64,000 bases of DNA from Streptococcus anginosus (GTDB lineage: Bacteria; Bacillota; Bacilli; Lactobacillales; Streptococcaceae), in assembly GCF_900636475.1 (NCBI RefSeq), contig NZ_LR134283.1, forward strand, positions 496,001 through 560,000, written 5' to 3'. Below the pieces are notes generated by a model that was given only the letters and a program-made list of their open reading frames with translations, had not been told where the DNA came from and did not search any database. Shown here piece after piece: positions 1-64,000 of this stretch. The position numbers were made by a program, and so were the translations under genes. The first letter of the stretch is position 1. Each line of letters opens with the position of its first letter.

Positions 1-2
1 TT

Positions 3-197
3 GATTTTGTTTACTTATCAGCCAAGGACGTTGTTCGTCATCCTGTGGTTGCAGAGATTATCCAAGCCTATGAACATTCTACTGAAGTGGTGCATCATCA
101 TTTTTCTAAAGAAGAAAATTCTACTTTAGTTAGTCACGAAATCGTCAGCGAGCCAGTCAAGGAGTTGGAAGATGATGAAGGAATATCTCTTGACTAA
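3..197 (+). CDS. C-terminal end of unrecognised protein (partial)
   Basis: An open frame enters from the left window edge and stops with TAA at 195-197, giving 64 residues. The segment is charged, with a histidine triplet near the middle and an acidic end (LEDDEGISLD). No catalytic or binding motif is visible. I do not recognise the family, and the upstream part is outside the window. The stop lies inside the first codons of the DUF3781 remnant that begins at 172, so the two genes overlapped by about 26 bases, as in a translationally coupled pair. Confidence 0.6.
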   Translation, partial: DFVYLSAKDVVRHPVVAEIIQAYEHSTEVVHHHFSKEENSTLVSHEIVSEPVKELEDDEGISLD

Positions 198-314
198 TCT
201 GGACAAGTTGCACACGACTGATTTTGAGGAAGTACGCTTGCAAAAGAATCTGCTACGTGACTGATGACTATCAATGCATCTTCCTATGTCATGATCACAG
301 GACACAGAAAGTAA
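172..314 (+). pseudogene. DUF3781 protein remnant with internal deletion
   Basis: From ATG 172 the frame reads MMKEYLLTNLDKLHTTDFEE and stops at 264. This matches the remembered start of DUF3781 proteins (a leucine-rich start, then NLDKLHTT). From about 266, in another frame, the sequence reads MTINASSYVMITGHRK and stops at 312-314. This resembles the family's C-terminal end (ITINAxSYTIITAH). The central half of the roughly 80-residue family is missing, so this is an internally deleted, frameshifted relic. The function of DUF3781 is unknown. Confidence 0.6.
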
Positions 315-324
315 GAATTAAAAA

Positions 325-825
325 ATGATTGACCAACTATCTAAGTATTACAGTTGTAGAATACTAACTGAAAAGGATATTCCAAGTATTTTATCTTTAT
401 ATGAAAGCAATCCTCTATATTTTCAGTATTGTCCACCAAAGCCAAATTTGGCAAGTGTAAAAGAGGACATGCTTCGTCTACCTGAAGGTAAAGCTAAGGC
501 TGATAAGTTTTATGTTGGATTTTGGAATGGCTCTGACCTTGTGGCTGTTATGGATTTTGTCTATGCATATCCTGATGAGGAGACTGTTTTTATTGGTTTG
601 TTTATGGTTGATCAAGCCTATCAGAGGAAAGGGATTGGCAGTCAGATTGTGACAGAAGCACTAGCTTATTTTACTAAGAACTTTCGAAAAGCACGTTTGG
701 CTTATGTTAAGGGAAATCCTCAATCTCGGCATTTTTGGGAAAAGCAGGGCTTTAAACCAATTGGATGCAAGGTTAAGCAAGAACTCTATACGGTTGTTAT
801 CGTTGAACAGAGCTTAGGAGATTAG
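325..825 (+). CDS. GNAT family N-acetyltransferase
   Basis: A 166-residue single-domain GNAT enzyme that would transfer an acetyl group from acetyl-CoA to an unknown amine. The acetyl-CoA loop is visible as the QRKGIGSQIV segment around residues 98-107, following the beta-4 strand that ends in FMVDQAY. A C-terminal NPQSRHFWEKQGF segment is the usual late motif that closes the fold. No substrate can be inferred. It is followed 2 bases later by the TfoX-N gene, so the two are probably co-transcribed. Confidence 0.85.
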   Translation: MIDQLSKYYSCRILTEKDIPSILSLYESNPLYFQYCPPKPNLASVKEDMLRLPEGKAKADKFYVGFWNGSDLVAVMDFVYAYPDEETVFIGLFMVDQAYQRKGIGSQIVTEALAYFTKNFRKARLAYVKGNPQSRHFWEKQGFKPIGCKVKQELYTVVIVEQSLGD

Positions 826-827
826 AA

Positions 828-1154
828 ATGGCATCAAGTAAGAACTATTTGGAATTTGTTTTGGAGCAATTATCAGAATTAGATGATGTGACTTACCGTT
901 CCATGATGGGAGAGTATATTCTTTACTTCCGTGGCAAGATTATTGGCGGCATTTATGATAATCGCTTTTTAGTTAAACCCGTGCAAGCAGTCTTAGATAA
1001 GATTGACCAACCTTCTTTTGAGTTTCCATACGAAGGTTCCAAAGAAATGATTTTAGTGGAAGACCTTGATAATAAGATGTTTCTAGATGACCTGATTTTA
1101 GCTATGTATGATCAACTGCCAACACCCAAACCTAAAAAGAAAAAGCAAAGGTGA
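828..1154 (+). CDS. TfoX/Sxy N-terminal domain protein
   Basis: A 108-residue protein. It consists of a TfoX N-terminal domain only: a helical start (LEFVLEQLSELDDV), then the MMGEYILYFRGKIIGGIYDNRFLVK core that typifies the family, then a lysine/proline-rich tail (PTPKPKKKKQR). In gamma-proteobacteria full-length TfoX/Sxy promotes competence. The Firmicute single-domain proteins have no established role, so the name should not be read as a competence function. It lies 2 bases after the GNAT gene. Confidence 0.8.
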   Translation: MASSKNYLEFVLEQLSELDDVTYRSMMGEYILYFRGKIIGGIYDNRFLVKPVQAVLDKIDQPSFEFPYEGSKEMILVEDLDNKMFLDDLILAMYDQLPTPKPKKKKQR

Positions 1155-1218
1155 ACGAAGCAAAAAAGAAGCCTGCTAAGGCCCTGTCTTTGCACGGGCA
1201 AAACTTTATATATAAAAA

Positions 1219-1443
1219 GAAGCTGAGACGAAAGAGCTCAGCTTCCTTTGGTTTATATAGTTGTCATTACAAGACGCAGTGGTTGGGCGAAACTCTGTTG
1301 ACTTTATTCAATTTAGAGTTTCTTATGCACAATTGAGTCTGGAACGAAAGTCTCCAGTTGCAAAGTATACAGTACAATAAACCAACGATGCAGTAGCTGA
1401 TGACACAAAGCACAGTGGGTAGGACTTGCGAAGTCACCCTTTT
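1219..1443. repeat. Dispersed noncoding repeat, copy A
   Basis: About 225 bases with no convincing gene; the 61-codon frame across it has no homology-like features. It opens with a perfect inverted repeat AAGCTGAG/CTCAGCTT (1220-1227 and 1236-1243). A related hairpin TCTGGA..TCCAG lies around 1336-1356. It then carries a segment AAACCAACGATGCAGTAGCTGATGA that is recognisably shared with the copies at 27650 and 61889. It probably also terminates the TfoX-N and ald transcripts. Copy A is the most diverged and appears composite, with two starts. Confidence 0.5.
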
Positions 1444-1454
1444 CTTTTCAAAAT

Positions 1455-2567
1455 TTATACTAAATCATTGATATCGGTGTAGTCACGATTAAGCCCTTCT
1501 GCGACGGGTCGGCTAGTGAGATAACCTTTATAAGTAGTCATTCCTTGTTGTAGCCCCAAATCATCTGCTATAGCTTGTTCAAAACCTTTGTCAGCCAAAG
1601 CTTCAATGTAAGGAAGTGTTACATTTGTCAGGGCAAGAGTTGATGTGCGAGCAACAGCGCCAGGTATGTTGGCAACGGCATAGTGAAGTACACCATGTTT
1701 TTCATAGACAGGTTCATCGTGAGTGGTTACACGATCAGCAGTTGCAACAACTCCACCTTGGTCAACGGCTACGTCAACGATGACAGAACCTGGACGCATT
1801 TGGCTGACCATATCATCCGTAACGAGTTTAGGTGCTTTGGCACCAGGGATTAGCACGGCTCCAATCACTACATCAGCATCTTTGACGCTTTCAGCAATAT
1901 TGAAAGAATTAGACATAAGGGTCTGGATTTGATGACCAAAAAGGTCTTCTAGTTCTGACAGTCGTTTAGCGCTGATATCAAGAATAGTGACATGTGCTCC
2001 CAGTCCTAAAGCGATGCGAGCTGCGTGTGTCCCAACAACTCCACCTCCGATGATAGTGACTTTTCCTTTAGGAACACCAGGAACCCCGCCTAGTAGCACG
2101 CCAGAACCGCCTTCTTGTTTGGTTAAAAAGTGAGCTCCAATCTGCACAGCCATTCTCCCTGCGACCTCACTCATAGGAACGAGCAGAGGGAGTTTTCCTT
2201 CTTGGTCACGAACAGTTTCGTAAGCAATCCCTGTTGTCTTACCCACAATCATCGCATCGGCCAATTCAGGCGCAGCAGCCATGTGCAGATAAGTGAAAAG
2301 CGAGAGGTCATCACGTAAGAAGCTGTATTCAGCAGCTAAGGGCTCTTTGACTTTGACAACTAGATTAGCCGCCCAAGCTTCGGCTGCAGTTGCAACAACT
2401 GTCGCTCCCTGTGCTTTATAGTCAGCATCTGTAAATCCAGAACCAAGGCCGGCTTTGGTTTCAACTAAAACCTGATGACCTTTTTGGACAAGACTATGAA
2501 CGCCAGCTGGTGTTAAAGCAACACGATTCTCATTGTTTTTAATTTCTTTTGGAATACCGATTAACAT
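1455..2567 (-). CDS. ald: Alanine dehydrogenase
   Basis: A 370-residue protein of normal family length. It catalyses NAD-dependent oxidative deamination of L-alanine to pyruvate and ammonia, or the reverse. The N-terminus [18 protein letters not shown] carries substrate-binding Arg15. Lys74 (VKVKEP) and the catalytic His95 ([10 protein letters not shown]) fall at the family positions. The NAD-binding Rossmann motif [12 protein letters not shown] sits near residue 173. The gene is monocistronic on the reverse strand. A cre-like site lies 38 bases upstream of the start codon, so carbon catabolite control by CcpA is likely. Confidence 0.95.
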
Positions 2568-2604
2568 AGATTTACTCCTTTTTTTGAGATGTTTTTATTG
2601 TATA

Positions 2605-2618
2605 TGAAAACGCTTTAA
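2605..2618. promoter_or_regulatory. cre-like CcpA site upstream of ald
   Basis: TGAAAACGCTTTAA matches the catabolite responsive element core TGAAARCGYTTWCA except near the 3' end. It sits 38-51 bases upstream of the ald start, in the expected promoter zone. CcpA control is an inference. Confidence 0.55.
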
Positions 2619-2699
2619 AAATCAAGGCGAAATCAAAAAACATTGATTTCGGTGAGTATTTGTGTTATGCTATGAGGCAAAATAGGAGGTTCGTGCAAA

Positions 2700-3269
2700 A
2701 TGGAAAGTATTTATCTAAAGCTAGCTGAAAACCGAACTTTGGAAACAGAGCGCCTGCTCTTGCGGCCTGTGACCTTAGATGACGCTGAGGATATGTTTGA
2801 ATATTCCTCTGATGAAGAAAATACTCGCTACACTTTTTTACCTAATAAAGATTTGGAAGAAACTAAAAATATTATTGCTCGTTTATTTATGGGGAGACCA
2901 CTTGGGAATTGGGGAATTGAGTTAAAAGAAAATGGAAAACTGATTGGCAGCATTGACCTACACAAGCTAGATCCGGTCCTCAAAAAGGCGGCTATCGGCT
3001 ATGTGATTCATAAGAATTACTGGAATCAGGGCTTGGCAACGGAAGCTTTGAAAGAAATAATCCAGCTGGCTTTTGAAAGTTTGAATATGAATATGTTGGT
3101 GGCTCTCCATGATGTGGAAAATCCAGCTTCAGGACGGGTTATGGAAAAAGCTGGTATGAACTTTTCTCACATAGATCCGTATGCTGCCTTGGATTTACAT
3201 AAAGAAGGTCGAATTTTTCAGAGAGCTTATTATCGTTTGACAAAGGAAGATTATTTTAAAAAATATTGA
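2700..3269 (+). CDS. GNAT acetyltransferase (RimJ/RimL type)
   Basis: A 189-residue acetyltransferase. It begins with the typical LETERLLLRPVTLDDAEDMFEY opening of the RimJ/RimL branch and contains the acetyl-CoA loop NQGLATEAL near residues 106-114. ENPASGRVMEKAGM closes the domain. The branch acetylates protein N-termini, antibiotics or small amines; the substrate here is unknown. A good ribosome binding site (AGGAGG) precedes the ATG by 10 bases. A paralogue of the same type lies at 29400. Confidence 0.88.
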   Translation: MESIYLKLAENRTLETERLLLRPVTLDDAEDMFEYSSDEENTRYTFLPNKDLEETKNIIARLFMGRPLGNWGIELKENGKLIGSIDLHKLDPVLKKAAIGYVIHKNYWNQGLATEALKEIIQLAFESLNMNMLVALHDVENPASGRVMEKAGMNFSHIDPYAALDLHKEGRIFQRAYYRLTKEDYFKKY

Positions 3270-3370
3270 TGTGAATGTGAGATTTATAGGAAATTTCAAT
3301 GGTGACTAGGTTCTTTTTGGAACGTTCTAGCAAAATTTTTTTCTTTTAATGAAAACATTTTTCAAATCTA

Positions 3371-3399
3371 TTGACAAGAATCTGTCTGCATGATATAGT
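3371..3399 (+). promoter_or_regulatory. Promoter of tRNA-Thr
   Basis: A consensus -35 TTGACA (3371-3376) and -10 TATAGT (3394-3399) are separated by 17 bases. The -10 ends 11 bases before the mature tRNA, as expected for a stable RNA gene. Confidence 0.8.
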
Positions 3400-3410
3400 A
3401 GATAGGTACT

Positions 3411-3483
3411 GCTGATTTAGCTCAGTTGGCAGAGCGCATCCATGGTAAGGATGAGGTCGCCGGTTCGATCCCGGCAATTAGCA
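3411..3483 (+). tRNA. tRNA-Thr (anticodon GGT)
   Basis: A complete cloverleaf. The acceptor stem GCTGATT pairs with AATTAGC with one G-U. The D arm is GCTC/GAGC. The anticodon stem CATCC/GGATG encloses loop ATGGTAA with anticodon GGT. The T arm GCCGG/CCGGC has loop TTCGATC, and the discriminator base is A. CCA is not encoded, as is common for some streptococcal tRNAs. A terminator follows at 3495. Confidence 0.95.
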
Positions 3484-3494
3484 TGAAAAACAGG

Positions 3495-3522
3495 AAAAAG
3501 CCCAATTTTAATGGGCTTTTTT
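3495..3522 (+). terminator. Rho-independent terminator after tRNA-Thr
   Basis: The stem AAAAAGCCCA/TGGGCTTTTT closes a short AT-rich loop and ends in a T run. Confidence 0.9.
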
Positions 3523-3590
3523 GCATTATAAAAACAGAAATCAATATTGTTATTGTTTTCACATTCTAATAGAATAATTAAGAAACATCA

Positions 3591-4436
3591 ATGATTTCTT
3601 TGTTGAAAGAGTATTTTAAAGCTAATCATATCAACGCTTTTAATTTGTATCTTAATCCTATGATGTTGCAGCAATACAATCAATACTGGACGCACATTGA
3701 TGACGATATTAAGACATCCAATTCACCAGCTATTACAGGCGACGGTATTCTCCTAGGTCAAAGTGTCGGTGCAGACTTAGTCGGTATGGGCTTCTCTCAA
3801 ATGATGCCGGTTTCTGACCCAATTACGGGCGCTTTGTTCTCCGGTTTACAGGTACCTCCAGCTAACTTTATCATGGTCAATACTCAAGGAAAACGTTTTG
3901 TAGATGAGTATGGTAGTCGGGATAAATTGGCTCAGGCAGCGATTGACAACGGTGGTCTTTTCTATCTGATTGCAGATGAAAATATCAAAGAAACAGCTTA
4001 TAATACCAGTCAAGAAAAAATTGATGCGCAGGTAGCGAACGGAACACTCTACCGAGCAGATAGTTTGGAAGAATTGGCTCAACAGCTACAAATGGATCCG
4101 CAAGTCTTTGTCAAGACGATCACAGATTATAATGCTTATGTTGATGCGGGCTATGATCCTGAATTTGAAAAGGGAGCTTTCGACCTCAAGGTTGAAAAGG
4201 CGCCGTTTTATGCCACTCCTCGAAAACCAGCCGTTCACCACACTATGGGCGGTCTTAAGATTGATACGGAAACGCATGTTATCAATAAACAAGGACAAGC
4301 TATCCAAGGTCTCTATGCAGCTGGAGAAGTAGCTGGTGGACTGCATACCGGAAACCGTTTAGGTGGCAATTCCCTTACTGATATTTTCACTTTTGGACGT
4401 ATCGCAGCCGAAACCGCTATTGCAGAGAAATGTTAA
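3591..4436 (+). pseudogene. Fumarate reductase flavoprotein, N-terminally truncated
   Basis: 281 residues that match only the C-terminal half of the flavocytochrome c/fumarate reductase flavoprotein family. Visible features are [15 protein letters not shown] text, the [22 protein letters not shown] substrate domain, [16 protein letters not shown], and the FAD-closing [20 protein letters not shown] motif. The N-terminal dinucleotide-binding GxGxxG half (and any FMN-binding domain) is absent. The first 20 or so residues look unlike the family. There is no strong ribosome binding site. An enzyme without the FAD-binding half should be inactive, so I call it a 5'-deleted remnant downstream of tRNA-Thr. 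Confidence 0.75.
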
Positions 4437-4453
4437 TCTTGATTTTTAGGTAG

Positions 4454-4482
4454 AAATCCTCTCAGTTTTGGGAGGATTTTTT
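4454..4482 (+). terminator. Terminator after flavoprotein remnant
   Basis: The stem AAATCCTC/GAGGATTT is followed by a T run, 17 bases after the stop codon of the flavoprotein remnant. Confidence 0.85.
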
Positions 4483-4492
4483 GTAAATATTC

Positions 4493-4521
4493 TTGACAAG
4501 CATTTCTTTTAATGTTAAAGT
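4493..4521 (+). promoter_or_regulatory. Promoter of leader peptide and ABC exporter
   Basis: A -35 TTGACA (4493-4498) and an extended -10 (TG at 4513-4514, TAAAGT at 4516-4521) are 17 bases apart. The 23-codon leader frame begins 35 bases later. Confidence 0.65.
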
Positions 4522-4555
4522 ATTAACTAATTAAAAGTAGAAAGGAGAATGTATC

Positions 4556-4627
4556 ATGAATGATGTAAAACAAAACAGTACTCAGGTATATCATACGACA
4601 GAACTCCTTTCTAGCACAGCACTGTAA
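4556..4627 (+). CDS. 23-residue leader peptide of ABC exporter operon
   Basis: A short frame reads MNDVKQNSTQVYHTTELLSS, then TAL and a stop. It is preceded at optimal distance by a strong ribosome binding site (AAAGGAG at 4541-4547). No signal peptide or pheromone-like feature is obvious. Its placement between a promoter and a strong terminator, directly ahead of a drug-type ABC exporter, is the arrangement of B. subtilis bmrB ahead of bmrCD and of the attenuator reported ahead of pneumococcal patAB. There, slowed translation of the leader relieves termination. The role here is an inference, and the peptide itself need not be functional. Confidence 0.6.
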   Translation: MNDVKQNSTQVYHTTELLSSTAL

Positions 4628-4698
4628 TTTATTTTTGATGAAAAAATAAATAAAACAAGTAAGCTCAGGACAGGTTTATTCTGTCTTGGGCTTTTTTG
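4628..4698 (+). promoter_or_regulatory. Attenuator: hairpin plus intrinsic terminator
   Basis: Directly after the leader stop a 10-bp AT hairpin (ATTTATTTTT/AAAAATAAAT, about 4629-4652) is followed by a 13-bp terminator stem (4661-4673 with 4681-4693, loop GTTTATT) and a T run ending at 4697. The terminator lies between the promoter and the transporter start at 4720, so it must be bypassed for expression. Bases 4604-4612 in the leader are a perfect complement of the leader's own ribosome binding site region (4539-4547), which offers a further alternative structure. Confidence 0.65.
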
Positions 4699-4719
4699 TG
4701 CGTTTCGGGAAGGATTAGG

Positions 4720-6450
4720 ATGATTAAAAGTTTGTTTGGATATATAAAAGAGCATAAATGGTTATATTTATCCATTGCTCTGGTTTTACTATTGTATGAT
4801 TTTACCATGTTGATTCCAACACAGGTGATTCAGCGTTTGGTAGATCATCTGTCGCATCATAGTTTGACACAGCAGAATTTAATTAGAGACGTTGGTTTGT
4901 TAGCTTTGGTGACAATTTGCAACTATCTGTCGGCTTACTATTGGCATTTAAAGATATATCAGTCGTCCATTGACTATAAGTTTCTCATGCAAAGAAGGGC
5001 TTTTGAGAAATTGGTAGCTATGAGAACGCCTTTCTACGAAAAATTTCGTTCTGGCGATATTCTAACGCGTTTTTCAACGGATGTTGAGGGAATGATGGAG
5101 ATGGCTGGCTATGGGATTGTCATTCTCTTATACGCAGGAGGCATGATTGCCTTTGTCGTTCCGACCATGTTTTTTATCTCATGGGAAATTAGCTTACTGG
5201 CTATGCTTCCGCTTATGATATTGATGATATGGATTTATGTTCTTGGTAAAAAACAAGATAAATTAGTTGAAAATAATCGTGAAGCAGTGGCATCTTTGAA
5301 TGATGAGGTATTGGAAACGATAGAGGGAGTCCGAGTTGCGCGTGCTTATAGCAAGAAAACAACTCAGAAAGAACAGTTCCAATTGCGCACGAAAGCTTTA
5401 TCTAAGGTTGGCGATCAAATTGCCGGCATTCAGTATTTTTACGCACCGCTCTCCTCGGTCTTTATTGCTTTATCAACGATTATTGTGCTTCTTATTGGTG
5501 TTGCTTTTATAAAAACGGGACAGTTGACAATTGGGCAAGTGATCGCTCTTCAATTGTATATGATTAGCCTGATTGAACCTTTTTGGATGTTGTCGGACTT
5601 TATTTTGGTCTATCAAACAGGGAAAACATCTTTTAAAAAGGTCACAGAATTGATTGAAACGACAGATGATATGGAAATGAGTGGAAAAGAGGAGTTGCAA
5701 CATCTTATCTCTATTCGTTTTCAGGATTATTATTTTACTTACCCACAAGCAGAAAACCCCAGTTTGCGTAACATAGCTTGGCAAATCGAAGCAGGAAAAA
5801 CGTATGGTATTGTTGGAAAAACTGGCTCTGGTAAAACAACCTTAGTTCGTCAGCTTCTTCAGCAATATCCCATTGGACAAGGTGAATTTCAGATAAATGG
5901 AAAATTTGTTGGTCACTATTCACGTCAGTCGATTGAAGCGATGATTGGCTATGTCCCACAAGAACATATTTTATTTTCAAAATCCGTCAAAGACAATATT
6001 GTCTTTGGCAAGAGGAATGCGACATTAAGTGATATTGAGCGGGCTATTGAAACAGCGGCATTTTCAGAAGATTTAAAACGAATGCCAGACGGACTGGAAA
6101 CTCTTATTGGTGAGAGGGGAGTGTCAATATCTGGCGGTCAAAAACAAAGAATTTCTTTGGCACGTGCTTTTATTAGACAACCAGAAGTCCTCATTTTGGA
6201 TGATTCTTTGTCAGCAGTTGACGCTCAAACAGAGCGTCGAATTATCAAAAATCTTCAGGATATGCGAGCTAATCAAACAACGATCATTGTGACACACCGT
6301 TTGTCAGCTATCCAGCAGGCAGACTGGGTTCTTGTCTTAGAAGATGGACAAATTGTTGAAGAAGGGACTCCGAACCAGTTGCTTAATAAAGGAGGTTGGT
6401 ACGCCGAACAATATCAGCGGCAGCAACATCAGAAAGGAGGGAGCGAATGA
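4720..6450 (+). CDS. Heterodimeric ABC multidrug exporter, BmrC/LmrC-type half
   Basis: A 576-residue membrane/ATPase half-transporter: six transmembrane helices over roughly residues 1-310, then a nucleotide-binding domain. Walker A is GKTGSGKTT and the signature is SISGGQKQR. Walker B reads LILDDSL, with Asp in place of the catalytic Glu. This is the degenerate-site mark of the first partner in BmrCD/LmrCD/PatAB-like heterodimers. I chose ATG 4720 (preceded by AAGGA) over the earlier TTG at 4696, which lies in the terminator. It overlaps the partner gene by four bases (ATGA). Substrates are unknown; drugs or peptides are likely. Confidence 0.88.
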   Translation: MIKSLFGYIKEHKWLYLSIALVLLLYDFTMLIPTQVIQRLVDHLSHHSLTQQNLIRDVGLLALVTICNYLSAYYWHLKIYQSSIDYKFLMQRRAFEKLVAMRTPFYEKFRSGDILTRFSTDVEGMMEMAGYGIVILLYAGGMIAFVVPTMFFISWEISLLAMLPLMILMIWIYVLGKKQDKLVENNREAVASLNDEVLETIEGVRVARAYSKKTTQKEQFQLRTKALSKVGDQIAGIQYFYAPLSSVFIALSTIIVLLIGVAFIKTGQLTIGQVIALQLYMISLIEPFWMLSDFILVYQTGKTSFKKVTELIETTDDMEMSGKEELQHLISIRFQDYYFTYPQAENPSLRNIAWQIEAGKTYGIVGKTGSGKTTLVRQLLQQYPIGQGEFQINGKFVGHYSRQSIEAMIGYVPQEHILFSKSVKDNIVFGKRNATLSDIERAIETAAFSEDLKRMPDGLETLIGERGVSISGGQKQRISLARAFIRQPEVLILDDSLSAVDAQTERRIIKNLQDMRANQTTIIVTHRLSAIQQADWVLVLEDGQIVEEGTPNQLLNKGGWYAEQYQRQQHQKGGSE

Positions 6451-8183
6451 GTATCATTAGTCGTTTATTAAAAGAACTAAAAGTTGTTCGAATTGCATTT
6501 TTTCTTGCGGTTGGAATTGCTGTCTTAGCAACGGTGACTAGTCAACTGTCCCCTCTCTTTTTGAGAAATATGATAGACGGACCGCTTACACAGATTGGAA
6601 ACGGAAAAGATTGTCAGGTTCAGCTTTTGCAATTAGCTGGATTATACCTAATTGCTGTAGTTTTTGGGAGTGCCTTGACTTACTTAGGCGATCGACTTTT
6701 AGCGCATTGTGGCAACAAAGTAGCCGAACATCTGAGAAATGAAGCTTATCAAGTCATGCAAAATTTGCCGATTTCTTACTTTGATGATAAGCCGGCAGGG
6801 AAGATTGCGACCAGAATTGTAAATGATACGGAAACCTTACGAAGACAATTTTATGCTAGTTTGGTTAGTGTTTTGATTCAAGTTCTTCGGATTGTTTTTA
6901 CCTACGCTCTATTGTTTTACCTTAGTCCGCTTGCTGCCTCAGTGCTGTTGCTATTACTTCCTGCTTTTTATGGAATTCAGGTATTTTATAAAAAACTAAC
7001 GGACAAGCCGATGAAAGACTTTTATGATTCACGGAGTGACATCAATAATCAAGTGAATGAATTGATGCATGGAGCTAGTCTGATACAGCTATATCATCAG
7101 GAAAAAATAGTTCTTTCAGAATTTGATGCAACTGCCCGAAAAATGAGCCAAGCTGATAAACAAATTGTATGGGTAAGCGCTCTTTCGTCTTGGCCGTTAA
7201 CGGAATTTTTGAAAAATGCAGTGCTTGCTGTTATTTTGACAATAGTTGGTCAGCAATTTTTAGGCGGTCATAGCGTTATTACCGCAGGTGTACTGTTTGT
7301 CTATCTCAATTATATTATTGATTTATTTGATATGATGGGTTTTCTGGTTCGACTTTTCCCGAATGTACAACGATCGTTGGAAACAGGAAAACGAGTTTTA
7401 GAATTGCTAGATCAACCTCAGGAAGCGGATGAGAAAACGCAGTTAATAGTCAATAAAGGTGAGGTTGTGTTTGAACATGTGAGCTTTGCATATGAGAAAG
7501 AAAAGACTATTCTGTATGATATTAGCTTTAAGGCAAATCAAGGAGAGACAATTGCTTTGGTGGGACATACCGGCTCTGGAAAATCTTCTATCATGAACCT
7601 ACTTTATCGTTTCTATGATCCCCAAAAAGGGAAAATATATATTGATCAACAAGACATCCAACAATATTCTCGGGAAAGTCTTCGTAGTCACATGGGGATT
7701 GTTTTGCAAGATCCTTATCTATTCACAGGAACACTAGCAACTAATGTAGCGATGACTCATTCAGGCATCAATCGTGAAAAAGTTTTGGAATCTTTAGAAA
7801 AAGTCGGTGCAGGGGACTTGCTGGCTCGTTGTAAAGAAGGAATTGATGAGCCTGTAAGGGATAAAGGGGCAGCATTTTCAAGCGGTGAACGTCAACTGAT
7901 TTCATTTGCTCGAGCTCTCTATGCTAATCCTCAAATTTTAATATTGGATGAGGCAACTTCTCATATTGATACAGAAACCGAAGAAATGATTCAAAAAGCA
8001 ATGGCTGTGGTCAAGGAGGGGAGAACGACTTTTATCATTGCTCACCGTTTATCCACCATTCAAGAGGCAGACCAAATTTTGGTTATTTCTGAAGGAAAGA
8101 TTGTGGAGCGAGGGCAACATGATACATTGGTAAAACAAAATGGCATCTATGCGCAAATGAGCCGCCTCCAGCAACAAGTATAA
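6447..8183 (+). CDS. Heterodimeric ABC multidrug exporter, BmrD/LmrD-type half
   Basis: A 578-residue partner subunit starting at ATG 6447 behind GAAAGGAGG. It has an N-terminal six-helix exporter domain, then an ATPase with Walker A GHTGSGKSS. Walker B is LILDEAT with the catalytic Glu retained, and the signature is altered (FSSGERQL). Together with the preceding subunit this yields one competent and one degenerate ATP site, the pattern of heterodimeric exporters such as LmrCD. Both halves are translationally coupled and sit under the leader/terminator control described at 4628. Confidence 0.88.
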   Translation: MSIISRLLKELKVVRIAFFLAVGIAVLATVTSQLSPLFLRNMIDGPLTQIGNGKDCQVQLLQLAGLYLIAVVFGSALTYLGDRLLAHCGNKVAEHLRNEAYQVMQNLPISYFDDKPAGKIATRIVNDTETLRRQFYASLVSVLIQVLRIVFTYALLFYLSPLAASVLLLLLPAFYGIQVFYKKLTDKPMKDFYDSRSDINNQVNELMHGASLIQLYHQEKIVLSEFDATARKMSQADKQIVWVSALSSWPLTEFLKNAVLAVILTIVGQQFLGGHSVITAGVLFVYLNYIIDLFDMMGFLVRLFPNVQRSLETGKRVLELLDQPQEADEKTQLIVNKGEVVFEHVSFAYEKEKTILYDISFKANQGETIALVGHTGSGKSSIMNLLYRFYDPQKGKIYIDQQDIQQYSRESLRSHMGIVLQDPYLFTGTLATNVAMTHSGINREKVLESLEKVGAGDLLARCKEGIDEPVRDKGAAFSSGERQLISFARALYANPQILILDEATSHIDTETEEMIQKAMAVVKEGRTTFIIAHRLSTIQEADQILVISEGKIVERGQHDTLVKQNGIYAQMSRLQQQV

Positions 8184-8300
8184 GTTTTGAAAGAAAAAAT
8201 ATGAAATAAAGAGCAGAACGAAATAGTAAATGATTTATAAATCAGGCATCCCTATCTGAAATATGGTATAATGAAGTGATACTAATAAAGTGGGTGTAAT

Positions 8301-8798
8301 ATGTATATAGAAATGGTCGACGAGACAGGGCAAGTTTCAGAAGAAATCATCAAGCAAACACATGATATACTGGAATTTGCTGCTAAAAAGATTGGCAAAG
8401 AAGAAAAAGAAATGGCAGTGACATTTGTTACCAACGAGCGCAGCCATGAGCTGAATTTGGAATATCGAAATACAGATCGTCCGACAGATGTTATCAGCTT
8501 GGAGTACAAGCCTGAGCTGGACATTGCCATTGACGAGGAGGATTTACTAGAAAATCCTGAGTTGGCGGAAATGTTAGAGGATTTTAATGCCTATATCGGA
8601 GAACTCTTTATTTCCATAGATAAGGCGCGTGAACAAGCAGAAGAATATGGTCACAGCTTTGAGCGGGAAATGGGTTTTCTTGCAGTACATGGTTTTCTGC
8701 ATATCAATGGATACGATCACTATACGCCGGAAGAAGAGGCGGAAATGTTTGGTTTACAGGAAGAAATTTTGACTGCTTATGGACTTACAAGACAATAA
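8301..8798 (+). CDS. ybeY: Endoribonuclease YbeY
   Basis: A 165-residue metal-dependent single-strand endoribonuclease involved in 16S rRNA 3'-end maturation and ribosome quality control. The zinc motif H-x3-H-x5-H is intact as [11 protein letters not shown], with His130, His134 and His140. The conserved [12 protein letters not shown] stretch is also present. An extended -10 (TGGTATAAT) lies about 30 bases upstream of the start. The dgkA start overlaps its 3' end by 20 bases, and era follows. This ybeY-dgkA-era order is usual in Firmicutes. Confidence 0.95.
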
Positions 8799-9183
8799 TA
8801 CAAATAAACGCAAATGGAAAAATCGAGATGTGATTTCGAGTTTAGAATTTGCTCTGACAGGGATTTTTACAGCAATCAAAGAAGAGCGCAATATGCGCAA
8901 TCATGCTGTTTCAGCAGTTGCGGTCGTGCTTGCAGGATTGCTTTTTCGGGTATCTGCGATAGAGTGGCTCTTTCTCTTTTTGAGTATTTTTCTAGTCATT
9001 TCTTTTGAGATTATGAACTCTGCTATTGAAAATGTGGTAGACTTAGCTAGTGATTATCACTTCTCCATGCGAGCTAAAAATGCCAAGGATATGGCAGCAG
9101 GAGCTGTTTTGGTTGTTTCCGGTTTTGCGGTTATAACAGGAGTGATTATTTTCGTTCCGAAAATTTGGAATTTACTTTTTTAA
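8779..9183 (+). CDS. dgkA: Undecaprenol/diacylglycerol kinase (DgkA family)
   Basis: A 134-residue integral membrane kinase. In Gram-positives this family phosphorylates undecaprenol, recycling the cell-wall lipid carrier. The N-terminal [10 protein letters not shown] segment and the signature [24 protein letters not shown] (about residues 80-110) are present, with three transmembrane helices. The start overlaps ybeY. A terminator follows before era. In S. mutans the orthologue is linked to acid tolerance; here that is only family knowledge. Confidence 0.92.
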
Positions 9184-9187
9184 CATG

Positions 9188-9215
9188 AAAATCGGAGAAT
9201 CCTTTCCGATTTTCT
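9188..9215 (+). terminator. Terminator after dgkA
   Basis: The stem AAAATCGGA/TCCGATTTT sits just after the dgkA stop. The T run is short, so some readthrough into era is plausible. Confidence 0.65.
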
Positions 9216-9250
9216 TATATTAGACTAATAAGGAATAAACGAGGTGAAAA

Positions 9251-10150
9251 ATGACCTTTAAATCAGGATTTGTTGCTATTTTAGGACGTCCAAATGTTGG
9301 AAAGTCTACTTTCTTAAATCACGTTATGGGGCAAAAGATTGCTATTATGAGTGATAAGGCTCAGACGACTCGTAACAAGATTATGGGGATTTACACGACA
9401 GATCAGGAGCAGATTGTCTTTATTGATACGCCAGGGATTCATAAGTCAAAGACTGCCTTGGGCGACTTTATGGTAGAATCCGCTTACAGTACCTTGCGTG
9501 AAGTGGATACAGTTCTTTTTATGGTTTCTGCCGATGAAAAACGCGGTAAGGGTGATGATATGATCATGGAGCGTTTAAAAGTGGCTAAAGTTCCTGTTAT
9601 TCTGGTCATCAATAAAATTGATAAAGTACACCCGAATCAGCTGCTGAGTCAGATTGATGATTACCGCAAGCAGATGGACTTTAAGGAAGTTGTGCCAATT
9701 TCTGCTCTTCAAGGCAATAATGTTTCGCATCTGGTTGATATTTTAAGTGAAAACTTAGAGGAAGGTTTCCAATATTTCCCAGCTGAACAGATTACCGACC
9801 ACCCTGAGCGCTTTTTGGTTTCTGAGATGATTCGGGAAAAGGTTTTATTGCTGACACGTGAAGAAATTCCGCATTCGGTGGCGGTAGTCATTGACAGTAT
9901 GAAGCGGGATGAGGAGACTGATAAAGTGCATATCCGTGCTACCATTATGGTGGAAAGAGACAGTCAAAAGGGCATTATCATCGGCAAAGGCGGCTCTATG
10001 CTTAAGAAAATCGGCTCTTTGGCACGCCGCGACATTGAACTCATGCTAGGTGATAAAGTCTTTCTTGAAACTTGGGTTAAGGTCAAGAAAAACTGGCGGG
10101 ACAAAAAGCTAGACTTGGCAGATTTTGGATATAACAAAAAGGAGTATTAG
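9251..10150 (+). CDS. era: GTPase Era
   Basis: A 299-residue essential GTPase that binds 16S rRNA near its 3' end during 30S assembly. The P-loop is GRPNVGKST (residues 12-20). The G2/G3 region reads [10 protein letters not shown] and DTPGIH, and the guanine-specificity motif is NKID. A C-terminal KH domain carries [15 protein letters not shown]. Length is standard. The ribosome binding site GAGGTG precedes the ATG. The next gene downstream is a decayed hydrolase rather than the usual mutM. Confidence 0.96.
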
Positions 10151-10162
10151 AGGCTGAGGAAG

Positions 10163-10939
10163 ATGAGGTCGTTATTTGTCGCAGAAAAAGGACAGCAAAA
10201 TGATAAGAGTATTGTCTTTTTGCATGCTTCTGGTTCTAGCAGTCAGATGTGGGCATATCATATCGCTGAGTTAAAAAATGATTTTCACTGTATAGCTGTT
10301 GATTTGCCTGGACATGCTTCTAGCCGCGACATTGGGTGGACAAATTTTAATGATGTTACAGAATGATTGCTGATATTATCAAAAACAGGGCTCACGGCAA
10401 GCCGCACCTTGTTGGACTATCGTTGGGAGGCGGTCTCGTTCTTAAATTGTTGGAAAAACATGCTGATTTATTTGATAGAGCGATTGTTGACGTTGCTAAT
10501 CATGAACCGATTAATGGGCATGGTAAAGTCATTGCCGTTGTTTACATCATGTCGCTATTAAAAAACACTAAGCTAATTGGTCAACTTTATGACAAAAATA
10601 ATGCAGGATGATGGGGTCGCTGAAGAGGATTGCCGAGGCTTTATTGATGATTTGCAAAGAGCATCCAGAAAATCATTTCGCCGAGCAATGTTACAGGCAA
10701 ATCTGCTGAGGATTACTGCAAATTTTGACAATCCTGTTTTCTTTGTTTCGGGCGGTAAAGAATCGAAGTCAATTCATGAATCTCATAAAGAATAGGTAAG
10801 AAAAAACAGACTGAGTGATAGTGCCTATTATCCAAATAAAGGGCATGCGTGGCTGTTTAGTGATATTGTCACGCATATACAATTACTCCGCTACTTTTTT
10901 CAAGACGGAGCATTTCCAGATAAATTAAAAGGTTTCTAA
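10163..10939 (+). pseudogene. Alpha/beta hydrolase, broken by two frameshifts and a stop
   Basis: Three frames must be joined to read an alpha/beta hydrolase. 10163-10363 gives the N-terminus with FLHASGSSSQMW and VDLPGHASS. 10363-10608 carries the nucleophile elbow GLSLGGG. 10577-10939 holds the C-terminus, with an in-frame TAG at 10792-10794 before the final segment containing YYPNKGHAWLFSD, where the catalytic His would be. The breaks lie near 10361 and 10605. All parts are still recognisable, so decay is recent, or there are several sequence errors, which is less likely for three lesions. Confidence 0.85.
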
Positions 10940-10941
10940 AT

Positions 10942-11412
10942 ATGGACTACATTTCCTACATTCGCTCAAAAGTTAGGCATGATAAAGTTATCCTGACCTT
11001 TGCTGGTGGTATTTTAGCAGATGACAAGGGACGCGTGCTGTTGCAACTACGCGGAGATAAGAAAACATGGGCTATTCCAGGTGGTGCAATGGAGCTTGGC
11101 GAATCCACTCTTGATACTGCTAAGCGTGAATTTTTTGAAGAAACTGGCATTGAAGTAGAAGCTACTCGTTTTCTCAATGTTTACAGTAATTTCGAGGAAG
11201 TTTATCCGAATGGTGATGCGGTGCAGACGGTTGTCTTCATCTATGAGCTGGCGGCGGTTTCATCAGTGAATATTGCAGATTTTCACAATGAAGAAACTCT
11301 ACGCCTGCGTTTCTTTTCTAAGGAAGAAATTGAGAATTTAGAATCTGTGAGTAGTAAGCATCGCCTGATGTTAGCTGAGTATTTTGATGACAACTTTGCG
11401 ATGGGACATTGA
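10942..11412 (+). CDS. Nudix hydrolase
   Basis: A 156-residue Nudix enzyme that would hydrolyse a nucleoside diphosphate linked to another moiety. The Nudix box is complete: G-x5-E-x7-REFFEETGI, read from GGAMELGES through REFFEETGIEV at about residues 47-71. It starts 2 bases after the hydrolase pseudogene and probably depends on the upstream promoter. The substrate cannot be deduced from sequence. Confidence 0.88.
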   Translation: MDYISYIRSKVRHDKVILTFAGGILADDKGRVLLQLRGDKKTWAIPGGAMELGESTLDTAKREFFEETGIEVEATRFLNVYSNFEEVYPNGDAVQTVVFIYELAAVSSVNIADFHNEETLRLRFFSKEEIENLESVSSKHRLMLAEYFDDNFAMGH

Positions 11413-11465
11413 GTTGAGATTGACATATAATCCGTGATTAATTTATTTTTTAAGGAGGTGGGGCA

Positions 11466-11990
11466 ATGGAATTTGTAAATCTTTTAGTGGAAAATGTGGA
11501 ACGAGCCGAGGAGCGTTTTTTGTCGGTGCTGACTAATTTATCTGTGGAAGAAGCGAATGCTTTTCCGGTTGCGGATACAGTTCCGTCCATTAAGTCTGTG
11601 ACTTGGTTGACTTGGCATACGGCGCGGGAGCTGGATTTTCAGATTGCTGATTTAGCTAAGACCGAGCCAGTCTGGTTCTCTAAAGGTTGGAAGAAAAAGT
11701 TTGCCTTGGATTTGCCAGATGATACGGAAGATTGGCACCATACTCCTCAAGAAGCGCATAGAGTTGTGGTGACAGATATTGAGTTGCTCAAAGACTATCT
11801 GTCTGATGCGGTTGCGGCAACAATTGCTTATTTATCAGAGGTGAATGAAGCCAGTCTGGACGATGTTATTGATGAGAATTGGACTCCAGCTGTTAAGCGT
11901 GGGAATCGCTTAGTATCGATCATTGACGATGCTGCTATGCATTCAGGTCAGGCAATCTATGCTCGCCGCCTGCTAGGAAGAGAAGATTGA
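11466..11990 (+). CDS. DinB-like four-helix protein
   Basis: A 174-residue protein resembling the DinB/DUF664 superfamily of four-helix-bundle metal-binding enzymes (thiol-dependent S-transferases or unknown). Candidate metal ligands are His in LTWHTARELDFQ (about residue 57) and His in DDAAMHSGQAIYARR near the end, which is the typical H..HxxQ layout. It has a strong AAGGAGGTG ribosome binding site. The following acetyltransferase starts on its stop codon. Function in streptococci is not established. Confidence 0.7.
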   Translation: MEFVNLLVENVERAEERFLSVLTNLSVEEANAFPVADTVPSIKSVTWLTWHTARELDFQIADLAKTEPVWFSKGWKKKFALDLPDDTEDWHHTPQEAHRVVVTDIELLKDYLSDAVAATIAYLSEVNEASLDDVIDENWTPAVKRGNRLVSIIDDAAMHSGQAIYARRLLGRED

Positions 11991-12442
11991 AAAAGGTAAT
12001 GGTAGGGGAAATTCGAGCGGTCGAAAAATCTCATCTAGCTGACTGGGCTTACTTTGCTCATTTAGCTTGGAAGACAGAGAAAAAGAAATTACTAGCAGCA
12101 TTTTCTGAAGGCAAATTTCCTAATGAATTTTTGTACTACATAGAAGGAGAAGCCGTTGCTTGGATCAGCTTATCTATGCGTTCGGAGTATGTGGAAGGAG
12201 CAGAGCAACTTCCTATCGCATATATTGAAGGCATAGCGGTAGCACTTGCTTTTCAAAGAAATGGCATCGCTCATCAACTTCTAGAGTTTGCACAGTCGTG
12301 GGCGAAAGAAAAAGGAGTGTACCAGCTAGCTTCAGATTGTGATATGGACAATGCAGTCAGTCAAGCTTTTCACAAGAGTGCGGGATTTGAAGAAATAAGT
12401 CGAACTGTTCATTATATGTTACATTTGGATAAGAAAGGATAA
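11987..12442 (+). CDS. GNAT family N-acetyltransferase
   Basis: A 151-residue GNAT protein. The acetyl-CoA loop appears in [14 protein letters not shown] near residue 86, after the strand [22 protein letters not shown] closes the domain. The frame opens with TTG at 11987 overlapping the DinB-like stop; an ATG four codons later (11999) is an alternative start. Coupling to the DinB-like gene suggests co-expression. The acceptor is unknown. Confidence 0.82.
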
Positions 12443-12449
12443 AGATTTT

Positions 12450-13274
12450 ATGCCCGAATTACCAGAAGTAGAAACGGTACGCCGTGGTTTAGAGCGGCTG
12501 GTTAAAGGAAAAGAGATTGAAAAGGTAGATGTCCGTTATGCCAAGATGATTGGAACGGGGGCAGATCCTTTTGTCTTAGAATTACCAGGGCAAAGCATTA
12601 ATGCTGTTGGGCGTCGGGGCAAGTATCTGATTTTTTATTTGACGAATTGGGTGCTGATTTCGCATTTGCGAATGGAAGGAAAGTATCTTTTCTATCCTGA
12701 AGAGGTCCAGTTGACGAAGCATTCTCATGTAATTTTTCATTTTACAGATGGCAGCAGCCTCGTTTATCAGGATGTTCGGAAATTTGGCACGATGGAGTTG
12801 TTGAGAAAAGAGCAATTAGAATCCTATTTTACTAAGCGAAGACTAGGACCAGAACCGACTGAATCAGATTTTCATTTACCACCATTTAAAGCTGCTCTGA
12901 AAAAATCTAAGAAATTGATTAAACCTTACCTGTTGGATCAAACTTTAGTAGCTGGTCTTGGCAATATCTATGTAGATGAAGTATTATGGCGGGCGCAGAT
13001 TCATCCGGCAAGAGCAGCTCAAAGTTTGACTGCTGGAGAAGCAGAGAAATTACGCAAGCAGATTATTGCAGTCTTGCAGCTAGGTATTGAAAAAGGCGGT
13101 TCAACCATTCGCACCTACCGCAATGCTTTGGGAGAAGACGGAACCATGCAGGATTTCCTACAAGTCTATGGAAAAACAGGCCAACCTTGTACTAGATGCG
13201 GTCACGAAATTGAAAAAATCAAATTAGCTGGTCGTGGAACTCACCTTTGTCCACATTGTCAAAAAATGAGGTAG
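12450..13274 (+). CDS. mutM: Formamidopyrimidine-DNA glycosylase
   Basis: A 274-residue bifunctional glycosylase/AP lyase that removes 8-oxoguanine and FaPy lesions. The mature N-terminus PELPEVETV carries catalytic Pro2 and Glu3. The helix-two-turn-helix segment [17 protein letters not shown] and a C-terminal zinc finger of four Cys (CTRCG..CPHCQ) are intact. coaE follows 3 bases later. Together with the two Nudix genes and ung in this window, it belongs to an oxidative-damage repair set, useful in a peroxide-producing lactic acid bacterium. Confidence 0.96.
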
Positions 13275-13277
13275 GAC

Positions 13278-13871
13278 ATGGCAAAAATAATCGGAATTAC
13301 AGGCGGTATTGCTTCTGGCAAATCGACAGTCACAAATTATCTCAGGCAAAAGGGCTATCAGGTCATTGATGCGGATCAGGTGGTTCATGAATTGCAGGCG
13401 AAAGGCGGTAAACTCTATCAAGCATTGGTCAGCTGGCTAGGGTCTGCTATCTTGAACGAAGCAGGTGAGCTTGATCGTCCTAAACTATCTCAGCTCATTT
13501 TTTCTAGCCAAGAAAATTTAGCGAAATCTTCCCGGCTACAAAATGATATAATTCGGCAAGAGTTAGCCAATCGACGCGACCAACTGGCTAAGATTGAGGA
13601 GACTTTCTTTATGGATATTCCGCTCTTATTTGAGCAGGATTATGCAGACTGGTTTGATGAGGTTTGGCTAGTAGATGTGAGCAAAGGCACTCAGCTAGAA
13701 CGTTTGATGGCTCGAAACAATCTTAGTCAAGAAGAGGCTCAACAACGCATAGCAGCTCAGCTTTCTTTGGCAGATAAAAGACAAAGAGCTGAGATTGTGA
13801 TTGATAATAACGGTGCGCTTTCGGATACTTTAAAGCAGGTGCAGGCGCTTTTAGACAAAGAAAGAAGATGA
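13278..13871 (+). CDS. coaE: Dephospho-CoA kinase
   Basis: A 197-residue kinase for the last step of coenzyme A synthesis, phosphorylating the ribose 3' hydroxyl of dephospho-CoA. The P-loop GGIASGKST is at residues 9-17. DADQVVHE and the DIPLLFE substrate motif are present. It directly follows mutM, as in other streptococci, and precedes the MFS transporter gene. Confidence 0.95.
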   Translation: MAKIIGITGGIASGKSTVTNYLRQKGYQVIDADQVVHELQAKGGKLYQALVSWLGSAILNEAGELDRPKLSQLIFSSQENLAKSSRLQNDIIRQELANRRDQLAKIEETFFMDIPLLFEQDYADWFDEVWLVDVSKGTQLERLMARNNLSQEEAQQRIAAQLSLADKRQRAEIVIDNNGALSDTLKQVQALLDKERR

Positions 13872-13887
13872 TTTTATTAAGAATCAA

Positions 13888-15093
13888 GTGAATTGGAAAC
13901 GGAATTTATGGATTGCTTGGCTGGGGAACTTTTTTATAGGTGCTAGCCTGTCACTAGTTGTTCCCTTTATGTCTTTGTACGTGGAAGAATTAGGCGCCAG
14001 AGGCTCTATGGTTGAATTTTATTCAGGCTTGGCGGTTTCGAGTACAGCTTTGACAGCCGCACTTTTGTCGCCTGTCTGGGGGAGTTTAGCTGATAGGTAC
14101 GGTCGCAAACCAATGATGATTCGGGCAGCTTTTGCAATGACCTTTACGATGGGAGGCTTGGCTTTTGTACCGAATGTATTTTGGCTCATTGTATTGAGAC
14201 TGTTAAATGGGGTGTTTTCTGGTTATGTCCCGAATAGCACGGCTTTGATTGCCAGCCAAGCACCCAAAAAACATTCTGGATATGCCTTGGGAACATTGTC
14301 AACAGGTGTCGTAGCGGGGACTCTGATGGGACCACTCTTAGGAGGAATGGTAGCTCAAAGTTTGGGAATGAGAAATGTTTTCCTTTTGGTTGGATTTTTC
14401 TTGTTTGTTGTTACTTTGTGGACCATTTTTGGGATAAAAGAAGATTTTCATCCTGTCTCTAAAGGAAAAGAAGTTTCGACCAAGCAACTATTTCAGCGAA
14501 TTCCTCAAAAATCAATCCTTTTTGGTTTGTTCATTACTAGCATGGTAATTCAGATGATTGGACAGTCCATTTCCCCTATTTTGACACTTTATATCCGCTC
14601 TTTAGGACAAAAAGAAAATTTGTTATTGGTATCTGGTGCAATCGTTTCAGCTATGGGAGTTTCAAGCATATTTTCATCTAGTTGGCTGGGAAAATTAGGA
14701 GATAAAATGGGAAATCACCGTTTGCTTCTGCTGGCTCTTTTGTATAGTTTTGTAATTTATATTTTCTGTGCGAGGGCTGGTACGCCACTTGAATTGGGAA
14801 TTTATCGCTTTCTATTTGGATTGGGCACTGGAGCTCTTCTGCCCGGAGTTAGTTCTTTACTGAATAAAATCACACCTAAAGAAGGTATTTCACGGATTTT
14901 CAGTTACAATCAAACCTTCTTTTATATTGGTGGCGTTATTGGACCGTTAATGGGGTCAGCTATTTCTGTTCATTTTGGCTATCATTGGGTTTTCTATAGC
15001 ACAGCAGGTTTAGCTTTATTGAACTTCTTCTTTTTATTGTTTAGTTTTAGAAAATATTTAGGAGCAAAGGAAATCAGTGCGAGTAAAAATTAA
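13888..15093 (+). CDS. pmrA: MFS drug efflux transporter (PmrA-like)
   Basis: A 401-residue major facilitator with 12 predicted transmembrane helices in two halves. The conserved loop between helices 2 and 3 reads [13 protein letters not shown], and an antiporter-type motif [14 protein letters not shown] is visible near residue 140. Position between coaE and rpmG matches pneumococcal pmrA, a fluoroquinolone/dye efflux pump. The symbol rests on that synteny plus the family. The frame starts at a GTG (13888). The end overlaps rpmG. Confidence 0.85.
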
Positions 15094-15226
15094 TTTAAAG
15101 TGTTCTTCTTGCGGCAGTCAGAATTATTTAACGAGTAAAAATATGAAAACACATCCAGAAAAGGTTGAGGTATTAAAATACTGTCCCAAAGAAAGAAAAG
15201 TGACCTTACATCTTGAATCAAAATAA
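15077..15226 (+). CDS. rpmG: 50S ribosomal protein L33
   Basis: A 49-residue L33 that starts with GTG inside the 3' end of the MFS gene. It reads [20 protein letters not shown] and continues with [19 protein letters not shown] CxxC pair and one further Cys are visible, so the fourth zinc ligand is not intact. It is followed by secG, in the known pmrA-rpmG-secG-rnr order. Small size and the non-ATG start make it easy to miss. Confidence 0.9.
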
Positions 15227-15265
15227 GTTTTATGGTAAAATAAATGAGATTTTAAGGAGTTTGAT

Positions 15266-15499
15266 ATGTATAATTTATTATTAACCATTTTATTAATTTT
15301 ATCAGTATTTATTTTAATCGCAATTTTTATGCAACCTACAAAAAATCAATCAAGTAATGTATTTGACGCAAGTGCAGGAGATTTGTTTGAACGACCAAAA
15401 GCCAGAGGATTTGAAGCAGTTATGCAGCGTTTGACGGGAGTGATGGTTTTCTTTTGGTTGTTGATTGCATTAATGCTGACAATCTTATCTAGTAAATAA
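15266..15499 (+). CDS. secG: Preprotein translocase subunit SecG
   Basis: A 77-residue membrane protein with two hydrophobic helices separated by a polar loop (residues about 1-21 and 54-74). The loop carries NVFDASAGDLFERPKARGFE, typical of SecG. It assists SecYE/SecA protein export. It lies between rpmG and rnr. Confidence 0.93.
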   Translation: MYNLLLTILLILSVFILIAIFMQPTKNQSSNVFDASAGDLFERPKARGFEAVMQRLTGVMVFFWLLIALMLTILSSK

Positions 15500-15590
15500 A
15501 ATGGGCTTTGACTTTGTCTTTGCCTATTTTTTCTGTAGTAGATGAGTAAAGGCGACTTAAAGTTTAGAAAACATAAGAAAAAAGGAAAGA

Positions 15591-17924
15591 ATGAAAGAAG
15601 AAATTTTAAGCTATTTAAGAGAAAAAAAAGAAGCTAGTATGGATGAACTGGCGCAGGGATTAGGGAAAGAAAAGGCGAAAGACTTTAGAAACCTAGTCAA
15701 AACGATTTCTGAAATGGAGCGAAAACGTCAGCTGGCCTTTAGCGATGCAGGGAAAATCCAGCTTCGCAAAGAAAAGCAAATGCTTACCTTGAAAGGAATC
15801 TTTCACGCCCATAAAAATGGCTTTGGTTTTGTTACCTTAAATGAAGAAGAGGATGATCTTTTTATTGGTCGCAATGATGTCAACTATGCGATTGATGGTG
15901 ATACGGTAGAAGTTGCAATCACTAAGGTTGCAGATCGCAGCAAGGGAACATCTGCTGAAGCCAAGGTTATTGATGTTTTGGAACACAGCTTGAAAACAGC
16001 AGTGGGTCAGCTTATCTTAGACGAAGAGAAGCCTAAGTATGCTGGCTATATTCGGTCAAAAAATCAGAAAATCAGTCAACCTATTTATATTAAGAAGCCT
16101 GCTTTGATTTTGGATGGAACAGAGATTTTAAAAGTAGAGATTGATAAATATCCAACTAAAAAGCATGACTTTTTTGTAGCTAATGTTTTAGATGTGGTCG
16201 GTCATAAGGATGATCCAGGGATTGATGTTCTGGAAGTTTTGGAGTCTATGGACATTGTGTCTGAGTTTCCAGAAAGAGTTTTGAAGGAAGCATCAGCGAT
16301 TCCAGAGACGCTGTCTGAAAAGGATTTTGAAGGACGTTTAAATCTGCGTAATGAAATTACCTTTACCATTGACGGGGCGGATGCGAAAGATTTGGATGAT
16401 GCAGTTCATATCAAGAAGCTGAAAAACGGCCATTTTGAACTAGGAGTTCACATTGCAGATGTTTCTTACTATGTCAAAGAAGGATCTGAGTTGGACAAGG
16501 AAGCCCTCAATCGAGCGACATCGGTTTATGTGATTGACCGAGTGGTGCCTATGCTACCTGAGCGCCTGTCCAATGGCATCTGCTCGCTCAATCCTAATGT
16601 AGATCGGCTGACGCAATCGGCTATCATGGAGATTGACCAAAAAGGTCAAGTTGTCAAGCATACTATTACTCAAACAATCATTAAAACTACTTTTCGTATG
16701 ACCTATAGCGATGTGAATGACATGATTGTAGGAGATGAGGAAAAACGAGCAGCTTTTAAAGTGATTTTACCGAGTGTTGAAGCAATGGTGGAACTTCATA
16801 CAATTCTTGAGCGGATGCGATACAAACGTGGAGCTCTTAATTTTGATACGAAAGAAGCTAAAATTTTGGTCAATAAGACTGGACGTCCAGTAGATATTAT
16901 TTTACGTCAGCGGGGACTTGCGGAGCGTATGATTGAGTCCTTTATGCTGGTGGCCAATGAAACAGTGGCAGAGCATTTTGCTACGTTAAACCTGCCCTTT
17001 ATCTATCGGATTCATGAAGAGCCTAAGGCTGAGAAAGTGCAGAAGTTTATTGATTATGCTTCTACTTTTGGCGTTCGGGTCTACGGAACGGCTAATTCTA
17101 TGAGCCAATCTGCCCTTCAGGATATTATGAAAGCAGTCCAAGGTCAGCCTTATGAAGAAGTGCTGTCTATGATGCTTTTGCGTTCCATGCAGCAGGCTCG
17201 TTACTCAGAGCACAACCACGGTCATTATGGTTTGGCAGCCGAGTTTTATACTCACTTTACTAGTCCGATTCGCCGTTACCCAGACCTTCTGGTTCACCGT
17301 ATGGTGCGCGATTATGGGCATTCTAAAGAAATAGCAGAGCATTTTGAACAAGTCATTCCAGATATTGCCAGTCAGTCTTCCAGCAGGGAACGGCGAGCTA
17401 TTGAAGCAGAGCGAGAAGTAGAAGCTATGAAAAAGGCTGAGTTTATGGAAGAATTTGTGGGAGAAGAATTTGATGGTATTGTGTCAAGCGTTGTTAAATT
17501 CGGTCTTTTTGTTGAACTTCCAAACACAGTTGAAGGTTTGATTCATGTAACCAACCTGCCAGAATTTTTCCACTACAATGAACGCAATCTAACTTTACAG
17601 GGTGAAAAGTCAGGTGTTGTTTTCCGTGTCGGTCAACAGATTCACATTAAGCTAGTTCGGGCTGATAAGGCTACGGGAGAGATTGACTTTGAATACCTAC
17701 CTAGTGAATATGACGTGATTGAAAAAAGAAAGCAATCCAATCGTGATAGGCGTCAACAGTCGCATCAAGATAACAGAGGACGAAGAGACAAATCTCCAAA
17801 AGGAAAAGTTCCTAGGGATAAGAAATTAAAGAAAAACAAGGGCAAGAGACCCTTTTATAAAGAAGTGGTAAAGAAAGGAAGCAAGAATGGCAAAGGGAGA
17901 AGGAAAGGTCGTAGCGCAAAATAA
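15591..17924 (+). CDS. rnr: Ribonuclease R
   Basis: A 777-residue processive 3'-5' exoribonuclease. It has an N-terminal winged-helix-like region, cold-shock domains, the RNB catalytic domain with [14 protein letters not shown] (about residues 261-274), a C-terminal S1 domain ([16 protein letters not shown]) and a very basic Lys/Arg tail that helps unwind structured RNA. The last 38 bases overlap smpB. RNase R and SmpB-tmRNA cooperate in degrading nonstop mRNAs, which fits the coupling. Confidence 0.96.
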
Positions 17925-18354
17925 AAAAGCACGACACGACTATACGATTGTTGATACGATTGAAACGGGCATGGTTCTGACCGGAACTGAAATCAAAAGT
18001 GTGCGGGCTGCACGAATTAACCTGAAAGACGGCTTTGCTCAAGTCAAAAACGGAGAGGTCTGGCTCAGTAATGTTCACATCGCTCCCTATGAGGAGGGCA
18101 ATATCTGGAATCAAGATCCTGAACGTAGGAGAAAATTGCTATTGCATAAAAAACAAATCCAGAAATTAGAGCAGGAAACCAAAGGAACTGGAATGACTTT
18201 GGTTCCCCTTAAAGTTTATCTTAAGGACGGTTATGCCAAGTTACTTTTAGGATTGGCTAAAGGGAAACACGACTATGACAAGCGTGAATCCATTAAACTT
18301 CGTGAGCGAAATAGAGATATTGCTCGGACGATTAAGGCTTATAATGTGAGATAA
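17887..18354 (+). CDS. smpB: SsrA-binding protein
   Basis: A 155-residue tmRNA partner that delivers tmRNA to stalled ribosomes. [19 protein letters not shown] and the [13 protein letters not shown] core are typical, and the basic tail [19 protein letters not shown] is present. The start overlaps the rnr end by 38 bases in a different frame, so the basic tail of RNase R and the SmpB N-terminus share DNA. Two terminators follow. Confidence 0.96.
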
Positions 18355-18366
18355 TGTACAAGATAT

Positions 18367-18393
18367 AAAAATCGGAAGTTGTTTCCGATTTTT
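18367..18393 (+). terminator. Terminator after smpB
   Basis: The 10-bp stem AAAATCGGAA/TTCCGATTTT has a short loop and T run. Confidence 0.9.
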
Positions 18394-18451
18394 CAGTAGT
18401 TTGAAATATTTTATCAGTTAATTTTTATCAAAACCCCTTTTCTAACATGGC

Positions 18452-18480
18452 AAAAGCTGAGAAATTTTTTCAGCTTTTTA
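18452..18480 (+). terminator. Second terminator-like hairpin before comEA
   Basis: The 9-bp stem AAAAGCTGA/TCAGCTTTT is followed by T-rich sequence. It is the second terminator between smpB and comEA and insulates the competence operon. Confidence 0.7.
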
Positions 18481-18534
18481 TTTGTTTTACGAATAAATAG
18501 ATAAAGCAAATTTTCATTCAACTTAGGAGGAAAG

Positions 18535-19239
18535 ATGTTAGAGACAATCATTGAAAAGATGAAAGAGTATAAAATTTTGATTGGTTTAAGTTTGATTGGT
18601 TTGATAATAGCAGGATTTTTTATGATAAATGGTCAATCTAGTAGACGATCAAATGTAGCAGAGCTCGCACAGGAAACAGTTACGAGTTCGGAGGCAGAAT
18701 TAGAAGAAATTTCAACTGGAACGAAGAAAAACTCACAGAAAGAAAAAGCAGAGCCTCAAACGAGTTCCAGTGAAGAATCAGAATTTTTAACCGTAGATGT
18801 CAAGGGTGCAGTCAAAAATCCAGGTATTTATCAACTGAAAAAGACTAGCCGTATCAATGATGCGATTCAAAAAGCAGGTGGTTTAATGACAGACGCTGAC
18901 AGCAAGTCTATCAATTTGGCGCAGAAACTAACGGATGAAGCTGTTGTTTATGTGGCAACTATGGGTGAGAATGCGGCGAGTGTTTCAAGCAATACAGGAC
19001 AATCTTCAACGTCAGGAACTAGTGAAGTCGCATCGCAAAAAGGGAATAAGGTCAATCTAAATACAGCTGATTTATCTGAGTTGCAGACCATTTCTGGTAT
19101 TGGTCAAAAACGCGCGCAAGATATTTTAGATTATCGGGAGGCAAACGGGAAATTTAATTCCGTTGATGACCTGAAAAATGTATCAGGAGTAGGTGCTAAA
19201 ACACTAGAGAAATTGAAAGAATATGTCACAGTGGATTAA
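18535..19239 (+). CDS. comEA: Competence DNA-binding receptor ComEA (CelA)
   Basis: A 234-residue membrane-anchored DNA receptor for transformation. A single N-terminal transmembrane helix lies at about residues 15-32. A Ser/Glu-rich stalk and a SLBB domain (VDVKGAVKNPGIYQL) follow. After a second Ser/Thr linker comes a C-terminal helix-hairpin-helix pair (LNTADLSELQTISGIGQKRA) that binds DNA. A ribosome binding site AGGAGG precedes the start. Its end overlaps comEC by 17 bases. No consensus cin-box was confirmed by eye upstream. Confidence 0.93.
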   Translation: MLETIIEKMKEYKILIGLSLIGLIIAGFFMINGQSSRRSNVAELAQETVTSSEAELEEISTGTKKNSQKEKAEPQTSSSEESEFLTVDVKGAVKNPGIYQLKKTSRINDAIQKAGGLMTDADSKSINLAQKLTDEAVVYVATMGENAASVSSNTGQSSTSGTSEVASQKGNKVNLNTADLSELQTISGIGQKRAQDILDYREANGKFNSVDDLKNVSGVGAKTLEKLKEYVTVD

Positions 19240-21451
19240 AAGATTTCCGATTAAGCCGATTTACATTGCTTTTTTGCTCGTCTGGTTGTATTTTGCAATC
19301 TATCAAAGTAGCTGGTTAGGCTGGTTGGGTTTTATCTTTCTGGTGATTTGTCTTTTTCGCTTTTATTCACCGAAAGAATGTTTCATGACCTTCATGATCC
19401 TCTCTTGTTTTGCTGGTTTTTTCTTTGTTCGTAGGGAAATAGCAGAGCAGAAGACGAAAGTAGAACCTTCTCCCATAAGACAAGTGGCAGTTCTACCTGA
19501 CACGATTAAGGTAAATGGTGATTCGCTTTCTTTTCGTGGTAAAGCTAATAGGCAGACTTATCAAGTTTACTACAAATTGAAATCAAAGGAAGAACAGTTG
19601 GCTTTTCAAAATCTCTCTAGTCTGGTTACATTGACCGTTGAAGGGGAATTTGAAATCCCTGAGAAGAAGCGTAATTTTGCTGGTTTTGATTACCAATCCT
19701 ATTTAAAAACGCAAGGGATTTATCGAATTTTAAAAGTGGATACCATTTTATCGAGCCAAGATAGAATCAGCTTGCACCCTTTTGAGTGGCTTTCTAGCTG
19801 GCGAAGAAAAGCACTGGTATTTATCAAGAACCATTTTCCAAATCCGATGAGTAATTACATGACAGGACTCTTATTTGGTGCCTTGGATACATCCTTTGAC
19901 GAAATGAGCAATCTTTATTCTAGCTTGGGAATTATTCATTTATTTGCGCTGTCTGGCATGCAAGTTGGCTTTTTTATGGAGGGATTTCGCAAGTTACTGT
20001 TAAGGCTGGGGTTTACACAAGAAATGGTTCGTAAATGCCAATATCCATTTTCTTTCTTTTATGCGGGAATGACTGGATTTTCAGTATCCGTTGTACGGAG
20101 CTTAGTTCAGAAATTATTATCGCAACATGGTATCACTAAGTTAGATAATTTTGCTTTAACGATGATGATATTGTCCTTGATTATGCCGTCCTTTCTTTTG
20201 TCGGCAGGAGGAGTTCTCTCCTGTGCTTATGCTTTTGTCATTAGTGTGATAGATTTTGAAAGTCTGACTTCTTGGCGAAAAGTTGTTGTAGAGAGTAGCG
20301 TTATTTCACTTGGTGTTTTACCAATTCTAATCTTTTACTTTGGTGAATTTCAACCTTGGTCTATTTTGTTGACATTTGTTTTTTCACTAATTTTCGATAC
20401 AATGATGCTGCCAGGCTTGATGTTTATTTTTCTTTTTTCGCCTTTGATAAAGCTGACTCAAGTCAATCTTTTATTTGAAGGTTTAGAAAATAGTATTCGT
20501 TGGATAGCAAGTGTCTTTGGTAAACCAATCGTTTTTGGGCAGCCCAGTCCGCTTTTGCTGATTGTCATGTTACTTGTACTAGCTATTTTGTACGATATTC
20601 GGCAAAATAAAAAGTGGGTAATATTTCTTAGTCTGTTTCTTTCATTACTATTTTTCATAAATAAATTTCCTTTGCAAAACGAGATCACAATGGTTGATGT
20701 CGGACAGGGAGATAGTATTTTTCTGAGAGATTGGAAAGGAAATAATGTATTGATTGATGTTGGTGGACGTGAGGAAATTAGAATAAAAGAAGCTTGGCAA
20801 AAACGAGCAACTAGCTCAAATGCAGAGAAAACTTTGATTCCTTACCTAAAAAGTCGTGGCATAGATACGATTGATACTTTAGTCTTAACAAATCCTAATC
20901 CAGATTATGCAGGAGATGTATTAAAAGTGGTTAAAAAGTTTGCGGTAAAGAAAATTTTTATTTCCAGAAGTAGTTTGAATGATGCAGACTTTTTAAATAA
21001 ATTAAAGGAGACAAGGACGTTTGTTCATGTCGTAAAACAAGGAGACAAACTTCCTATTTTTGATCATCATTTGCAAGTTCTTTCTGGTACGAATAAGAAT
21101 GATCAATCGCTAGTTTTATATGGTCAATTTTTTCGTACAAGGTTTTTATTTATGAGCAATTTAACAGAAGAGGATGAAATAAAGCTAATGCAACTTTATC
21201 CAAAGCTAAAAACAGATGTCTTGAAGGTTGGGCAACATGGAGCCAAAAATTCATCACATTCAAAATTTTTACAGCAAATAGAACCGGCAGTTGCACTCAT
21301 TTCTGTTGGGAAAAATAACCAATCCAAATCTCCGAATCAAGAGACGATAGAGCGATTGAATCGCTTCAATGCGAAGATTTATCGAACGGATAAACAAGGC
21401 GCTATCAAACTTTCAGGATGGACAAAATGGCAATTAGAAACAGTTCAATAG
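19223..21451 (+). CDS. comEC: Competence DNA uptake channel ComEC (CelB)
   Basis: A 742-residue polytopic membrane protein that carries single-stranded DNA through the membrane. An N-terminal soluble OB-like region is followed by the Competence domain with multiple helices (IHLFALSGMQVG signature). The C-terminal metallo-beta-lactamase-like nuclease domain includes MVDVGQGDSIFL, and DVLKVGQHGAKNSSHSKF ends the active site. It appears intact, so DNA uptake machinery is likely functional. Confidence 0.93.
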   Translation: MSQWIKRFPIKPIYIAFLLVWLYFAIYQSSWLGWLGFIFLVICLFRFYSPKECFMTFMILSCFAGFFFVRREIAEQKTKVEPSPIRQVAVLPDTIKVNGDSLSFRGKANRQTYQVYYKLKSKEEQLAFQNLSSLVTLTVEGEFEIPEKKRNFAGFDYQSYLKTQGIYRILKVDTILSSQDRISLHPFEWLSSWRRKALVFIKNHFPNPMSNYMTGLLFGALDTSFDEMSNLYSSLGIIHLFALSGMQVGFFMEGFRKLLLRLGFTQEMVRKCQYPFSFFYAGMTGFSVSVVRSLVQKLLSQHGITKLDNFALTMMILSLIMPSFLLSAGGVLSCAYAFVISVIDFESLTSWRKVVVESSVISLGVLPILIFYFGEFQPWSILLTFVFSLIFDTMMLPGLMFIFLFSPLIKLTQVNLLFEGLENSIRWIASVFGKPIVFGQPSPLLLIVMLLVLAILYDIRQNKKWVIFLSLFLSLLFFINKFPLQNEITMVDVGQGDSIFLRDWKGNNVLIDVGGREEIRIKEAWQKRATSSNAEKTLIPYLKSRGIDTIDTLVLTNPNPDYAGDVLKVVKKFAVKKIFISRSSLNDADFLNKLKETRTFVHVVKQGDKLPIFDHHLQVLSGTNKNDQSLVLYGQFFRTRFLFMSNLTEEDEIKLMQLYPKLKTDVLKVGQHGAKNSSHSKFLQQIEPAVALISVGKNNQSKSPNQETIERLNRFNAKIYRTDKQGAIKLSGWTKWQLETVQ

Positions 21452-21533
21452 CCAGAGTTCTAAAATGGAGATTCCGTTGATTTATTAGGAAAAGTATGAT
21501 ATTCCTATTAGAAATTAAAATGTTAGGAGATTT

Positions 21534-22226
21534 ATGATGTTTACAGCTTATAAAAAGTTTTGGACTCACTATGCTGATTTTGAAGGAAAATCAACTAGAT
21601 CTGACTATTGGTGGTCTGTTTTGTACAATGTTTTGATTACACTTCCATTTGGTATTATGGCTTTTGGGTCAATTTTGGTTGCAATCTTCAATGTTGTACA
21701 GCAAGCGACTTATTATGATTATGAAGGAGGATTTGATCCAAGTATTTTTATAAGTAGTTTAGGTTCCGAATTTTTTATCATTATTTTATTGAGTGTTTTT
21801 GGGATAGCAACTTTAGTCCCAAATTTGGCGATTATTGTGCGTCGTTTGCGGGATGCTGGCTATCATTGGGCATTTATCTTTTTATATGCAGATCCTATGC
21901 TTTTGATGTGGGTTCCAATTTTAAATATTTTGGCTGCCGTTGCTATGTTACCATGTTCTATCGCTCTAATTGTCCTACTTTGTATGCCAACTAAAGAAGT
22001 GAAAACATCTACGGTTCACCAAGGACAATTTACGACACAACAAGCACAACCTCAGCAACAACCTGTTCAAGCACAACAATTTACTCAACCACAAGAATAA
22101 GCAGTTGAACCTGAAACAACACCAAATCAACCTCAACAAGAATCTGCGACTACAACTGAAACTCCAGAACAAGTTGTTCAATCAGATGAGAAAGAGTTGG
22201 ACTCAGCTATCTCTGAAGATAACTAA
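21534..22226 (+). pseudogene. DUF805 membrane protein with in-frame TAA in its tail
   Basis: Residues 1-188 form a DUF805 protein: an N-terminal MFTAYKKFWTHYADFEGKSTRSDYWW motif region, several transmembrane helices and the conserved VRRLRDAGYHW. The frame then stops at TAA 22098-22100. The same frame continues open for 41 more codons with the same Gln/Thr/Glu-rich composition, ending SAISEDN at 22224-22226. A CAA-to-TAA change would explain it. Because the lost part is only low-complexity tail, the 188-residue product may still work. Function of DUF805 is unknown. Confidence 0.7.
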
Positions 22227-22231
22227 ACTAG

Positions 22232-22263
22232 AAATGCTCCAATAATATATTGGGGTATTTTTT
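22232..22263 (+). terminator. Terminator after DUF805 gene
   Basis: The 12-bp stem AAATGCTCCAAT/ATTGGGGTATTT (two G-U pairs) with a 5-base loop is followed by TTT. It lies just beyond the distal stop codon rather than the premature one, which supports the longer ancestral reading frame. Confidence 0.8.
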
Positions 22264-22368
22264 AGAAATGACGATTTTTTTAATATCATTTTTATGAATT
22301 TATTCCTGAATAAGCCAATCTTATATCTCATTTATCTCATTAGAAAAATGACCTATTTAAGCTAATTT

Positions 22369-22527
22369 TTAGTCTTTATTTGGATCGTTGTGATAATCAA
22401 TGATAAAGCAAATGATAGCAATCGCAAAAATAAATAATCCAAATCCGATAATAGTTTTTATTATGATATTTGAAAAGTAAAATAAAGCAATAACCAAAAG
22501 TAAAAATACAATAAACCAAGACCACAT
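22369..22527 (-). CDS. Small membrane protein, 52 residues
   Basis: A reverse-strand frame of 52 codons starts at ATG (22527-22525) behind a good AGAAGGGAG ribosome binding site. It begins MWSWFIVFLLLVIALFYF, has a second hydrophobic stretch (IIGFGLFIFAIAIICFII) and ends in the polar DYHNDPNKD. Two transmembrane helices with a short Lys turn are expected. I do not recognise the family. The composition and the ribosome binding site make it a plausible real gene. Confidence 0.55.
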   Translation of the reverse strand: MWSWFIVFLLLVIALFYFSNIIIKTIIGFGLFIFAIAIICFIIDYHNDPNKD

Positions 22528-22730
22528 AAAATTGCTCCCTTCTCAATTTATTATAACATAAAGGAATATTCTGAATAATTGTAATCCTTGATTTTATTCG
22601 ATTGTTTAGATAGAAAAGCATAGTTTGATTTCATAGGATTTTGTCAAAAGGGATGTCTCTACACAAAAAGTCAGCTAAATGAAGGAAAATTTGGTATGAT
22701 AAAGATAATTATGTAGCTAGGAGAATGACC

Positions 22731-23717
22731 ATGGAAAATAAGGTACGCTATAATTGGGCAACTTTAGGTACAGGTGTGATTGCTAATGAATTGGCACAGG
22801 CCTTGGAGAAATTGGGTGGAAAACTCTATTCTGTTGCCAATCGAACGTATGCAAAAGGTGTGGATTTTGCACAGAAATATGGTATTGAAAAAGTTTATGA
22901 TCAGATTGATGATGTATTTAAGGACGAAAATGTGGACATTATCTATATTTCCACACCACATAATACGCATATTGATTTTTTACGAAAAGCATTAAAAAAC
23001 GGGAAACACGTTTTATGTGAGAAGTCCATTACGCTCAATTCAGAAGAATTGGAAGAAGCAGTTTTATTAGCCGAACAAGAACATGTCGTTTTGGCAGAAG
23101 CGATGACGATTTACCACATGCCAATCTATCGAAAATTGAACAACATCATCTCCAGTGGTCAATTAGGTGATTTAAAAATGATTCAAATGAACTTTGGTAG
23201 CTACAAAGAATATGATATGACAAATCGTTTCTTTAATCGTCAGCTTGCTGGCGGTGCACTGTTAGATATTGGCGTGTATGCCTTGTCATTTGTTCGGTGG
23301 TTTATGACATCTCGACCCAATCAAATTCTTTCACAAGTGAAATTTGCACCAACGGGCGTTGATGAGCAGGCGGGGGTTCTTCTGACGAATGCTGAAGGAG
23401 AAATGGCAACTTTGACCTTGAGTCTCCACGCTAAACAGCCTAAGCGAGGAACAATTGCTTATGATAAAGGCTATATTGAAATATATGAATATCCTCGAGG
23501 ACAAAAGGCGGTTATTACCTATACGGGGGACGGGCATCAAGAAATCATTGAAGCTGGAAAGACGAGTGATGCTTTAATGTATGAAATTCTTGATATGGAA
23601 GAAGCAGTAGCTGGTGACAAAAATGAGATGTATTTGGATTATAGTCGTGATGTCATGAAAATCATGACGGATTTGCGAAAAGAGTGGGGCATGACTTATC
23701 CAGAGGAAGAAAAATAA
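22731..23717 (+). CDS. Gfo/Idh/MocA family oxidoreductase
   Basis: About 328 residues. The N-terminal Rossmann domain carries WATLGTGVIANELAQAL, then ISTPHNTHIDF and KHVLCEKSITLN, whose EK.. lysine is the family's catalytic Lys. The C-terminal domain is of the dehydrogenase type. It uses NAD(P) on a sugar, inositol or related diol, but the substrate cannot be specified. Two in-frame ATGs exist; the one at 22731 has better spacing from TAGGAG than 22725. A standalone -10 (TATGATAAAGAT) lies upstream. Confidence 0.85.
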   Translation: MENKVRYNWATLGTGVIANELAQALEKLGGKLYSVANRTYAKGVDFAQKYGIEKVYDQIDDVFKDENVDIIYISTPHNTHIDFLRKALKNGKHVLCEKSITLNSEELEEAVLLAEQEHVVLAEAMTIYHMPIYRKLNNIISSGQLGDLKMIQMNFGSYKEYDMTNRFFNRQLAGGALLDIGVYALSFVRWFMTSRPNQILSQVKFAPTGVDEQAGVLLTNAEGEMATLTLSLHAKQPKRGTIAYDKGYIEIYEYPRGQKAVITYTGDGHQEIIEAGKTSDALMYEILDMEEAVAGDKNEMYLDYSRDVMKIMTDLRKEWGMTYPEEEK

Positions 23718-23738
23718 CGATATAGAACAGGAGAAACA

Positions 23739-24392
23739 ATGGAACACTCAGCTTGGCATAGTTTGATTAAGCAACAATTACCTGATGGTTATTTTGGTAA
23801 AATTAATTATTTTTTAAATCAGGTTTATTCATCAGGCACAATCTATCCGCCGCGTGAAAAAGTATTTAATGCGATACAAACGACGGATTTAGCAGATGTA
23901 AAAGTAGTGATTTTGGGACAAGACCCTTATCATGGTCCGCGTCAAGCGCAGGGGCTGAGCTTTTCAGTACCAGATGATATTACAGCGCCGCCTTCTCTTC
24001 AAAATATTTTGAAAGAGTTAGCAGATGACATTGGCATCAAAGAATCTCATGATTTGACACCATGGGCACGGCAAGGAGTCTTGCTGCTGAATGCCAGTTT
24101 GACTGTTCCTGCTGGGCAAGCAAATGGACATGCCGGTCAAATCTGGGAACCGTTTACGGATGCTGTGATTAAGGTTGTCAATGAAAAAGATACACCTGTT
24201 GTCTTTATACTCTGGGGCTCTTATGCACGCAAGAAAAAAGCCTTGATAACTAATCCTAGACATCTCATTTTAGAATCTCCTCATCCGAGTCCCTTATCCG
24301 CTCATCGTGGATTTTTTGGCAGCAAACCTTTTTCTAAAACCAATGCCTTTCTAACAGCGCAAGGGATAGAGCCGATAAATTGGTTATTATAA
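23739..24392 (+). CDS. ung: Uracil-DNA glycosylase
   Basis: A 217-residue family-1 UDG that removes uracil from DNA. The water-activating motif [18 protein letters not shown] and the C-terminal [13 protein letters not shown] minor-groove loop are intact. First gene of the ung-mutX-pyrC cluster known from other streptococci. Confidence 0.96.
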
Positions 24393-24428
24393 GTAGTTTT
24401 ATATAGTGGTATTTTCGAAAGGAGAAAA

Positions 24429-24899
24429 ATGGTTAAGTTAGCAACGATTTGCTATATTGACAACGGCAAAGAATTTTTATTGCTACATCGAAATAAAAAG
24501 CCTAATGATGTTCATGCTGGTAAGTGGATTGGTGTTGGGGGTAAATTAGAGAAAGGTGAAACGCCGCAGGAGTGCGCTGTAAGAGAAATCTTTGAAGAAA
24601 CAGGTTTGCGGGTCAATAAGCCAGTATTAAAAGGTATTATCACGTTTCCAGATTTTACACCTAACCATGATTGGTATACCTATGTATTTAAAGTGACGGA
24701 GTTTGAGGGAGACTTGATTGACTGCGATGAGGGGACTTTGGAATGGGTGCCTTATGAACAAGTTTTGTCCAAACCAACTTGGGAGGGAGATCATACGTTT
24801 CTATCTTGGATTTTAGAAGATAAACCATTCTTCTCGGCTAAATTTTCTTACAAAGGAGAGAAGTTGGTGGAGAGTCATGTTGATTTTTATGGAGAATAA
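24429..24899 (+). CDS. mutX: 8-oxo-dGTP diphosphatase (MutX/MutT-type Nudix)
   Basis: A 156-residue Nudix hydrolase expected to cleanse the nucleotide pool of 8-oxo-dGTP. The Nudix box reads GGKLEKGET through REIFEETGL at about residues 38-60. The position between ung and pyrC is that of pneumococcal mutX, which supports the symbol. Confidence 0.9.
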   Translation: MVKLATICYIDNGKEFLLLHRNKKPNDVHAGKWIGVGGKLEKGETPQECAVREIFEETGLRVNKPVLKGIITFPDFTPNHDWYTYVFKVTEFEGDLIDCDEGTLEWVPYEQVLSKPTWEGDHTFLSWILEDKPFFSAKFSYKGEKLVESHVDFYGE

Positions 24900-24911
24900 G
24901 GAGAAAAGTAC

Positions 24912-26189
24912 ATGTTGTTAATTAAAAATGGTCGTGTCATGGACCCTAAGTCTGGTTTAGATCAGATTTGCGATGTTTTGGTTAAGGATAAAAAAATTCT
25001 TAAAATTGGTCAGGATTTGAAGGCAGAAAACGCTCAGGTGATTGATGCGACTGGATTGGTGGTGGCGCCAGGGCTGATTGATATTCATGTTCATTTTCGT
25101 GAACCTGGTCAGACGCATAAAGAAGATATTCATACGGGTGCTTTAGCTGCGGCAGCGGGTGGATTTACAACGGTTGTCATGATGGCAAATACCACTCCAA
25201 CGATTTCAACAGTAGAGACGTTGAAAGAAGTATTAGAATCTGCCAATCATGAAAACATTCATATTAAGTCTGTTGCAACCATTACAAAGAATTTTGATGG
25301 ACAGCATTTGACAGATTTCAAAGCGCTTTTGGAAGCGGGAGCTATTGGTTTTTCAGATGACGGAATTCCATTAAAAAGTACAAAAGTGGTACGCGAAGCT
25401 TTGGAAGAAGCTGACAAAAATGGTACATTTATCTGCCTTCACGAAGAGGACCCAGAACTCAATGGTATCCTTGGGTTTAATGAGCAGATTGCCAAAGAAC
25501 ATTTTGGATTTTGCGGTGCGACTGGGGTCGCTGAATATAGTATGATTGCGCGTGACGTGATGATTGCTCATGCAACCAATACTCATATTCATATCCAGCA
25601 TTTATCAAAAGCAGAAAGTGTGAAAGTCGTGGAATTCGCTCAGCAATTGGGCACTCACGTAACAGCAGAAGCAGCGCCGCAGCATTTTTCTAAGACAGAA
25701 GAGCTATTGCTGTTAAAAGGAAGCAATGCCAAGATGAACCCGCCCCTTCGTTTGGAATCAGATCGTTTAGCTGTCATTGAAGGACTTAAGTCTGGAGTTA
25801 TTTCAGTCATTGCGACAGACCATGCACCTCACCACGCTGATGAAAAGAATGCAAAAGACATCACCAAAGCACCATCTGGCATGACAGGTCTAGAGACATC
25901 ACTTTCGCTTGGCTTGACGTATTTGGTGGAAGCAGGTCATTTGACACTCATGCAGTTGCTGGAAAAAATGACAATTAACCCAGCGCAACTCTATGATTTT
26001 GAAGCGGGTTATCTTGCTGAGAATGGGCCAGCAGATCTCACCATTTTCGATGCAGATGCTGAACGCATGATAACAGAAGATTTTGCCTCAAAAGCAGCTA
26101 ATTCACCATTTATCGGTGAAAAATTAAAAGGTGTTGTTCACTATACGATCTGTGATGGACAAATTGTCTATGGAGGCAAATCATCATAA
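24912..26189 (+). CDS. pyrC: Dihydroorotase
   Basis: A 425-residue amidohydrolase of the type I dihydroorotase group. It converts carbamoyl-aspartate to dihydroorotate in pyrimidine synthesis. Metal ligands appear in [16 protein letters not shown] (HxH) and in later His residues (HLSKAESV region), and the catalytic Asp is in IATDHAPHH. It lies 12 bases after mutX. A terminator follows. Confidence 0.95.
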
Positions 26190-26194
26190 CAAGC

Positions 26195-26231
26195 ATAAGG
26201 TTGGAAGTGTTTTTCAACCTTATTGTATTTT
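26195..26231 (+). terminator. Terminator after pyrC
   Basis: The 9-bp stem ATAAGGTTG/CAACCTTAT is followed by a T-rich but interrupted tail. Confidence 0.7.
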
Positions 26232-26303
26232 AAATTTCTTATAATTTTTAGAAAATTTTCTGTTTATTAGGATAAAAAATGATACAATAGAGAAGTTAAA
26301 ATA

Positions 26304-26449
26304 GTCCCGAAAAGGTAGTCAAAGGTTAAATATTAACCATAGAGACTAGTGCTTTGTAACTTTTTAACGTAAGTCTGTTTACAGATTTTCAAGTAACTTC
26401 CTAGCAATAATAGAATTTTTAGGAGGGAATATTTCATTAAAAGGGGGAC
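26304..26449 (+). promoter_or_regulatory. SMK box (SAM-III) riboswitch of metK
   Basis: The leader of metK shows the SMK core. GTCCCGAAAAGG (26304) pairs with GGGAC at 26445-26449. TAGTC (26316-26320) pairs with GACTA (26344-26348). GTGCTTTGTAAC carries the ligand-binding strand. CTTTTTAA (26360-26367) pairs with TTAAAAGG (26437-26444), overlapping the ribosome binding site GGGGG. On SAM binding the Shine-Dalgarno would be sequestered. A linker of about 69 bases with two hairpins (TCTGT/ACAGA and CTTCCTA/TAGGAGG) is much longer than in the remembered E. faecalis prototype. Confidence 0.88.
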
Positions 26450-26455
26450 ATGAAT

Positions 26456-27646
26456 ATGTCAGAACGTAAACTTTTCACGTCTGAATCTGTATCTGAAGGA
26501 CATCCAGATAAGATTGCAGACCAAATTTCAGATGCTATTTTAGATGCTATCTTGGAGCAGGATCCAGAAGCTCATGTGGCTGCTGAGACAGCTGTCTATA
26601 CAGGCTCTGTCCATGTTTTTGGGGAAATATCCACAAATGCTTATGTGGATATTAACCGCATAGTTCGCGATACAATTGCAGAGATTGGTTATACAAAAGC
26701 TGAATATGGTTTTTCAGCAGAAACAGTGGGGGTGCATCCGTCGCTTGTTGAGCAATCACCAGATATCGCTCAAGGGGTGAATGAAGCCCTTGAAATTCGT
26801 GGAAATGCTGAACAAGATCCGCTTGATTTGATTGGTGCCGGTGATCAGGGGCTGATGTTTGGTTTTGCTGTAGATGAAACACCTGAACTAATGCCGTTGC
26901 CTATTTCTCTCAGTCACAAATTAGTCCGTCGTTTAGCAGAGCTTCGCAAGTCTGGAGAAATTTCCTATCTTCGTCCGGATGCAAAATCTCAAGTAACGGT
27001 TGAATACGATGAAAATGACCAACCAGTGCGCGTGGATGCTGTCGTTATTTCTACACAACATGACCCAGAAGTAAGCAATGAGCAGATTCATCAAGATGTG
27101 ATTGAAAAGGTCATTAAAGAAGTAGTTCCAGCAGAGTATTTGGATGAAAAAAGTAAGTTTTTCATCAATCCAACCGGCCGCTTTGTTATTGGCGGACCTC
27201 AAGGAGATTCTGGTTTAACTGGACGTAAGATTATCGTTGATACATACGGCGGTTATGCACGCCATGGAGGTGGGGCTTTCTCAGGAAAAGATGCCACAAA
27301 AGTCGATCGTTCTGCTTCTTATGCAGCGCGTTATATTGCTAAAAATATTGTTGCAGCAGGATTAGCTAAGAAAGTAGAAGTTCAGCTAGCCTATGCTATC
27401 GGAGTTGCACATCCAGTATCAGTCCGCATTGATACTTTTGGTACAGGTGCAGTTTCAGAAAGCAAGCTTCAAGAAGCAGTTCGACAAATTTTTGATCTTC
27501 GTCCAGTGGGTATTATTCAAATGCTTGATTTGAAACGACCAATTTACCGTCAGACTGCTGCCTATGGGCACATGGGACGTACGGATATTGACCTGCCGTG
27601 GGAAAAACTTGATAAAGTAGATGCTTTGAAAGCAGCTGTGAAATAA
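26456..27646 (+). CDS. metK: S-adenosylmethionine synthetase
   Basis: A 396-residue enzyme that makes SAM from methionine and ATP. The N-terminus [20 protein letters not shown] contains the ATP-binding [16 protein letters not shown] and [16 protein letters not shown] are the other signatures. I chose ATG 26456, eight bases after GGGGG. The ATG at 26450 is only two bases from it. Translation is probably controlled by the SMK box in the leader. Confidence 0.96.
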
Positions 27647-27649
27647 CAA

Positions 27650-27912
27650 GTAGGTCGCTTAGACCAAAAATCTTTAGTTTCAAAATAAACCAGTAGCGCA
27701 GTTGGCTGATTACTCAAAGCAGAACTTGGATATAGCGAACAGAGCTTGTGCTAAGCAAGTCTCAAGACTATTCGTTTTTCAAGCTCAGAAAAGAGTACTT
27801 TTGATAAAAAACTTTTACCTCTCAACAGTCTAGGAAATTGTTGAGCAACCTTTCGGGGATGAGATTACGAACTAAAAATTTTCAAATTTTAGTTCGATCT
27901 CACTCCTTTTTT
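27650..27912. repeat. Dispersed noncoding repeat, copy B
   Basis: The 416-base gap between metK and murA holds no gene. It carries a repeat that matches copy C at 61889 through much of its length. Shared parts are AAACCAGTAGCGCAGTTGGCTGATTACT, then ATTCGTTTTTCAAGCTCAGAA, an AACTTTTACC segment, and a GC-tipped end. The end is a long hairpin (27859-27905) whose arms TGAGAT..CGAACTAAAA and TTTTAGTTCG-ATCTCA pair nearly perfectly. This hairpin should terminate metK transcription. The remaining bases up to 28062 contain the murA promoter region (TATAAT near 28013). Confidence 0.7.
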
Positions 27913-28062
27913 AATGTTACAAAAATAAAATGGCTCTGTAATCGTTATATAACAAGAATGACAAGTCAAAAGAGATTTTTTTAAAAGGATAGGATTTTCC
28001 CAGAAACTGTGTTATAATAAAGTGCAGTATATTTGATTAGAAATTCCTTGAAAGAGCTGAAA

Positions 28063-29322
28063 ATGAAAAAAATTGTAATTAATGGTGGTCGCCCCTTAAA
28101 AGGAGAGGTGACTATTAGTGGTGCTAAAAATAGCGTAGTCGCTTTAATTCCGGCGACAATTTTATCTGATGAAATCGTGACATTGGACTGTGTGCCAGAT
28201 ATTTCTGATGTTGTGAGTTTGATTGACATTATGGAAGCTATGGGAGCTACTGTTGAGCGCCAAGATGATACACTGAGAATTGATCCTCGTGGTATAAAAA
28301 ATATGCCCATGCCTTATGGTAAAATCAATAGCTTGCGTGCTTCTTATTACTTTTATGGTAGCTTGCTGGGCCGCTATGGCGAAGCAACAGTTGGTTTGCC
28401 TGGTGGCTGTGATTTGGGTCCACGACCTATTGACTTGCATTTGAAAGCATTTGAAGCCATGGGGGCTACTATGTCTTACGAGGGGAATTCCATGAACCTT
28501 TCGACAGGTGGTAAACATCTCCACGGAGCTAGTATATACATGGATACGGTAAGTGTTGGGGCGACCATTAACACCATGCTTGCGGCAGTAAAAGCAAAAG
28601 GGCGCACCGTTATTGAAAATGCAGCTCGTGAGCCTGAAATCATTGATGTAGCGACACTTTTGAATAATATGGGAGCACACATTCGAGGAGCTGGTACGGA
28701 TATTATTGTCATTGAAGGTGTTAACAAACTTCATGGTACTCGTCATCAAGTCATTCCAGATCGAATTGAAGCAGGAACTTATATCTCAATGGCTGCTGCA
28801 ATTGGTGAAGGCGTGCAAATCAACAATGTCCTTTATGAACACTTAGAAGGCTTTATTGCGAAATTAGAAGAAATGGGAGTTCGCATGACCGTTTCTGAAG
28901 ATAGTGTGTATGTCGAAAAGCAACATGACTTGAAAGCAATCAATATTAAGACGGCTCCTTATCCAGGCTTTGCTACAGACTTGCAACAGCCTATTACGCC
29001 ACTTTTATTGACAGCTAAAGGACGTGGCTTAATTATTGATACGATTTATGAAAAGCGAGTAAATCATGTCCCTGAGTTAGCAAAAATGGCAGGTAAGATT
29101 TCAACGAGTGCCAATCATATTGCTTATGAAGGACCTAATCAATTGCAAGGTGCAGCGGTCAAAGCAACTGATTTGCGGGCAGGAGCAGCTCTTGTAATTG
29201 CAGGATTGTTAGCTCACGGAAAAACTGAGATTACAAATGTAGAATTTATTTTGCGTGGTTATTCAAATATTATTGAAAAGTTGACTAATTTAGGAGCAGA
29301 CATTCAGCTTGTTGAAGAATAA
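28063..29322 (+). CDS. murA: UDP-N-acetylglucosamine 1-carboxyvinyltransferase
   Basis: A 419-residue enzyme of the first committed peptidoglycan step, adding enolpyruvate from PEP to UDP-GlcNAc. The N-terminal [14 protein letters not shown] segment and the catalytic Cys116 in [13 protein letters not shown] are intact, so fosfomycin should bind. I chose ATG 28063 (MKKIVINGG), the conserved family start, over an upstream in-frame codon. Gram-positives carry two MurA paralogues. The neighbours (GNAT, spxR, map) match the pneumococcal murA locus at this position. Confidence 0.95.
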
Positions 29323-29351
29323 CTCTAAAATAACGTTGGCACGATGAAGTG

Positions 29352-29392
29352 AGATAGCTCAGTTGGTACGCCAGCTGAGCTTTATCTTAGAG
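29352..29392 (+). terminator. Hairpin between murA and GNAT gene
   Basis: AGCTCAG and CTGAGCT form a 7-bp stem extended by GATA/TATC with a small bulge, with loop TTGGTACGCC. It resembles a tRNA D arm at first sight but forms only this hairpin. The T run is weak, so it may attenuate rather than end transcription. Confidence 0.45.
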
Positions 29393-29399
29393 GTAAGAT

Positions 29400-29951
29400 A
29401 TGAATTTGTGGACAAAATTGGCAGAGTTTGCCTTTATAGAAACAGAACATTTAGTATTGCGTCCATTTTCCTTTATGGATAGTGAAGATTTTTATAAAAT
29501 TACCTCCAATCCTGAAAATCTACGCTTCATTTTTCCTGTGCAGGCTAATTTACAAGAAAGCCAACATGTATTGGCTAATTATTTTATGAAACATCCTCTT
29601 GGAATTTGGGCGATTTGTGATAAAGATTCTGAGAAAATGATCGGATCTATCAAATTTGAAAAGATAGACGAAATCAAGGGCGAAGCAGAGCTTGGTTATT
29701 TTCTTCGGCATGATTATTGGGGACATGGTCTGATGACTGAGTGCGTCAAAAATATTGTTTATTTGGCATTTACACAGTTTGATTTGAAGCGACTTTATAT
29801 TATAACTCATCTGGAAAACAAAGCCAGCCAAAGAGTTGCCGAGAAGACAGGATTTTTTTGTAGGCGGCAGTTCAAGGGGAGCGACCGTTATACACGTAAA
29901 ATGCGGGATTATTTAGAGTTTTGCTATGAAAAAGGAGACTTTCATGAGTAA
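29400..29951 (+). CDS. GNAT acetyltransferase (RimJ/RimL type)
   Basis: A 183-residue acetyltransferase of the same branch as the gene at 2700. It opens with FIETEHLVLRPFSFMDSEDFY, and the acetyl-CoA loop is seen as WGHGLMTECVKNI near residues 103-115. ENKASQRVAEKTGFF closes the fold. Its last 8 bases overlap spxR. The same gene order is found around pneumococcal spxR as I remember it. Acceptor unknown. Confidence 0.87.
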   Translation: MNLWTKLAEFAFIETEHLVLRPFSFMDSEDFYKITSNPENLRFIFPVQANLQESQHVLANYFMKHPLGIWAICDKDSEKMIGSIKFEKIDEIKGEAELGYFLRHDYWGHGLMTECVKNIVYLAFTQFDLKRLYIITHLENKASQRVAEKTGFFCRRQFKGSDRYTRKMRDYLEFCYEKGDFHE

Positions 29952-31221
29952 ACATCAAGAAATTATCGCTTATTTGGAAGAATTACCAGTAGGAAAGCGT
30001 GTTAGTGTACGCAGCATTTCCAATTATTTAGGAGTAAGCGAGGGGACTGCTTATCGTGCAATTAAAGAAGCAGAAAACCGTGGATTGGTTGAAACGCGTC
30101 CTCGTAGTGGCACTATTCGCGTAAAATCTCCCAAAGTAGAGCTGGAGCACTTAACATTTAAAGAAATTGCTGAAATTACGAGATCAGAAGTATTAGCTGG
30201 TCAAGATGGACTTGAAAAGGAATTCAGTAAATTCTCAATCGGGGCAATGACCGAGAAGAATCTCTTACGTTATTTAACGGAAGGAGGTCTCTTGATTATT
30301 GGAGACCGCACCCGTATTCAGTTATTGGCTTTGAAGTATGAAAATGCTGTTTTAGTGACAGGTGGCTTAGAAGTGAGTTCTGATGTTTTAAAATTGGCGA
30401 ACCGCTTAAGCATTCCTGTTCTAAGATCCCAACATGATACCTTTACAGTTGCAACGATTATCAATCGTGCCCTGTCCAACATGCAGATCAAAACAGATAT
30501 TTTAACCGTGGAACAGGTTTATCGTGGTAGTCATGAGTATGGTTTCTTAAAAGATACAGATACCGTTCGTGATTTTATGGATTTGGTTCGAAGAAACCGT
30601 AGCAGTCGTTTTCCTGTTGTTAATCAGCATAATATGGTCGTTGGCGTGGTGACTATGCGTGATACTGGTGACAAGTCTCCTCACACTATTTTGGACAAAG
30701 TCATGACGAAAAATATCTATGCCGTTACTTTAAACACCAGCATTGCCAATGTTAGCCAGCGCATGATTACAGAAGACTTTGAAATGGTGCCAGTCATTCG
30801 GAGCAATCAAACTCTTCTTGGAGTCATTACGCGTCGTGATGTCATGGAAAAAATGAGTCGGGAACAAATCTCCAGCCTACCAACTTTTGGTGACCAAGTC
30901 TCTCAAAAACTTCGTCATATCAACAATGAATTTTCTTTTGTTGTGGAACCTTTTATGTTAGAAAGTAACGGTGTTTTGTCTAATGGGATTCTAACAGAGA
31001 TTTTAACGACAGCAACGCATCAATACATGACATCTGGCAAGAAAAATATTATTATTGAACAGATGATGATTTATTTCTTGCAAGCTGTTCAGATTGATGA
31101 AAGTTTGACACTTCGACCAAGAATTGTTCGACAAACAAGGCACTCTGCTATTTTGGATTACGATATTTATTTAAAACTTCAATTGGTTGCAAAAGCGACC
31201 ATTACAGTAAAGATAAACTAA
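29944..31221 (+). CDS. spxR: CBS-DRTGG-HotDog regulator SpxR/YtoI
   Basis: A 425-residue multidomain regulator. An N-terminal winged helix (SISNYLGVSEGTAYRAIKEAE) is followed by a DRTGG domain (LLIIGDRTRIQLLAL..TGG), a CBS pair (SSRFPVVNQHNMVVGVVTMRD and VPVIRSNQTLLGVITRRD) and a C-terminal HotDog-like domain. In S. pneumoniae SpxR controls spxB (pyruvate oxidase) and virulence, probably sensing adenosine nucleotides. I chose ATG 29944 behind AAAGGAG. Placed between the GNAT gene and map, as expected. Confidence 0.9.
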   Translation: MSKHQEIIAYLEELPVGKRVSVRSISNYLGVSEGTAYRAIKEAENRGLVETRPRSGTIRVKSPKVELEHLTFKEIAEITRSEVLAGQDGLEKEFSKFSIGAMTEKNLLRYLTEGGLLIIGDRTRIQLLALKYENAVLVTGGLEVSSDVLKLANRLSIPVLRSQHDTFTVATIINRALSNMQIKTDILTVEQVYRGSHEYGFLKDTDTVRDFMDLVRRNRSSRFPVVNQHNMVVGVVTMRDTGDKSPHTILDKVMTKNIYAVTLNTSIANVSQRMITEDFEMVPVIRSNQTLLGVITRRDVMEKMSREQISSLPTFGDQVSQKLRHINNEFSFVVEPFMLESNGVLSNGILTEILTTATHQYMTSGKKNIIIEQMMIYFLQAVQIDESLTLRPRIVRQTRHSAILDYDIYLKLQLVAKATITVKIN

Positions 31222-31245
31222 TACCTCAGATATTAAGGAGAAAGA

Positions 31246-32103
31246 ATGATAACTTTAAAATCACAACGTGAAATTGATTTAATGGAAAAAAGCGGCGCAT
31301 TTCTCGCCAGTATTCATATCGGTTTAAGGGATTTGATTAAGCCAGGTATTGACATGTGGGAAATTGAAGAATACGTCCGCAGACGTTGTAAGGAGGATAA
31401 TGCTCTTCCGCTTCAAATTGGCGTAGAAGGGAGCATCATGGACTACCCTTATGCCACTTGCTGCTCATTGAATGATGAAGTGGCACATGCTTTTCCACGT
31501 CATCAAAAATTGGTTGAGGGTGACTTAATTAAAGTAGATATGGTTGTTGGCTTGGTTGATAAAGCAGAATTGGATGTTTCTAAACTCGATTTCAACAATG
31601 TAGAGCAGATGAAACACTATACAGAAAATTTCCGTGGAGGTGTTGCGGATTCTTGCTGGGCTTATGCAGTTGGTCAAGTGAGTGAAGAAGTGCACCAACT
31701 GATGGACGTGACAAAAGAATGCCTTTATCGTGGAATTGAAGCTGCTCAAGTTGGCAATCGAATTGGTGACATTGGTGCAGCGATTCAAGAGTATGCGGAA
31801 AGTCATGGCTATGGTGTCGTTCGTGACTTGGTAGGACACGGTGTTGGACCAACCATGCACGAAGAGCCAATGGTGCCTCATTACGGACGCGCTGGACGCG
31901 GATTGCGTCTTCGTGAAGGCATGGTTTTGACAATTGAGCCAATGATTTCAACAGGTACTTGGGAGATTGACACAGATTTTGAAACGGGTTGGGCTCACAA
32001 AACGCTGGACGGTGGACTTTCTTGTCAATACGAACATCAATTTGTGATTACCAAAGATGGTCCTGTTATCTTAACCAGCCAAGGAGAAGAAGGAACTTAT
32101 TAA
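31246..32103 (+). CDS. map: Methionine aminopeptidase
   Basis: A 285-residue type I methionine aminopeptidase that trims N-terminal Met cotranslationally. Metal ligands follow the family pattern: Asp in IKVDMVVGL, His in VGHGVGPTMHEEPMVPHYG, Glu in LTIEPMI and the final Glu in YEHQFVI. An insertion between residues about 95 and 140 is characteristic of streptococcal MetAP. It lies 24 bases after spxR, and the yihY-type gene follows. Confidence 0.93.
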   Translation: MITLKSQREIDLMEKSGAFLASIHIGLRDLIKPGIDMWEIEEYVRRRCKEDNALPLQIGVEGSIMDYPYATCCSLNDEVAHAFPRHQKLVEGDLIKVDMVVGLVDKAELDVSKLDFNNVEQMKHYTENFRGGVADSCWAYAVGQVSEEVHQLMDVTKECLYRGIEAAQVGNRIGDIGAAIQEYAESHGYGVVRDLVGHGVGPTMHEEPMVPHYGRAGRGLRLREGMVLTIEPMISTGTWEIDTDFETGWAHKTLDGGLSCQYEHQFVITKDGPVILTSQGEEGTY

Positions 32104-32153
32104 AAATAAGAATGGAAAGGGGCTTTTTGCTCTGTATTCTAGTAGGAGACGAG

Positions 32154-33068
32154 ATGAAAAAGTTTGTTTCTAAGATTGGACAGAACCCGTTTTTACAATC
32201 CTTTTTTAAATTTTATCAAGCATCCGAGATTGATTTGACAAGCATTGCGGTGGCATATTATTTGCTGATTTCGATTTTTCCGTTGCTATTGATTGTTGTG
32301 AATATATTGCCTTATTTTCAAATTCCGATAACAGAATTTTTGGAAGCAATGGAAGATGTTCTGCCTGAATCGCTGTATGAAGTCGTTGCAAAGGTTACCC
32401 GAAATTTGCTAACTCAGCCTTCTTCTGGCTTGTTGAGTTTTTCTATCCTTTCGGCTCTATGGGCATTTTCACAATCAATGTCATTTTTGCAAAAAGCATT
32501 TAATAAAGCTTATGGTGTTGCAAAAGATAGAGGTCTGATATCACATAGATTATTTAGTTTAGTCATTAGCTTGGGGTTGCAATTTCTCTTTGCCTTGTCT
32601 CTTTTACTGACAATGTTTGGGAGAATGTCGCTTCGCTTGCTTCATAGCTTTTGGGAGTTTGATGATCAACTATATGCCAGTTTGCAAAGAATGACCCAGC
32701 CAACTATTTACACCTTGCTGTTTCTTTCTTTACTGATGCTTTATTACTTTTTACCCAATGTAAAAATCAGGAAAATTCGCTATGTTCTGCCGGGAACGAT
32801 TTTTGTAGTTTTTACGATTGGGGTATTGTTAAATTTATTTTCCGTTTATTTGGACACTTATGTAAATCACTTAATGGATGTCCGATTTTTTAGTTCCATT
32901 TTTGTTGTCGTCGTCATGATTTGGTTTACCCTCATTGCCCAAATTATGATTATTGGGGCAATCTTAAATGCAAGTTACCAAGGATGTCACGAAAAAGAAT
33001 TTGAAACGAGACATAAACAACTGACCGCGCGACTCATCAAAAAAACAAAAAATGAAAAAAGAAGATAA
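32154..33068 (+). CDS. YihY/BrkB family membrane protein
   Basis: A 304-residue integral membrane protein with about six transmembrane helices and the family opening SIAVAYYLLISIFPLLLIVVNI. The conserved LLSFSILSALWAFSQSM and WFTLIAQIMIIGAILNA segments are visible. It was once annotated as RNase BN, which is wrong for this family. Function is unknown. I chose ATG 32154 (preceded by TAGGAGACGAG) rather than the longer frame that runs back into map. Confidence 0.88.
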   Translation: MKKFVSKIGQNPFLQSFFKFYQASEIDLTSIAVAYYLLISIFPLLLIVVNILPYFQIPITEFLEAMEDVLPESLYEVVAKVTRNLLTQPSSGLLSFSILSALWAFSQSMSFLQKAFNKAYGVAKDRGLISHRLFSLVISLGLQFLFALSLLLTMFGRMSLRLLHSFWEFDDQLYASLQRMTQPTIYTLLFLSLLMLYYFLPNVKIRKIRYVLPGTIFVVFTIGVLLNLFSVYLDTYVNHLMDVRFFSSIFVVVVMIWFTLIAQIMIIGAILNASYQGCHEKEFETRHKQLTARLIKKTKNEKRR

Positions 33069-33193
33069 TAATTTTTGTTCATGATAAGTTTCTTTACAAG
33101 CTATCAAGAATAAAACTTCTTCTGTAGTGTGAACAATGCAAGTTTCTAAATCTAATGAGAAATTTTATATTGAAACTAAATTTCCAAGTATCA

Positions 33194-33236
33194 GAAAAAA
33201 CCATCGTAAGTAAACTTTCGATGGTTAATTTTATTT
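33194..33236. terminator. Bidirectional terminator between yihY-type gene and GH94
   Basis: The stem AACCATCG/CGATGGTT (33199-33206 with 33219-33226) has six A on the left (T run for the reverse strand) and a T-rich stretch on the right. It can end both converging transcripts. Confidence 0.75.
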
Positions 33237-35648
33237 TTACAAGATTAGAGTCACGTTATTTTTTTCTAATAAAATTTCTTCGGGAAGATACGGGCTAGCC
33301 AACTCTTTCCCGTTGAGGCAGAGTCTCGTGAAGCCTGATTCTTTATGGTTAGGATTTTGGACAGTGATGTGAAGGTGTTTACCGCGGAAGTTCTTGTCCA
33401 CAATGAAGCTATCCCAATTTTTTGGAATAGCAGGACTGAGTCTCAGACCTTTCAGGTCAGGACGCAATCCAAGAATTCCTTCAACACAACCAACCATAAT
33501 GGTGGAAGCTGTTCCTGTTAACCAGTGAACGTGAGAGCGTCCGAAGTGAGGACTAGCTGGGCCTTCTGTGAATTGTCCATAGCAGTATGGCTCTAGTTGT
33601 CGAATGTCAGCTTGATCATTTTGTGCAGCAGGAGCATTTTCTATAAAATAAGTGAAGGCTCGTTCTCCTTGACCACGAAGTGCTTCGGCTAAAATCAACC
33701 AACCTTGAGATTGGGAGAAGATACCAGCGTTTTCTTTATTCCCTTGGTTGTAGATAACGGCTAGTGCTCCCTCAAAGGCATGGCCATGGTAAGGAGGATC
33801 CATGAGTACGGCACCATAAGATGTATTCAAACGATTATAAATATTGTCCATGACAAGATCAGTTTGTTCTTTGCTTGCTAAACCACTTATAACAGCCCAG
33901 CTTTGAGGGTTAAGCCAGAAATTAGCCTCTGGTGCTTGGCTTTCTCCGATGAGTTCCCCCTTTTCAGTGAAACCACGAATAAAACGATCATTATCCCAAC
34001 AGAAGTCTTGGATTTTTTGTTCCATATCAGCTTTGATCTTTTCAAGGAAGGAAAGATAATCATCGTCTTGTTTATAACTAGCGAAATCTTTGAGAATCTT
34101 CAAGGCATAGTAGAATTGCAGAGCAACAAAGGAAGATTCGCCTTGAGCACCTAAACGTAGGCAATCATTCCAGTCAGCATAAAGTCCGGCGGGCATGCCA
34201 TGTGGTCCTAAATGATCTAGGGAAAATTTGATAGCGGTCTGCAAGTGTTGGTAAACAGTAGCTTCTCCATTGTTGGCATATGGGATGACTTCATCAAGGA
34301 AGGCAATATTTCCCGTCTCTGCTATATATTTATAGATAGTTGGGAAGAGCCAGAGAGCATCATCAGCACGGTAAGCTGGGTGACCTGTTTCTTTAACATA
34401 AGAAGAATCATCAGGTGTATTTTCATGGCCGGGCTTATGAGTAAATTTAACTAGTGGCAATCCACCGCCATTATCTACTTGGGCAGATAGCATGAAGCGG
34501 ATCTTCTCGACAGCCATTTCGGGTTTGAGGTGGATAATTCCTTGGATATCTTGTACTGTATCTCGATATCCGTAACCATTTCGTAAGCCACAGTAGATGA
34601 GTGAAGCTGCACGTGACCAGATAAAGGTCATATAGCAGTTGTAAGCATTCCATGTATTAATCATAGTATTAAATTCAGGACTCGGTGTTTGAACCTGTAG
34701 GTTTATGAGGCGTTCTTCCCACTCAGAGCGTAGATCATTGACTTCTGCTTTGACTATTTCTTTAGGTTTATCATAATTTTTTAGAATGGCTTGCGCTTCT
34801 GGAGATGATTTTTCACCAAGAATAAAGACAAGAGTTTTGCTTTCGTTTGGGGCAAGCGTAACTTTACTGGCTAAAGCTCCACAGGCATTTTCATTGTAAC
34901 TTGTCAGATTGCCTAAATCCCCTGTGCTGATACCAGTAGGTTTATCATAACCGTTATAGCGACCAAGAAAAGTTTTTTTGTCACCGCAGAAGGAAGCGAC
35001 AGGATTTCCTGCTAAGCCAAAGAAACGTTCGGTTACATTTTTTTCATCAACCTGTTCATCATCGTCTAGTGTGTCTAAATTACCATGAATCTGTTGGATA
35101 AGACGGTTGTCTTTAAAGAGAGTGCGTGTGATGAAGAGTGAATATTGTAAATTGACTTGGTCTTGTTCATAGTTACCGTGATTAGTAAATTCAGCATAGC
35201 CTGTCAGAGTTAGGTTGCGGGTATCATTAGAGCGATTAGTCACTTCTAAAGCCCAAACTTCGTAACTTTGACCTTTTGGAACATAATAAGTTACTTCTGA
35301 ATGAATGCTGTCATAATCGGCCATCATTTTAGTATAGCCCATACCGTGGTGACATTCACTGTGGTAATCCGTTAAATCTTTACCAACAGGTTGCCAAGAG
35401 GCTGACCAAAATTCCTTGCTGTCATCATCTCTCAAATAGATGTAGCGACCAGGCTGATCAAAATTGTTAAAAACATAACGAAGGATACGTCCGTTGGCAC
35501 CAGACTTGGCAAAACTGTAACCGCCAGCATTGTTAGAAATAATAGCACCATATTCTGGTGAGCCGAGATAGTTGACCCAAGGTAAGGGGGTATTAGGCTT
35601 ATCAATCACATATTCTCGATTGACATCATCGAAATAACCATATTTCAT
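33237..35648 (-). CDS. GH94 disaccharide phosphorylase (cellobiose phosphorylase-like)
   Basis: An 803-residue cytoplasmic GH94 enzyme, the usual length of cellobiose or laminaribiose phosphorylase. It converts a beta-glucobiose and phosphate into glucose-1-phosphate and glucose. The N-terminus MKYGYFDDVNREYVI..TPLPWVNYLG is close to known cellobiose phosphorylases. The catalytic acid is Asp492 in YADWNDCL, as in C. gilvus CbP (D490). The C-terminal HVHWLTGTAST phosphate-site region is present. No signal peptide. It is the second gene of the reverse operon, 54 bases after the 900-residue paralogue. Beta-1,4 versus beta-1,3 specificity cannot be read from sequence by eye. Confidence 0.85.
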   Translation of the reverse strand: MKYGYFDDVNREYVIDKPNTPLPWVNYLGSPEYGAIISNNAGGYSFAKSGANGRILRYVFNNFDQPGRYIYLRDDDSKEFWSASWQPVGKDLTDYHSECHHGMGYTKMMADYDSIHSEVTYYVPKGQSYEVWALEVTNRSNDTRNLTLTGYAEFTNHGNYEQDQVNLQYSLFITRTLFKDNRLIQQIHGNLDTLDDDEQVDEKNVTERFFGLAGNPVASFCGDKKTFLGRYNGYDKPTGISTGDLGNLTSYNENACGALASKVTLAPNESKTLVFILGEKSSPEAQAILKNYDKPKEIVKAEVNDLRSEWEERLINLQVQTPSPEFNTMINTWNAYNCYMTFIWSRAASLIYCGLRNGYGYRDTVQDIQGIIHLKPEMAVEKIRFMLSAQVDNGGGLPLVKFTHKPGHENTPDDSSYVKETGHPAYRADDALWLFPTIYKYIAETGNIAFLDEVIPYANNGEATVYQHLQTAIKFSLDHLGPHGMPAGLYADWNDCLRLGAQGESSFVALQFYYALKILKDFASYKQDDDYLSFLEKIKADMEQKIQDFCWDNDRFIRGFTEKGELIGESQAPEANFWLNPQSWAVISGLASKEQTDLVMDNIYNRLNTSYGAVLMDPPYHGHAFEGALAVIYNQGNKENAGIFSQSQGWLILAEALRGQGERAFTYFIENAPAAQNDQADIRQLEPYCYGQFTEGPASPHFGRSHVHWLTGTASTIMVGCVEGILGLRPDLKGLRLSPAIPKNWDSFIVDKNFRGKHLHITVQNPNHKESGFTRLCLNGKELASPYLPEEILLEKNNVTLIL

Positions 35649-35702
35649 GAAAATCTCCTTTAAATTGTTAGATATTTATTTTACGTGTATTGAGTTATTA
35701 TC

Positions 35703-38405
35703 TTAATTTAGTGTAATAGTGATATTGTGCATGTTCTCATTATTGAGTAGTTCTAGTTGTTTTTTGGTTAAGAATACAAAAGCAGCATCTGTGATATTTA
35801 AAGGTTGATTGTCACAGTTAGCTGATGCTACAACATAATCACCGAAATCCTTATAGTGAGGATTGTTATAGGTGATATGGAAATTTTTACCTGCAAAGGG
35901 AACTACAATAGAAGTTTGGCCATTATTATCAAACTGCTCTGCCAGAAGTTTAGGATAAAGCACAAGATCTCCTGATTTTCCTTGAACTCCAAAGACTTCA
36001 GTAACCATTGTCAGCATGAACCAACTAGCAGCTCCTGTTAGATAGTGGTAAACGCCTCGACCGTCAGTTCGGAAATATTCGGGTATACCTGGATAGATGC
36101 AGCTAGTTTCAAAATTCAAAGATGTATCAGCTAGCGCTTTGAGAGCTTTCCAGCCCTTTGTAGCAAAGCCACGACGATAGAGAGCATAAGCATACATGAC
36201 AGTCATATGAGAGAAGACCGCACCGTTTTCTTTTTCGCCATAGGCAAAACCAAACATACGACCAAGATCAGTTTTAACTTCTTGAAAGTCGGTATTTAAG
36301 CGATAACCGCCAATTTCTGGGCGGTAAAGGTAATGGTCGGCGCTGGAGATAATCTTATGGATTTGATCATCGGTTGCTACATGATTCATAATTGGGAAAA
36401 CTTGTCCTGTTAGCATCATGTGGCTCTTGTCCTTATAGTAACCATCGGTAGCTCTGCCATTATTATCGTAGTAACTGTTATACCAGCCTTCTGTTTCATT
36501 GAGATCTATCCATTCTTTTTGTTGTAAATGTTGACGCAACCAAGTAGCTTTTTGAATAAGATTAAGAGCAATTTCTGACAAGCTCATTTGAACTTTGAAT
36601 CCATTGACCTTATGTTGACACTGCTTAACATAAGCATCTAAGATTTGATGTTTGCGAGCAACTTTTTCATAAATATCGGTGTCATTTTTCAGCAGAAGAC
36701 CGATTTCTTCTAAAATCTCAACAGATTTAGTTTGTGTTTTACTTTCGAGCAAGCGAATGAGTGCTGCTAATTCCATGAGATTCCCAGCATAAGCTGCGGT
36801 AAAGGCGACACTTTCACCGTTTTCGTCTGCCATATCAAGAGCATCATTCCAGTCGGCACCTCGGAGACGGTAAATATTGTGTTGACCTACTTCATAAAAT
36901 CCAGTTAAATGTTGGATGAGCAAATGTTCTAAGATACTGCCTGTGTAAATATCATTATCAGTAGATCGTTGTTTATTGCCGTAATCTTCGCTCCAAAGGT
37001 TATCAATAGCTGTCCCTCGCTTGACATGAGCGTCCTTAAAATAAGAGACTTCTTTCATAAGAATATCAATGTCGCCTGTCTGGTCAATATAGAGTTTGGT
37101 TGTTATCAATGGCCAGAGAGCATGGTCCATCCAAACACGGCTAATACCATTACGGTCAGCAAGGAATTCTCCCTCACCTTGACCGATGATAGTAGCGTTC
37201 GTTCCATCAAGACGGACACCTTTGTAATTATTAATAATCATATTTCTAACTTCAGTAGGTTCCATGAGAAGTAGAGAGAGGCAATCTTGCCATAAGTCAC
37301 GCCATCCGCGGCCCCCACGTCCATAATCGTGGTGAGGCAAGAAGGAACAACCAAAAATACGTCGTAAAAATGGTTGAAAGCATACCCATTTCATAAAATT
37401 ATCGAACTCAGCTTCTTTGGTGTGGAAGTCAACTCCGACCTTATTTAGCCAATAGGATTTAGTGACTGTCAGACTTTGTTGAACTGTTTTTAGGTTACGA
37501 TATTTTTCAGAAATAGTATCAATATTTTTTTCGTCGTTTTCAATTCCCATAAGAATGATGAAACTCTTGCTTTGACCAGCTTCTAAAGTAAAAGGGGCAA
37601 AACGAAAGGCTCCCATGGCTTCTCGACCATTAATTTTAGCATGAGCAGATATGCCTTTTTCATTGTTGAAAATTGCAGCTGGCTGGATGAAACTTCCACT
37701 TTTGCCAATAAAAGATTCAACAGTTGGATAGAAGGCTTGAGGTACTTGTCCAGATTCATCAAAACCAAGGACATAATAGATCTGATGATTGACGCGATGA
37801 CCGCGTTCATCAAAAGACATAGTTGGGCAAACCAGAACACCGGATTTAGTTGTCTTGATACGGTGTAGCATAGAGGTGACATTACGGTGATCTCTAATGT
37901 TGTCTGCACTACGTCCAAAAATTGGAATAGCTGCATAGGCAGTAAGCGTTTGAGTATCATCAGAAGTGTTTGTGATGTCTACTTGCATGATTTCAACATT
38001 TTCATTATGAGGAATGAAAGACGTTACCTTTGCTTTTAAAGATAGATTTTTGAGATGACGCTCTAGTTTCTGCCACATAAATCCAGCTGTTAGCTGGCTT
38101 TCCTCTTGATCAATGCTAAATTTTTGTGCTTCTTGCTTAGCAGAATTTCCTGTTACTGAAGCGACTTCTCCATTCTGATTTTTAATCCAAAAATTTCGAG
38201 TGGAGCGGTTGTTATGTAGATTATCAATACTGATTGGCTCTAATAAGAAGGTTTCTTGATCAATTTTAGCATCGCCTCCCAGATTAGGACTAATTGCACT
38301 TTTTAATCCAACTTCTGAAGCAAGTGGGAAGTACAAGGAATTGATATTTTCAGGTTGATGAATGGTAAATTCTCCAGTATCATTAATAAATTTCAATTGC
38401 TTCAT
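35703..38405 (-). CDS. GH94 phosphorylase, longer oligosaccharide type
   Basis: A 900-residue GH94/GH36-type enzyme without signal peptide. The catalytic Asp518 lies in RGADWNDALDMA. HHDYGRGGRGWRDLWQDCL precedes it and is the substrate-site loop. YHYLTGAASWFMLTMVTEV corresponds to the phosphate-binding end of GH94. The N-terminal beta-sandwich is longer than in the 803-residue paralogue, so a cellodextrin- or oligoglucan-type chain length is plausible. It is the first gene of the reverse GH94 operon, divergent from the ABC importer. Exact linkage specificity is undetermined. Confidence 0.8.
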   Translation of the reverse strand: MKQLKFINDTGEFTIHQPENINSLYFPLASEVGLKSAISPNLGGDAKIDQETFLLEPISIDNLHNNRSTRNFWIKNQNGEVASVTGNSAKQEAQKFSIDQEESQLTAGFMWQKLERHLKNLSLKAKVTSFIPHNENVEIMQVDITNTSDDTQTLTAYAAIPIFGRSADNIRDHRNVTSMLHRIKTTKSGVLVCPTMSFDERGHRVNHQIYYVLGFDESGQVPQAFYPTVESFIGKSGSFIQPAAIFNNEKGISAHAKINGREAMGAFRFAPFTLEAGQSKSFIILMGIENDEKNIDTISEKYRNLKTVQQSLTVTKSYWLNKVGVDFHTKEAEFDNFMKWVCFQPFLRRIFGCSFLPHHDYGRGGRGWRDLWQDCLSLLLMEPTEVRNMIINNYKGVRLDGTNATIIGQGEGEFLADRNGISRVWMDHALWPLITTKLYIDQTGDIDILMKEVSYFKDAHVKRGTAIDNLWSEDYGNKQRSTDNDIYTGSILEHLLIQHLTGFYEVGQHNIYRLRGADWNDALDMADENGESVAFTAAYAGNLMELAALIRLLESKTQTKSVEILEEIGLLLKNDTDIYEKVARKHQILDAYVKQCQHKVNGFKVQMSLSEIALNLIQKATWLRQHLQQKEWIDLNETEGWYNSYYDNNGRATDGYYKDKSHMMLTGQVFPIMNHVATDDQIHKIISSADHYLYRPEIGGYRLNTDFQEVKTDLGRMFGFAYGEKENGAVFSHMTVMYAYALYRRGFATKGWKALKALADTSLNFETSCIYPGIPEYFRTDGRGVYHYLTGAASWFMLTMVTEVFGVQGKSGDLVLYPKLLAEQFDNNGQTSIVVPFAGKNFHITYNNPHYKDFGDYVVASANCDNQPLNITDAAFVFLTKKQLELLNNENMHNITITLN

Positions 38406-38808
38406 GATTTCTCCTTTTCAATGATGTTTTTATACTTTTTATTTTAGAGAAAAGGTTTTCAATAAAAAATAAAAAAGGAGAGAAAAATATCATAAATATG
38501 ACATGAAATTAATTATTCAATGAACTGCCAAATTTTTAGAGATAGAAACTAACTGAGATTAATGACAATCAGGCGCTTTGCATCGCTGATGATATAGAAA
38601 AAATTCCCCATTTATTAGAATATTTTTTAAAAAATATTTCCATTAAATACCTTTTTTTATTTAAGAATAGAGAAATAAAAAAAGTAAAATGAGGACAGAA
38701 ATTTGATATTTTTTGAAAAAATATAATATAATGACTTCGATTTTCAGAGTATAATGCAAGTACAAAATACATGAGGGAAAGCCTCAGACAAATAAAGGAG
38801 AACTTTTT
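38406..38808. promoter_or_regulatory. Divergent control region with cre-like site
   Basis: 403 bases without a gene separate the GH94 operon from the ABC importer. AGAAAAGGTTTTCA (38448-38461) differs from a perfect cre palindrome at two positions and sits 43 bases upstream of the GH94 start. For the importer, -35 TTGATA (38703-38708) and -10 TATAAT (38727-38732) are 18 bases apart; a second TATAAT occurs at 38750. The rest is very AT-rich and probably holds the AraC regulator's target, which I cannot identify by eye. Confidence 0.5.
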
Positions 38809-40176
38809 ATGAACAAAAAAGTAAGCGCTTTTATCGCGATTGCTCTTGCGGCTGGAACAATGGTTGGTTGTTCTGCAAAATCCAATTCTTCAACATCTGG
38901 AAAAGAAGGGAAAATTATTAATATCTATTCTTGGAACGATGAATTCCGTCAACGTGTAGAAGCAGTTTATCCAGAAGTTAAAGAAACTTCAAAAGATGGT
39001 ACCATCACAAAACTTAAAGATGGTACGGAGATTCATTGGATTATTAATCCTAATCAAGACGGTGTCTATCAACAAAAGCTAGATGAAGCTTTATTGAAAC
39101 AAAAATCAGCATCTGCTGATGATAAAATTGACCTTTTCTTATCTGAAACAGACTATGTTAATAAGTATTCTTCTAAAAAAGCGAACGCTGCTATGCCATT
39201 GAAAGATTTGGGCATCGATCCTAAGAAAGACTTAGCTGACCAATACAATTTTACAAAAGTTACTGCTTCTGACGAAGATGGTGTTCAACGTGGCTCAACA
39301 TGGCAAACTTGTCCAGGTGTCCTTGTTTACCGTCGTGATATTGCTAAGGCTGTTTTTGGAACAGATGATCCAAAAATTATTGGCGAAAAGGTTAAAGATT
39401 GGGCTACTATGAAAGCCACGTCTAAAGAATTGCAAGATAAAGGTTATTTGACTTTTGCTTCTTATGCAGATACTTTCCGTCTATATGGTAATAATATTAA
39501 GAAACCTTGGGTTAAAGCTGGTGAAACAACTATCAATGTTGGACCAGAAGTGATGAATTGGGTGAAAGATTCTAAAGAATGGCTTGACGCTGGATACTTC
39601 AATAAAACTGTTAAAGGACAATGGACAGACGATTGGAACAAAGCTATGAGTTCTAAATCAAATGTTTTTGCTTTCTTATTCCCTGCTTGGGGTATTGACT
39701 TTACCTTGAAACCAAACTGGGACGGTGCTAAAGGTACATGGGCTGTGACGAATCCACCCCAAGAATATAATTGGGGCGGATCTTACATCCATGGTGCAGA
39801 AGGAACTGATAATCCAAAACACGTCAAAGATATTATTTTAGCTTTAACGGGTAATAAAGAAAACCTTCTGAAGATTTCTAAAGACTATTCAGACTTTACT
39901 AACACCAAGAGCGGTATGGAAGAAGCGGCAAAAGATGACAAATTTGCTTCAGATTTTCTTGGCGGACAAAATCCTTTTAAATACTTCGCACCAGTTGCTG
40001 AAAAGATTAAAATGGCACCATTATCAGCTTATGATCAAGGTTGCGTCGAAGTTTTCCAAAATTCATTCAATGACTATCTTCAAGGAAAAGTAAGCTTTGA
40101 TAAAGCCAAATCAAATTTTGAAACAGCCATTAAAGAACGTTATCCAGAAATTACAGATATTAAATGGCCAAAATAG
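38809..40176 (+). CDS. ABC sugar-binding lipoprotein (beta-glucan oligosaccharide candidate)
   Basis: A 455-residue extracellular solute-binding protein of the family 1 type. A lipoprotein signal (residues 1-20) ends at MVGC with Cys21 for lipid attachment, then a Ser-rich tether. The mature part begins IINIYSWNDEFRQRV and contains WQTCPGVLVYRRD and AWGIDFT segments with several Trp suited to stacking on sugars. A ribosome binding site AAAGGAG precedes it. The two permeases follow, separated by a hairpin. Ligand inferred from the locus: oligosaccharides from mixed-linkage beta-glucan. Confidence 0.85.
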   Translation: MNKKVSAFIAIALAAGTMVGCSAKSNSSTSGKEGKIINIYSWNDEFRQRVEAVYPEVKETSKDGTITKLKDGTEIHWIINPNQDGVYQQKLDEALLKQKSASADDKIDLFLSETDYVNKYSSKKANAAMPLKDLGIDPKKDLADQYNFTKVTASDEDGVQRGSTWQTCPGVLVYRRDIAKAVFGTDDPKIIGEKVKDWATMKATSKELQDKGYLTFASYADTFRLYGNNIKKPWVKAGETTINVGPEVMNWVKDSKEWLDAGYFNKTVKGQWTDDWNKAMSSKSNVFAFLFPAWGIDFTLKPNWDGAKGTWAVTNPPQEYNWGGSYIHGAEGTDNPKHVKDIILALTGNKENLLKISKDYSDFTNTKSGMEEAAKDDKFASDFLGGQNPFKYFAPVAEKIKMAPLSAYDQGCVEVFQNSFNDYLQGKVSFDKAKSNFETAIKERYPEITDIKWPK

Positions 40177-40182
40177 AAAATA

Positions 40183-40214
40183 CTATCCGCAGTGTTGATA
40201 GACATCACGGATAG
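40183..40214 (+). promoter_or_regulatory. Hairpin between binding protein and permease genes
   Basis: CTATCCG (40183-40189) pairs with CGGATAG (40208-40214). No T run follows, so it is more likely an mRNA-stabilising/processing hairpin than a full terminator. This would keep binding protein in excess over the permeases, as known for other ABC importers. Confidence 0.5.
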
Positions 40215-40231
40215 GCAAAGGAGTAAGAAAG

Positions 40232-41173
40232 ATGAGACAAAAACGCAAACACATCAATTATGGAAAATGGGGATATATTTTCATACTCCCCTTCTTCCTG
40301 AGTTTCTTTATTTTCTCTTTTGTTCCGCTAATTGACACGGTGCGTTATAGCTTTTATGAATATTACCAATCAGGAATTAGAGAAATTGGGCCGACTTTTG
40401 TAGGATTGGGAAATTATATCAACTTACTTAAATCAGATATGTTGAGATATGCAGGGAATACTATGATTTTGTGGCTGATTGGTTTTATTCCGCAAATCGT
40501 TATCGCTTTGCTTTTAGCCAATTGGTTTGTAGATGCACGCTTGAAAATTCGTGGTAAACAATTTTTCAAGGTGGTCATTTATCTTCCAAACCTAATTATG
40601 GCGTCAGCATTTGCTATGCTTTTCTTTACACTTTTCTCAACTAACGGACCTATCAATTCTATTTTGGAAACTCTTGGATGGATTAAAGAACCAATTGACT
40701 TTATGGGCACAGCTTTTGGAACACGTTCATTGATTGGCGTTATGAACTTCTTGATGTGGTTCGGTAATACAACTATCATGCTTATGGCAGCCATTATGGG
40801 AATAAATCCAGATATTTTTGAAGCTGCTGAAATTGATGGTTGTAACAGTCGTCAGCGTTTCTTTTATATCACTCTTCCTATGATTCGACCAATTCTTGCC
40901 TATACGTTAATTACGTCTATTATAGGTGGGCTTCAAATGTTTGATGTACCGCAAATTTTGACCAATGGTCAAGGGGCACCAGACCGTACGTCTACGACAC
41001 TCATTATGTTTTTGAATAATCATTTAAAGAGTAAAAACTATGGTATGGCGGGTGCATTGTCAGTTTACCTATTTGTTGTGAGTGCTATTCTTTGTTGGTT
41101 TGTCTACAAGATGACTAATAATGAGCTAAAAATGACAAAACATAAAATGAAACAAAAGGCTAGAAAGGCATAG
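40232..41173 (+). CDS. ABC sugar permease, MalF/UgpA type
   Basis: A 313-residue inner membrane permease with six transmembrane helices. The first begins WGYIFILPFFLSFFIF. The cytoplasmic EAA loop that contacts the ATPase reads EAAEIDGCNSRQRFFYITLP. It pairs with the next permease and the lipoprotein upstream. No ATP-binding gene is present in the locus. Confidence 0.9.
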   Translation: MRQKRKHINYGKWGYIFILPFFLSFFIFSFVPLIDTVRYSFYEYYQSGIREIGPTFVGLGNYINLLKSDMLRYAGNTMILWLIGFIPQIVIALLLANWFVDARLKIRGKQFFKVVIYLPNLIMASAFAMLFFTLFSTNGPINSILETLGWIKEPIDFMGTAFGTRSLIGVMNFLMWFGNTTIMLMAAIMGINPDIFEAAEIDGCNSRQRFFYITLPMIRPILAYTLITSIIGGLQMFDVPQILTNGQGAPDRTSTTLIMFLNNHLKSKNYGMAGALSVYLFVVSAILCWFVYKMTNNELKMTKHKMKQKARKA

Positions 41174-41177
41174 TGAG

Positions 41178-42032
41178 GTGATTACGATGTCAACAAAAAT
41201 ACAAAATCGACTACGCATCATTGTGGCACACTTCGTATTGATAACTTTATCTTTTATGTGCCTCTTCTTTTTCTACATTTTAATAATCAATGCAACTCAT
41301 TCACATGCCGAGTTACAAAAAGGCTTTTCAGCTTTACCGGGAAGTTCTTTATTTAGTAATCTTTCAAAAGTTGCTAACGATGGCAGTTTCCCAATGCTTC
41401 GAGGCATTCTCAATAGTTTAATTATTTCTGGTTGTACAGCAGCTATCTGTACTTACTTTTCAGCACTAACTGCTTACGGACTTTATGTCTATGATTTCAA
41501 ATTAAAGAAAATTGCCTTTACCTTTATTTTGGCAATCCTAGTTATGCCAACTCAAGTTACATCAATGGGTTTCCTTCGTCTGATTACTAATATGGGAATG
41601 TATGACAGTTTGTTACCTTTAATTATTCCAAGTATTGCATCGCCAGCTGTTTTCTATTTCATGTACAGTTACTTGCAAGCTTCTCTACCGGTTTCTTTAG
41701 TAGAAGCTGCAAGGATCGATGGTTCTAGCGAATTTCGCACCTTTAATACGATCGTTCTTCCCATCATGAAACCAGCTATTGCTGTTCAGGCCATTTTTAC
41801 TTTTGTTGGTTCGTGGAATAACTATTTCATTCCAGCTTTGGTTATCCAATCAAAATCCAAGATGACAGTACCAATTCTTATTGCAACTTTACGTGGTGCT
41901 GACTATATGAACTTTGACATGGGCAAAATTTATACAATGATTTTAGTAGCCATTGTTCCAATCATTATTGTTTATCTCTTTCTTTCAAAATATATCATTG
42001 CCGGCGTTACTCTTGGTGGTGTCAAAGAGTAA
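41178..42032 (+). CDS. ABC sugar permease, MalG/UgpE type
   Basis: A 284-residue permease, partner of the preceding gene and 4 bases downstream of it. Six helices are predicted, and the EAA loop reads EAARIDGSSEFRTFNTIVLP. A typical short C-terminus ends GVTLGGVKE. With no cognate ATPase nearby, it must use a shared one, as many streptococcal sugar importers do with MsmK. An in-frame ATG at 41187 is an alternative start. Confidence 0.9.
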   Translation: MITMSTKIQNRLRIIVAHFVLITLSFMCLFFFYILIINATHSHAELQKGFSALPGSSLFSNLSKVANDGSFPMLRGILNSLIISGCTAAICTYFSALTAYGLYVYDFKLKKIAFTFILAILVMPTQVTSMGFLRLITNMGMYDSLLPLIIPSIASPAVFYFMYSYLQASLPVSLVEAARIDGSSEFRTFNTIVLPIMKPAIAVQAIFTFVGSWNNYFIPALVIQSKSKMTVPILIATLRGADYMNFDMGKIYTMILVAIVPIIIVYLFLSKYIIAGVTLGGVKE

Positions 42033-42099
42033 TGGTACTTTTGTAATATTTGTTTAATTGACTTTAATATTATCACTTAATTAAATATGAGGATTTTTT

Positions 42100-43446
42100 A
42101 TGACTAAGAAAACAGTTTTAAAATATATGTGTTACGCAGCGGTTGTATGTAGTTTTCAAGCAGGTTTAGTAGTGGCTTCCGCAGATGGGAGAGCAACAGA
42201 AACTACTCAGTCAGATATCAATGTAACGACATCTACAGATTCTACATTCAATTCAAAGCAATTAGTGACTTCTGAAACTACAAGCGAGGAAACCTCAACT
42301 AGTAAAGATGCTTCTCCTACTAATTCGGAATCAAAAGATTCTCAAACTAACGACATACCTGATTCAGAAACAGACACTAACCACGTTAAAGCTACAGATG
42401 CTGTTGGTGTAGCAGTACAAAGTGATGCCACGGAACCTACTGAAAAACCTCAGTCAGAAGTAGCTGCCAAAAAGGTTCTACCTATTCAGTATCATACAGA
42501 TTTTGATATTTATGACGATACGACAATGGAACGATCAGATTGGTCAAATGGGAATCCATTTAACTGTCGTTGGGTGCCAGAAAATACTCGTGTTAAAGAT
42601 GGAAAATTGACTTTAACGCTAAATGAGAATGGTAAGGGAGAATATAATTCAGGAGAATGGCGTACACGGCAGTTTTTTGGTTTTGGAAAATTTGAAGTAC
42701 GCATGAAAGCCATTAAAAATCCTGGTGTAGTTAGCTCTTTCTTTACCTATACTGGTCCAAGTGACGATAATCCATGGGATGAAATTGATATTGAATTTTT
42801 AGGAAAAGATACAACGAAAGTACAGTTCAACTATTATACTAACGGTCAAGGCAATCACGAATACATGCATGATTTGGGATTCGATGCGTCTGAGGATTTT
42901 CATACCTACGGTTTTGAATGGCAGGAAAATAAAATCATTTGGTATGTTGATGGTAAGGCGGTTTATACAGCAACTGATAATATTCCGACAACACCAGGGA
43001 AAATCATGATGAATGCTTGGCCGGGTATTGGGGTAGATGACTGGTTACAGCCTTTCGATGGTAAGACCCCATTGGTAGCAACTTATGATTGGGTTTTTTA
43101 CAAAAAAACTACAGCTAAAGAAGAGGATACTCCTAAAATAGAGGATGATGTTAAAATACCTAATGATAATGATGATGATCAAACATCAGTTGAACCAGAG
43201 AAAAATGAAACAGTTCCTATGCAAACAGACAAATCAGAACAAAGAAAAAATACGAATGATATTCAACAAGTGGCCACTAAAAAAGCTATTAATGTAGATC
43301 AAGCTGCACAACAAACAGAAGAGAGGAGCATAGTTGGTAAGCTTCCTAAGACAGGTACAAAAGACAGTGCCTTAATTAGCTTAATTGGACTTGTCCTTAT
43401 TATTTTAAGCAATATGGTATTGCTTTTTCGGAAAAATTATCATTAA
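42100..43446 (+). CDS. Cell-wall-anchored GH16 licheninase
   Basis: A 448-residue surface enzyme. It has a signal peptide (about residues 1-28), a Ser/Thr/Asp-rich spacer (30-125), a GH16 catalytic domain (about 130-345), an acidic and Gln-rich spacer, then LPKTG (415-419), a hydrophobic segment and a basic tail for sortase. The catalytic motif EIDIE has nucleophile Glu228, Asp230 and acid/base Glu232. The text [19 protein letters not shown] is nearly that of Bacillus lichenases, which cut beta-1,4 bonds next to beta-1,3 bonds in lichenan and cereal beta-glucan. It follows the importer genes and probably has its own promoter (TTGACT upstream). Confidence 0.92.
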
Positions 43447-43522
43447 AATATTTGAATAAAAATGTGAACTTCTTCAATTTATTTATTGAAGTAGCTCTTT
43501 ATTAAAAAATAGTGAAGAAAGC

Positions 43523-44194
43523 ATGAAGTCATTAACAATGAAAAATAAACTAACTCATTATGAAACAAAATTTGAACAATATGAAGCTAGTCATATGGAA
43601 CTACGAAACGGAGCAAATGGAGACATGTTTAATTGTATCTGGAAGCCAGAAAATGTGATTTTTAAAGATGGACTTATGTCTCTAAAGATTGATAGTGATG
43701 GCCAAGGCGGTTATACTGGAGGGGAATGGCGTACTAGAGATTATTTCAGCTATGGTTTTTATCAAGTCTCAATGAAACCGATTAAAAATCCAGGTGTTAT
43801 TACGTCTTTCTTTACTTACACAGGTCCAAGTGACGAAACAAAATGGGATGAAATTGACATTGAATTTTTGGGTAAAGATACTACAAAAGTTCAGTTTAAC
43901 TATTTTACAGATGGCAAAGGAGGACATGAATATCTATTTGATCTTGGGTATGATGCTTCTGAGAATTTTCATACTTATGGGTTTGATTGGCAAGAAGCTA
44001 ACATTACTTGGTATGTAGATGGCAAAGCTGTTTACACAGTAACTGAAAATATTCCAGAAACTCCTGGAAAAATTATGATGAATGCTTGGCCGGGTATTGG
44101 CGTAGACACTTGGTTAGATGCCTATAATGGGCAAACGCCGCTTTGTGGTTATTATAATTGGATTACTTACGATGAAGCAAAAGAGATTAAGTAA
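43523..44194 (+). CDS. GH16 licheninase without signal peptide or anchor
   Basis: A 223-residue, single-domain GH16 protein closely similar to the catalytic domain of the preceding gene. The catalytic EIDIE is intact (Glu110, Asp112, Glu114), as is the [13 protein letters not shown] segment. The N-terminus [20 protein letters not shown] is polar and has no hydrophobic core, and there is no LPxTG, so the product is predicted to be cytoplasmic. An in-frame ATG at 43538 is an alternative start that does not change this. It may cut imported longer oligosaccharides or be a duplicated domain that lost its secretion signals. Confidence 0.85.
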
Positions 44195-44200
44195 GTTTCA

Positions 44201-44226
44201 AAATCTCCAAATTTGGAGATTTTTTC
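44201..44226 (+). terminator. Terminator after second lichenase
   Basis: AAATCTCCAAATTTGGAGATTT is a perfect palindrome followed by a T run. It sits 6 bases after the stop codon. Confidence 0.9.
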
Positions 44227-44357
44227 TTATTTATAATAAGGAAACAACAGATGTGGTATAATAAAGTTAAATATCACTTTTTTAGAAATAGCATTTTGAA
44301 CTCTAATTTGTTGCAAAATAGCTAAGTGTTAACCTATATTTTATAGTTGGAGGATTT

Positions 44358-45125
44358 ATGAATTACAAAGATGAATGGAAGTTATTTGCTGCAAGCGATA
44401 ATGCTGATGAAATAGAGCATCGCCCATTAACCGAAGAGTTTCTCTTTTATCAAGCTGTTGCTAATGGAGATATTGAAACCGTTCGTAAAAATTGTGAACA
44501 AGAAAGGTTTACACAAAAAGAAGGTGTTGGGAAATTATCGCGAAACCCTGTAACTAACTTAAAATATCATTTCGTTATCACAACCGCTCTAGTTACACGG
44601 ATGTGTGGACAAAATGGTATGGAACTTGAGCAAGCCTTTCGCCTTAGTGATTTTTATATTCAAAAATTGGATGATCTCCATACAGTTCAAGAAGTCCAAA
44701 ATTTGCATGATGAAATGGTTATTGATTATACCGAAAAAATGCGTCGTAGTATTCAAAAAGATATAACTTCTAAGCACATTGCTGCTTGTAAAGATTATAT
44801 TTACTGTCATATTAAAGAACGGATTACTGTCGAACAATTGGCCTTAGAATACGGTGTTTCATCAAGTTACTTATCACGCTTGTTTAAGAAAGAAGTTGGT
44901 ATTTCAGTGAGTTCCTATGTCAGAAATAAAAAAATGGAAGTAGCTAAAGATTTATTGAAATTTAGCGACTATTCTATGATTGAAATTGCAAACCACCTGT
45001 CATTTTCATCACAAAGTCACTTTATCCAACAATTTAAGGAAACAGTAGGTATTACACCTAAAAAATATCGTGATACGCATCATACACTCAAATGGGATAA
45101 AAATGTCATATCTGAAGAGACTTAG
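44358..45125 (+). CDS. AraC family transcriptional regulator
   Basis: A 255-residue regulator. Residues 1-150 form a helical domain with no recognised ligand fold; it lacks the cupin seen in AraC itself. Residues about 155-250 are a classical double helix-turn-helix: ITVEQLALEYGVSSSYLSRLFKKEVGISV and SMIEIANHLSFSSQSHFIQQFKE, then TVGITPKKYRD. It is probably the activator of the beta-glucan genes upstream, from position only. TATAAT occurs about 100 bases upstream of the start. Confidence 0.88.
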   Translation: MNYKDEWKLFAASDNADEIEHRPLTEEFLFYQAVANGDIETVRKNCEQERFTQKEGVGKLSRNPVTNLKYHFVITTALVTRMCGQNGMELEQAFRLSDFYIQKLDDLHTVQEVQNLHDEMVIDYTEKMRRSIQKDITSKHIAACKDYIYCHIKERITVEQLALEYGVSSSYLSRLFKKEVGISVSSYVRNKKMEVAKDLLKFSDYSMIEIANHLSFSSQSHFIQQFKETVGITPKKYRDTHHTLKWDKNVISEET

Positions 45126-45146
45126 GAGTGAGGTACTCCTTTTTTT
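45125..45146 (+). terminator. Terminator after AraC regulator
   Basis: GGAGT/ACTCC stem with a short loop and seven T residues; its left arm abuts the stop codon. Confidence 0.85.
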
Positions 45147-45236
45147 ATATTTTATCTAATATGCAAGCATACATCTAAACACTTCATGATAGAGCTAAGC
45201 AACATGTTAAATATTTTTAAAGATTATTTTTTATGA

Positions 45237-45273
45237 TATTTTTATTGCATTTGCAATAAAAATAGTTTATAAT
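45237..45273 (+). promoter_or_regulatory. Promoter with 13-bp palindromic operator of MarR gene
   Basis: TATTTTTATTGCA and TGCAATAAAAATA are perfect 13-bp inverted arms around TT (45237-45264). The -35 TTGCAT (45245-45250) lies inside, and the -10 TATAAT (45268-45273) is 17 bases further. A repressor bound here would cover the -35, consistent with autorepression by the MarR protein encoded next. Confidence 0.75.
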
Positions 45274-45292
45274 AATTGTCAAAGGAGACAAT

Positions 45293-45742
45293 ATGATGAT
45301 TTTGCGAGAGATTGGTATTATCGCTCGAGCGTTGGATTCAATGGCGAATATTGAATTTCGCCATGTTGATTTGGCCAAAGGGCAGTACCTTTATTTGGTT
45401 CGTATCGTAGAAAGTCCCGGTATTATTCAAGAAGAGCTTTCTGATTTGCTGAAAGTTGATCGGTCAACTGTTGCTCGCTCCGTCAAAAAATTAGAGAGTA
45501 AAGGTTTGATTGAAAGAAGAAGTGCAGCTGGAAATTTAAAAAATAAAGAGCTTTTTGCGACAGACACAGGAAAAAAACTTTATCCGTTTATCTTAGCAGA
45601 GCACACTTATTCTGAGCAGCAGGCTTTGACAGGATTTTCCAAAGAAGACGCTCAATTGTTAGAAGACATGTTAGAAAAGGTGCGACAGAATATTACTGAT
45701 GATTGGGAATTGGTTAAAAAAGGACAAAAAAGAAATTATTGA
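45293..45742 (+). CDS. MarR family transcriptional regulator
   Basis: A 149-residue winged-helix repressor. The recognition helices fall in GIIQEELSDLLKVDRSTVARSVKKLESKGLIERR (about residues 43-77), followed by the wing. The ligand is unknown. Two ATGs are adjacent (45293 and 45296). It is the first gene of a two-gene operon with a B3/B4-domain protein and has the palindrome over its own promoter, so autoregulation is likely. Confidence 0.88.
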   Translation: MMILREIGIIARALDSMANIEFRHVDLAKGQYLYLVRIVESPGIIQEELSDLLKVDRSTVARSVKKLESKGLIERRSAAGNLKNKELFATDTGKKLYPFILAEHTYSEQQALTGFSKEDAQLLEDMLEKVRQNITDDWELVKKGQKRNY

Positions 45743-45752
45743 GAGGTGTAAA

Positions 45753-46460
45753 ATGAAAGTCACAGTTGAAAATGAATTTTGGGAATTATTCCCTCAAGCG
45801 CAAATTAGCATTATGGTTGTTAAAGGTTTGGATAATAGCGTTGACGAAAGCAAAGACCCTTATTTTAAATCTTTGTTAGATAAGGGAAGCAAGCGTGCAG
45901 AAGATTTTATCGTAGATGAAATCTTTACGCAAAATGACGTGATTCAAGAATGGCGTGGTGCTTTTAGTAAGTTTAAAACTAAAAAAGGTGCGCGTTCTTC
46001 TATTGAAGCTCTTTTAAAAAGGGTAAGTCAAGGTCGTGAGTTCAATCCAATCAATCCATTGGTGGATATTTATAACAGTGTGTCACTTTCCTATGCTGTT
46101 CCTTGTGGTGGTGAAGATATTGCTAAGATTCAAGGAGGCTTGCATCTTGGAAAAGCGCAAGGAGGCGAACCTTTCTTTCCACTTGGTGCAGAGACAGACG
46201 CACCAGCTCTTCCAGAGGAAATTATTTATTATGATGATGAAGGAGCTGTTTGTCGTTGTTTTAACTGGAGGGAAGCGCAACGGACAATGCTGACTGAAGG
46301 CACAACGGATGCAGTATTAGTCATCGAAGCAATCAATGAAGACCACGCTAAACGCGCGCAAGCAGCTATGCAGGAATTGCAAAGTTTAGTTGAAGATTAT
46401 TTTGGAGTCAAAGGAGAAATCACTCATCTAACAATTGATAATCCAAGTGTAGACATTTAA
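45753..46460 (+). CDS. B3/B4 tRNA-binding domain protein
   Basis: A 235-residue protein carrying the B3/B4 domain otherwise found in phenylalanyl-tRNA synthetase beta subunit. Visible text includes INPLVDIYNSVSLSYAVPCGGED and LGAETDAPALPEEIIYYDDEGAVCRCFNWREAQRT, the signature of stand-alone B3/B4 proteins. These may edit mischarged tRNA or bind a small ligand; the role is not established. I chose ATG 45753 behind GAGAGGTG; the longer frame overlaps the MarR gene. It is co-transcribed with that gene. Confidence 0.82.
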   Translation: MKVTVENEFWELFPQAQISIMVVKGLDNSVDESKDPYFKSLLDKGSKRAEDFIVDEIFTQNDVIQEWRGAFSKFKTKKGARSSIEALLKRVSQGREFNPINPLVDIYNSVSLSYAVPCGGEDIAKIQGGLHLGKAQGGEPFFPLGAETDAPALPEEIIYYDDEGAVCRCFNWREAQRTMLTEGTTDAVLVIEAINEDHAKRAQAAMQELQSLVEDYFGVKGEITHLTIDNPSVDI

Positions 46461-46461
46461 G

Positions 46462-46486
46462 AAAAAAAGAGCCTTCAAGCTCTTTG
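46462..46486 (-). terminator. Terminator of gtrA-like gene
   Basis: AAAGAGC/GCTCTTT stem with, on the reverse strand, a T run formed by the A tract at 46462-46468. Confidence 0.7.
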
Positions 46487-46495
46487 AGATTGCAG

Positions 46496-46529
46496 ACAAA
46501 CCACCATTTTGGGCAGGTTTGTTTTTTTA
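46496..46529 (+). terminator. Terminator of MarR-B3/B4 operon
   Basis: ACAAACC/GGTTTGT 7-bp stem followed by seven T. It lies 35 bases after the B3/B4 stop and overlaps the last codon of the reverse gene by 3 bases. Confidence 0.75.
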
Positions 46530-46970
46530 TTTCTTTGATTTATTTTTAAATACAAAGACTTTACTAAAAACATAATTGAGCACAATAATAACGATTTGAG
46601 CAAATAAAGTTTCAATAGTATTAACTGCTTTGATGTCATTGTGGACAAATTGACCAATAATGTTAGGAAATGTTGTGACAAAAATGAGTGTGAGTCCCAT
46701 GTCCAGCAGAAAAGTAGAGAGTCGCGCAAGAGCAAACTTGACAAAACGAGCGCCCCAGCCCGTTCTTTCTTGTTTAAAAACGATCGTATCATTTGTCGCA
46801 AAAGCAAAAAGAATACCAGCGATATTTCCTAAAGCTGTAGCAAGTAATTCATTACTCGTCAAAGCATAACAAAGCATACGTGTAAGAACTGCAACAACAG
46901 TTGTAGCAACACCAAAAAATAAATAGGATAAGATTTCGTTATTGAAAAAGCGTTTTATATAATTTTTCAT
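46527..46970 (-). CDS. GtrA family membrane protein
   Basis: A 147-residue protein with four predicted transmembrane helices. The N-terminus EILSYLFFGVATTVVAVLTR matches GtrA proteins, often flippase-like subunits in polyprenyl-linked glucose transfer to surface polymers. ATNDTIVFKQ is the conserved loop, and VLNYVFSKVFVFK closes the family domain. It is monocistronic, divergent from queT, and no glycosyltransferase is adjacent. Confidence 0.88.
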   Translation of the reverse strand: MKNYIKRFFNNEILSYLFFGVATTVVAVLTRMLCYALTSNELLATALGNIAGILFAFATNDTIVFKQERTGWGARFVKFALARLSTFLLDMGLTLIFVTTFPNIIGQFVHNDIKAVNTIETLFAQIVIIVLNYVFSKVFVFKNKSKK

Positions 46971-47003
46971 AGATTTAGTCTATCATATTTGCAAAAAATG
47001 TGC

Positions 47004-47009
47004 TATACT
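47004..47009 (+). promoter_or_regulatory. Extended -10 promoter of queT
   Basis: TGCTATACT is an extended -10 element located 32 bases before the preQ1-II aptamer. No good -35 is seen, as is usual for extended -10 promoters. Confidence 0.5.
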
Positions 47010-47040
47010 TGAAAAGCTGTATTCGTTTTGTCAATACAGC

Positions 47041-47099
47041 CCTTGGCGCTTAGTTCCCTTTCGTCAAGCATATTACACGCGGTTTAGCCGCTAAAGGAG
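47041..47099 (+). promoter_or_regulatory. preQ1-II riboswitch
   Basis: The text CTTGGCGCTTAGTTCCCTTT, then CGTCAAGCATATTACACGCG and GTTTAGCCGCTAAAGGAG, is the COG4708/preQ1-II motif seen upstream of streptococcal queT genes. The terminal AAAGGAG is the ribosome binding site and is sequestered on preQ1 binding. An extra hairpin GCTGTATT/AATACAGC immediately precedes it (about 47016-47040). Confidence 0.93.
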
Positions 47100-47104
47100 A
47101 AAAT

Positions 47105-47614
47105 ATGGAAAAAATTACTGTTCGTGATATGGCTCAGATTGCTCTCGTTGCTGCGATTTACGTTGCTCTGACAATGACACCGCCCCTGAATGCTATTAGC
47201 TACGGTGCCTACCAATTTCGGATTTCTGAAATGATGAACTTTATGGCTTTTTATAAACCAAAGTACATCATCGGAGTCACGTTGGGGTGTATGATTGCAA
47301 ATTTATTTAGTTTTGGAATCATCGATGTCTTTGTCGGTGGTGGTTCAACCTTGGTCTTTTTGAGCTTAGGTGTGTATTTCTTTAGAAAATACATGAATGA
47401 ATACTTGTTTAATGGACTAATCAATAAAGCTTTCTTTTATTTTGCGATTTTCTTTTCACTTTCTATGGTGACCATTGCAGCTGAATTATACATTGTTGCT
47501 AAAGCACCGTTTTTCTTGACCTGGTTTACGACAGCAGTAGGAGAGTTTGCTTCACTCATCATTGGTGGAATTTTAATGGACAAGCTAAATAAGCGGATTG
47601 ATTTAGGAAAATAA
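47105..47614 (+). CDS. queT: Queuosine precursor ECF transporter S component
   Basis: A 169-residue integral membrane protein of the QueT family (DUF988/COG4708). It binds a queuosine precursor such as preQ1 and passes it through a shared ECF energy module. About five to six helices are visible, with the conserved RDMAQIALVAAIYVALTM start. The preQ1-II riboswitch in the leader supports substrate and feedback control at translation. Confidence 0.93.
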   Translation: MEKITVRDMAQIALVAAIYVALTMTPPLNAISYGAYQFRISEMMNFMAFYKPKYIIGVTLGCMIANLFSFGIIDVFVGGGSTLVFLSLGVYFFRKYMNEYLFNGLINKAFFYFAIFFSLSMVTIAAELYIVAKAPFFLTWFTTAVGEFASLIIGGILMDKLNKRIDLGK

Positions 47615-47638
47615 TTTTCGTTAATATTAGATTCAATA

Positions 47639-47671
47639 AAAAATATGCCCAAAAATTCTTCGGCATATTTT
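47639..47671. terminator. Bidirectional terminator between queT and panE-like gene
   Basis: The 11-bp stem AAAAATATGCC/GGCATATTTTT has A and T tails on its two sides. It can end both converging transcripts. Confidence 0.85.
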
Positions 47672-47749
47672 TGTTTATTTAGAAATTAAAAAATATAAGA
47701 CCATATCGTTTTATGATTTTTGTAAAAACAATGAATTTTCTAGCTAAGT

Positions 47750-48697
47750 TTATTTTGCACCTAATAATTGTTCTTTACAATGGACGAGTTCAGTTATAAG
47801 GGCACAGTATGGCGTGTCTACACCATATTGTTGTCCCTTTCGTGCAATAGCTCCGTTGATATAATCGATTTCTGTTAAACGATTGTGCTCGTTCAAATCT
47901 TGATACATTGACGGATAATGCAAGCCAATTGTATCACGATTATAACAATTCTTTTCAATGTAGTCCACGGTTTCTGTGACATTCAAGTCTACATTTTCGT
48001 GTTTTGCAACTTCTGCAAACTCGCTAACAATTTTCACAACAATATTATGTGCAGGAGTAGTGTCTCCAAAGTCTGCCATATTAGCAAGCAAAAGGGTACA
48101 CAAACTATTCATCGTTCCGTTGACACAAGCTTTTTTATAAATGGCGTATAAGATGTTTTCTGTGTATTGCGCATTTAATCCGGCAGAATTCAAGGTTTCA
48201 ATGACTTTATAAGCTGCTTGTTCGGCTTTTGGATCTGCGACTAAATTCTTCAAAGCGATTGAGCCGTTTCCGAATAATTTTGCACGTCCAGGTTCTTCCA
48301 TACCAGCAGTCCACATGGTATTTCCAATCATAATTTGATTTCTTGGGACGTATTTTTCAATGACTTCTTCGTGACCAATCCCATTCAATAGGCAGAGAAC
48401 AGCTGTATTGTCTCGTATTAAAGGCTGAATATCTGCTAACATTGCTTCTAGCTGCATGGCTTTTGTAAACAGAATAATTAAGTCATTAGATAAGGTTGGA
48501 TCTACTTCACTTTGAAAGTAGATTGGTAATTTAGCAACAACTTCTTCGCCATTTAAGTTCGCTTGTAAGCCATTTTTTTGGATAGCTATGACATGCTCTT
48601 CCCAACCATCTATTAAAGTCACTTTATGTCCTGCTTGATGCAACATCAAAGCAAAGCGACTACCCATGGCACCGACACCTGCAATTGTAATATTCAT
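47750..48697 (-). CDS. 2-dehydropantoate 2-reductase family protein
   Basis: A 315-residue ApbA/PanE-type oxidoreductase. The N-terminal NADP motif is ITIAGVGAMGSRFALMLH, then NGIGHEEVIEKYV. The C-terminal ApbA_C domain contains YKKACVNGTMNSLCTLL, whose Lys is the conserved catalytic one, and HYPSMYQDL. It reduces ketopantoate or a related 2-oxo acid; true PanE activity is not certain. Monocistronic on the reverse strand. Confidence 0.82.
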   Translation of the reverse strand: MNITIAGVGAMGSRFALMLHQAGHKVTLIDGWEEHVIAIQKNGLQANLNGEEVVAKLPIYFQSEVDPTLSNDLIILFTKAMQLEAMLADIQPLIRDNTAVLCLLNGIGHEEVIEKYVPRNQIMIGNTMWTAGMEEPGRAKLFGNGSIALKNLVADPKAEQAAYKVIETLNSAGLNAQYTENILYAIYKKACVNGTMNSLCTLLLANMADFGDTTPAHNIVVKIVSEFAEVAKHENVDLNVTETVDYIEKNCYNRDTIGLHYPSMYQDLNEHNRLTEIDYINGAIARKGQQYGVDTPYCALITELVHCKEQLLGAK

Positions 48698-48886
48698 ACT
48701 AACAATTCTCCTAGCTTTTTTATTTATAGTATATTTTACTTCTTTTATGTATTTTAATCAATTAAATTTTTAAAATTTATAATATTTGCTACAGTAACGA
48801 TTATTTTTCTGTTATTTTACATTTTTGTCTAATTTTTTGTAAAGAATATAGGTAAGAATGCTGTAGAAACGCATGAATTATGATAA

Positions 48887-50854
<1,968 letters not shown>

Positions 50855-50862
50855 AGGTTTGT

Positions 50863-51822
50863 ATGGAAACAGCTAGAAAAAGAGCACGATTGATTTATAA
50901 TCCGACCTCTGGTCAGGAAATTATTAAAAAAAATATCGCAGAAGTTTTAGACGTTTTAGAAGATGTAGGCTATGAAACAAGTGCTTATCAGACGACGCCA
51001 GCTCCTTTATCAGCTCAAAATGAAGCAGAGAGAGCAGCCAAAGTGGGATTTGATTTAATTGTTGCAGCTGGTGGCGATGGGACAATCAATGAAGTGGTCA
51101 ATGGGGTAGCACCGTTGGAAAATCGTCCAAAGTTGGCGTTTATTCCAACTGGTACGACCAATGATTATGCACGCGCCCTCAAGATTCCAATGGGGGATCC
51201 AGTGGCAGCAGCTCGTATCATTGAAAAAAATCAAACCATAAAAATGGATATTGGTCAGGCTTATGGGAAAAAATATTTTATTAACATTGCTGCAGCGGGA
51301 ACTTTGACAGAATTGACCTATAGTGTTCCAAGTGAAGTCAAGTCACGTCTAGGCTACCTTGCCTATGTCGCAAAAGGAGCAGAAATGCTGCCAAAATCTA
51401 AATTACGTAAAGTACATATTGAGCACGACCACGGTGTGTTTGAAGGCAAGGTCTCTTTAATCTTTGTTGCCTTGACAAATTCAATCGGCGGTTTTGAAAA
51501 ATTAGCGCCAGATACAGTGCTAGATGACGGTAATTTCACCTTAATTTTGGTGAAAACTGCTCGGTTGTTTGATATGTTGGCGTTGATGATTCAAGCAATC
51601 AATGGTGGTCAACATGTGACAGATGTGAATGTAGAATATTTAAAAACAAGTAAGTTAAAGTTAGAAGTTTTAGACAAAAAAGCCCCATTCATGTTAAATC
51701 TGGATGGCGAATATGGTGGAGATACTCCTGTTGAATTGGAAGTTCTTCATAACCATTTAGAATTTTTTGCAAATATTGATGAGATTAGCGATAGTGCTTT
51801 GTCATTGGAGAATAAAGAATAA
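50863..51822 (+). CDS. Diacylglycerol kinase (DagK/DgkB family)
   Basis: A 319-residue soluble lipid kinase that recycles diacylglycerol released by lipoteichoic acid synthesis to phosphatidic acid. The catalytic glycine-rich loop AAGGDGTINEVVNG (about residues 67-80) and FIPTGTTNDYARAL are intact. It lies 8 bases after ligA, and pulA begins 14 bases after its end. Confidence 0.9.
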   Translation: METARKRARLIYNPTSGQEIIKKNIAEVLDVLEDVGYETSAYQTTPAPLSAQNEAERAAKVGFDLIVAAGGDGTINEVVNGVAPLENRPKLAFIPTGTTNDYARALKIPMGDPVAAARIIEKNQTIKMDIGQAYGKKYFINIAAAGTLTELTYSVPSEVKSRLGYLAYVAKGAEMLPKSKLRKVHIEHDHGVFEGKVSLIFVALTNSIGGFEKLAPDTVLDDGNFTLILVKTARLFDMLALMIQAINGGQHVTDVNVEYLKTSKLKLEVLDKKAPFMLNLDGEYGGDTPVELEVLHNHLEFFANIDEISDSALSLENKE

Positions 51823-51835
51823 TCAGGAGAATGTG

Positions 51836-54136
51836 ATGTTAGACTATCGTGTCTTAATCCATTACCATAATCAATTAGGAAATTATGCAGCCTATAATAT
51901 GTGGAAATGGCAAATGAATAAATGGGGAGAAGAGAGTACTTTTTCCCAGTATGATGATTTCGGGATTCAAGGGACCTTGTCCTATAAAAGCGAACAAGCT
52001 TTGAATAATGTCCATGTCATTGTAAAAACAACCGATTGGTCTCACCAGTCGGTTGACTATTCCATCCAGTTGTTACCGCCTCATTTAGTGACTGAGGTTT
52101 GGATTATCGAAGGAGACAGTCAAGTTTATTATTCTAGGCAGGCTGCTATGACTAGTCCGTATTATGCAAAGCAAGATCCTCATGCTTTTGATATGGCATT
52201 AGATAACAAACGTTTTGATCAACATTGGGGCTATCAAGGTTGGCTAGGTTGTCGGTATGATGGTAAAAAAGCTGAATTTAAACTTTGGGCACCGACTGCA
52301 AAAAAAGTTCAGCTAGTAGTCTACAAGAATAGCACTAACAAAGCGAAAATCTGGAAGGTCTACGACTTACAAAGAGGAAAAGATTTTTCCAAAGATCATG
52401 CTAAAAATACAATCGGAGTCTGGTCTCGGGTGATTTCGGATGACTTGGCAAATAAAGCCTATCAGTACCAGCTAGAGTTTGAACATCACAAAACAGTAAC
52501 ACGCGATCCGTATACGGAAGCCGTAACGGAAGATGGAAAGCGTTCTGTCATTTTATCGCCTGCGGAGCGAAATCCAAAACATTTCCAAGCGAAACAAAGG
52601 CAACAGGCAATTTGGCGTCTAGAGAATCCTTGTCAAGCTGTTATTTATGAGATGCATGTACGAGATTTGACGAAATCTAGTAGTTCTGGTGTATCTAAAA
52701 AACATCGAGGTACCTTTTTAGGCGCCTGTCAAAAAGGAACAAAAAATAGAACAGGTCAAGCGACAGGATTTGATTATATTCAGTCATTAGGTGTCAATGT
52801 CATACAATTGCAGCCCATCTCTGATCGACACAAAGAGTATGATCAAGACGGAAATGTAATGTATAATTGGGGCTATGACCCTCAAAATTACAATGCTCCT
52901 GAAACGAGTTTTTCAACAGATCCAGCAAACCCGTCTCAAGGAATGCGGGATTTAAAAACGATGATTCAAGCCTATCATGATGCGGGCATTTCCGTAGTGA
53001 TAGATGTTGTATACAACCATATTTATTCGACTCATGATTCACCGTTTCAACAAGCAGTGCCTGATTATTACTATCGAATGAATCCAGACGGATCTTTCCA
53101 AAATGGAACAGGTGTGGGGAGCGAGACAGCCAGCGAGCATGAAATGTTTCGTAAATACATGATTGATTCTATCCTTTATTGGGTAAAAGAGTATAATATT
53201 GATGGTTTTCGTTTTGATTTAATGGGCATTCATGATATTGAAACGATGCGTCAAATTCGGGAAGCGTTAGATAAAATTGACCCGAGAATTCTCACATACG
53301 GTGAAGGTTGGGATATGGGGACAGGCTTGCTTCCGCTTGACAAAGCCAAAAAAGATAATGCCTTTGAATTACCTAATATCGGATTTTTCAACGATACTGA
53401 ACGTGATGCTATCAAAGGCGCAGAGGTTTATGGTGGTTTGAAAGCTGGCTTTGTAAGTGGTCAAGCGACAGAATCAATTGTTGCCAAGGCAATTCTAGGA
53501 AGTAGTGAACTAGGAACCTATCTGGAGCCAAAACAAGTCGTTAATTATGTAGAAGCGCATGATAATTACAATTTGCACGATTTGTTAGCTGAACTGCACC
53601 CAGATGATGATGAATTGACTCGTACTAAGCGGATTGAATTAGCAACTGCGATGAATCTCCTCTTGCAAGGCATGAGTTTTATGGAGTTGGGACAGGAATT
53701 TTCACGTAGCAAACTAGTGGCAACTGGAGCAAATGGGAATGCCATTCAGGCAGATTATAAGCGTGCTATGAACAGTTATAACGCTCCCGATGCTGTCAAT
53801 CAAGTAGACTGGGATTTATTAGCTCATCATCAAGAAAGTATCAACTATATCAAACAGATGATTCGTTTAAAAACGACAACAAAAGAATTTTCTTACCAGC
53901 ATTATGATGACATTTACCAGCATGCCTTTGTACATTCGGCGCATTCCGGAAGCGGAATTGTCATTTTTGAAGTGAAAGATGATAATTATTACCTCGTTAT
54001 TTTTAACGCAAGTGGTGATAGATACAATATTGAAGATATTGGAAATTTGAAACTTGTAGCTGGAAATAGTCGTCAAGTTAGCGATTCTTTTGTTGAAGAT
54101 CTGACAGCTACAGTCTTTGAAGTCGTAGAATGGTAA
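51836..54136 (+). CDS. pulA: Type I pullulanase, cytoplasmic
   Basis: A 766-residue GH13 debranching enzyme cleaving alpha-1,6 bonds of glycogen or imported malto-oligosaccharide branches. [10 protein letters not shown] is the type I pullulanase signature. Catalytic residues lie in [12 protein letters not shown] (nucleophile Asp), YGEGWDMG (acid Glu) and [10 protein letters not shown]. An N-terminal region with CBM48-like text ([16 protein letters not shown]) precedes. There is no signal peptide or LPxTG, unlike surface pullulanases. I chose ATG 51836, since the upstream frame overlaps dagK. Confidence 0.92.
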
Positions 54137-54254
54137 TATCAAAAGATGTCAAGATTTTTTCTTGACACCTTTTCTTTCTTGTGATAAGATAGAGTATGTT
54201 GGGAGTAGCTCTGCTATTCCTAAAAATAAAAAAGAGAAAAGAGAAATTTTTAAA

Positions 54255-54527
54255 ATGGCAGTTAAAATCCGTTTAACTCGTATGGGTTCTAAGAAAAAAC
54301 CTTTCTACCGTATCAACGTAGCAGACTCACGTTCACCTCGTGACGGACGTTTTATTGAAACAGTTGGAACATACAATCCACTTGTTGCTGAAAACCAAGT
54401 AACTTTAAAAGAAGATCGTATTCTTGACTGGTTGTCAAAAGGTGCTCAACCTTCTGATACTGTTCGTAACATTCTTTCAAAAGCTGGCGTAATGAAGAAA
54501 TTCCACGATTCTAAATACTCTAAATAA
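54255..54527 (+). CDS. rpsP: 30S ribosomal protein S16
   Basis: A 90-residue S16. [20 protein letters not shown] and [19 protein letters not shown] are textbook. I chose ATG 54255; the longer frame is upstream leader. A TTGACA..TAAGAT promoter lies about 70 bases upstream (54162-54190). khpA follows, as usual in streptococci. Confidence 0.97.
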
Positions 54528-54545
54528 TAGAAGTGCAGGTTGACT

Positions 54546-54785
54546 ATGGACACGATTGAAAATCTTATTATTGCGATAGTGAAACCTTTGATTTCACAAC
54601 CAGATGCTTTAACTATCAAGATTGAAGATACACCAGAATTTTTGGAATATCATTTAGATCTTGACCCTAGTGATGTTGGACGTGTAATCGGTCGTAAAGG
54701 TCGCACGATCTCTGCGATAAGAACGATTGTTTATTCTGTCCCAACCGAAGATAAAAAAGTCAGAATTGTTATTGATGAAAAATAA
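54546..54785 (+). CDS. khpA: KH domain RNA-binding protein KhpA
   Basis: A 79-residue single KH domain. The GxxG loop is in [15 protein letters not shown]. It pairs with KhpB/EloR to regulate cell elongation and division in pneumococcus. ATG 54546 is preferred over the TTG at 54540. Co-transcribed with rpsP. Confidence 0.93.
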
Positions 54786-54788
54786 AAA

Positions 54789-54816
54789 TGGAGCCATTCA
54801 GGCTCTATTTTTTTAA
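54789..54816. terminator. Terminator between khpA and niaR
   Basis: GGAGCC/GGCTCT stem with an 8-T-rich tail on the forward side and AAAAAT on the other, so it may act in both directions. Confidence 0.8.
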
Positions 54817-54843
54817 AATCTATATAGAAAGCATGTTTGAATT

Positions 54844-55353
54844 TTATATTAAAAATCCCAATTCTTCTAATGCTTTTTCGACATAGTCTAAATCTTGTTG
54901 CGAATCAGCTTCTACTAGATGATAATGGACACCGTCTGTCAATTCAGATAAACCGCGGAAATTGGTCTCGTGAATTTGTTGAATGAAATGCTGAACATCT
55001 CTGCGACAAGTTAATTTCAGATAGGTTTGAATTTCCCCATAAACGGGATGCTCTACCATAATATTTTGAACTCGTCCACCGTTATCTACAATTGCCAGTA
55101 ATTCCACTTCAATATCTTCAATCGTATGCTTAACTTTAAAAAGCTGGTGATAATATTTAGCAGTATCATTCGTTTTGTAAATATAGCCTCGATTTGTACT
55201 AATAATAGGGGCGCCATCTGCTCGTAAAACGGCAATGTCTTGTACAATGATTTGTCGAGTAACATGGAATTTCTCTGCTAAAATTTGTCCATTTAAGGGA
55301 GTTTCCGCAGTTTTTAAAAGCTGTAATAAATCTGTTCTTCTTTGTTTTATCAT
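54844..55353 (-). CDS. niaR: Niacin-responsive repressor NiaR
   Basis: A 169-residue repressor. Residues 1-60 are a helix-turn-helix of the HTH_11 type (LNGQILAEKFHVTRQIIVQDIAVLRADGAPI). The C-terminal 3H domain with three conserved His (VEHPVYGE, LTCRRDVQHFIQQIHE, DGVHYHLVE) binds nicotinate. It is the distal gene of an operon with the niacin transporter and should repress that operon when niacin is available. Confidence 0.88.
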   Translation of the reverse strand: MIKQRRTDLLQLLKTAETPLNGQILAEKFHVTRQIIVQDIAVLRADGAPIISTNRGYIYKTNDTAKYYHQLFKVKHTIEDIEVELLAIVDNGGRVQNIMVEHPVYGEIQTYLKLTCRRDVQHFIQQIHETNFRGLSELTDGVHYHLVEADSQQDLDYVEKALEELGFLI

Positions 55354-55391
55354 AAATTCATTGTAGAATAAATCTGTTAAATATTCAAGAT

Positions 55392-55916
55392 TTAGCGGAT
55401 TTTTTGTAGAGCTTTATAGATAAATTGTGCAATGATAAAATCAACGATACTATGAATAATAGTTCCAACTCCTACGAGGATGAAAAGCAGATAAAACATA
55501 TTTGCTGGAAAAGAAGTTGAGGCGTAAAAGATGAGGCAAGCAAGGACTTCAGCAATTGCATGAATAAAGGCAAGGACAATATTAAGAATCCAAGTCTGGA
55601 TTGGTTTATCTAAAGCTTTAGGATATTTTTTTAGATAAAGAGCGCCTACCAAGCCGAAGAATATGTGCGACAGGGCGCGAAGAACGATAACAATGGGATA
55701 ACCAGCTACTAAAAAACCAAAAGTAGATCCTAGAATAACGATCAAAGCCATTAACGGCGAGATAAACATGGCTAAAAAGATGGGAACATGGCTTGCCAAA
55801 GTGTAGGATGCAGGTGGAATAATAATTTTTGCAGGCATAACCATCGGAATAACAATAGCTAGTGCAGTCAAGAGAGCTGTAAGAGTTATAAATTGATTTT
55901 TTGTTTTAGGTTTCAT
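55392..55916 (-). CDS. niaX: Niacin ECF transporter S component NiaX
   Basis: A 174-residue hydrophobic protein with about six helices and the segment SYTLASHVPIFLAMFISPLMA typical of NiaX. It takes up niacin with a shared ECF energizing module. I chose ATG 55916, behind AAAAAGGAG, rather than the longer frame start at 55946, which lies in the operator. Upstream, the promoter overlaps an operator-like inverted repeat. Confidence 0.87.
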   Translation of the reverse strand: MKPKTKNQFITLTALLTALAIVIPMVMPAKIIIPPASYTLASHVPIFLAMFISPLMALIVILGSTFGFLVAGYPIVIVLRALSHIFFGLVGALYLKKYPKALDKPIQTWILNIVLAFIHAIAEVLACLIFYASTSFPANMFYLLFILVGVGTIIHSIVDFIIAQFIYKALQKIR

Positions 55917-55931
55917 AATTTTCTCCTTTTT

Positions 55932-55978
55932 ACTGTATATACACAAGTATAGTATACTGTTTTTTCAGATAATGTCAA
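55932..55978 (-). promoter_or_regulatory. niaX promoter and candidate NiaR operator
   Basis: On the reverse strand, -35 TTGACA (55973-55978) and -10 TATACT (55951-55956) are 16 bases apart. An imperfect inverted repeat AC-GTATA..TATAC-GT spans 55932-55960, over the -10 and the start-site zone. Position and symmetry suit NiaR binding. Confidence 0.6.
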
Positions 55979-56059
55979 GAGAAAATTTTGATAGAATAGG
56001 ACAGAATTCCTAAACAATCTGTGTCATTTCTGTTAGAATGTCAGTAAGAGGAGAATATT

Positions 56060-56923
56060 ATGATAGATGTAAAGAAACAACCAGAGTATATTTCCATTGA
56101 TTCTTCCTTACGTTTGCGAAAGTATGATGGACAAGCTCATCTCGCTTTTTTTTGGTATCAAGACCCTGAGGTGATTCATTTGATAGATGGTAGTCGAGAG
56201 CCTTACACGCTTCAACGAATCAAGAAAATGTATGACTATCTTACTCAGCGTGGAGAAGTGTATTTTATTGAAGTTTTGACAAATGCAGGTTGGCAGCCGA
56301 TTGGTGATGTGAGTTTTTGGCAAGAGGACATGCCGATTGTTATTGGCAATTCAGCTTATCGTGGTCAGGGAATCGGGAGGACAGTTGTTCAGGCATTGGT
56401 TGAACGCGGACGCAAGTTGGGTTATAAGCGCTTGTATGTTCAAGAAATCTATGATGACAATGAAGCTTCTAAGAAGATGTTTGAGTTAGTAGGGTTTTAT
56501 CCTTTGGAAAAGACTGAAAATGGGCATCGCTATGCTTTGGATTTGACGCTTTCTTTGTCAGCTATTCAATCAAGTCAATTTTATCTTTCTAAAAAGAAAT
56601 TAGAGCAAGTACAGGCATGGTTTGATACAAAGGACATAAACGCTTTAAAGCCTTTACCAATTAAGCGATTGAAAGATAAAATCTTTTTCACTGATGGCCA
56701 CAGCAGAGCATTTATAGCCTATCAAGCTGGTTTTGAAGAGATTCCAGTTTATGCAGAAGAGGACAATTTGAATTGGGATTTCTATTACTATTGCCTTAAA
56801 ACTTGTGAAGAAAAAGGAATTTTTACGATAAAAGATTTAGAAAATCGTATCTTGTCTGAGTCGGATCATAGGAAAAAATGGTTGGATTGGTGCCAGCGAG
56901 TCGCGAAAGATTTTGAAGAATAA
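56060..56923 (+). CDS. GNAT acetyltransferase fused to a ParB-like domain
   Basis: A 287-residue protein in two parts. Residues 1-165 are a GNAT domain with acetyl-CoA loop YRGQGIGRTVVQAL and DDNEASKKMFELVGFYPL. Residues about 185-287 include PIKRLKDKIFFTDGHSRAFI with DGHSR at 212-216, then AGFEEIPVY. This resembles the DGHHR..AxxxGxxxIPV core of ParB/Srx-like domains. It ends with a helical segment. I do not know a function. The fusion might act on a nucleotide or protein target. A good ribosome binding site GAGGAG precedes the ATG. Confidence 0.75.
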   Translation: MIDVKKQPEYISIDSSLRLRKYDGQAHLAFFWYQDPEVIHLIDGSREPYTLQRIKKMYDYLTQRGEVYFIEVLTNAGWQPIGDVSFWQEDMPIVIGNSAYRGQGIGRTVVQALVERGRKLGYKRLYVQEIYDDNEASKKMFELVGFYPLEKTENGHRYALDLTLSLSAIQSSQFYLSKKKLEQVQAWFDTKDINALKPLPIKRLKDKIFFTDGHSRAFIAYQAGFEEIPVYAEEDNLNWDFYYYCLKTCEEKGIFTIKDLENRILSESDHRKKWLDWCQRVAKDFEE

Positions 56924-56947
56924 ATAGTGATTATGTTATAATAAACA

Positions 56948-56961
56948 AGAAAACACTTTCA
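56948..56961. promoter_or_regulatory. Weak cre-like site upstream of cutC
   Basis: AGAAAACACTTTCA differs from the cre consensus TGAAAACGCTTTCA at two positions and lies 18 bases before the cutC start. Low confidence; A-rich sequence gives such matches by chance. Confidence 0.3.
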
Positions 56962-56978
56962 CATAGAAGAGGTCAAAA

Positions 56979-57611
56979 ATGATTTATGAATTTTGTGCAG
57001 AAAATGTGACTAATTTGGAAAAAGCCATGCAGGCTGGTGCTCGACGAATTGAACTTTGCGATAATCTAGCAGTTGGCGGAACAACGCCTAGTTACGGTGT
57101 CATAAAAGCGGCTGTTGAGCTAGCAAAACCTTACAATGTGACCGTTATGACGATGATTCGTCCACGCGGGGGAGACTTTGTATACAATGACTTGGAAATG
57201 GAAATCATGCTAGAAGACATTCAAATGGCGCGCAGCGCTGGGACACACGGACTTGTTTTTGGTGTTTTGACAACTGCTAATAAAATTGATTATCCAAAAA
57301 TGGAAAAATTATTAAAAGCCTCGCAAGGGCTGGAAGTCGTCTTTCACATGGCTTTTGACGCTACTCCAAGAGAACATCAATTTAGTGAAATGGACTGGCT
57401 AATGGAACATAGCGTGAAACGGATTCTAACTCACGGTGGACTGGCAGAAGAGCCGATTCAAGAGCATTTTTCTTGGTTATATGAATTGATAAATCATGCA
57501 GCTGGTCGGATTGATATTTTACCAGGAGGCGGTATTACGGTTGATAATCGTGATGAAATTGTTGCAAAGCTCGGCGTCAATCAACTTCATGGTACCAAAA
57601 TTGTATTTTAG
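56979..57611 (+). CDS. cutC: CutC family protein
   Basis: A 210-residue TIM-barrel protein. It opens IYEFCAENVTNLEKAMQAGARRIELCDNLAVGG, and MTMIRPRGGDFVYN and LTHGG motifs follow. It is annotated as copper homeostasis in many genomes, though direct copper function is disputed. It ends near residue 210, shorter than some 240-residue homologues but with an intact barrel text through NQLHGTKIVF. It is followed 12 bases later by the MmcQ-type gene. Confidence 0.85.
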   Translation: MIYEFCAENVTNLEKAMQAGARRIELCDNLAVGGTTPSYGVIKAAVELAKPYNVTVMTMIRPRGGDFVYNDLEMEIMLEDIQMARSAGTHGLVFGVLTTANKIDYPKMEKLLKASQGLEVVFHMAFDATPREHQFSEMDWLMEHSVKRILTHGGLAEEPIQEHFSWLYELINHAAGRIDILPGGGITVDNRDEIVAKLGVNQLHGTKIVF

Positions 57612-57623
57612 AAAGTGAAGATC

Positions 57624-58295
57624 ATGTTAGACTTATTTGAGAAATATCAAGCAAATCCAGAAAAATTACAGGTATTTGGTTTTGAAAAAAGAGGAGAAGA
57701 GTTTGTTTATTCTCAGGAAATAATGAATGGTGATTTTCTGTTACAGCTAAAACTTCAGGGTGAGAAGCTGGACTATCAAGTGTTTGACCAAGAGACTGGT
57801 GATGAATACGTGCAAGTCAAAATGAGGACTATGACAGGTGAATTTGTCGGTCAAGTCCGTGAAGCTTGTCAGGAGATTTTTTTGATGATTCGAGCTAATT
57901 GTTTTGAGGAAGTTGGCTTTCTTTATGAACAGAGCAGCCGCTTGCAGGATTATGTAGCGAAGACCTATGGCGGACGACTGGAATATCTCTGGGAGAATTC
58001 TTCAAAAAATGGCAATCTTCATGCTGGTGTTTTTCGACATCAGGATACTAAAAAATGGTATGGTATTTTTATGACGATAGACTGGTCGAAGTTTGAAAAT
58101 GGCAAAACTGGTCAAATAGAAGTGCTGAATGTCAAAAACAATCAAGTGTCTGATTTACTTAAAAAAACAGGGATTTACCCAGCATTTCACATGAACAAAA
58201 AATATTGGCTGAGCCTGCCCTTGGATGATACTTTATCAGATACAGAACTTTTTTCCCTTTTGGATAAGAGCTTTGAATTGACCCAAAAGAAATGA
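57624..58295 (+). CDS. MmcQ/YjbR family protein
   Basis: About 223 residues. The C-terminal half (about 110-215) is a MmcQ/YjbR domain: YLWENSSKNGNLHAGVFRHQ, KWYGIFMTIDWSKF, and AFHMNKKYWLSLPLDD. The N-terminal half is a separate alpha-beta region with no recognised motif. ATG 57624 is preferred over GTG 57615. The family has a double-wing fold; function is unknown. Co-transcribed with cutC. Confidence 0.78.
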   Translation: MLDLFEKYQANPEKLQVFGFEKRGEEFVYSQEIMNGDFLLQLKLQGEKLDYQVFDQETGDEYVQVKMRTMTGEFVGQVREACQEIFLMIRANCFEEVGFLYEQSSRLQDYVAKTYGGRLEYLWENSSKNGNLHAGVFRHQDTKKWYGIFMTIDWSKFENGKTGQIEVLNVKNNQVSDLLKKTGIYPAFHMNKKYWLSLPLDDTLSDTELFSLLDKSFELTQKK

Positions 58296-58390
58296 GGAAC
58301 ACAGTTAGGTTGCGCTAGCTGCGTTTTATTTTTACAGATAATGCAACAAAATAGTGTATAATGGTAATCAGTAATAGCAGAGGAGAGAGC

Positions 58391-60130
58391 ATGAATCTTA
58401 TTAGAAAATTGGGCTGGTTTTTCAAACTGGAGAAAAAACGTTATATTATCGGAATTCTAGCCTTGTCTTTGGTTAGTGTTTTTAATTTAATTCCTCCTAG
58501 AGTAATCGGCGTGGTGATTGACCGCATTGCTAGCCGAAATCTAACGTCAGACCAGTTGCTTTTAAATCTTTTACTTTTGGTTGCTTCAGCCTTTATTATG
58601 TATGGTCTGCGTTATCTTTGGCGTCTATATATTTTTGGTACAGCAAATCATTTGGGACGACTTTTGCGTTCTCAGCTTTTTGAGCACTTTACCCAAATGG
58701 CACCGTCTTTTTACCAAAAATATCGAACGGGAGATTTGATGGCGCATGCAACGAATGACATTAACGCAGTTGTAAGTGTGGCAGGTGGGGGTGTCATGTC
58801 GGCGGTAGACGCCTCTATTACAGCACTGGTAACGCTGTTGACTATGTTTTTTGTTTTAGACTGGCGCTTGACTTTGATTGCTATTTTGCCATTGCCATTT
58901 CTTTCTTGGGGAACCAGTTTAATTGGACGAAAAAATCATGAGAGCTTTAAAGCAGCTCAGGAGGCTTTTTCTGACTTGAATAACAAGGTACAGGAAAGCG
59001 TTTCAGGGGTTAAAGTAACGAAATCTTTTGGCTATCAAAAAGCAGAAAGTCACTCTTTTGCTAGGACAAATCAGGATGTCTATGAGAAGAATATTCTCGC
59101 TGCTAAATACAATTCTCTCTTCGACCCTATGGTTCTGATTTTCATTGGCTTATCTTATGCGTTAACTTTGATTTTTGGAGGAATCTTCATCTCTAGAGGG
59201 CAATTTACAGTTGGGGAGTTAGTGACGTTTATTACTTATCTAGATATGCTGGTATGGCCTTTGCAGGCGATGGGTTATCTCTTTAATATTAGCCAGAGAG
59301 GAATGGTTTCTTATGAGCGGATTGAGCGACTGTTGACAGAAAAGTCGGATGTCAAAGAGACCAACAATCCCGTTTCCCCTATACAAAATGGTCGTTTGCT
59401 TTATGATATTCAGCGTTTTTCTTACGAGAAAGCAACCACTTTATCCAATATTCATTTTGCATTAGAAAAAGGGCAGACGCTAGGAATTGTTGGACAAACA
59501 GGTTCTGGCAAAACAACACTATTACGCCTGCTCATGCGAGAACAGGATATTCAAGAAGGTGCTATTTATCTGAATGATCATGATATTCGAGATTATAGCT
59601 TAAATGATTTGCGGAGCTTGATTGGTTACGTGCCACAAGAGCAGATTCTTTTTGCGATGTCAATTGCGGACAATATTCGTTTTGCAAATCCAGACTTGTC
59701 AGATGACGAAGTGATTCAAGCTAGTAAACTTTGTGGCCTTTATGAGGATATTATTGCCATGCCGGAAGGCTTTCATACGATTGTTGGTGAACGTGGAGTG
59801 TCACTTTCAGGAGGCCAAAAGCAACGTTTAGCGATGAGTCGTGCACTCGTTCTGAAACCAGATATTTTAATCTTAGATGATTCTTTGTCTGCTGTTGATG
59901 CTAAAACAGAGCATTTGATTTTAGAAAACCTTAAGGGAGAAAGAGATGGTAAAACAACTATTATTACTGCTCACCGACTGTCAGCAGTTGTTCATGCAGA
60001 TTTGATCTTAGTTATGGAAAATGGGCGCATTAAAGAGCGAGGCACACACCAAGAATTGCTGGCTCAAAACGGTTGGTATGCGCGCACTTATCATAATCAG
60101 CAATTGGCAGAAAGTCTGAAGGAGGAGTGA
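58391..60130 (+). CDS. Heterodimeric ABC exporter, LmrC/YheI-like half
   Basis: A 579-residue half-transporter with an N-terminal six-helix domain and a nucleotide-binding domain. Walker A is GQTGSGKTT, signature SLSGGQKQR, and Walker B LILDDSL has Asp for the catalytic Glu. This is the degenerate-site pattern of the first subunit in LmrCD/BmrCD. ATG 58391 is behind AGGAGAGAGC. TATAAT lies about 30 bases upstream, so it has its own promoter. Unlike the pair at 4720, no leader peptide or strong terminator is seen ahead of it. Confidence 0.9.
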   Translation: MNLIRKLGWFFKLEKKRYIIGILALSLVSVFNLIPPRVIGVVIDRIASRNLTSDQLLLNLLLLVASAFIMYGLRYLWRLYIFGTANHLGRLLRSQLFEHFTQMAPSFYQKYRTGDLMAHATNDINAVVSVAGGGVMSAVDASITALVTLLTMFFVLDWRLTLIAILPLPFLSWGTSLIGRKNHESFKAAQEAFSDLNNKVQESVSGVKVTKSFGYQKAESHSFARTNQDVYEKNILAAKYNSLFDPMVLIFIGLSYALTLIFGGIFISRGQFTVGELVTFITYLDMLVWPLQAMGYLFNISQRGMVSYERIERLLTEKSDVKETNNPVSPIQNGRLLYDIQRFSYEKATTLSNIHFALEKGQTLGIVGQTGSGKTTLLRLLMREQDIQEGAIYLNDHDIRDYSLNDLRSLIGYVPQEQILFAMSIADNIRFANPDLSDDEVIQASKLCGLYEDIIAMPEGFHTIVGERGVSLSGGQKQRLAMSRALVLKPDILILDDSLSAVDAKTEHLILENLKGERDGKTTIITAHRLSAVVHADLILVMENGRIKERGTHQELLAQNGWYARTYHNQQLAESLKEE

Positions 60131-60132
60131 TT

Positions 60133-61875
60133 ATGAAAAAACAAGCAACTTTTCATCGCCTTCTGACTTATATGTGGCGTTATAAATGGGTGAGCATTTT
60201 GGCACTTACTTTTATCTTTGCAACAACTTTGGTAACGACAGCTTTGCCACTTTTGGCTCGGTATTTCATTGACCATTTTATCAGTCGTCATCAGATTATG
60301 GCGGGATTTTATATTCTGATTCTCTATTATGCTCTCTTTCTGTTGAGGGTGCTATTTACTTTCTTAGGACAGTATTCTTTTGCCCGTGTGGCATATAGCA
60401 TTGTTCGCGATCTGCGTCAGGAGAGTTTTGAAAATATTGAGCGGTTACGTATGGCTTATTTTGATCAAACGGCTGCAGGAGCGATTGTCTCCCGTTTGAC
60501 GAATGATACACAAGCGGTAGCAGATATGTTTAGTAGCATCTTCTCAAGCTTTATAAGTTCCATTTTTATTCTTGTTGTAACAGTAGTGACGATGTGCACC
60601 TTGAATTGGCGCTTGACAGGACTTATTGTACTCTTTTTACCAGTCATGCTGGGCTCCATTTTACTTTATCAACGCTTATCTAATCGTCTCCTCAAACTCG
60701 TCCGAAGCAAACTGAGCGATTTGAATGTCAAACTTTCTGAAAGTATTGAGGGGATGCGAATTATTCAGGCGTTTGGTCAGGAAAAACGCCTGATAAATGA
60801 ATTTGAAACGATTAACGGCGAGCATTTGGAGTATACAGTTCGCTATCTCAATATCAATAGCCTTTTTCTGCGTCCAGCTATGTCTTTGCTGAAAATTTTA
60901 GCTTATGCAGTTATTTTAGCTTACTTTGGCTTTACTTGGCAGGTTGCAGGAGTGACAGCAGGGGTTATGTATGCTTTTATACAATATGTCAATCAACTTT
61001 TTAATCCTCTGATTGATTTGATGCAGAATTACTCTGTTTTACAGACATCTATGGTGGCTGCAGACCGTGTTTTTGCAATCATAGACCGCAGAGACTATGA
61101 GCCCAATCAAGCTAATCTTCCATTGGAAATTACAGCTGGGAATATTGAATTTCGTCATGTTTCCTTTTCATACGACGGCAAGCGTGATGTTCTGAAAGAT
61201 ATTTCATTTTCAGTCAAGCAGGGGGAAACAATCGCCTTTGTCGGTGCGACTGGCTCAGGCAAGTCTTCGATCATCAATCTCTTTCTGCGTTTTTATGAAT
61301 TTGAAAGAGGAGAAATTTTAATTGATAATCAAAACATTAAGGATTACAGTCAAGCTGAATTACGCCGCAATATTGGTTTAGTTCTTCAAGATCCTTTCCT
61401 CTATCACGGTACCATTGCTTCTAATATCCAAATGTATCAGGAAAATATGAGTCGAGAAGATATTGTAGAAGCTGCTAAGTTTGTGGATGCTCACGACTTT
61501 ATCACTCAGCTTCCTGCAGGTTATGACAGTCCAGTAACTGAGCGAGGTGCGACTTTTTCAAGTGGACAAAGGCAATTGCTAGCTTTTGCTCGAACAATCG
61601 CTACCAAGCCCAAAATCTTGATTTTGGACGAGGCAACCGCTAATATCGACTCAGAGACCGAAGAACTTATCCAAACTTCGCTAAAAAAAATGCGCCAAGG
61701 ACGAACAACGATTGCCATTGCTCACCGTCTGTCTACCATTCAGGACGCTAACTGCATTTATGTCATGGAACAAGGCCGTATCATTGAATCTGGCACACAC
61801 GAAGAGCTTCTAGCGCTTAAGGGGACTTATTATAAAATGTATCAATTGCAGGCTGGAATGATGAAAGAAGAGTGA
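60133..61875 (+). CDS. Heterodimeric ABC exporter, LmrD/YheH-like half
   Basis: A 580-residue partner subunit starting at ATG 60133, 2 bases after the preceding stop, behind GGAGGAG. Walker A is GATGSGKSS, Walker B LILDEAT retains Glu, and the signature is FSSGQRQL. The pair forms one active and one degenerate ATP site. Substrates are unknown, and drug or lipid export is likely. The gene is followed by dispersed repeat copy C. Confidence 0.9.
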   Translation: MKKQATFHRLLTYMWRYKWVSILALTFIFATTLVTTALPLLARYFIDHFISRHQIMAGFYILILYYALFLLRVLFTFLGQYSFARVAYSIVRDLRQESFENIERLRMAYFDQTAAGAIVSRLTNDTQAVADMFSSIFSSFISSIFILVVTVVTMCTLNWRLTGLIVLFLPVMLGSILLYQRLSNRLLKLVRSKLSDLNVKLSESIEGMRIIQAFGQEKRLINEFETINGEHLEYTVRYLNINSLFLRPAMSLLKILAYAVILAYFGFTWQVAGVTAGVMYAFIQYVNQLFNPLIDLMQNYSVLQTSMVAADRVFAIIDRRDYEPNQANLPLEITAGNIEFRHVSFSYDGKRDVLKDISFSVKQGETIAFVGATGSGKSSIINLFLRFYEFERGEILIDNQNIKDYSQAELRRNIGLVLQDPFLYHGTIASNIQMYQENMSREDIVEAAKFVDAHDFITQLPAGYDSPVTERGATFSSGQRQLLAFARTIATKPKILILDEATANIDSETEELIQTSLKKMRQGRTTIAIAHRLSTIQDANCIYVMEQGRIIESGTHEELLALKGTYYKMYQLQAGMMKEE

Positions 61876-61888
61876 TATGTTAAAGAAG

Positions 61889-62116
61889 GAGGCTGGGCAA
61901 AAAGTGTCCCAGCTTCTATCAGATTTAGTAATAAACGAATAACGCAGTAGGTGATTGGACTCTTCATTCGCTTTTCAAGCTCAGAAGAGCGCTTTTGGCG
62001 AAAACTTCGTTTTCTTCATCTGCAACCTTAAACAGCTTGATAACTGTTTAAGCACCCTTGCGGGGGTGGGACTACGAACTAAAAATTTTCGATTTTTAGT
62101 TCTGTCCCACTCCCTT
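61889..62116. repeat. Dispersed noncoding repeat, copy C
   Basis: About 228 bases without a credible gene between the ABC pair and the reverse regulator. It opens with GCTGGGC..GTCCCAGC, a hairpin. It continues with the shared segment AAACGAATAACGCAGTAGGTGATT, then ATTCGCTTTTCAAGCTCAGAAG, GGCGAAAAC and CCTTGCGGGGGT. It ends in a long hairpin with GTGGGAC (62066-62072) pairing with GTCCCAC (62104-62110) and GAACTAAAAAT/ATTTTTAGTTC inside. This end is symmetric and should terminate both the ABC transcript and the reverse regulator. Confidence 0.7.
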
Positions 62117-63401
62117 ATAAATATTCATTTAAATGTTGTAAGACTTTTTCTAGATCCTCGTATTTAATTTTTGCGTATTGATAAGGGCAATCCTGTATAT
62201 AACTCGCTTCAAAAAAATCCAGTGGCAGATTGCTATGTTTGAGGGAACTGATAGATTTAAGTCCACGTAGATCTAGTAAGATACCATCTCTATTGAGAAA
62301 GTAGGAAAGTTTGAGCTGATTTTGGCTTAAAAGTTTTCTAGCTCTCGTCAATTCTTTTTCTTGTTGATTGAGAAGAGAAAGACGATTTTTTTCAAACATG
62401 AGATTGTCAATATAAAGGGATAGAGCTTTCTGCATGATGAGATTGCTGTCGTAGTCTACTGCTTTTTTGTAGGTTATAAAAGTGGGCTGAATAGCTGGAG
62501 GAAATAGCAGAGCTGTTATCCGAAGGGCAGGGAAGAGGCTAGTAGAAAAAGATTTGATATAGATGACATGCTGGCTGTCGTCCAAGTAATGAAAGGTTAG
62601 TTCGCGTTTGCTGTCAAAGTCAGCCAAATAATCATCTTCTATGATATAAACATCATAAAGCCGAGCAAGACGAATGATTTCTTCCTTCTCCTTTCGACTG
62701 TAAGAATGCCCCAAGGGATAATGAAAGCGTGGGATAGTATAGAAGAATTTGATACGACCAGATTGAAAAATCCTCTCCAATTCTCCTAAATCAATTCCTT
62801 CTGGAGTTCGCTCAATTGTTTGATAAGGAAGTTTTTGGGCAGTTAGCAAATCATTTATCCGATGATAGGTAGGCTGTTCAACTAGAATTTCATATTTTTC
62901 ATTTGGAAAGGCAATTTGCGAAAGAATATAAAGAGCTTGCTGGGTACCAGATGTCAGAACGAGTCTATCAGCAGAGGTGTAGATAGCTGAATCTAGAAGC
63001 AGCTGCTGGACAGATTGTCGCAAATCCTCTAGCCCCTCTTGTTGCGAGTAGTAGTTAAAAAGATAATTCTCACGTCCAATCAGCGTTTCATTGAGACAAA
63101 GTCGAAAGTCTTCATAAATTTGGTAGTGGTCATCTCTGACGGTTAGCTCCATGTCCTGCTGATCCTCCAGACTATTTTCCAACACATAGTAGCCACTTTT
63201 AGGAACCGCATAGATATACTTTTGATATTTCAATTCCATTAGCGCCTTTTGAGCTGTATCCTTGCTACAGCGATAGTATTCTGCCAGCTGACGGACAGAA
63301 GGAATCTTTTGTCCCTTGGACAATTTCCCGCTTTTAATATCTTGGCTAATCTGATCTACAATACATTGATACTTAGGTTTTATCATCTTAACTGTCCCCA
63401 T
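62115..63401 (-). CDS. MocR-type GntR/aminotransferase regulator
   Basis: A 428-residue regulator. A GntR winged helix covers about residues 10-80 (SVRQLAEYYRCSKDTAQKALMEL). A fold-type I aminotransferase domain runs through the rest with TSGTQQALYILSQIA and VEQPTYHRIND. The PLP Lys is in IYIKSFSTSLFPALR. Members include PdxR and GabR, which sense amino acids or vitamin B6 with PLP. No target gene is adjacent. ATG 63401 and 63386 are alternative starts; neither has a strong ribosome binding site. Confidence 0.87.
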   Translation of the reverse strand: MGTVKMIKPKYQCIVDQISQDIKSGKLSKGQKIPSVRQLAEYYRCSKDTAQKALMELKYQKYIYAVPKSGYYVLENSLEDQQDMELTVRDDHYQIYEDFRLCLNETLIGRENYLFNYYSQQEGLEDLRQSVQQLLLDSAIYTSADRLVLTSGTQQALYILSQIAFPNEKYEILVEQPTYHRINDLLTAQKLPYQTIERTPEGIDLGELERIFQSGRIKFFYTIPRFHYPLGHSYSRKEKEEIIRLARLYDVYIIEDDYLADFDSKRELTFHYLDDSQHVIYIKSFSTSLFPALRITALLFPPAIQPTFITYKKAVDYDSNLIMQKALSLYIDNLMFEKNRLSLLNQQEKELTRARKLLSQNQLKLSYFLNRDGILLDLRGLKSISSLKHSNLPLDFFEASYIQDCPYQYAKIKYEDLEKVLQHLNEYL

Positions 63402-63560
63402 ACAGAAGAAATTTTCTTTATTGTAGCGTATTTTGAAATCTTTTACAATCAGGAAATGATAGTTTGGATTGTGTAGGATTCCCCCATAGATTTCTCCCTA
63501 CCAATAATTAATGTAAAAGAAATTTAATGAAATAGTTATCTGAGTAATACATTAGCGGAA

Positions 63561-63589
63561 TTGTAATTTAGGCTGAAATGGTTTATAAT
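63561..63589 (+). promoter_or_regulatory. Promoter of surface protein gene
   Basis: -35 TTGTAA (63561-63566) and -10 TATAAT (63584-63589) are 17 bases apart, and the gene starts 33 bases later. The 220-base gap to the reverse regulator holds nothing else I can identify. Confidence 0.6.
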
Positions 63590-63621
63590 GAAAGGTAGCA
63601 AGTATATTAGGAGGCCGTCTA

Positions 63622-64000
63622 ATGGAGAGAAAAATTAAAAAATCGGTAGTTGCGACCGGTTTAGCTGCAACCACTATTATTTCAGGCAGTTTATCACATC
63701 AAGTAAATGCCGAAGAAGTAAAAACACAATCTACTGAGCCAAAGACATCTGAAAAAATCACCAAACCAGTTACAGAAACAGATGTTCAATCAGCAAAGCT
63801 GCAAGCCGATGCTGCAAAGGTTCAAACAGATGCTCAGCAAAAAGTTGTAGAGCAAGTCAAAGGAGATGTAAATACTTCAAAGGACGCGGTGGCAGATAGC
63901 GAAAAAGCTGTTGCAAATGCTGAGGCAGAAAAGAAAGAAGCAACTCCAGAAGTTATTGAAACCGCAAAAGAAGAAGTGGCGACATCAGAGAAGACGGTTA
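63622..64000 (+). CDS. Large surface protein, N-terminal part (partial)
   Basis: A frame starts at ATG 63622 behind AGGAGG and runs off the right window edge, giving at least 126 residues. A signal peptide covers about residues 1-32 (VVATGLAATTIISGSL, then HQVNAEE). An Ala/Glu/Lys/Gln-rich helical region follows with heptad-like repeats, typical of the stalk of wall-anchored or coiled-coil adhesins such as SEC10/PgrA or antigen I/II types. The anchoring end is not in the window, so the class cannot be fixed. Confidence 0.75.
   Translation, partial: MERKIKKSVVATGLAATTIISGSLSHQVNAEEVKTQSTEPKTSEKITKPVTETDVQSAKLQADAAKVQTDAQQKVVEQVKGDVNTSKDAVADSEKAVANAEAEKKEATPEVIETAKEEVATSEKTV

What the first reader, a model, noticed from the sequence alone, without database searches (positions are those of the whole stretch)
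33237..45125. Self-contained mixed-linkage beta-glucan utilisation locus in a Streptococcus
Within 12 kb there are a sortase-anchored GH16 lichenase, a signal-less lichenase, a lipoprotein plus two permeases, two GH94 phosphorylases and an AraC-type regulator, and nothing unrelated. GH16 enzymes with this EIDIE text cut (1,3-1,4)-beta-glucan to tri- and tetrasaccharides. GH94 enzymes conserve energy by making glucose-1-phosphate. Together they make a complete outside-to-inside route for cereal or lichen beta-glucan, which is not the usual streptococcal PTS route for beta-glucosides. Genes are seen; pathway and substrate are inferred.
Basis: partly seen in the sequence, partly recalled or inferred. 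Interest (0 to 1): 0.78.

Follow-up and report, generated by a model that had tools for sequence, protein, structure and literature searches.

The report
Streptococcal cereal beta-glucan digestion locus
A cluster of genes probably lets some animal-gut streptococci cut cereal beta-glucan outside the cell, import the pieces and split them inside so that most of the glucose comes out already phosphorylated; the set, switch included, looks borrowed from gut clostridia.

Summary
In detail: 33237-45125 holds two GH94 genes, a lipoprotein with two permeases, two GH16 genes and an AraC-type regulator. The 803-aa GH94 is the counterpart of Blautia producta BpGH94MLG (PDB 8BOU), reported to phosphorolyse G4G3G, G4G4G3G and cellotriose but not the disaccharides tested. 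The 900-aa GH94 is of the laminaribiose-phosphorylase type (6GGY). In series they should turn a mixed-linkage tetrasaccharide into three glucose-1-phosphates and one glucose. 'Self-contained' is slightly too strong: the likely ATPase is encoded elsewhere.

New here: an operator-like motif (AAAATATCA-N6-TGNC) faces both divergent operons, and its degenerate pattern has no other exact match in the 1.95-Mb genome. It recurs in 38 of 38 comparable regions outside Streptococcus and upstream of several GH16 genes, tying phosphorylases and lichenases into one regulon. Streptococcal copies form one clade among Lachnospiraceae sequences, at several chromosomal sites. The second GH16 lacks a signal peptide in 7 of 7 species read. 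Activities, induction and substrate are inferred. Verdict: a new variant of the known Gram-positive mixed-linkage-glucan locus.

The parts
33199..33226 (.). Inverted repeat AACCATCG...CGATGGTT with T-rich tails on both strands; likely bidirectional terminator between the MLGP end and the flanking yihY-like gene
   Evidence: Read by eye from the sequence; not reported by the terminator scan
33237..35648 (-). GH94, 803 aa, 'MLGP': counterpart of BpGH94MLG (PDB 8BOU); predicted beta-1,4 phosphorylase of mixed-linkage oligosaccharides; predicted acid D495, Y633
   Evidence: 8BOU identity confirmed
35703..38405 (-). GH94, 900 aa, 'LBP': laminaribiose-phosphorylase type; WND acid D521, RD motif
38484..38502 (+). 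Operator-like site AAAATATCATAAATATGAC, upstream of the LBP-MLGP operon
38694..38712 (-). Operator-like site AAAATATCAAATTTCTGTC, upstream of the SBP operon
38750..38755 (+). Candidate -10 box TATAAT of the SBP operon (in a stretch largely conserved among 7 streptococci)
   Evidence: alignment; inference
38809..40176 (+). Lipoprotein solute-binding protein (lipobox read by eye); predicted fold nearest to 5IXP, CebE-cellotriose (8BFY) and other oligosaccharide binders
40232..41173 (+). ABC permease 1
41178..42032 (+). ABC permease 2
42100..43446 (+). GH16a: BglS-type lichenase with N-terminal leader (by eye) and LPXTG anchor
43523..44194 (+). GH16b: BglS-type lichenase without signal peptide (by eye)
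44200..44223 (+). Terminator-like hairpin closing the SBP-to-GH16b operon
44358..45125 (+). AraC-type regulator with an all-helical N-terminal part in the model; candidate binder of the two sites

Best explanation
The locus is a mixed-linkage (1,3;1,4)-beta-glucan utilisation regulon. Step 1: the cell-wall-anchored GH16a cuts the polysaccharide at the beta-1,4 bond that follows a beta-1,3 bond, releasing G4G3G and G4G4G3G. Step 2: the lipoprotein and two permeases, powered by a shared MalK/UgpC-type (MsmK-like) ATPase encoded elsewhere, import them. [quoted passage not shown] Step 4: LBP splits laminaribiose into glucose-1-phosphate and glucose. A tetrasaccharide thus yields three glucose-1-phosphates and one glucose. 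The signal-less GH16b probably trims longer imported oligosaccharides in the cytosol. The AraC-type protein probably binds the two AAAATATCA-N6-TGNC sites and switches on both divergent operons. The cassette (importer, two phosphorylases, regulator, operators) was probably acquired from a clostridial gut bacterium and joined in streptococci to BglS-type lichenases. Shown: genes, homology, motif conservation, phylogeny, context. Inferred: activities, substrate, induction, regulator binding, direction of transfer, cytosolic role of GH16b.
For: MLGP best PDB match is 8BOU (1375 bits over its whole length), which is BpGH94MLG, measured active on cellotriose, G4G3G and G4G4G3G and inactive on cellobiose, laminaribiose and laminaritriose (PMC10318527). 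LBP best match is 6GGY (945 bits, E 4e-283; next best 76 bits, E 2e-20). Both GH16 pass the BglS cut-off. SBP is 77% identical to that of Blautia schinkii L106; BpSBPMLG of B. producta, presumably its orthologue (sequence not compared), binds G4G3G at about 1 uM and its deletion slows growth on barley glucan. 69 of 80 loci pair MLGP with LBP. The genome has no GH3 match, the enzyme class B. producta uses on laminaribiose. Both motif sites are in the window and in 12 of 12 further streptococcal clusters that hold the region; 38 of 38 divergent regions outside Streptococcus have a best site above 30 of 30 shuffles; the degenerate pattern has no other exact match in the genome. In 1.38 Mb of 78 loci 126 of 143 sites lie within 450 bases upstream of a cassette gene; the reversed matrix gives 9 hits. 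Sites also precede GH16-CBM4 genes in clostridia and the further GH16 beside MLGP in 6 of 6 streptococci that have one there. Streptococcal MLGPs form one clade, SH-aLRT 100.
Against: No enzyme, growth or expression data for this organism. BpGH94MLG is also good on cellotriose and BpSBPMLG binds cellotetraose best, so cello-oligosaccharides could be co-substrates. The PsLBP 'gate' hairpin was not located in LBP. LBP is split between frames in G169 and cut in G037, and GH16a is mostly deleted in G096, so the full set is not kept everywhere. Seven GH1 genes in the genome might also deal with laminaribiose. 11 of 80 loci lack LBP, 5 of them with 10 kb on both sides. A GH16-like match was seen in only 8 of the 78 loci outside Streptococcus (tblastn), and 2 of these 8 have no site in front of it. 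Eight of 16 loci without a detected AraC still carry a site, and 6 of 62 with AraC do not. In several of the 38 regions only one of the two sites scores well. AraC binding is untested. The tree is unrooted and its rows were picked by similarity.
Confidence: 0.85

Rival explanations
1. The cassette serves cello-oligosaccharides in general (from cellulose or xyloglucan breakdown by neighbours), and mixed-linkage oligosaccharides only incidentally.
For: BpGH94MLG cleaves cellotriose and BpSBPMLG binds cellotetraose with the lowest Kd; the nearest solved binders include a cellotriose protein.
Against: The co-conserved LBP-type GH94, in 69 of 80 loci, has no evident use on pure beta-1,4 glucans; the locus itself carries two BglS-type lichenases; the motif also precedes GH16 genes.
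Confidence: 0.12
2. The locus targets beta-1,3-glucans (laminarin, callose, paramylon, yeast glucan).
For: LBP-type GH94 acts on laminaribiose in Paenibacillus and Acholeplasma (passages).
Against: The MLGP relative BpGH94MLG is inactive on laminaribiose and laminaritriose; both GH16 match the BglS lichenase model above its cut-off. GH149 and GH161 genes were not searched for.
Confidence: 0.05
3. The 803-aa GH94 is a chitobiose phosphorylase, as the PDB name of 8BOU and the 1V7V match suggest.
For: Molecule name of 8BOU; second-best PDB match is a chitobiose phosphorylase, E 2e-159.
Against: The paper on 8BOU shows beta-1,4-glucan phosphorylase activity and points to Tyr in place of the Val of the chitobiose enzyme; the window protein has Tyr633 there.
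Confidence: 0.02
4. GH16b is not a cytosolic enzyme in function: it is a duplicated domain that reaches the outside only by lysis or is on its way out.
For: It lies directly behind the anchored GH16a and no export signal can be read in it; no paper on an intracellular bacterial lichenase was found with the three phrases.
Against: No readable signal peptide in 7 of 7 species and no internal stops, with pN/pS 0.05 to 0.27 over 21 pairs, and kept where GH16a is mostly deleted (G096).
Confidence: 0.4
5. The cassette was ancestral in streptococci and lost in most, rather than acquired.
For: Thirteen streptococcal MLGP sequences form one clade; some copies are decaying (G037, G169).
Against: Only 14 of 284 Streptococcus genomes have it; in a 295-genome sample of the order, which includes Streptococcus genomes (how many was not counted), only the window's own genome and G061 have a close match; three flank groups among 8 clusters compared; the yihY-like and B3/4 genes that flank the window's cassette lie within 4 kb of each other in 11 of 35 other streptococci.
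Confidence: 0.12

Closest known systems
Blautia producta mixed-linkage glucan locus bp1313-bp1318 (gpPUL; PMC10318527)
   Same: GH16 endoglucanase, GH94 of the same kind, AraC regulator, SBP and permeases; widespread in Lachnospiraceae
   Different: Here an LBP-type GH94 is added, two BglS-type lichenases (one LPXTG-anchored, one signal-less) stand in place of the GH16 with four CBM4 modules, no GH3 match is found in the genome, and the host is a Streptococcus. In the sections of that paper that I read, laminaribiose phosphorylase is named only as a structural homologue, not as a gene of the locus, and no operator motif is given.
Laminaribiose phosphorylase PsLBP of Paenibacillus sp. YM-1 (PDB 6GGY, 6GH2, 6GH3)
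   Same: Full-length GH94 match, WND and RD motifs
   Different: Sits beside an oligosaccharide phosphorylase in a mixed-linkage glucan cassette; gate hairpin not checked
Bacillus-type lichenase BglS (GH16; for example PDB 3WVJ, 1GBG)
   Same: Catalytic domain and EIDIE motif
   Different: One copy wall-anchored by LPXTG, the other without signal peptide
Extracellular beta-(1,3-1,4)-glucanase of Streptococcus bovis JB1 (Ekinci et al. 1997, seen only as a reference entry in PMC5902542)
   Same: Secreted lichenase in a gut streptococcus
   Different: I saw only the title, which names the enzyme; no uptake or phosphorolysis route was seen by me

Membership tests
Gram-positive mixed-linkage glucan locus (B. 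producta type) | GH16 endo-glucanase, cell-surface bound | tested here: met
   GH16a passes BglS and LPXTG cut-offs; different GH16 architecture (no CBM4 reported by Pfam)
Gram-positive mixed-linkage glucan locus (B. producta type) | GH94 of the BpGH94MLG kind | tested here: met
   Best match 8BOU, 1375 bits, full length
Gram-positive mixed-linkage glucan locus (B. producta type) | SBP plus permeases and an AraC-type regulator in the locus | tested here: met
Gram-positive mixed-linkage glucan locus (B. producta type) | Induction by, and growth on, barley glucan | not testable with these tools
   needs culture
GH94 laminaribiose phosphorylase | Full-length homology to PsLBP well above other GH94 types | tested here: met
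   945 bits against 76 for the next best PDB sequence
GH94 laminaribiose phosphorylase | WND acid and RD donor motif | tested here: met
   D521 in ADWNDA; GWRDLW (motifs from passages of PMC6771811)
GH94 laminaribiose phosphorylase | Beta-hairpin gate limiting substrates to disaccharides | not tested
   structure paper not held; LBP not modelled
GH94 laminaribiose phosphorylase | Phosphorolysis of laminaribiose | not testable with these tools
   needs assay
Chitobiose phosphorylase | Val at the position of ChBP V631 | tested here: not met
   Tyr633 (criterion)
GH16 BglS lichenase | Curated model score and EIDIE motif | tested here: met
   338.7 and 330.1 against 300 bits; motif positions
Sortase-anchored surface protein (GH16a) | C-terminal LPXTG anchor | tested here: met
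   TIGR01167 25.2 against 15.9 bits; presence of sortase not tested
MsmK-dependent CUT1 importer | No ATPase gene in the locus but a MalK/UgpC-type ATPase elsewhere | tested here: met
   NF008653 481 against 432 bits; the partnership itself is inferred and the names MsmK and CUT1 are recalled

The most novel reading that the evidence does not exclude
A portable, regulator-plus-operator 'mixed-linkage glucan regulon' moved from clostridia into streptococci and was there rebuilt into a two-compartment, fully phosphorolytic pathway: lichenases on both sides of the membrane, then two linkage-specific phosphorylases in series, so that every imported oligosaccharide yields all but one of its glucoses as glucose-1-phosphate, with no beta-glucosidase needed.
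Probability: 0.5. Interest if true: 0.62.

Novelty: new variant of a known kind. Interest (0 to 1): 0.5.

Why it matters
It gives a precise, testable route from cereal fibre to glycolysis in streptococci whose named carriers include horse and pig species (hosts partly recalled), a group usually linked to starch and PTS sugars. It predicts a partner enzyme (laminaribiose phosphorylase) for the many clostridial loci of which B. producta is the studied case, and a short operator-like sequence with which members of this regulon can be looked for in other genomes. Motif and second phosphorylase together may help to recognise mixed-linkage-glucan users among unannotated gut bacteria.

Tried and rejected
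Catabolite-repression (cre) sites: a degenerate cre pattern gave 19 hits in the window against 20.6 expected, so nothing was concluded. Sigma-70-like promoters were not enriched over shuffles (50 against 44.9). Chitobiose phosphorylase was considered because of the PDB name and rejected. A GH3 beta-glucosidase as the laminaribiose enzyme was rejected for this genome: no PF00933 match, while 10 of 14 control genomes match. AraC N-terminus: the model is all-helical, mean pLDDT 84.0 but pTM 0.49, so the relation of its two parts is uncertain; the best solved matches cover mainly the DNA-binding part, so the signal it senses stays unknown. VIA-align and Foldseek only place the SBP among oligosaccharide binders and cannot name its sugar. 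Literature: in the listings of searches I saw no paper whose title or abstract start describes this streptococcal locus, the MLGP-LBP pairing, the motif or a bacterial cytosolic lichenase; several listings were capped (34: 15 of 145; 35: 15 of 117; 85: 10 of 22; 12: 20 of 22), no search was made for the motif letters, and the library lacks most subscription papers. The species of the window could not be named.

The motif matrix was trained on sites from 7 streptococci; streptococcal confirmations outside the training set are G152, G217, G168, G169, G176 and G227, of which G168 and G169 are near kin of training species and share some site letters (G230 is the same S. porci sequence as a training one). 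The AraC gene was seen in 10 of the 13 streptococcal clusters (partial in G217); in G152, G176 and G227 my stretch ended before the place where it would be expected. The tree used 91 rows; G227 (71% identity) and the broken G037 copy were not in it. Of eight GH16-like hits in loci outside Streptococcus, six have a site of 13 bits or more within 700 bp upstream; L042 and L079 have none; L063 has two weak ones (14.8 and 15.3), the latter counted also for LBP; L114 shares its region with a divergent AraC gene; L105 was found from the site side. Third-GH16 distances were measured to the first matched codon, not to the start codon. GH3 was looked for in 13 streptococcal stretches, six of them only 5.4 kb long.
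Full report
What is there. Between 33237 and 45125 it holds, on the minus strand, two GH94 genes in the order LBP-MLGP (54 bases apart), and on the plus strand a lipoprotein SBP, two permeases, a wall-anchored GH16a, a signal-less GH16b and an AraC-type gene. The two operons diverge from a 403-base region (38406-38808). A terminator-like hairpin at 44200-44223 follows GH16b, and an inverted repeat at 33199-33226, read by eye, follows MLGP.

The two phosphorylases. MLGP's best solved relative by far is 8BOU (1375 bits, next 535), which the B. producta paper names as BpGH94MLG. I read sections 8, 9, 10, 11, 13 and 27 of that paper and the abstract and passages of others. That enzyme cleaves cellotriose, G4G3G and G4G4G3G, not cellobiose, laminaribiose or laminaritriose; [quoted passage not shown] The window protein keeps the acid (D495) and the tyrosine (Y633) which that paper contrasts with the valine of chitobiose phosphorylase. 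LBP's best solved relative is PsLBP 6GGY, 945 bits against 76 for the next. Lichenases of this type leave oligosaccharides with beta-1,4 bonds at the non-reducing side and one beta-1,3 bond at the reducing end (established knowledge; product names as in PMC10318527). A beta-1,4 phosphorylase that stops at laminaribiose, followed by a laminaribiose phosphorylase, is therefore the pair one would want. B. producta is reported to use GH3 enzymes on such disaccharides. The window genome has no GH3 match (10 of 14 control genomes match) and 8 GH1 matches in 7 genes, one of them in two pieces.

Conserved neighbourhood. Of the 11 without, 5 have 10 kb on both sides (two Lachnospiraceae, three Treponema). 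Forty of the 80 (38 outside Streptococcus, plus the two streptococci) show the divergent SBP | LBP order. A GH3 relative is present in 38 of 80 loci, one of them at only 33% identity, and in none of 13 streptococcal stretches; in four clostridial loci checked by Pfam it lies beside permease 2. So the clostridial cassette is importer, two phosphorylases, regulator and often GH3; the streptococcal one has lichenases and no GH3.

A shared operator-like motif. Aligning the divergent region of seven streptococci showed one motif, AAAATAYCA-N6-TG[A/T][C/T], twice per region in opposite orientation, one copy facing each operon. The window copies are at 38484-38502(+) and 38694-38712(-). In the whole genome these are the only exact matches of AAAATAYCANNNWTNTGNC; eleven others have one mismatch, and the backward control has one hit at up to one mismatch. 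All 38 divergent regions outside Streptococcus contain a site whose score exceeds 30 of 30 shuffles, though in some only one of the two copies scores well. In 78 loci outside Streptococcus (1,378,366 bases) 143 sites score 15 bits or more, 126 of them within 450 bases upstream of a cassette gene, also where the gene order differs; the reversed matrix gives 9. Sites are found in 56 of 62 loci with an AraC relative of 40% identity or more and in 8 of 16 without. In streptococci both sites are present in the window and in 12 of 12 further clusters that hold the region. Six streptococci have a further GH16 beside MLGP, and all six carry a site upstream of it; in four of them that GH16 has a readable leader, one has a stop in the leader and one is shortened. 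Outside Streptococcus, large proteins with GH16 and CBM4 domains, as described for BpGH16MLG, have sites 85-169 bases upstream in L066, L085, L087, L105, L113 and L114, and more weakly in L063; L042 and L079 have none. Leaders were read by eye in all of these but L105; in L114 the region is shared with a divergent AraC gene. This is evidence, independent of enzyme similarity, that phosphorylases, importer and GH16 belong to one regulon. The regulator's second HTH keeps FSSQS in 26 of 26 sequences, which fits a fixed site; binding itself is inferred.

The transporter. The SBP alignment (40 sequences, identity to the window 42-83%) gave a confident model (pLDDT 88.7, pTM 0.85). Its nearest solved folds are 5IXP, then CebE with cellotriose and others including beta-1,2-gluco-oligosaccharide binders. 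BpSBPMLG is reported to bind cellotetraose (0.75 uM), G4G3G (1.0 uM), cellotriose (1.7 uM) and G4G4G3G (5.1 uM); its sequence was not compared here. The locus lacks an ATPase; a MalK/UgpC-type one (NF008653, 481 against a cut-off of 432 bits) is at G000:C1:1862662-1863792.

The signal-less lichenase. GH16b starts at or near the catalytic domain in 7 of 7 species read, has no internal stops and shows pN/pS 0.05-0.27 over 21 pairs, many with saturated synonymous sites. It is retained in G096, where GH16a is largely deleted. A cytosolic role, cutting longer imported oligosaccharides, is my inference; a search for three phrases found no paper on such an enzyme (the one paper listed concerns protein secretion in a cyanobacterium).

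Distribution and origin. MLGP occurs in 14 of 284 Streptococcus genomes: 13 full-length, one broken (G037). In a 147-genome subset MLGP and LBP occur in the same 7 genomes. LBP is split between frames in G169 (decay or sequencing error) and partial in G037. In a 295-genome sample of the order, Streptococcus included, only the window's own genome and G061 have a close match; the best other by E-value is 28% identical. The 13 streptococcal MLGP rows of the tree are one clade (SH-aLRT 100) among Lachnospiraceae, Oscillospiraceae and other clostridial rows (unrooted, rows picked by similarity). Flanks of 8 clusters compared fall into three groups: G122, G061, G096 and G037; G130, S. porci and S. 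plurextorum; the window. In the window the cassette separates a yihY-like gene from a B3/4-domain gene by 12.6 kb; in 11 of 35 other Streptococcus genomes these two genes are 0.1-3.7 kb apart in the same orientation, and in the other 24 they are far apart, on different contigs or the B3/4 gene was not found. Acquisition from a clostridial gut bacterium and later moves within the genus is the simplest reading; direction is inferred.

Known and new. Lichenase in gut streptococci is known (Ekinci et al. 1997, seen as a reference in PMC5902542), and the mixed-linkage glucan locus of B. producta and its spread in Lachnospiraceae are known. In the listings of searches (open library only, some listings capped) I did not see the LBP partner, the motif, the signal-less lichenase or the streptococcal version. 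I therefore call it a new variant of a known kind.

Confidence. Mixed-linkage glucan as main substrate 0.85; MLGP activity 0.9; LBP activity 0.85; AraC as binder of the motif 0.75; cytosolic lichenase role 0.5; horizontal origin 0.85.

Noticed in passing
window 46999-47107: PreQ1-II riboswitch (89.7 bits) running into the start of the ORF 47105-47614, probably a queuosine-precursor transporter (QueT, name recalled).
   Followed up: no
window 32151-33068 and 45699-46460: The yihY-like gene and the B3/4-domain gene on either side of the cassette lie 0.1-3.7 kb apart in 11 of 35 other Streptococcus genomes, so the insertion point is visible.
   Followed up: yes
L136 15956-16579, L137 15758-16387, L138 15092-15721, L164 15567-16190, L165 3908-4537, L140 14753-15349: A further GH16 lichenase beside MLGP, with its own operator-like site in 6 of 6; leader readable in four, stop in the leader of G096, shortened in G037. 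Not found in the window genome, which has two GH16 matches only.
   Followed up: partly
L140 (G037), L165 (G169), L138 (G096): Decaying copies of the locus: MLGP and LBP broken in G037, LBP split between two frames in G169, GH16a mostly deleted in G096.
   Followed up: partly
L161 (G227): A more distant streptococcal version (MLGP 71%, LBP 58% identity) near genes that also neighbour the window's copy (queT, gtrA, yihY, metAP, murA), with both operator-like sites.
   Followed up: partly
L085 2793-3767: A periplasmic-binding-protein-like gene (PF13407) preceded by an operator-like site that is nearly palindromic; possible further regulon member.
   Followed up: no
PDB 8BOU: The molecule name 'N,N'-diacetylchitobiose phosphorylase' does not fit the activity reported for it; annotation by best PDB hit would mislead.
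   Followed up: yes
protein P0190: A lichenase listed for the anaerobic fungus Anaeromyces sp. W-98 is 61% identical to GH16b, which may reflect transfer between bacteria and gut fungi.
   Followed up: no
G000:C1:1256256-1257696: A GH1 gene lies in two pieces, one with a stop inside the match.
   Followed up: no
window 44358-45125: The AraC-type regulator has an all-helical N-terminal part in the model, not a beta-barrel sugar pocket; what it senses is unknown.
   Followed up: partly
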